IMG/VR virus record: IMGVR_UViG_3300006922_000259
Coordinates: 1 to 20,067 of that record
DNA: 20,067 nt
Source: a virus
Strand: one strand, 5' to 3'
The notes below the pieces were generated by a model. The model was given only the letters and a program-made list of their open reading frames with translations. It ran no database searches and was not told where the DNA came from. Made by a program: the position numbers and the translations under genes. This document shows, one piece after another, positions 1 to 20,067 of this stretch (position 1 is its first letter; each line of letters opens with the position of its first letter).

Positions 1-754
1 CACGTTGAGCAACATAGTAGCCAATCGCCATGTCACTAGAAAAGATACTATCGAGGGTGTCATCGACATCAACAAGAACACAGCTAGCAAATTGTCGAAG
101 TGGAGTTCGCACCCCTGCCATGATAGGTGTGGGAATGTTGATTTGGTGCTTGCTGATTGCGTTGTAGTATCTTCTGACATAATCTAACCTGATGTCCTGT
201 GAGTATGGTGCAAACAACGTTGCAGCAATCAACATGTACATGAACTGAGGTGTCTCATACACTTGACCGCTGCTACGATCTTGTACAAGATATTTATCAG
301 TTACCTGTCTTAGACCAGCATATGTAAACAAGTAATCACGATCGTGGTCAACATAACTATCGAGAATGTCCCACTCTTCTTCTGAATATGATTCAAGAAC
401 AGTAGCATCATACACACCCAGCACTACACCACGTTGAATCTGCTCATACAGATGAGGATGCCCTTCTGGATGCCCATTGTATACAGACTTACGAAGACTG
501 AATAGGAGTAGACGTGCAGCAACGAACTGATAGTTAGGAGCATCCAGAGAGATCAAATCATTAGCAGACTTGATAAGAATCTCTTGGATGTCTGCTGTCG
601 CAATACCATCAAAGAACTGCAAGTTAGCATTCATCTCAACTTGACTTTCAGATACACCTGCAAGGTCCTTACAAGCATGTTCAACCATCACATGAATCTT
701 ATTGAGATCTAGATCTGCAACAACTCCATCTCTTTTTACTACTGTCGTGCTCAT
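1..754 (-). CDS. nrdA: Ribonucleoside-diphosphate reductase class Ia alpha subunit, N-terminal part (runs off the left edge)
   Basis: NrdA reduces ribonucleotides to deoxyribonucleotides and supplies dNTPs for phage replication, working with NrdB in the cytoplasm. The 251 codons present begin with an ATP-cone-like regulatory region (residues 4-90). An R1 helical domain follows, with the stretches YDATVLESYSEEEWDIL and YLFTYAGLRQVTDKYL typical of T4 and E. coli NrdA. At residues 219-237 lies LRQFASCVLVDVDDTLDSI, where Cys225 is the expected redox-active cysteine. The reading frame is open to the window edge, so the C-terminal two thirds, including the radical-transfer residues, are not visible. 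The ATG at 754 overlaps the primase stop as ATGA, so the two genes are probably translationally coupled. Family assignment is secure; activity depends on the missing part. Confidence 0.95.
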   Translation of the reverse strand, partial: MSTTVVKRDGVVADLDLNKIHVMVEHACKDLAGVSESQVEMNANLQFFDGIATADIQEILIKSANDLISLDAPNYQFVAARLLLFSLRKSVYNGHPEGHPHLYEQIQRGVVLGVYDATVLESYSEEEWDILDSYVDHDRDYLFTYAGLRQVTDKYLVQDRSSGQVYETPQFMYMLIAATLFAPYSQDIRLDYVRRYYNAISKHQINIPTPIMAGVRTPLRQFASCVLVDVDDTLDSIFSSDMAIGYYVAQR

Positions 755-1740
755 ACTTTTTTCCAATCTGTAAGTTTAAGTTTTGCTTGTAACCCTTGAT
801 AGGTGTTGCCTTTTATTATAGCACTGGGGTCAAGTCCTTTCAGTACCATATCATTGATATCTTTTTGTTTAATTGTATTTGGCCATATTACTACTGGGTC
901 TCCCTGATCAACAGTTCTCTGCATTCTCTCAACAATCTGTCGGTTCCTTGGTTCGTTGTCGAAAACCCAGACCCTAGATCGATAAGGTAGAGAGCGGTGG
1001 TCAACATCGCTACCACACATAGCAACAGAGTTGGTAATGAAAGTGGAGTCGAATGGTCCTTCCGTGACATAAACTGTTTCCTCAGGATTAATATTATTTT
1101 GACCGAATAGTTTTAAACGATCTTCAAACATCACGGTGATGTATCGTAACGTGCTAGTTGGTGCCAGAGATCTACCCTGGATACCAAACCAAGTACCGTC
1201 CTCGCCAATGAGAGGGATAATAATTCTAGGTCTATCGTTTTGCAAGGATTCAAACGTTTGTTTCTGGGTGTTAACCCATCGTTTGAACTTATCTGCATAG
1301 TAAAAACATCCTATCTTCTCCTCAGGAATCAAACGATCTAGTAGATACTTCTTTGCGAGATGTTCATTATTTAGGTCTTTGATATTTACCAAACCTGATG
1401 TAGGTTTCTTAGCGAAACGTGGTTTACTAGAAGGCACGACAACCTTAGCAACAGTTGTTGCTTTGCCAGTGGCATTGTTTCTATACTTCTCTAACTGGTA
1501 CTCCGAGTACGTGTTAGGATCTTGATCTTTTAGGAAGTTGGCAAGCGTCCTACCCATGCCACAGTTGTGACACTTGAAGACCATGCGTTGCTTCATGACA
1601 AAAAAGTATCCTCTCGCTTTGTTCTTATGCTTAGAGGAGTCCCCACAGTAGGGGCATCTAAAATTATATAGCCCGTCCTTGACCTTCTTGAACTTCTCCA
1701 ACCGCCAACTCATTCTGTTGACGTAAATCTCGTCCAGCAT
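751..1740 (-). CDS. 61: DNA primase, T4 gp61-like
   Basis: This is the primase that makes RNA primers for lagging-strand synthesis together with the gp41 helicase. At 329 aa it is close to T4 gp61 (about 340). An N-terminal zinc ribbon is visible, with Cys29/Cys32 (CPYC) and Cys57/Cys60 (CHNC). A TOPRIM core follows, with the acidic motifs YVTEGPFDS (Glu227, Asp231), VWVFDNEPRN (Asp261, Glu263) and KQKDINDM (291-298). The ATG at 1740 lies 77 bp inside the preceding 154-aa gene. Met10 (1713) is an alternative start that would still keep the zinc ribbon. The stop overlaps the nrdA start by 4 bp. Finding primase directly ahead of nrdA, in the same transcription unit, fits a replication/dNTP supply module. 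Confidence 0.93.
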   Translation of the reverse strand: MLDEIYVNRMSWRLEKFKKVKDGLYNFRCPYCGDSSKHKNKARGYFFVMKQRMVFKCHNCGMGRTLANFLKDQDPNTYSEYQLEKYRNNATGKATTVAKVVVPSSKPRFAKKPTSGLVNIKDLNNEHLAKKYLLDRLIPEEKIGCFYYADKFKRWVNTQKQTFESLQNDRPRIIIPLIGEDGTWFGIQGRSLAPTSTLRYITVMFEDRLKLFGQNNINPEETVYVTEGPFDSTFITNSVAMCGSDVDHRSLPYRSRVWVFDNEPRNRQIVERMQRTVDQGDPVVIWPNTIKQKDINDMVLKGLDPSAIIKGNTYQGLQAKLKLTDWKKV

Positions 1741-2128
1741 CAGTCATGCCCAGTACCGTGGTACCTACCATAGCAGATGAATCACTAGGTGTCAATGATC
1801 TGAGCAGTGCTTGACCTGGCACACTGACAAGGAATGAGATGACAGCAAGTCCACCAAAGATGGACCACATCTTTTTCTCCATCATCCTGAGTCTCTCATC
1901 TACAAGACGAATGTCTCTCTCACAACCTTTCTTGATTGTGTCACACTCTTTGGTGAGATCTGAATGAAGTCTATCGATTTTCTCAAATAGAATTCCATCA
2001 ACTTCACCCTGTGTAGATAGTTTTTCGTTATGTACTGCAAGCAACTGCCCCATCTTGACGCTGTTGTCTTGCAATGAATCAACTACCTTTTCTAGTCTTT
2101 CTAGAATTGCTGAGTTAATGTCCGCCAT
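1664..2128 (-). CDS. Small coiled-coil membrane protein, function unknown
   Basis: This 154-aa protein is not assigned to a named family. Residues 1-85 are strongly helical and charged with heptad-like spacing, suggesting a coiled coil. One hydrophobic segment follows at about 88-104 (MWSIFGGLAVISFLVSV), then a small polar tail rich in Gly, Gln and Glu. The layout (coiled coil, then one C-terminal membrane segment) resembles XhlA/haemolysin-type phage proteins, which assist membrane lysis or anchoring; that is only a similarity of architecture. Its last 77 bp overlap the primase start in another frame, so the polar tail may be poorly constrained. The stop of the 123-aa gene lies 5 bp downstream of... 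more exactly, that upstream gene ends at 2134, 5 bp before this ATG. An AGGAA-like sequence sits about 10 nt before the start. Confidence 0.7.
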   Translation of the reverse strand: MADINSAILERLEKVVDSLQDNSVKMGQLLAVHNEKLSTQGEVDGILFEKIDRLHSDLTKECDTIKKGCERDIRLVDERLRMMEKKMWSIFGGLAVISFLVSVPGQALLRSLTPSDSSAMVGTTVLGMTDAGRDLRQQNELAVGEVQEGQGRAI

Positions 2129-2133
2129 GTATT

Positions 2134-2505
2134 TTACATTCCTAACGCTTGTTGTCGTTTATCCCAATAAAACTTAATAACTTGGTTAGGATAAAGTCTA
2201 GTGACTTTAAACTTCTTCGCCATTTCTGGACGATAGATCTTTCTCAGTTCAATTTTAACTTGTGACTCTGACTTACCATATAGGATGAAGTCAGTCTGTC
2301 CATCTTCAAACGACACTCTGAATGGTAGATAGTTCTTATCTTGTACATGTTCAGTCGTGAGCATCTGATCGACACTCTTCTCAAACTTCCTCTTCTTCAC
2401 TTTACGTTTGGTTAAACGTGTAATGCCAGGAGGTTCGTGTGATGGGGGTAGTGCAGTCTCTGCACCAGTACCAACTGAATTAGTAGGAGCGTCTTCGTTA
2501 ATCAC
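2134..2505 (-). CDS. Conserved-looking hypothetical protein, GTG start
   Basis: This 123-aa protein is not recognised. It has a Pro/Thr-rich N-terminus (residues 1-30), a basic patch (TKRKVKKRKFEKS, about 32-44), and a compact C-terminal half, LPFRVSFEDGQTDFILYGKS followed by helix and strand, which looks like a small alpha/beta fold. The start is GTG at 2505, overlapping the stop of the upstream 122-aa gene as GTGA, so it is probably translated by coupling. Without that coupling no good ribosome binding site is visible. It lies in the short late-type cluster downstream of the Ig-like structural protein, so a virion or assembly role is possible but not shown. Confidence 0.65.
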   Translation of the reverse strand: MINEDAPTNSVGTGAETALPPSHEPPGITRLTKRKVKKRKFEKSVDQMLTTEHVQDKNYLPFRVSFEDGQTDFILYGKSESQVKIELRKIYRPEMAKKFKVTRLYPNQVIKFYWDKRQQALGM

Positions 2506-2870
2506 AGGTCTTCTAGTATCTGTTTTGCTAGATCATCAACGGGAACATCTGCAAGACTACCACCGCTAGATGGATAACGGTTTAAGTATATTATAAAAGT
2601 CTTCAAGATAGACCAGTATTCCCTTTCAAGTTTGTACATTAACAGAGGTAATGTACCATCACCGAACACATTATATAGGATAATCATGTGGTTCAATATT
2701 AAGTTTGTACGCAAAACCCCCGTGCTCAGGTACCGTTTGAGTAATCTTTTAAGATACTTAAACTTCTTCATGTCTTCCATGAAGTCGTCAACGGTAACTG
2801 AGTGGGGGTTTTCGTAATACTTAATAGCAAACATTAAATGATTGCTTTCGTTTAGTTCATCAAATCTCAT
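2502..2870 (-). CDS. Conserved-looking phage protein of unknown function
   Basis: This 122-aa, mostly helical protein begins MRFDELNESNHLMFAIKYYE. It has a basic helix, DDFMEDMKKFKYLKRLLKRY (about 28-47), and a hydrophobic central stretch, TNLILNHMIILYNVFG (about 55-70), more like a buried helix than a membrane span. Small all-helical proteins of this kind are common beside structural and replication genes in T4-like phages, but I cannot name a function. It lies 16 bp downstream of the Ig-like structural gene and overlaps the next gene by 4 bp (GTGA), so it is likely transcribed from the late promoter at 3744-3751. The ATG at 2870 is the first in frame. Confidence 0.7.
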   Translation of the reverse strand: MRFDELNESNHLMFAIKYYENPHSVTVDDFMEDMKKFKYLKRLLKRYLSTGVLRTNLILNHMIILYNVFGDGTLPLLMYKLEREYWSILKTFIIYLNRYPSSGGSLADVPVDDLAKQILEDL

Positions 2871-2886
2871 AACAAAGTGTCAGTTT

Positions 2887-3708
2887 TTAACTACCGAAGG
2901 TCAGTGTTGCTGCACCATCGGTGATCACCTCTTCTGTACCGCCAGCAGACGTAATCTTGACGCGATACTTGTTGCCGTCCAGAGTGTCGCCAGCGAGACC
3001 ACTGTAAGCAAGAGTTGCGGTCGTGAAGTCTGCATAGGTGATACCAGTGTCAAGGGAAGCAGAGATGTTAGTCCAACGCTTACCGCTTGCTGTCTGACGT
3101 TGCCAGACGTATGCAAGAGCACCAGGTGTGCCTGTGGTGGAGGTGGTAAGAGTAAACGTACCAGCGCCAGAGGAAGATGTAGAAGCAGCAGGTTGTGCAG
3201 TAACAGTTACAGCAGATGCCACGTCGGCAACCACAGTATCGTCAGCGTCATCACCAGCAGCGGCAGCAGTAGCATGGACGAATGCTAAGCACTCTGCCTT
3301 ATGCTTGGTGTCACCAGCAGCAGTGGTGTATGTGCGATACAACCACCAACCAGGACTATTGATACCACGAGACTTGTTCTCAGCGAGCACCATCTCAGTA
3401 GTGTCAACGAACACGAGATCGTATGCGTTGCTGTCACCACCCTTAACAACGAACTCAGCAACTGCCTTAGGAGCAGTCCTGCGGACAGCACCAGCGAGAG
3501 CAGCATCAGTGCTACCTGCATATGCTTTGTGCAATTCAACTGTGGTGGTGCTTGTCACTTGCTTAACAATGTAAGCAACACTGGATAGTTCCAGAATGTC
3601 ACCTACGACTACGGTGTCTGCTGCATTCTTCGTAACAGTGGCGTCACCATTGGTGACCGCTACGTTGTTCGCGAAAGTTGCGGCATCAATTTTTCCAAAT
3701 ACAGCCAT
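2887..3708 (-). CDS. Virion structural protein with C-terminal Ig-like domain
   Basis: This 273-aa protein is rich in Ala and Thr. The N-terminal half is beta-rich. It is followed by a segment at about 113-142 (including GINSPGWWLYRTY) that I associate with cyanophage head or structural proteins. From about residue 165 to the C-terminus there is an Ig-like pattern: TVTAQPAAST, a Trp in YVWQRQ, YADFTTATLAYSGL, and a final NKYRVKITSAGG strand. Ig-like folds commonly decorate phage capsids and tails (T4 Hoc is an example). The gene has its own TATAAATA late promoter 35 nt upstream, which supports late, structural expression. An AGAGAGAAC sequence precedes the ATG. Two long antisense reading frames over it are by-products of its codon bias. 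The exact location in the virion is unknown. Confidence 0.8.
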   Translation of the reverse strand: MAVFGKIDAATFANNVAVTNGDATVTKNAADTVVVGDILELSSVAYIVKQVTSTTTVELHKAYAGSTDAALAGAVRRTAPKAVAEFVVKGGDSNAYDLVFVDTTEMVLAENKSRGINSPGWWLYRTYTTAAGDTKHKAECLAFVHATAAAAGDDADDTVVADVASAVTVTAQPAASTSSSGAGTFTLTTSTTGTPGALAYVWQRQTASGKRWTNISASLDTGITYADFTTATLAYSGLAGDTLDGNKYRVKITSAGGTEEVITDGAATLTFGS

Positions 3709-3743
3709 TGTTCTCTCTTAATTGAAGGGTTTGTCCTATAACT

Positions 3744-3751
3744 TATTTATA
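3744..3751 (-). promoter_or_regulatory. T4-type late promoter TATAAATA
   Basis: The minus strand reads TATAAATA, a perfect match to the T4 late promoter and to the NATAAATA form described in cyanomyoviruses. It lies 35 nt ahead of the ATG of the Ig-like structural gene and directly inside the T-rich tail of the terminator at 3751-3783, so upstream transcription ends where late transcription starts. Confidence 0.85.
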
Positions 3752-3783
3752 AAAAGAAAGAGACCGACCCAAGGGATCAGTCT
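3751..3783 (-). terminator. Rho-independent terminator
   Basis: On the minus strand a 10-bp stem (AGACTGATCC with GGGTCGGTCT, two G-T pairs) and a 3-nt loop (CTT) are followed by CTTTCTTTTT. The stop codon of the 67-aa gene (3777-3779) is inside the stem. It ends the 510/127/76/67-aa transcription unit. Confidence 0.85.
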
Positions 3784-3980
3784 TCTTCGCGAGCAGCGAT
3801 TGCTTTGGTTACAACTTCGAGAAGTTGATCGTCCATGTCAGTCTTGGTTAACTTAACTGCCTTAGCAAGAATAACAAGACAGATCTCAACAAGTTTCTCA
3901 CCCAGTTCTTCATTGTCAGGCACCTTAGCAACAGCGTCAGAGATAATTTTCTTCGCTAGTGGGAGTAAAAATCCAAGCAT
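3777..3980 (-). CDS. Small amphipathic helical protein, unknown
   Basis: This 67-aa protein is not recognised. It begins MLGFLLPLAKKIISDAVAKV, an amphipathic or weakly hydrophobic helix. A second helix follows at about 25-45 (EELGEKLVEICLVILAKAVK), then an acidic C-terminal helix. It could be a peripheral membrane protein or a small helical bundle. It is the last gene of the block starting at the late promoter 6175-6182, and its stop codon is built into the terminator hairpin. The intergenic gap in front of it holds a 14-bp perfect palindrome. No clear Shine-Dalgarno sequence precedes the ATG at 3980. Confidence 0.7.
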   Translation of the reverse strand: MLGFLLPLAKKIISDAVAKVPDNEELGEKLVEICLVILAKAVKLTKTDMDDQLLEVVTKAIAAREED

Positions 3981-3989
3981 GGTTTATAC

Positions 3990-4003
3990 GAGTAACGTTA
4001 CTC
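3990..4003. repeat. Perfect 14-bp palindrome in an intergenic gap
   Basis: GAGTAACGTTACTC is a perfect inverted repeat. With one bulged base the symmetry extends into flanking TATA on both sides (about 3985-4007). It fills the 31-bp gap between the 76-aa stop and the 67-aa start. It could be an operator for a dimeric protein, an RNA hairpin or a processing site; nothing in the sequence decides between these. Confidence 0.6.
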
Positions 4004-4011
4004 TATATAGG

Positions 4012-4242
4012 CTAATCTGCTGTGAACTTTTTATCTTTCATGTAACCCCACTTACCTTTATGAAGGGCGCGTACACCTTTACTAGTCTTAGTAGGAGCAT
4101 CATCAGGTTTCTTCACAAAGTCTTTGTAACGCTTGCCATATTTCATGCGAGCGTCTTGTTCTTTGTGCTTCTCGGCATCAGATGCTCTCTTCTTCATATA
4201 CTTCTTATCAGAAAGGATTGAAGAAGAGATTTCGTTAATCAC
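4012..4242 (-). CDS. Small basic hypothetical protein, GTG start
   Basis: This 76-aa protein is strongly basic and Lys-rich, with stretches such as KKYMKKRASDAEKHKEQDAR and GVRALHKGKWGYMKDKKF. It has no hydrophobic segment. Its charge would suit nucleic acid binding or packing inside the head, but no known fold is recognised. The start is GTG at 4242, overlapping the stop of the 127-aa gene as GTGA. The first 12 bases are identical to the start of the 123-aa gene at 2505. It belongs to the block driven by the late promoter at 6175-6182, so a minor virion protein is a reasonable guess. Confidence 0.65.
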   Translation of the reverse strand: MINEISSSILSDKKYMKKRASDAEKHKEQDARMKYGKRYKDFVKKPDDAPTKTSKGVRALHKGKWGYMKDKKFTAD

Positions 4243-4622
4243 TTAGAACTCTTGCCAGCGGCCTTGTCGTCATGATCCTGAGTCATCTGCATCATCTTCT
4301 GCTTCATGCGATCCTTTGCTTTCTTTTTAGCATCGGAGTCATCCACCTTAGCAGCAGCGGGTGCTTCACACTCTTCTTTCTTAACGTCTTGACCTGGTTC
4401 ATACCACTTGCCATCACCATCAGAATCCTGCCAACGCTTACCTGCCTTGGCGGCCTTGATGTTCTTCGCTTTCTTCTTAGCGGATTCTCTGAGAGACTCC
4501 ACCTCGTTACGAACAATTTTTCTTAGTGATTCGGACATGAGATCTTCCTTCTTAGGGTTGATAATTACGTTACCTTTCTTCTGAGTGGTAGTAATGTTTT
4601 GTTTGACTTGATCGGTCTTCAT
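4239..4622 (-). CDS. Charged hypothetical protein with an EF-hand-like DxDxDG loop
   Basis: This 127-aa protein is highly charged and mostly helical. In the middle (about residues 62-78) it has RWQDSDGDGKWYEPGQD, whose DSDGDG core matches the first half of a calcium-binding EF-hand-type loop. Around it are Lys/Ala-rich segments (ESAKKKAKNIKAAKAGKR and DAKKKAKDRMKQKMMQMTQD). It resembles small scaffold-like or internal virion proteins in composition only. The ATG at 4622 overlaps the stop of the 510-aa gene as ATGA; Met29 is a less likely internal start because it would lose the coupling. The position within a late-promoter block supports expression with structural genes. Confidence 0.68.
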   Translation of the reverse strand: MKTDQVKQNITTTQKKGNVIINPKKEDLMSESLRKIVRNEVESLRESAKKKAKNIKAAKAGKRWQDSDGDGKWYEPGQDVKKEECEAPAAAKVDDSDAKKKAKDRMKQKMMQMTQDHDDKAAGKSSK

Positions 4623-6151
4623 TGATCGAGACCCATTTCAGAACGCCATGAATATGTATTCTCTTCTCCCATGCGTCTTGCTACGCCACGAGCACCACGG
4701 GAAACTGAACGAGCAACGCCGCCCACAACTTTCTTGATACCAGACTTAATTTTATCACGCAGTCTAGTGCGTGGTTCACTGCTAGAACTACTGGAACTTC
4801 CACTGTTGTTGCTAGTAGAACCAGAGGAATCGGATGATGTAGAACTACTACCACCTGATGTAGAACTACCTTGGGATCCACGCTCGTAACCTTTCTTGAA
4901 GTTACTAGCAGCGCCCTTAGCAGCACGACCAGCGGCACCAGCAGCATACCCAGCACCCTTAGATGCAGCAGAACCTGCCTTTTTGAGACCAGACTTAACA
5001 GCAGATCCAGCAGACTTCAATGCTGCTTTCATCTTCTCGCGTCGTGCTCCGACCTCAGGTTTTGCCTCAGGTTTCTTATCACCAAGACGCTTACGTGCCT
5101 CAGCACCAGCATCTCTACCAGCACTCTGACCTTGACCAGAAGAAGCAGATGCTTTGTCCTTCAAGCGAAGAGCGTTGACCTTAGCAGGACTGGTGACCTC
5201 AGTCAGCAGATCGATACCATCTAGGATCTCAAAGGTTTCTTGAAGATCTTCGATGTCGAGTTCGTTAAGTGCCTCTACACAGATGTCATGCAGTTCTTCA
5301 AACGTATAGTCATCGAATGCTTCATCAAGAATAATCTCATTGACGAGTGCATCAAACTCTTCGTTCTTCTTTTTGAGTGCTGCCTTACGGAAAGTAAGAT
5401 CCGTGCGACTGCCGCTGTCCATCTTGCCCTGACTCTGTGGTTTCTTAGAACCACCAGCAGGTTGAGGACCAGCATCACTACCAGTTCTTCTGCCCTGAGC
5501 ATACTTAGATCCACTGGACTTAGAGTCACCAGAGATCATCTTACCAGCATCGGAACGACCGTCCTGATACTGCTTCTCAGTCTGACCGTGCTTACCCTTG
5601 TAGAGTTCGTCAATCTGATCCTCTTCCTTCACGCAGTTAGGAACTTCCTTACCACCTTTCTTCTTAGTACCCTTCGCCTTATATCCATCCCAACATGTAG
5701 AAGCACCAACGTTCTTACGTGCTGACTTCATACCCTCAACCATCTGGTTGTGGAGATCATCGATATCAATCCACTCCCTCTGCATATTCAAACCGATATC
5801 TTCGGGTGCCTTAGCAGTCTTCTCGCCTTTCTTACCGACAACAGAATAACGACCATCAGACTTCTTGCCTGTGATCACCATAGACTGACCACCTTGTGAG
5901 ATCACTCTACCGATATTACGATCATCTTTGAACTTACCTTTGTTCTTAGTGATCAGATCTTTTTCGATAGGGAACCCAGCGTATCCTTCTACGACTTCTT
6001 CGTGCGAGTCGATAATCTCTTCGACTGTGGTAACTGCGGATCGAAGACGAGCGGTGGGTGCCTGCTTACCTTCCTTCACGCAGTCGAGAATTGTGCGCTG
6101 TTCTAACAGGGAGAACCCCATTAGTGCAGCACTAACCTTGATATCCAGCAT
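4619..6151 (-). CDS. Large low-complexity virion-type protein with a histone H1-like basic tail
   Basis: This 510-aa protein starts at the ATG at 6151. The frame is open further upstream to 6214, but that would place the start before the late promoter at 6175-6182. The N-terminal part (1-180) includes a small beta segment (about 79-108) and CWDGYKAKGTKKKGGKEVPN (153-172), a motif I associate with cyanophage head-region proteins. An acidic helical segment follows at about 263-318. Residues 372-425 are Ala/Lys/Gly-rich with repeats such as GSAVKSGLKKAGSAASKGAG. After a run of Ser (about 428-458) there is a basic Arg/Gly tail. The IDLLTE sequence near 313-318 fits the T4 gp21 protease pattern (I/L-x-E). 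It is probably an internal head or core-associated protein; exact role unknown. Confidence 0.72.
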   Translation of the reverse strand: MLDIKVSAALMGFSLLEQRTILDCVKEGKQAPTARLRSAVTTVEEIIDSHEEVVEGYAGFPIEKDLITKNKGKFKDDRNIGRVISQGGQSMVITGKKSDGRYSVVGKKGEKTAKAPEDIGLNMQREWIDIDDLHNQMVEGMKSARKNVGASTCWDGYKAKGTKKKGGKEVPNCVKEEDQIDELYKGKHGQTEKQYQDGRSDAGKMISGDSKSSGSKYAQGRRTGSDAGPQPAGGSKKPQSQGKMDSGSRTDLTFRKAALKKKNEEFDALVNEIILDEAFDDYTFEELHDICVEALNELDIEDLQETFEILDGIDLLTEVTSPAKVNALRLKDKASASSGQGQSAGRDAGAEARKRLGDKKPEAKPEVGARREKMKAALKSAGSAVKSGLKKAGSAASKGAGYAAGAAGRAAKGAASNFKKGYERGSQGSSTSGGSSSTSSDSSGSTSNNSGSSSSSSSEPRTRLRDKIKSGIKKVVGGVARSVSRGARGVARRMGEENTYSWRSEMGLDQ

Positions 6152-6173
6152 TGATCTAGGGAAAAGTATAGTA

Positions 6174-7220
6174 TTATTTATTGGAAATAGACTTTTGATT
6201 CTTGACGAACTCACTGAACTTCTTCATTTCCTGCCCAGGAGTCATGTTCTGAACCGCTTGTCTGTACTTGTCGGTACCAACTTTCCAGTCATTACCACTA
6301 CCATCGTCGGCAGAATGATTGGATTGGTTGTCACTTACTTCACTAATATCCTGCAACCAAGTGCGGTGTTCAGTGCCGTCAGGCATCTGCATGATGACAT
6401 AGTTAGTACCTCGGTGAGCAACTGTGCCACGCATACCACTGTCGTCATGCTCTACAACTGCACCAACCTTAAAGATGTGATCTAGCATATAATGATCTCG
6501 GAATGCTGCAAAGTCTAGCACAGGTGCATACTCCCAGACAGATTCCTTAACCTCTGCTTTCTTCTTAGCAGGTGCTTTCTTCTTCTCAGGTGGTTTCATG
6601 CCGTCAACGACATGTTGCATCATCTCCTTGCTCTTCTTATAACCACCAGATCCAGCATGGAATGCGTCGTGGTTACCACCTTGTGCATGTTTTCTCATCT
6701 CACTGGCGGATAGTTTCTCTACTTCATCCTCACTGTCAGGGTTACGAGCACCAGCAGATTTGATATTGATAGACTTGAAGTCGTAATGCTTACCGTTGTA
6801 CTTCGATGTCAGATTCTCAAACTCTTTGACACGATCATCACCAACAACCATAGTGACATGCTCATGACCCTCATCATGTAGGTCACGTAGGATGTCAAAG
6901 ATATTTCTATGCTGCTCAGAGTTCTGAATAGCATCCTTGTGGTTCTTAAACATGCCACGCATGTGTTCAATCTTCTGCTCAGGGTGCAGAGGATTCTTCT
7001 TATGATCTTGTGTTCTAGAAGGATAGATCCGATAGTTACCAGAGTCACCAGCATGTGACTTGACAGCATCCATCAACTTACCATGACCAGCATGGGGAGG
7101 GTTGAACCTACCGAAAGTGATGGCAACATGCTTGTCTATTACCTCATTCTTCTTCTTAGAAGATGATGCTTTCTTGGCAACAGCGGCTGCTGCTTCGATA
7201 ATGAACTGACGAAACCTCAT
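6174..7220 (-). CDS. HxGH-family nucleotidyltransferase with a capsid-targeting-like N-terminus
   Basis: This 348-aa protein belongs to the HIGH-type nucleotidyltransferase superfamily (NMN/FAD/CTP transferases), which joins a nucleotide to a phosphorylated substrate. FGRFNPPHAGH (36-46) carries the HxGH motif at 43-46. VVGDDR (125-130) and LSASEMRK (170-177) match the later nucleotide-binding motifs, the last one like the ISxTxxR motif. The substrate cannot be told. A Lys-rich linker (about 209-226) leads to a C-terminal KOW/SH3-like segment (about 246-295). The start chosen is ATG 7220 (ATGA with the previous stop); a TTG at 7229 is also possible. From 7220 the protein begins MRFRQFIIEA, like the T4 internal-protein capsid-targeting sequence MKTYQEFIAEA, cut after Glu by gp21. 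The stop overlaps the late promoter at 6175. Confidence 0.85.
   Translation of the reverse strand: MRFRQFIIEAAAAVAKKASSSKKKNEVIDKHVAITFGRFNPPHAGHGKLMDAVKSHAGDSGNYRIYPSRTQDHKKNPLHPEQKIEHMRGMFKNHKDAIQNSEQHRNIFDILRDLHDEGHEHVTMVVGDDRVKEFENLTSKYNGKHYDFKSINIKSAGARNPDSEDEVEKLSASEMRKHAQGGNHDAFHAGSGGYKKSKEMMQHVVDGMKPPEKKKAPAKKKAEVKESVWEYAPVLDFAAFRDHYMLDHIFKVGAVVEHDDSGMRGTVAHRGTNYVIMQMPDGTEHRTWLQDISEVSDNQSNHSADDGSGNDWKVGTDKYRQAVQNMTPGQEMKKFSEFVKNQKSISNK
6175..6182 (-). promoter_or_regulatory. T4-type late promoter AATAAATA
   Basis: The minus strand reads AATAAATA, matching NATAAATA. It starts inside the TAA stop codon region of the nucleotidyltransferase gene (6174-6176) and lies 23 nt ahead of the chosen ATG (6151) of the 510-aa protein. 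The promoter position is also the reason for not using the upstream starts of that frame. Confidence 0.75.
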
Positions 7221-8413
7221 TTGCCCCAATCTTTTGCTACGGTAAAGTTTGCACGAGAGAATTCAAGTCTATCAACAAGTTTGACTGCCATGCCATCCTT
7301 GATGGCCACAAATCCTTCTGGACTAGTGACTTTGTATCCTTTCTCATCTTCTAGAAATGTACCAACACCCTCAATTTTTTTGAGGCGTTCGATGATCTGC
7401 TTCTTAGCGTTAATGAGATTCATAAATCCTCCCAAAGCAGCATAGATTACAGACTTATCACTATTTAGTTGTTTTAGTGCCTCCTCTTTTTTCTTTTCCC
7501 AGTTTTCCTTTGCCTTAGGCGTCTTCACACCTTCCACTTTCAATGCATATCTAGACTCAACAAAGGTTTTGAACTGAACCAACATCTGCGATGAACTAGT
7601 AGGCATCTTACCTGACTTGATCACTTGGTTGAAATAAATCTTAAACAAACCAGCAGTTCCCATACCCTTAGTAGTACCACCGATCTCATTCAAGAACTTC
7701 CTAGATGAATCCAAGTTGCGCTTCGCAGTTCTCATACTCATGTTGAGTTTGTTCATCTCACCAGCACTGAGGTTTGCAATGCCGTTGGTATTGGTGAAGT
7801 CTGATGAGAATACTGCCACATCAGACACACCTTGAAGACCAGAAACATTAACACCAAAACCAGCAGACATTTCAGCAAGAGTCTGACCAGTGTACTTAGT
7901 ATGAAATACAATACCAACCGTAGACTTACCTACCTTGCCACCCATCTCGGTTGCTTTCTCTACACAGTAAGTAATAGTATTAGGTTTGAACTTGTAGCAT
8001 CTCTTGCCACCCATAGTAACCAGTGGTGGTGTCTCTGTATACAGAAGATCTCCTTGGATCACACCAGTGATAGGCAACTTTGATAGGTAATCGTATGCAG
8101 CAACCAACTTAGGATGCACACCAGTGCCGCCATACCATAGGTCAATCTCTTCATGGGAGTAGCATACCTTAGGTTCAGTCTTAGCAAAGACAGACTTGGT
8201 TCCAACAAAGAACATGTCCGTCTCAGGGTCTATGCCACAGATGATAGCAGGAGCACCGTCCCACTTCACAGTAACCTTAGTATTACCACCACCACTACCA
8301 GTGGTCAGCATACCTTTTAGACCCTCCAAGAATGCAAGTGCATTCTGAGCGCCAGCATAACCATTGTTGAAGATGTCATCTTCTAGGTGTTCGAGGTGTG
8401 TGTTCTTACTCAT
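7217..8413 (-). CDS. Ligase-like nucleotidyltransferase superfamily protein (putative)
   Basis: This 398-aa protein shows an ordered set of motifs like those of covalent nucleotidyltransferases (ATP-dependent DNA/RNA ligases): VKWDGAPA (Lys50-x-Asp-Gly, motif I), FFVGTKS (68-74), GVIQGDLLY (117-125, motif III-like), GIVFHTKYTGQTL (167-179, motif IIIa-like), PEGFVAIK (365-372, motif IV) and AVKLVDR (376-382, motif V with Lys378). Lys50 would be the adenylylated residue. The roughly 185-residue insert between IIIa and IV is mostly helical and unusual. The N-terminal HLEHLEDDIFNNGYAGAQNA is typical of a family I recall in marine phages (often listed only as a DUF). ATGA overlaps at both ends couple it to the 446-aa and HxGH genes. 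It could seal, cap or modify nucleic acid, or be an inactive relative. Confidence 0.7.
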   Translation of the reverse strand: MSKNTHLEHLEDDIFNNGYAGAQNALAFLEGLKGMLTTGSGGGNTKVTVKWDGAPAIICGIDPETDMFFVGTKSVFAKTEPKVCYSHEEIDLWYGGTGVHPKLVAAYDYLSKLPITGVIQGDLLYTETPPLVTMGGKRCYKFKPNTITYCVEKATEMGGKVGKSTVGIVFHTKYTGQTLAEMSAGFGVNVSGLQGVSDVAVFSSDFTNTNGIANLSAGEMNKLNMSMRTAKRNLDSSRKFLNEIGGTTKGMGTAGLFKIYFNQVIKSGKMPTSSSQMLVQFKTFVESRYALKVEGVKTPKAKENWEKKKEEALKQLNSDKSVIYAALGGFMNLINAKKQIIERLKKIEGVGTFLEDEKGYKVTSPEGFVAIKDGMAVKLVDRLEFSRANFTVAKDWGK

Positions 8414-9750
8414 GGTTGTACTCCGACTTTATCGCGGTAAGGGTTGCCAATAGATGATTTCTCTCTGAGGTGATACTGGTCTGTGGGTTTGAGGTTGTTC
8501 TTCAAGTGGTTTTCCATGTAGAAGACTGGCATTCCTTTGTTCGTAGCGAACTTGTAGTAGGTGACCTCCTTCATAACAAAGTGCTCAATGACCTCACGAT
8601 ACACCAGGTCACCATCCTTGCTGATCTTTCGTAACATCATTTGACAGATGAGAGAGGCGATGCCAACTTTGCCACTACTGTGCTTGGGTGCTTCCCAGTA
8701 GTCCTTAGCATCATTATAATACATCTCTGCCAGTTTCAACCAGGAGGCTTGTGCCGCTTTGACATCTGATTCCTTAGGGTCACCACCCTTCACCATAGCA
8801 TCAATGTTTTTGACCACCTCTGTGGGTAATTTTGTCTTTAATTTAAGGTCCTTAGCAATCAATTCCAGTGCAAGGAAAGAACCATCCTTCACTTTGTTCT
8901 CAGCAAGAACTTGTAAGATCTTAAACTCAATAGTCTTCTTATATTTCTCAACCCAATCATCTTTCTTACCATCAATCTGTTTCTTATTGATAAGAGAAAT
9001 AATATCCTGAGGTTTGACTACGTTAGTTGTCTTACTGATCTTCTTAACGGAGAAGGGATATGATGTATTTTCCTCATCAAATATAACAAAGTCAATCAGT
9101 GGTTCATTACCCGCAGCAGGTAGGAATACCTGTGCATTATTCTTATTTAACCTACCATACCCTAGTTTATCTAAGTCAGCAGCACCACGTTCCAATACAC
9201 ATAGTGGAGCAGTAATCTCAGAGAAATCTTTCTCCACGTTATTCATAATATCAATGTATTCTGATGCTGCTAGGTCAGCATATGCTTTAAGTAGTTCCTT
9301 CTTCTCAGTAGCACCATGCTCCATACAAAAATCTGTTAGTTCAATTAGATACTCTTTGATTACCAGTTGAAGATCATCCCTTTTGTTAATAGCAGCGATG
9401 ACTTTCTTATAGTAAGTATCAAAAGACATCTTAGTATCCATAGGAATGTCAAACGCCTGAGGTTTTAACTCGGGCATCTTCTTCTTACCTGTGGCAGACC
9501 TAGGTTTACCTAACAAAGGAGTAGAGATCCACCCCGACTTGTCATTCTGATACAAGACTTCTATTCTGGCCTGGTAGTTACCACCTTTGATGGGTTTAAC
9601 ATGAACACCATCACCCTTAGCGATAACTCCTACCTTTGTTTTACTCTTAGCACCATCGTATACAACGATCTCTTTCTTAGATACAATCTCAAATCCTTTT
9701 TGGTAATGACGTTTGTAGTCATCCCATGCTTCTTTAATCGATCTTGCCAT
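8410..9750 (-). CDS. Unknown protein with SH3-like N-terminus and possible PD-(D/E)xK-like core
   Basis: This 446-aa protein is not a named family to me. Residues about 28-82 look like a bacterial SH3-type barrel (KVGVIAKGDGVHV, YQARIEVLYQNDKSGWIST). A helical region follows. At 178-237 there is EITAPLCVLERG, then PLIDFVIFDE and YPFSVKK: Glu178, Asp220 and Ser234-Val-Lys236 are spaced like the core of PD-(D/E)xK-fold nucleases, with Ser in place of the usual acidic residue. The C-terminal half is helical, without clear motifs. It starts at ATG 9750, overlapping the lipoprotein gene by 17 bp, and is coupled by ATGA to the ligase-like gene. The nuclease idea is tentative; a DNA-binding structural protein is the main alternative. 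Confidence 0.6.
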   Translation of the reverse strand: MARSIKEAWDDYKRHYQKGFEIVSKKEIVVYDGAKSKTKVGVIAKGDGVHVKPIKGGNYQARIEVLYQNDKSGWISTPLLGKPRSATGKKKMPELKPQAFDIPMDTKMSFDTYYKKVIAAINKRDDLQLVIKEYLIELTDFCMEHGATEKKELLKAYADLAASEYIDIMNNVEKDFSEITAPLCVLERGAADLDKLGYGRLNKNNAQVFLPAAGNEPLIDFVIFDEENTSYPFSVKKISKTTNVVKPQDIISLINKKQIDGKKDDWVEKYKKTIEFKILQVLAENKVKDGSFLALELIAKDLKLKTKLPTEVVKNIDAMVKGGDPKESDVKAAQASWLKLAEMYYNDAKDYWEAPKHSSGKVGIASLICQMMLRKISKDGDLVYREVIEHFVMKEVTYYKFATNKGMPVFYMENHLKNNLKPTDQYHLREKSSIGNPYRDKVGVQP

Positions 9751-9958
9751 CTTCTAGGCACTGATTATCCAAACTATTTAGATAATCTTTTTCATTCTGA
9801 TATGGCGTTTCTTTCCCAGTCCACAGTTTATATCCCTGCACTAACTCTGGTAGCAACCACTGGTCCACTCGATAGCAGTGCTTCCAGTTGACAGGTTGAG
9901 CACAACCAACAACTACAACAATAAAGAATGCTCGCAAGTGGATCCAAAGTGATAGCAT
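9734..9958 (-). CDS. Small lipoprotein
   Basis: The 74-aa precursor has a hydrophobic N-terminus (LRAFFIVVVV) ending in VVGC, a lipobox with Cys19 as the lipid-modified residue, so it is probably anchored in a membrane facing the periplasm. The mature part is about 56 aa, polar, with two more cysteines. It has no proline-rich region and no coiled coil, so it is not a clear outer-membrane spanin. The ATG at 9958 is fused to the stop of the 40-aa membrane microprotein as TGATG, so the two are probably made together and may act as a pair. Roles in lysis or blocking of superinfection are possible, but unsupported by motif. Confidence 0.65.
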   Translation of the reverse strand: MLSLWIHLRAFFIVVVVGCAQPVNWKHCYRVDQWLLPELVQGYKLWTGKETPYQNEKDYLNSLDNQCLEDGKID

Positions 9959-10080
9959 CAGCGGTTACCGAACCTCTTATCCATTTGCAATTTAACGTAA
10001 TACATCCCCAAGATCCAGACGGAGAAGAGGAACCCCTCCCCGTATGACATGGAGTTCCAAGCGTGTACTGCTCCGTCCAT
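9958..10080 (-). CDS. 40-aa membrane microprotein
   Basis: A 40-codon reading frame fills the gap between mazG and the lipoprotein gene. It begins MDGAVHAWNSMSYGEG, then has FLFSVWILGMYYVKL (about 17-31) as a likely single membrane segment, and ends KRFGNR. Its ATG is fused to the mazG stop as TGATG, and its own stop is fused to the lipoprotein ATG as TGATG. This exact double fusion is the main support for a real gene. The positive charge after the hydrophobic segment suggests an N-out/C-in orientation. Function unknown. Confidence 0.6.
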   Translation of the reverse strand: MDGAVHAWNSMSYGEGFLFSVWILGMYYVKLQMDKRFGNR

Positions 10081-10751
10081 CAGATGTCACCTTCCACACG
10101 GTTCTCAGACTCTTCGATAGAGAAACTACCTTCGGAGTAACGTGCAGCAAGTTTCAGAGAGTTGACATACAGAACATGATCAAAGGTCACATCTAGTGCA
10201 TGACATGCTTGTGCTGCATACCATAGAATGTCACCAAGTTCTTTGACGAGATGTTCTTTGTTAGCATCATTCCAGGGTTTGCCTTGGAACTTCAACTTCT
10301 TCACAATCTCTGCGAACTCACCTGACTCAGCAGTCAGACCAGCAGCAGCGGTGTCAAGACGAGCGATGTTACAACCATCTTCATGGAGTTGACGAAGACG
10401 TTCGATGTATGCAACCTGATCCTTGCTTGGTTTGGAGCAGGTATCATCAGCAAAGTGCAGATACTTATCAAGATCCACACGGAAACGTTCTTCTTTCTTC
10501 TTATTCTTTTCTGCTTCCTTCTCTTTGATCTTCTCAGCAGTCACCCATGCATTGAAACCCTTCTTATTGATGAAATCCTCAGGAGTTTTAGGAGTATCCT
10601 CCTGCATGTCTTCAAGTTTATCCTGCATACCGTCCTTGATATCTTGGGCAGTATTGGAAAGTTTCTCTGCTGCTGCTGATGCAGCATCATTACCCTCAAA
10701 GTTGACGTTAACGTCGTTGTCGCGGGATCTTTTGTTAGCGGAGTCGGTCAT
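10080..10751 (-). CDS. mazG: MazG-like nucleotide pyrophosphohydrolase
   Basis: MazG-family enzymes hydrolyse (d)NTPs to (d)NMPs and pyrophosphate in the cytoplasm; cyanophage versions have been discussed as modulators of host nucleotide pools. The catalytic four-helix part is at about 138-205. It carries AESGE (Glu142, Glu145) and KELGDILWY (Glu171, Asp174), the ExxE...ExxD magnesium-binding pattern. The first 110 residues are an unusual extension, acidic and then Lys/Glu-rich (EKIKEKEAEKNKKKEERF), absent from minimal MazG proteins. The start taken is ATG 10751, fused to the helicase stop as ATGA; a TTG at 10760 is possible but weaker. The length is 223 aa. It sits in the replication operon next to gp41, matching a role in nucleotide supply. 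Confidence 0.9.
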   Translation of the reverse strand: MTDSANKRSRDNDVNVNFEGNDAASAAAEKLSNTAQDIKDGMQDKLEDMQEDTPKTPEDFINKKGFNAWVTAEKIKEKEAEKNKKKEERFRVDLDKYLHFADDTCSKPSKDQVAYIERLRQLHEDGCNIARLDTAAAGLTAESGEFAEIVKKLKFQGKPWNDANKEHLVKELGDILWYAAQACHALDVTFDHVLYVNSLKLAARYSEGSFSIEESENRVEGDI

Positions 10752-12130
10752 ACGTGCCAAGTGTCAAATTTACTTTGTGTTTTTGTTTCAAGGAACTTGT
10801 CCTCAATGCCCTGACCAGAGTCAAGGATGTTGTCTTGTTCAGACTGATCACAATCATACAGTCTCATCTTCGCTCTGTCAATACCTATGATGAAACGTTT
10901 GTTCATTGTCGGATCATTGTATCTATTCTTCAATTGTTTGACCATGATCTGACCTGTTGCTTCCAAATCCTCAGTAGAGATGAGAGCAAACATCAAGTCA
11001 GCAGTGGCAGGAAGACCAAATGATTCTGATGTGTCAGTAAGATCAACATCAGAGTTACCATAACCAGACCTAGTGGTCTGTGTAGCAGTCATGATAGGTA
11101 CATCCATCTCAACAGCAAGACCACGTAGTTCTTCTGCAATACCTTTGATGAAAGTATAGGAGTTCACCACAGCATTCTTGTAACGTGCAGAGGCACAGAT
11201 GTTTAGGTAGTCAATGAAGATGATATCAGGAGCGAAACCACGCTTCATACTCAGTTCATTCAAGAGAGACTTGAAGTGATTGACGTGAGCAGATGCAGTA
11301 GGGTATTCCTTAATCACTAAGCGACCTTGGGTCTGCTTAGCAATCTTATCTACTTTTGTTCGGAACTGTTGTTTGGTGAAGAGAGGGTCTGAGAGTTGCT
11401 TGATGTTGATGTCCAGGAGGTTGGCGTCAATTCGTTCAGCAATCTTCTCCTCTGCCATTTCAAGTGTAATATAGAGTACGTTCCTGCCTTGCAAGAGGGC
11501 GGCACTAGCCATATGGCACATGAATAGACTTTTCCCGACACCCGTTCCAGCAAGAGCGACATTGAGAGTCTTGCGAGGCAAACCACCTTTTGTGATTTTG
11601 TTGAAATATTCGAGATCAAAGGGAATCTTGTCGTGCGTTTGGTGGTAAAAATCATAGCGGTCGTCGGAGTCTAGTAAGTAATCATGTCCCACAGTATCAT
11701 CAAAGCATGTACCTAATGCTTCTGCCATGATGTGGGGAATGGCATCTTTGGTGCGAGTCTTGTCTTGACCATCAGCAATCTTAATAGACTCCATCAGTGC
11801 AAGATAGATCGAACGTTCTTTACACCACTTCTCAGTAGTATTCAGTAACCATTCATCATTATATTGTGTGTCATCAATCCTGGTATCAAGGAATGATTCG
11901 ATATCTTTTACGATATCCTCACTCAAATCTCGTCGCTTTTCGATCTCAATTTTGAGAGCAGTAGTCTCAGGAATAGTATTGTATTCCGTTACATAATCAT
12001 TTATCTGATGAAACAATACCTGGTGTGGTTGGTGATCAAAGTATTCATCTTTTAGGAAAGGGAGTACAGATCTACAATAGTTTTCATCACGTATAAGTTT
12101 GCTGAGAGCAATTTCTTCAATCTTTTGCAT
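10748..12130 (-). CDS. 41: Replicative DNA helicase, T4 gp41-like
   Basis: This is the hexameric 5'-3' helicase that unwinds the fork and partners with the gp61 primase. At 460 aa it is close to T4 gp41 (475). A helical N-terminal domain is followed by a RecA/DnaB-type ATPase. The Walker A is AGTGVGKS (194-201), the LEM of TLEMAEEKIAERI (222-234) is as in DnaB helicases, the Walker B is IIFIDYLNI (303-311), then TATQTTRSGYGN follows with the switch Gln and Arg. The ATG at 12130 shares one base with the stop of the oxygenase gene (TAATG). The stop is fused with mazG. No inactivating change is seen in the motifs. Confidence 0.94.
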   Translation of the reverse strand: MQKIEEIALSKLIRDENYCRSVLPFLKDEYFDHQPHQVLFHQINDYVTEYNTIPETTALKIEIEKRRDLSEDIVKDIESFLDTRIDDTQYNDEWLLNTTEKWCKERSIYLALMESIKIADGQDKTRTKDAIPHIMAEALGTCFDDTVGHDYLLDSDDRYDFYHQTHDKIPFDLEYFNKITKGGLPRKTLNVALAGTGVGKSLFMCHMASAALLQGRNVLYITLEMAEEKIAERIDANLLDINIKQLSDPLFTKQQFRTKVDKIAKQTQGRLVIKEYPTASAHVNHFKSLLNELSMKRGFAPDIIFIDYLNICASARYKNAVVNSYTFIKGIAEELRGLAVEMDVPIMTATQTTRSGYGNSDVDLTDTSESFGLPATADLMFALISTEDLEATGQIMVKQLKNRYNDPTMNKRFIIGIDRAKMRLYDCDQSEQDNILDSGQGIEDKFLETKTQSKFDTWHV

Positions 12131-12693
12131 TAAATGTAGTGTAGATAGGTACCAATGATATGTTTATTTTGTTTCAATGGTGGTAGTCCTGCATGAGGAT
12201 AGGTCCATGTGGGTGGGAACACCAGGCATCGACCTGCTACTGGTTTAATTTTGATTCCCAACTTAGTAAACCACGTTTCGCCACCCTCGTCAACATCATT
12301 CAGATAGAAGAACAATGCAAGGAACCTTCTAGCACTGCTGTGGTCACCAACATCAACGTGAGGATCAAAACGATCATCATCTTCTGCAATGTACTTCTTC
12401 AAACGAATCTGTTCAAGTGCATTCTCTGCTGGCCATGCTTCTCTACTACCAGTGTCTTCCATATACCTTTCAGACACATCTTTGATTGATTCAATCAGAC
12501 GATTGTGAACCTTACCCCAGATAGAATCAGGATTGTTCTGAGCATAGTCAGTCACATTGAACTGATGGAACTGTGGACGACCTTCACGGTCCCAGTATTC
12601 CCACTGAACATCTCTGGAAGACTCCATGATGTTCTTCACAAGATTCTCATCAAGAACATTATCATATGTTCTGATGTAGTGATCATGCTCCAT
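12130..12693 (-). CDS. 2-oxoglutarate/Fe(II)-dependent oxygenase, prolyl-4-hydroxylase-like
   Basis: These enzymes use iron, oxygen and 2-oxoglutarate to hydroxylate a substrate. This 187-aa protein has the double-stranded beta-helix signature of the P4H type: FDPHVDVG (His112, Asp114 as the HxD iron ligands), a central [19 protein letters not shown], and YPHAGLPP (His167 as the distal iron ligand). Lys177 in [10 protein letters not shown] is in the position that binds 2-oxoglutarate. The start at 12693 is preferred because AAGGAG (12701-12706) lies 7 nt upstream; a longer frame from 12720 lacks this. It overlaps uvsX by 11 bp and gp41 by 1 bp. Substrate unknown: protein side chains or modified DNA bases are both conceivable. 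Such genes are common in cyanomyoviruses. Confidence 0.9.
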
Positions 12694-13696
12694 AACTGAA
12701 CTCCTTTTGTGCGACTTCATCTAGTGCTTGCATTACTTCTGGGGTGAAATACTTCTCAGGATCTTTGAGAATCTGTTTAGAATAAAGAGAAACGCCCCCC
12801 ATCTTATAACGGTTACCCACACGCTCGAAGACTCCGTGCTTCTCACCCAGTTCCAGTAGTCCATAATACTTGTCAAGTCCACGCTCGTCATAAAATAGGC
12901 GTGTCTCAATTTTGGCATTCTCCTTAGTGAATCGTGACTTCTTGGTTTCGCATTTGATGATGTTGCCGATCACCTCTTTACCATCCTTCTCCTTAGACTT
13001 AGACAAGAATATAATAGACGATGCAGCGTACTTCAAACCACTACCACCACCCATTTCTTTCATTGGCACATAGGCACCGATGACATCATAGGTGTGATTG
13101 GTAACGATCATAGGTACATTCGCCTTACCAAGTTTCAGTGTGAGTACACGGAAGATAGACTTCACGATCTGAGAGCGAGTCATGTCACGAGTCTCAGAAC
13201 CTGCCTCAGCATCTGTGACTTCTTTGGTAGTTGATAGCATACCAAGTGAGTCTAGACAGAACATCAGAGGTTTACGATCCTCAGGTTTCTGTTCTAGATA
13301 CTTATCGACAATCTTGATTGCCTGTGTACGAAACTCTTGCACTGTAACAACAGGAACAATCATCATACGTCTTGAATCGATACCACGACTCTCGATCATG
13401 TCACGAGAGATTGCAGACTCGGACTCAAAATATATGCATCCAGCATCTGGATCAGAATCAAGGAAATTACGAACGATAGCGAGAGTAAAAAAAGTCTTTC
13501 CCGTGCTTGATTCACCAGCAATAGCCGTAATCTTATTGGAAGGAACACCACCAAAAAGAGACCCACTAACAACGGCGTTGAATAGATAGCAACCAGTATC
13601 AACGAAAGATGCAACATCGCCAGCAGCAACCCCTTCGTTAACAATACCAGCATACTCATTGCCGATCTCCTTTACTACATCATTAAGAAAACTCAT
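12683..13696 (-). CDS. uvsX: UvsX RecA-like recombinase
   Basis: UvsX forms a filament on single-stranded DNA and carries out strand exchange for recombination-dependent replication and repair. This 337-aa protein is shorter than T4 UvsX (about 390) but keeps the ATPase core. The Walker A is GESSTGKT (61-68) after [19 protein letters not shown] (88-100) holds the catalytic-Glu region. The Walker B is [11 protein letters not shown] (144-154), and [10 protein letters not shown] is in the position of the L2/switch region, followed by [13 protein letters not shown]. The ATG at 13696 is fused with the gp43 stop (ATGA). Its partner UvsY is not in the window. Confidence 0.94.
12701..12706 (-). promoter_or_regulatory. 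Strong ribosome binding site (AAGGAG) deciding the oxygenase start
   Basis: The minus strand has AAGGAG, 7 nt before ATG 12693 and inside the end of uvsX. It selects the internal start over the longer frame beginning at 12720. Confidence 0.8.
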
Positions 13697-16194
13697 CCGA
13701 ATAAAAACTCCAAAGTGTTACGTTGTTCTGTGGACCATCCTACCGTCGTCAGTATAACACGGACTGGACGTAAGAAGGACTTCTCAAATTGTTCATCATA
13801 ATCTATCGATGAATGGACATTAAACTCTTTGGGTAGAGTCTGGAAGAATGAGATAACATTCTCACCAATCCTGTTTGGTTTACGTAGATAGATGTACTTG
13901 ATCTTCTCACCCTCCTGAATCAGAGGATACTTGTGAGTGAGATTTAATTTCTTGCAATAGTGATTGTATAGCAAGGAACCTCTGACATGCATAGGACATC
14001 CAGAACCATAGATGTTCCTAGGTGAAGAGAATTTATTTATGTTATTACATCCACGAGGGAATGCAATATCTTCAAGAGGGAGACTTTCAAACTTACGTCT
14101 GAACTGTGCAATATACTTCTGGATATCTGCTTCTGTACCATTCATAACAACATTAAGTGCTTCCTTAATTGCAGTACGACATGGTGCAGGTGTAGAAGAC
14201 TTGACTGCTTCGATACCCATGATCTTTAACTTAGGTTTCTCATACCTAACACCCTCACTGTCCCATACATTGAGCAGGTATCGTTTCTTTGCAGTCCAGA
14301 TACCACGATCAGCGATGTTCTCTCGCTTCATTTGCATCTTTTGATCATATGCCGAAACATACGACGCCAGGTTTTGATACGATTGTTCAATAAAAGGTTC
14401 CAGTTTCTCCTGACAGATCTTGTCAAGTAGGGAAACAGTTGCTGCTTTATCGTCAGACTTACCACTAAGAAATTTAGTAACAAGAGGTCCAAGATTAAGA
14501 TAGATTGAATCGGTGTCAGATGCAATGACATAATCTACCCCCTCAGTTTGCAATATTTTATTTAGGTATCCGTTGACATCGGATTCGATCCATCGAATCG
14601 AGACTTGCCCCGAGAGAGTAATCGCCTCAGCATTTGCCAGATTGAAGTATCGGAAGTATTGGTTTCCGATGGCACCATAGGCACTGTTGAGTTGGATCTT
14701 TCTTGCCATTTGGATATTGGTGTATCTTGCAATATCCTTTTGTAGTGCCACGGTTTCCTTAGGTGTGGTGGCATTTTCAAGAGACTGCTTAGCGTGAAGC
14801 ATTCTCTTCTTGTATATGGTCCGTTCATCGTAGATCCTTTGCATCATTTCAGGTAGGAAACCATGTATATCTTTACGGTACTGAGCACCGTTGGCACACA
14901 CAGCATACTCTCCACTGATCTCAACCTCTTTGTTCAGCAGTTTGTCAACAGACACCGATGGGTGACGCCTCTCAACCAGAGTTTCTGGTGAGATGTTGTA
15001 CTGCATGATGAGATGAGGGTACAGAGAGTTAAGGTCAAAGGACACCACCCAGTCGTAAGCACCTGGTATGGGTTCTTTAACATACGCACCAGCATACTGA
15101 TCATTCTTTTGTGTACTGATCTTAGGTGGGACCACAATGTTACGCTTCTTCAAGTCATTGTAGATGAGGGTGTCCCACATCCTGACCTGAGAATAGACAT
15201 CACTGAGGTTAACCTTAGCGTCATACGCAAGAGTTAATGCCAGTTCGATGAGTTTCATCTTGTCTTCTAGACGGTCAACGAGTTCCACGTCAACGATGTT
15301 GTACTCAACAAACTTTTGCCAGTCTTTTGTATAGAACTCTTTGAAGTTCTGGTATTCACTGTGATCAATCTTTGCTTGACCCAGTTCTACATTTGCAATG
15401 TGATCTAGACGATAAGATTCTTGTGCAGAATAAGTGAACTTCTTGTACAGATCTAAGTAATCTAGAATCGTGACACCATTGATTTCATATGAGATGTGCT
15501 TACGACCCATCATCTCAATTTCACGTTCCATCACACGGTTCCAGGGGGAGAGACCTTTCTTCCAAGTCTCTCCTAGCACCCGCTCAAATCGACGACAGAT
15601 GTAAGGAATATCATACAGGTTGCAGTTCCAACCAGTGATAATATCAGGAGTGTTTTGAGACCACCAAGCATGAAAGTCTTCCAACATATCCACTTCCTTC
15701 CAAAAGACACGATACTCTGTGTCCTTCGGTGTAAATTCCCTCGTACCCCAAGTTATCACCTCCTTGGTAGCAAGATTCTTCATAGTAATACAAAGTATCT
15801 CTTCTTGACACGCCTCTACTGAGGGGAATCCATTGTCACAACCAACTTCGATGTCAATCGTATAGATCTTCATCGCGTTCATATCGAAACGAATCTCATC
15901 AGGGAACTTGTCAGCGATGAATTGATACACGAATCTGTCATACCCATGCACTTCTAACCCATCAACGTCAGTATACTTCTCGATAAACTTTCGAGCATCC
16001 CTAGCACCATCAAAGTGTTTAGGGTGAGCATACCTACCATCAAGAGTCTTATACTTAGACTCCTTGGTTTGGTTGTTGGGAACGAAGTACAGGGTAGGAC
16101 GGCATTTCTCTCGGTACTCAACGGGTTCACCGTTGTTGTATCCCCGATACAGGATAACATCACCGAGTAGAATCACATCCGTGTAAAACTGCAT
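13693..16194 (-). CDS. 43: DNA polymerase, family B, T4 gp43-like
   Basis: This is the replicative polymerase with 3'-5' proofreading exonuclease. At 833 aa it is somewhat shorter than T4 gp43 (898). Exonuclease motifs: TIDIEVG (Asp114, Glu116), [13 protein letters not shown] (187-199) and [10 protein letters not shown] (298-307). Polymerase motifs: SFDLNSLYP (motif A, Asp387), [13 protein letters not shown] (motif B, Lys499, Tyr506) and ASDTDSIY (motif C, Asp560 and Asp562), with KKRYLL further on. The C-terminus ends TLEFLFG, hydrophobic like the sliding-clamp-binding tail of T4 gp43. All catalytic residues are present. The start is ATG 16194, fused to the previous stop as TGATG; a TTG one codon earlier is less likely. 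There is no split, intron or intein. Confidence 0.96.
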
Positions 16195-16436
16195 CAACTA
16201 ACCATCGATTTATACTTGCCCACCAGAGCGGCAGACGGATCTAGTATAGTAAAGATCAGGTCAGAAGTCAAGAACACGTCTCGCTGATCTGTGTGCAGAG
16301 GGAACTCACTGAGTTCACCATCAGGAGAGACACGAAAGCAATCTTCAATCAGTAGACTCGGTTCCTCGTCCAGTTCCGTCAGTTTCCCCAGCAGGTACGT
16401 GCTCGGATCGTTCTTCAACAACAGTAATTTCAGCAT
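16194..16436 (-). CDS. Small conserved-looking protein ahead of gp43
   Basis: This 80-aa protein begins MLKLLLLKNDPSTYLLGKLT, followed by an acidic stretch (LDEEPSLLIED), and ends with HTDQRDVFLTSDLIFTILDP, alternating strands and turns like a small Sm-like or beta-barrel fold. The composition looks selected as protein. The start is ATG 16436 (a TTG three codons earlier is possible), 92 bp inside the 137-aa gene. No Shine-Dalgarno sequence is visible, so it probably depends on ribosomes translating the gene before it. It is fused to gp43 (TGATG) and is probably co-translated with the polymerase. I do not know its function. Confidence 0.68.
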   Translation of the reverse strand: MLKLLLLKNDPSTYLLGKLTELDEEPSLLIEDCFRVSPDGELSEFPLHTDQRDVFLTSDLIFTILDPSAALVGKYKSMVS

Positions 16437-16758
16437 CGGTGGCAATTAGTTCGTTATATTTTTCGATCAGTTGATCGATAGGGTTGTAAATGAAAGTGAC
16501 AGAGGGAATAGGAATGTAAATATGTGAGTTCTTAGAGAACGGTACATATGCAGTGAACTCCATATCAATGGTATCAAGAGTCTTAGGTGACTCCTGCAAG
16601 GATGGTTCTTCAAAAAGATTATGCTTCTCTTGAATCACCACAGTGTAAGGTTTTTCTAACTTGTATGCTAGTGGTGGACCTTCCTTGCTATCACGCATTT
16701 CATACACATCAGCGATTACGTCCTCGCCGTTTTGCATTCTTACGATTCTTACGCTCAT
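16345..16758 (-). CDS. Sm-like conserved phage protein, unknown function
   Basis: This 137-aa protein begins MSVRIVRMQNGEDVIADVYE, then shows alternating strands (YKLEKPYTVVIQ, MEFTAYVPFSK, SHIYIPIPSVTFIYNP), a pattern of a small beta barrel like Sm/Lsm folds. It ends in a helix (IDQLIEKYNELI) and an acidic Glu/Thr/Gly-rich tail. That tail (from about residue 107) is the part overlapping the next gene by 92 bp and is likely the least constrained. The ATG at 16758 lies 50 bp inside the 80-aa gene before it. Cyanomyoviruses often carry one such protein near gp43; its role is not known to me. Confidence 0.7.
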   Translation of the reverse strand: MSVRIVRMQNGEDVIADVYEMRDSKEGPPLAYKLEKPYTVVIQEKHNLFEEPSLQESPKTLDTIDMEFTAYVPFSKNSHIYIPIPSVTFIYNPIDQLIEKYNELIATDAEITVVEERSEHVPAGETDGTGRGTESTD

Positions 16759-16951
16759 AGTCTTTCTCCATCAATTGTTCATAAGTGTACTTTACCATAT
16801 CAGTAAAGGCACGTCTAGCAGTAATGTTTTTAGTATCTGCTAAGACGTGAACGTACTGCATAAAGTGATCCATATCCTCAGGGGATAGATCAAGAGTGAG
16901 GGTCTCACTCTTTTCTGCGTATGCAGGACACAGGTTAACATACATGTTCAT
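16709..16951 (-). CDS. Small helical protein with basic C-terminus, unknown
   Basis: This 80-aa protein has a short N-terminal segment, then LDLSPEDMDHFMQYVHVLAD (about 20-39), ARRAFTDMVKYTYEQLMEKD, and a very basic tail (KNRKNAKRRGRNR). It is all helical and could bind nucleic acid through the tail. A GAGG (16958-16961) precedes ATG 16951 by 6 nt, a good ribosome binding site. It is the first gene after the terminator at 16963-16991 and so heads the gp43/uvsX/gp41 unit. The promoter for that unit is not clear from sequence. The tail overlaps the next gene by 50 bp. Confidence 0.72.
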   Translation of the reverse strand: MNMYVNLCPAYAEKSETLTLDLSPEDMDHFMQYVHVLADTKNITARRAFTDMVKYTYEQLMEKDYERKNRKNAKRRGRNR

Positions 16952-16962
16952 GATTTACCTCA

Positions 16963-16991
16963 AACAAAAAGAGACCCCATGAGGTCTCTTT
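16963..16991 (-). terminator. Rho-independent terminator
   Basis: On the minus strand a 9-bp stem (AAAGAGACC with GGTCTCTTT, loop TCATGG) runs into a T-rich tract (TTTTTGTTTG). It separates the Hsp20/73-aa unit from the replication genes. The stem is followed by A/T-rich sequence mainly on the minus side, so termination is expected leftward. Confidence 0.82.
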
Positions 16992-17013
16992 GGTTGTACA
17001 TTATATAGGTTGA

Positions 17014-17235
17014 TTAGTAGTCCATGTTTCCACCATAACTGACACAGATCTTTTTATTTTCTGCTGATGATCTACACCACTGTCTTACGTAAGCGTCTGC
17101 ATCCTTAGTCATTGTGAAGTGAGCATGGTTATGTAATGCTCCGATTGTAATCAAAATTCCAATCGTAATCAGATTATAGTGTGTCGCTGGATGGCACACT
17201 ATCACTTTCAGGTAGTGCAGAATTTTTGATTTCAT
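17014..17235 (-). CDS. Small membrane protein, unknown
   Basis: This 73-aa protein has an N-terminal basic segment (MKSKILHYLKVIV), then one membrane segment NLITIGILITIGALHN (about 21-36), and a polar C-terminus with two Cys (RQWCRSSAENKKICVSYGG) that could form a disulfide if exported. It overlaps the end of hsp20 by 62 bp. The only ATG that keeps the membrane segment is 17235, preceded closely by GAAGG. An inverted repeat (17176-17202) lies within the overlap. It ends just before the terminator at 16963-16991. No homology recognised. Confidence 0.6.
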   Translation of the reverse strand: MKSKILHYLKVIVCHPATHYNLITIGILITIGALHNHAHFTMTKDADAYVRQWCRSSAENKKICVSYGGNMDY

Positions 17236-17668
17236 AAACCTTCAACTTCTGATGGTCAGGGATGATCTTCTGCAATTCTATCACAAGCAATCCATTTGTA
17301 AACGCGACTGTACCGATCTCCACATCATCTGAAAGGTTGAACCCCCTAGCAAATGTCCTAGTGCTGACACCCCTATGCAGATACTCATCTTCACCCTTTG
17401 CTTTTGGTGAGATGGATCTAATCAGCAGTACATTTGACTCAGTGGTTACTTCCACCTCCTCTGGTGCCCATCCAGCAAGTGCCATTTCGATACGCCACTT
17501 GATGTTTGATTCCCTCACCAGATTATATGGTGGATATGCCTCATTGACACTACCCATTCCATATGAATGTAACCTATACATAACATCGTCTAACCCGATG
17601 CTATATTTCTCAACCGCATCCACTACGGCATTAAGATCTTTATGAGAAAACTTCCTCAATCCAGTCAT
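17174..17668 (-). CDS. hsp20: Small heat shock protein, Hsp20/alpha-crystallin family
   Basis: Small heat shock proteins bind unfolding proteins and prevent aggregation; an Hsp20 gene is a hallmark of cyanomyoviruses. This 164-aa protein has the usual entry into the domain (YPPYNLVRES, about 46-55), the alpha-crystallin strands WRIEMALAGWAPEEVEV and NVLLIRS, a GFNLSDDVEI strand, and the NGLLVIELQKIIP end strand, followed by a polar tail. The start 17668 is set by AAGGAG at 17676-17681, 7 nt upstream. An in-frame start at 17722 would sit almost on the late promoter 17726-17733 and is rejected. Placement after a terminator plus late promoter suggests late expression, fitting a role in virion assembly or in the stressed host. 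Confidence 0.94.
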   Translation of the reverse strand: MTGLRKFSHKDLNAVVDAVEKYSIGLDDVMYRLHSYGMGSVNEAYPPYNLVRESNIKWRIEMALAGWAPEEVEVTTESNVLLIRSISPKAKGEDEYLHRGVSTRTFARGFNLSDDVEIGTVAFTNGLLVIELQKIIPDHQKLKVYEIKNSALPESDSVPSSDTL

Positions 17669-17675
17669 GTAACTA

Positions 17676-17681
17676 CTCCTT
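17676..17681 (-). promoter_or_regulatory. Strong ribosome binding site (AAGGAG) deciding the hsp20 start
   Basis: AAGGAG on the minus strand, 7 nt before ATG 17668. It rules in favour of the shorter reading frame (164 aa). Confidence 0.85.
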
Positions 17682-17725
17682 TTAAAGCGAGATTGTATTG
17701 TGTGATCCCCGAAGGCAATCAAATT

Positions 17726-17733
17726 TATTTATA
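17726..17733 (-). promoter_or_regulatory. T4-type late promoter TATAAATA
   Basis: A perfect TATAAATA on the minus strand, 57 nt before the hsp20 ATG and only 6 nt past the T-run of the terminator at 17740-17768. The same terminator-then-late-promoter order is seen at 3744-3783. Confidence 0.82.
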
Positions 17734-17739
17734 ACAAAC

Positions 17740-17768
17740 AAAAAAAATACGGGGTGGTGAACCCCGTA
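17740..17768 (-). terminator. Strong Rho-independent terminator
   Basis: On the minus strand an 8-bp perfect stem (TACGGGGT with ACCCCGTA, 5-nt loop) is followed by eight T. It directly follows the stop of the 112-aa early gene and should stop transcription from the sigma70 promoter at 18139-18167. Confidence 0.92.
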
Positions 17769-17772
17769 CTTA

Positions 17773-18111
17773 TCATGCAACTCGCTCTACCATATACCCA
17801 TGTTCGCGACGATCAGCGTTGAAACGCTTGGTGGTTTTCCACTTCCTACCATGTAGCATAGTTTTAGGTGGCGTTGCAGGGCGTCCTTTGCCTTCATCCC
17901 AGTCGGACTTAGAAACTGGTTTCCAGAACCAGTCACCAATGCCATAGGAATCATCGATCCAAGGATAAGAGAACCCACGACCACGAGTCTCTGCCTGAAT
18001 CATAGACTGACGCAGACGCTCGTTGCCCCTTACATACGCAAACTTAGCAGTAATCGGGTTTGGATCTGTGGAATCGGTTGCTGTAAATAGGTTTGTGGGT
18101 GTTGCTGTCAT
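17773..18111 (-). CDS. Early hypothetical protein, unknown
   Basis: This 112-aa protein has no signal peptide or membrane segment. It has a Thr-rich N-terminus, then FAYVRGNERLRQSMIQAETR and GRGFSYPWIDDSYGIGDWFW with several aromatic residues, and a basic C-terminal part (GRKWKTTKRFNADRREHG). It forms a single-gene unit: a consensus sigma70 promoter lies just upstream and a strong terminator just downstream. This points to early transcription by the host polymerase and a role at the start of infection, such as host takeover. There is no convincing Shine-Dalgarno sequence before ATG 18111. I do not recognise the family. Confidence 0.75.
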   Translation of the reverse strand: MTATPTNLFTATDSTDPNPITAKFAYVRGNERLRQSMIQAETRGRGFSYPWIDDSYGIGDWFWKPVSKSDWDEGKGRPATPPKTMLHGRKWKTTKRFNADRREHGYMVERVA

Positions 18112-18138
18112 GTGATATTAGGTGTTTTTGACCCTCGT

Positions 18139-18167
18139 ATTATACGTAGTTACAAAGGACCTGTCAA
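18139..18167 (-). promoter_or_regulatory. Consensus sigma70 promoter (TTGACA, 17 nt, TATAAT)
   Basis: The minus strand has TTGACA (18162-18167) and TATAAT (18139-18144) separated by exactly 17 nt, perfect consensus at both boxes. It should start transcription near 18132, about 20 nt before the 112-aa gene. It is expected to be used by the unmodified host polymerase early in infection. Confidence 0.93.
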
Positions 18168-18179
18168 GGGGACAAAAGA

Positions 18180-18187
18180 CCTAAATA
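18180..18187 (+). promoter_or_regulatory. Possible late promoter (CCTAAATA) for the exported gene set
   Basis: The plus strand reads CCTAAATA, one base from NATAAATA, 24 nt before ATG 18212. The plus-strand genes need a promoter within the 100-bp divergent gap, and this is the best candidate. The match is imperfect. Confidence 0.4.
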
Positions 18188-18211
18188 GAACTAGTTCCTA
18201 CGATCGAGACG

Positions 18212-18706
18212 ATGAAGAAATTTCTTCCTCTCGTTATGCTTCTGATGACCGCGAGCGTTGCTAACGCTGGTGGACTTGTATCAAAACATGCCGCAAGTGT
18301 TCAACTAACTGTGGACTCGGCAAGAACGCAGGCAACTAGAATCGGTTCATCGTTTAGTATTTCAGGATCAAATATTGATACCACGGACGGAACGACCGCC
18401 CATACAGTATCTGCTGGTACTATCACCTCTGGTGTATACAGTCCTGGCACTATCTCTGCAACACAGGACACAGCAGGTTCGGCCTTCTCGTTTAGTCAGT
18501 CATACACACAGGCTGATGCAGTTCCAACTGCTGCCCCTACTGTGGGTGACGTTCCTAACTTCTCAAACACTACTTCTTACACTGCTGGAACAGCAGGATC
18601 CCTAGCAGGTACTGTGACATCTGCTGGATTGATCACCGTGACGGCTGGTGGCGCAGGCACGACGGCAACAGGACAATACGTGAGTGAGATCACGGTAATT
18701 GACTGA
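18212..18706 (+). CDS. Exported protein with signal peptide, first of three
   Basis: This 164-aa precursor begins MKKFLPLVMLLMTASVANA, a clear Sec signal peptide with an ANA cleavage site before Gly20. The mature part is Thr/Ser/Gly/Ala-rich, predicted beta, with no cysteine. It contains SGVYSPGTISA and AGSAFSFSQSYTQADA, which match SPGT and PGAAFQFTETY in the next protein, so the two appear to be diverged paralogues. It is on the plus strand, opposite to nearly all the window, after a divergent promoter region. It may be a periplasmic, surface or virion-attached protein; there is no catalytic motif. The start is supported by the signal peptide and a weak GAG before the ATG. Confidence 0.78.
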   Translation: MKKFLPLVMLLMTASVANAGGLVSKHAASVQLTVDSARTQATRIGSSFSISGSNIDTTDGTTAHTVSAGTITSGVYSPGTISATQDTAGSAFSFSQSYTQADAVPTAAPTVGDVPNFSNTTSYTAGTAGSLAGTVTSAGLITVTAGGAGTTATGQYVSEITVID

Positions 18707-18714
18707 GGTTAGCA

Positions 18715-19152
18715 ATGAAGAATACGATTATCTCGTGTGCGATCGTTGCGGTGGGTGCAAGTGTCACACTTGTTCCTGCCCAGGCGGTCCCCGTGGTCCC
18801 AAACTTCACCCAGGGGTCAATGACGAGCCACACGGAGACAACACAGACGATAACTGAGTCTATAAATAGCATGGACTACAACACTGGGTATCAGTATTCT
18901 GCTACTGGTTCTGGTGTATCTGCATCTGGAAACCTCTCACCAGGAACAGGTGCTAGTAATGTAACTATTGACGGAGTGACTTCTTCATGGACAGGAGTGA
19001 ACAACAGACCGACGTTTACACAAACAACACCTGGCGCAGCGTTTCAGTTTACAGAAACTTATCAAGGCCCAGGTCTCTCGAATCAAACAATTATAAACAG
19101 AACAACAGAGGTTACAAGCATAACCGATACCACAAGTATCTTCTCGCAGTAA
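18715..19152 (+). CDS. Exported protein with signal peptide, second of three
   Basis: This 145-aa precursor begins MKNTIISCAIVAVGASVTLV and continues to an AQA cleavage site before Val25. The mature part is Thr/Ser-rich, with GNLSPGTGAS and TQTTPGAAFQFTETYQGPGL, shared with the first exported protein, and the end TEVTSITDTTSIF. GAGG (18705-18708) lies 6 nt before the ATG, partly within the stop of the previous gene, so the two are co-translated. A perfect TATAAATA lies inside the coding region at 18861. The last part overlaps the third gene's frame. Function unknown; possibly a partner or decoy for the paralogue. Confidence 0.76.
   Translation: MKNTIISCAIVAVGASVTLVPAQAVPVVPNFTQGSMTSHTETTQTITESINSMDYNTGYQYSATGSGVSASGNLSPGTGASNVTIDGVTSSWTGVNNRPTFTQTTPGAAFQFTETYQGPGLSNQTIINRTTEVTSITDTTSIFSQ
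18861..18868 (+). promoter_or_regulatory. Possible internal late promoter TATAAATA
   Basis: A perfect TATAAATA on the plus strand, inside the 145-aa gene and about 120 nt before the 18987 start of the third exported gene. It may transcribe that gene separately. Matches inside coding sequence also occur by chance, so this is moderate support only. Confidence 0.4.
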
Positions 19153-19868
19153 CACTTTTATTTGCTAATCCTTCTTATGCTGAAACTGTTGGTGGTGTGT
19201 CTGCTACTGCTTCTCCTGTGGCTAATAGTTCAGGCTCCGTTACAAACCAAGCCATACAAGTCCTTCAAGGACCTTACATTACAAACACATACGGAAGTGG
19301 TATACAATGTCAGGGTCCCACTCGCAACTTCACCCCCTATGTAACAGGATCTGCTTCGGCATCTAAACCATACGAACCATACTTCAATGATCCTGTGTAC
19401 GATATCAGTGATCTAAATGAAGATGGTTTGATTGATAATCCTGGTGATATATTGTTCCATAAAAGAACACGTACTGGACAGAAAGATAATTATAGTTTAG
19501 GTGTAGGGTTCTCTATGACATGGAGTACACCCATTGATAAGAAGTTGCAGGACCAATGTAAGGAAGCGGCAGCAGCAAGTATTGATTTGCTACAACAAAC
19601 TGCTGCCAATAAAAGATTGGACTTTGAGATTGCAAGATTAAAAAATTGTGGATCTCTTATGAAGGAAGGAATCATGTTTCACCCCAAGAGTCCTTATTAT
19701 AAAATATGTGCGGATGTCGTGGTGATGAATGTCAACCAGATCAAAGACCACAGACATACTATCCCTTCGGTTTCAGTGCCTCCCGAAGAGTCCGAATCGC
19801 AAGATTCCTCTGACGCTGCTCCAAACGACGTTCGTTTACAGACGGTACCTTACTCTCCTTCCCCCTGA
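18987..19868 (+). CDS. Third exported protein; start codon unresolved
   Basis: The frame is open from ATG 18987 (293 aa). The first 48 residues are polar and basic. Only then comes a typical signal peptide (KYLLAVTLLFANPSYA, residues 50-65, cleavage before Glu66). No ATG, GTG or TTG lies between 18987 and the signal peptide. AGAGG sits 7 nt before codon 45 (CAT), as if a start once stood there. The mature part (about 228 aa) has VSATASPVANSSGSVTNQAI, four Cys, DLNEDGLIDNPGD (EF-hand-like), a strand region FSMTWSTPID, and a helix ending FEIARLKNCGSLMKEGIMF. I have a sense of similar proteins in picocyanobacteria and their phages but no named function. The last 110 bp overlap a minus-strand gene tail to tail. 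Confidence 0.68.
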   Translation: MDRSEQQTDVYTNNTWRSVSVYRNLSRPRSLESNNYKQNNRGYKHNRYHKYLLAVTLLFANPSYAETVGGVSATASPVANSSGSVTNQAIQVLQGPYITNTYGSGIQCQGPTRNFTPYVTGSASASKPYEPYFNDPVYDISDLNEDGLIDNPGDILFHKRTRTGQKDNYSLGVGFSMTWSTPIDKKLQDQCKEAAAASIDLLQQTAANKRLDFEIARLKNCGSLMKEGIMFHPKSPYYKICADVVVMNVNQIKDHRHTIPSVSVPPEESESQDSSDAAPNDVRLQTVPYSPSP

Positions 19869-20067
19869 GTTTAGCAATCTTTTTAATAACTTTCTTAACC
19901 GTTGGTTTGACTACTTTCAATAGTAAGTCTGCCAGCGGTTTTGCTAATAGTGCTGATGTAGTAGCGATTACAGCAATGCCACCCACGGATGCTACTTGTC
20001 CACCACTAGGAAGACCAGCAATAATTTGTTGAGGTATACCTACTGCTTCTGTAATCTGAATGCATTC
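19759..20067 (-). CDS. C-terminal part of an unknown basic protein (runs off the right edge)
   Basis: The frame is open from the window edge to the TGA at 19759 (102 codons seen). A GTG at 19986 is in frame, but codons continue upstream without a stop, so the true start is beyond the window. Visible are QITEAVGIPQQIIAGLPSGG, a hydrophobic stretch VGGIAVIATTSALLAKPLAD (possible membrane segment), and a very basic part (KVVKPTVKKVIKKIAKLRGK) ending with an Arg/Gln-rich helix. Membrane segment plus basic tail suggests an inner-membrane or virion protein. It overlaps the end of the plus-strand exported gene by 110 bp. Family unknown. Confidence 0.6.
   Translation of the reverse strand, partial: ECIQITEAVGIPQQIIAGLPSGGQVASVGGIAVIATTSALLAKPLADLLLKVVKPTVKKVIKKIAKLRGKESKVPSVNERRLEQRQRNLAIRTLREALKPKG

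Follow-up and report, generated by a model that had tools for sequence, protein, structure and literature searches.

Synechococcus and Prochlorococcus are the most numerous photosynthetic cells in the ocean, and viruses are a major cause of their death, yet we know of no gene by which these viruses carry out the outer-membrane step of lysis. The window examined here, by which we mean the whole stretch of DNA that was analysed, is a virus record of 20,067 bases from a T4-like cyanophage, the closest records of which belong to the Kyanoviridae. The main genes in the window, including those for Hsp20 and DNA polymerase, are all located on the minus strand, with the exception of 3 plus-strand genes at its end, here called A, B, and C, which a preliminary description had taken to encode exported proteins. 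The existence of this set was confirmed: 3 neighboring genes for exported proteins are present in this marine cyanobacterial virus. The 3 families are already known as families; what would be new is the system, a candidate variant of phage outer-membrane lysis. The features of the locus are as follows.

18181..18187, plus strand: late-promoter-like CTAAATA in the sequence, 31 nt before gene A
18212..18706, plus strand: gene A, 164 aa, phrog_564, predicted to be exported, beta-rich; signal peptide at 18212-18268
18715..19152, plus strand: gene B, 145 aa, phrog_650/Pfam DUF6322, predicted to be exported, paralogue of A; signal peptide at 18715-18786
18973..18976, plus strand: Shine-Dalgarno-like GGAG for gene C in the sequence, within B, ten bases before the ATG
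18987..19868, plus strand: gene C, 293 aa, phrog_848, predicted to be exported, four invariant Cys; begins within B
Cut at about 19181, plus strand: signal peptide of gene C by the Sec/SPI rule, with a long basic n-region
19759..20067, minus strand: gene D, 3' part only, continuing beyond the window end; phrog_570 (E 6.2e-44)

Export was predicted with a crude Sec/SPI rule applied to the 27 genes in the window, with a longer n-region permitted for C. All 3 genes passed, which bears out the Sec signal peptides previously ascribed to them, and the only other gene to pass was a lipoprotein-like gene at 9734-9958; when the longer n-region was permitted for every gene, one more gene (17014-17235) passed. 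The signal peptide of A is MKKFLPLVMLLMTASVANA followed by GG, with the cut after residue 19, and that of B is MKNTIISCAIVAVGASVTLVPAQA followed by VP (cut after residue 24), while that of C consists of a long basic lead and KYLLAVTLLFANPSYA followed by ET (cut after residue 65). The rule was also passed by 71 of 82 homologues of A, 67 of 97 homologues of B and 72 of 105 homologues of C. Neither a lipobox fitting a signal-peptide cleavage site nor a transmembrane (TM) segment besides the signal peptide was identified in A, B, or C. The D product is Pro-rich, with a hydrophobic segment at the C-terminus and a basic tail, and the 3' end of its gene overlaps the 3' end of C in antisense.

A comparison of the A and B profiles gave an hhalign probability of 94% (E 1.1e-7) over a region with a common AxFxF motif, which confirmed A and B, as judged from their profiles, as diverged paralogues. 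Their kinship had been proposed from shared motifs, of which AxFxF lies within the matching region, whereas SPGT is a weak portion of the match. C is unrelated to A and B and is thus not a third paralogue; its four Cys are invariant across 84 sequences.

The profile matches of the 3 proteins were near full-length, with E-values of 3e-81 to phrog_564 for A, 4e-70 to phrog_650 for B, and 1e-145 to phrog_848 for C. Furthermore, B matched DUF6322 (PF19847) with an E-value of 5.2e-42 and a score of 142.9 bits against a curated cut-off of 30.6, whereas A scored only 12.6 bits and therefore falls outside DUF6322. The databases assign no function to PHROG 564, 650, 848/1755, 570, 721/2714/21865 (DUF6450), and 568 or to DUF6322, although phrog_568 bears the label 'plasmid stability', for no evident reason, and some records name A 'OMP1'. 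A literature search on these families, including DUF6322 and DUF6450, found no paper. Protein searches identified homologues of C in 462, of A in 411, and of B in 412 phage records, all of which were named as Synechococcus, Prochlorococcus, other cyanophage, marine, or uncultured phages; DUF6450 was found in 422 phage records. With more than 400 phage records for each of the A, B, and C families, the pattern is far beyond chance. In P-SSM2, the homologues of A, B, and C correspond to T4-GC 235-237. Six loci (L092-L096 and L098) came from metagenome-assembled genomes or assemblies labelled Euryarchaeota, Lewinella, Formosa, Bacteroidetes, Nonlabens, and Gammaproteobacteria. We considered these as non-cyanobacterial occurrences, but their neighborhoods are those of ordinary cyanophages, and they were taken as mis-binned phage contigs and probable contamination.

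The genes had been described as 3 consecutive genes, and the coordinates hold, but this wording hides a long overlap between B and C. The start codon of C is the ATG at 18987, inside B and in another frame, such that the 2 genes share 166 nt (18987-19152). In 82 of the 99 loci with both genes, the ATG of C was located exactly 163 nt upstream of the stop codon of B; it lay upstream of this stop codon in 95 of the 99 loci, and 83 of these 95 had a Shine-Dalgarno-like site. When the codons of B were shuffled synonymously with the protein kept, the C frame remained open in only about 10% of the trials. The conserved start position, together with the rarity of an open C frame after shuffling, indicates that this coding arrangement is a conserved one, and a later C start in public records is probably wrong. 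In 3 freshwater host cassettes, however, B and C do not overlap. It was also noted that a frameshift divides C into 2 parts in ACG-2014g, in one ACG-2014d isolate and in MED4-184 (L002 4986-5893, L003 3974-4980, and L008 6249-6961), which represents either a sequencing error or a broken gene.

The sequence upstream of A suggests when the genes are expressed. An exact CTAAATA was present at positions -40 to -20 of A in 37 of 83 phage loci, compared with a background of 0.2%, and either CTA[ACT]ATA or NATAAATA occurred within 50 nt before A in 71 of the 73 full-length T4-like loci (background 1.5%). The latter sequence, NATAAATA, has been published as the late promoter of the cyanophage S-PM2 (PMC2984593). 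With a late promoter before A, the A-B-C genes are late genes by promoter and, going by this motif, would be switched on late in infection. A transcriptome study of S-PM2 contained no timing that could be used for this set. Superinfection exclusion and adhesion, which the preliminary description had put forward as roles, found no specific support; the late promoter and the linkage described below, to a holin-like protein with two TM segments and, in freshwater relatives, to endolysins, point instead to the end of the infection. T4 Imm is expressed early, unlike the late-promoter gene A.

Besides the overlap, the preliminary description had overlooked that the set has partner genes and is widely distributed. 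The exported proteins A, B, and C belong to a conserved module that also includes D, phrog_568 (one TM segment), and DUF6450 (two TM segments). Among loci with more than 3.5 kb of sequence after C, D was present in 58 of 58, DUF6450 in 53 of 58 and phrog_568 in 51 of 58, and among those with room before C, B was present in 77 of 77 and A in 74 of 77. The module was identified in T4-like phages, in T7-like phages (P-SSP7, S-RIP1, P-SCSP2, and others), and in siphoviruses (MED4-117, MED4-184, and S-SKS1). The usual order in T4-like phages is A>B>C> <D <phrog_605 <phrog_568 <DUF6450 <regA, while it is DUF6450>A>B>C> <D <phrog_568 in the siphoviruses MED4-117 and MED4-184, and D>DUF6450>B>C> in the T7-like P-SSP7 and S-RIP1. 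That the same genes keep company in differing orders in 3 phage types argues for a common function. The DUF6450 protein is short, with two TM segments and a basic C-terminus; its hydropathy segments cover residues 27-56 and 62-83 in P-SSP7, and 8-31 and 45-61 in MED4-117, a topology that makes it a candidate holin. The phrog_568 protein encoded beside D, which was compared with the plan of an i-spanin (a type II protein with a TM segment at the N-terminus and a periplasmic domain, encoded close to the o-spanin), has one N-terminal TM segment and about 50 more residues. Separately, a small amphipathic protein of phrog_402/phrog_2738 was noted at 3777-3980 on the minus strand of the window and at L004 8554-8709; in P-SSP7, the gene for its relative and the end of C overlap, and P-SCSP2 has a similar open reading frame close to the module.

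In P-SSP7 and S-RIP1, the module is located between the tail fibre and terminase genes, and it is between these genes that T7 carries its holin and spanin genes for lysis. The proximity to tail genes in T7-like phages and the late promoter before A would also suit virion components, either exported and then joining the released particles, or packaged uncleaved as a tail decoration or adhesin. We consider this very improbable, given that A, B, and C carry signal peptides and that the T4-like phages keep the module near replication genes. The virion reading is further weakened by the record of S-SM1, a phage whose virion proteome was measured (PMC3037559): structural proteins are named elsewhere in this record, but the homologues of A, B, and C (SSM1_167-169) are annotated as 'hypothetical'. 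Together with the export signals, this annotation upholds the earlier view of the 3 products as non-classical proteins for a myovirus, with the infected cell's envelope as their most likely site of action.

The reading that we favor, and to which we give not quite an even chance, is that A-B-C form the exported part of a late lysis module, a lipobox-free set that breaches the outer membrane. A T4-type late promoter would drive the 3 genes late in infection, C being produced by internal initiation inside B, and the products would be carried by the Sec system into the periplasm, where they may become inserted in or beneath the outer membrane. At the inner membrane, D, phrog_568, and DUF6450 would act separately as membrane partners, and the wall would be cut by an endolysin, after which A-B-C would disrupt the outer membrane in place of the lipoprotein-based spanins that are seemingly absent from these phages. 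What the analysis shows is the export signals, the late promoter, the conserved linkage, the overlap, and the restriction to one host group; the role in lysis, the outer-membrane target, and the interaction of the parts are what we infer here. In a survey by Kongari et al. (2018), about 20 picocyanobacterial phages were found to be without a spanin, including P-SSP7, P-HM1, P-SSM2, S-SM1, S-SM2, S-SSM7, Syn1, and Syn19, for which the authors suggested a fragile host membrane or a substitution by other kinds of membrane protein (PMC6139136). All eight of these phages contain B or C, and it is because marine cyanophages were reported to be spanin-less that we propose A-B-C as the breaching set.

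The freshwater T4-like phages DSL-LC02 and DSL-LC03 contain A-B-C, D, and DUF6450, and the DUF6450 gene is followed by genes for a predicted outer-membrane barrel, a Phage_lysozyme (PF00959) and a C39 peptidase. A search of the whole genomes identified this module-linked lysozyme as the sole PF00959 match in each of the 2 phages, which are closely related and therefore count as one observation. In the marine phages tested, no endolysin adjoined the module, and most of them had no PF00959 or C39 match, whether near the module or anywhere else. The C39/lysozyme endolysin of S-PM2 and S-CREM1 is encoded near nrdB and away from the module, which counts against the lysis reading. We observed that lysozyme and C39 peptidase are fused in S-CREM1 (L181 6910-8091) and encoded by 2 separate genes in DSL-LC02 and DSL-LC03, and that the 2 genes share an N-terminal stretch in DSL-LC02. 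The window also contains a second holin candidate, a DUF7201 gene (1664-2128, minus strand) beside gp61, with a coiled coil and one hydrophobic segment in its product, a relative of which is annotated as holin-like in S-CREM1. Furthermore, the lipoprotein-like gene at 9734-9958 on the minus strand encodes 74 aa with FFIVVVVGC directly followed by AQPVNW, has relatives in 365 Synechococcus phage and cyanophage records, and retains the lipobox-like motif in 49 of the 65 relatives checked; judged by this motif, it is a possible o-spanin of the conventional type in phages that have been counted as spanin-less. Both genes weigh against the lysis reading, as do the lack of a lipobox at a cleavage site and of a further TM segment in A, B, and C, and the absence of the podoviruses Syn5 and P60 from the best 60 C matches.

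A comparison with picocyanobacterial genomes had been suggested earlier, and relatives do exist. A scan of bacterial genomes identified A-B-C on contigs of 3 freshwater Synechococcaceae (L099-L101), 2 of which (L099 and L100) also contained D. Each contig stops just after the cassette, but genes resembling ndhE and that for NAD kinase, recognised by eye upstream in L101, make the contigs look chromosomal. In a tree of C, the host cassettes were placed inside the phage clade, where they joined DSL-LC03, albeit with long branches and moderate support; phage origin is therefore likelier than host origin. A simple host origin of the phage cassette was considered, but the only host A-B-C cassettes found look phage-derived, a result that the long branches make unsure. 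More distant C-like proteins were detected in other cyanobacteria, with about 20% identity and profile E-values of 1e-9 to 1e-17. A host-scan profile built from these proteins and the freshwater cassettes matched 29 of 349 genomes of the picocyanobacterial order, a count that includes phage-type cassettes, and 11 of 386 genomes of the phylum. The inspected C-like loci were mostly situated among secreted low-complexity proteins, with L126 beside giant surface proteins, and ten neighbors of the C-like genes in the L126, L127, and L130 clusters had no Pfam match. At the level of sequence profiles, this shows C to be a diverged relative of cyanobacterial secreted proteins, and as such a member of a wider envelope-protein family.

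The location of the host C-like proteins in surface-protein clusters rather than lysis loci speaks against the lysis reading and leaves 2 rivals alive. The first is envelope remodelling late in infection, in which A-B-C would coat or change the outer membrane, for example so that neither progeny nor other phages adsorb to a dying cell or to its debris, by superinfection exclusion or receptor masking. The export signals on all 3 proteins, the restriction of the carriers to phages of one host group, and the company of the C-like proteins with other secreted proteins in surface clusters would all agree with such remodelling, as would the phage-type A-B-C on the chromosomal-looking freshwater contigs, where an exclusion gene would be useful. 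We nevertheless regard it as rather unlikely, in view of the late promoter before A and because exclusion alone would not predict tight linkage to a holin-like gene with two TM segments, or to endolysins as in the freshwater phages.

The second rival is that the set forms a secreted matrix or fibre akin to the surface-fibre clusters of cyanobacteria, with A and B as Thr/Ser-rich beta subunits and C as an assembly or anchoring factor, by which the phage would clump or sink cells or debris, or hold its progeny. The host C-like genes situated among several secreted low-complexity proteins (L126, L127, and L130) are in line with a fibre, and the paralogy of A and B is as in subunit pairs. The AlphaFold2 model of B (pLDDT 79.6, pTM 0.42) is all-beta and predicts long strands of about 24 residues at both ends, which would also suit a fibre subunit. 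However, fold searches with B and C against solved structures gave no PDB match below E 0.001, the best match of B being weak (E 0.0057, rmsd 24 Å); the module is without a known fibre secretion pore, and the holin-like partner is left unexplained. On balance, we find a fibre unlikely.

The long hairpin of B also resembles the stems of beta-pores in geometry, which would suit a role of A and B as outer-membrane beta-pores that permeabilize the cell during phage replication, before lysis. In a comparison with VIA-align, the matches, to long-hairpin pore stems and phage tail channels, reached a Z of at most 3.5 and were treated as shape only; those to pore stems (Z 2.0-3.5, rmsd 5.5-12 Å) are noise by the tool's own yardstick. 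With only one of five B models being confident, strands that are polar on both faces, and a late promoter before A, we think such pores highly unlikely. The C model (pTM 0.34) predicts strands and then a helix at residues 120-161 of the mature protein. A TolC-type half protomer was suggested by the strand-P-helix pattern of C but not supported by this model, and was dropped. A search of BFVD gave five significant matches for B, seemingly from its own cyanophage family, while a sequence search of the PDB gave nothing for C and two chance matches for B. We drew no functional conclusion from the predicted structures.

Returning to lysis, A-B-C are a candidate for the outer-membrane step in cyanophages that is conserved, late, host-restricted, and exported, and that occurs in 3 phage types in rearranged orders. 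A wider proposal, which we put forward as a tentative possibility, is that 3 cyanophage morphotypes share one lipobox-free system for disrupting the outer membrane, consisting of A, B, C, D, phrog_568, and DUF6450, in which C has an ancestry shared with cyanobacterial secreted proteins, and that the module has moved from one phage type to another. If true, such a system would explain why abundant marine cyanophages looked spanin-less. Hypotheses of function are gained for at least 6 large unknown families, with genes in more than 400 sequenced phages.

The module can be compared with several known systems. Like the two-component spanins of lambda (Rz/Rz1) and T7 (18.5/18.7), it encodes envelope-directed products from overlapping reading frames, lies near the terminase gene in T7-like phages, and has an expected role in outer-membrane disruption. 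The 166-nt B/C overlap is an unspecific feature, however, and no sign of homology to Rz/Rz1, and no sequence similarity of two-component spanins to A, B, and C is known. Those spanins consist of a TM protein and a lipoprotein, whereas 3 exported proteins are found here, and the N-terminal lipobox that marks an o-spanin is absent from A, B, and C.

DUF6450 resembles the class II holins of the S type in the lambdoid phage 21 in its small size, two TM segments and charged C-terminus, but it has no match to a holin sequence family and is not located beside an endolysin in the marine phages. The cyanobacterial secreted C-like proteins (L107-L125, L126, and L130) have a signal peptide, an N/Q-rich start, a Cys pattern and a strand-P-helix motif in common with C, from which they differ by an identity of about 20%, by other neighbors, by a patchy distribution across genomes, and by having no recognisable A, B, or D partners. 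Finally, DSL-LC02 and DSL-LC03 differ from the marine phages in that their module has genes for an outer-membrane barrel, a lysozyme, and a C39 peptidase nearby.
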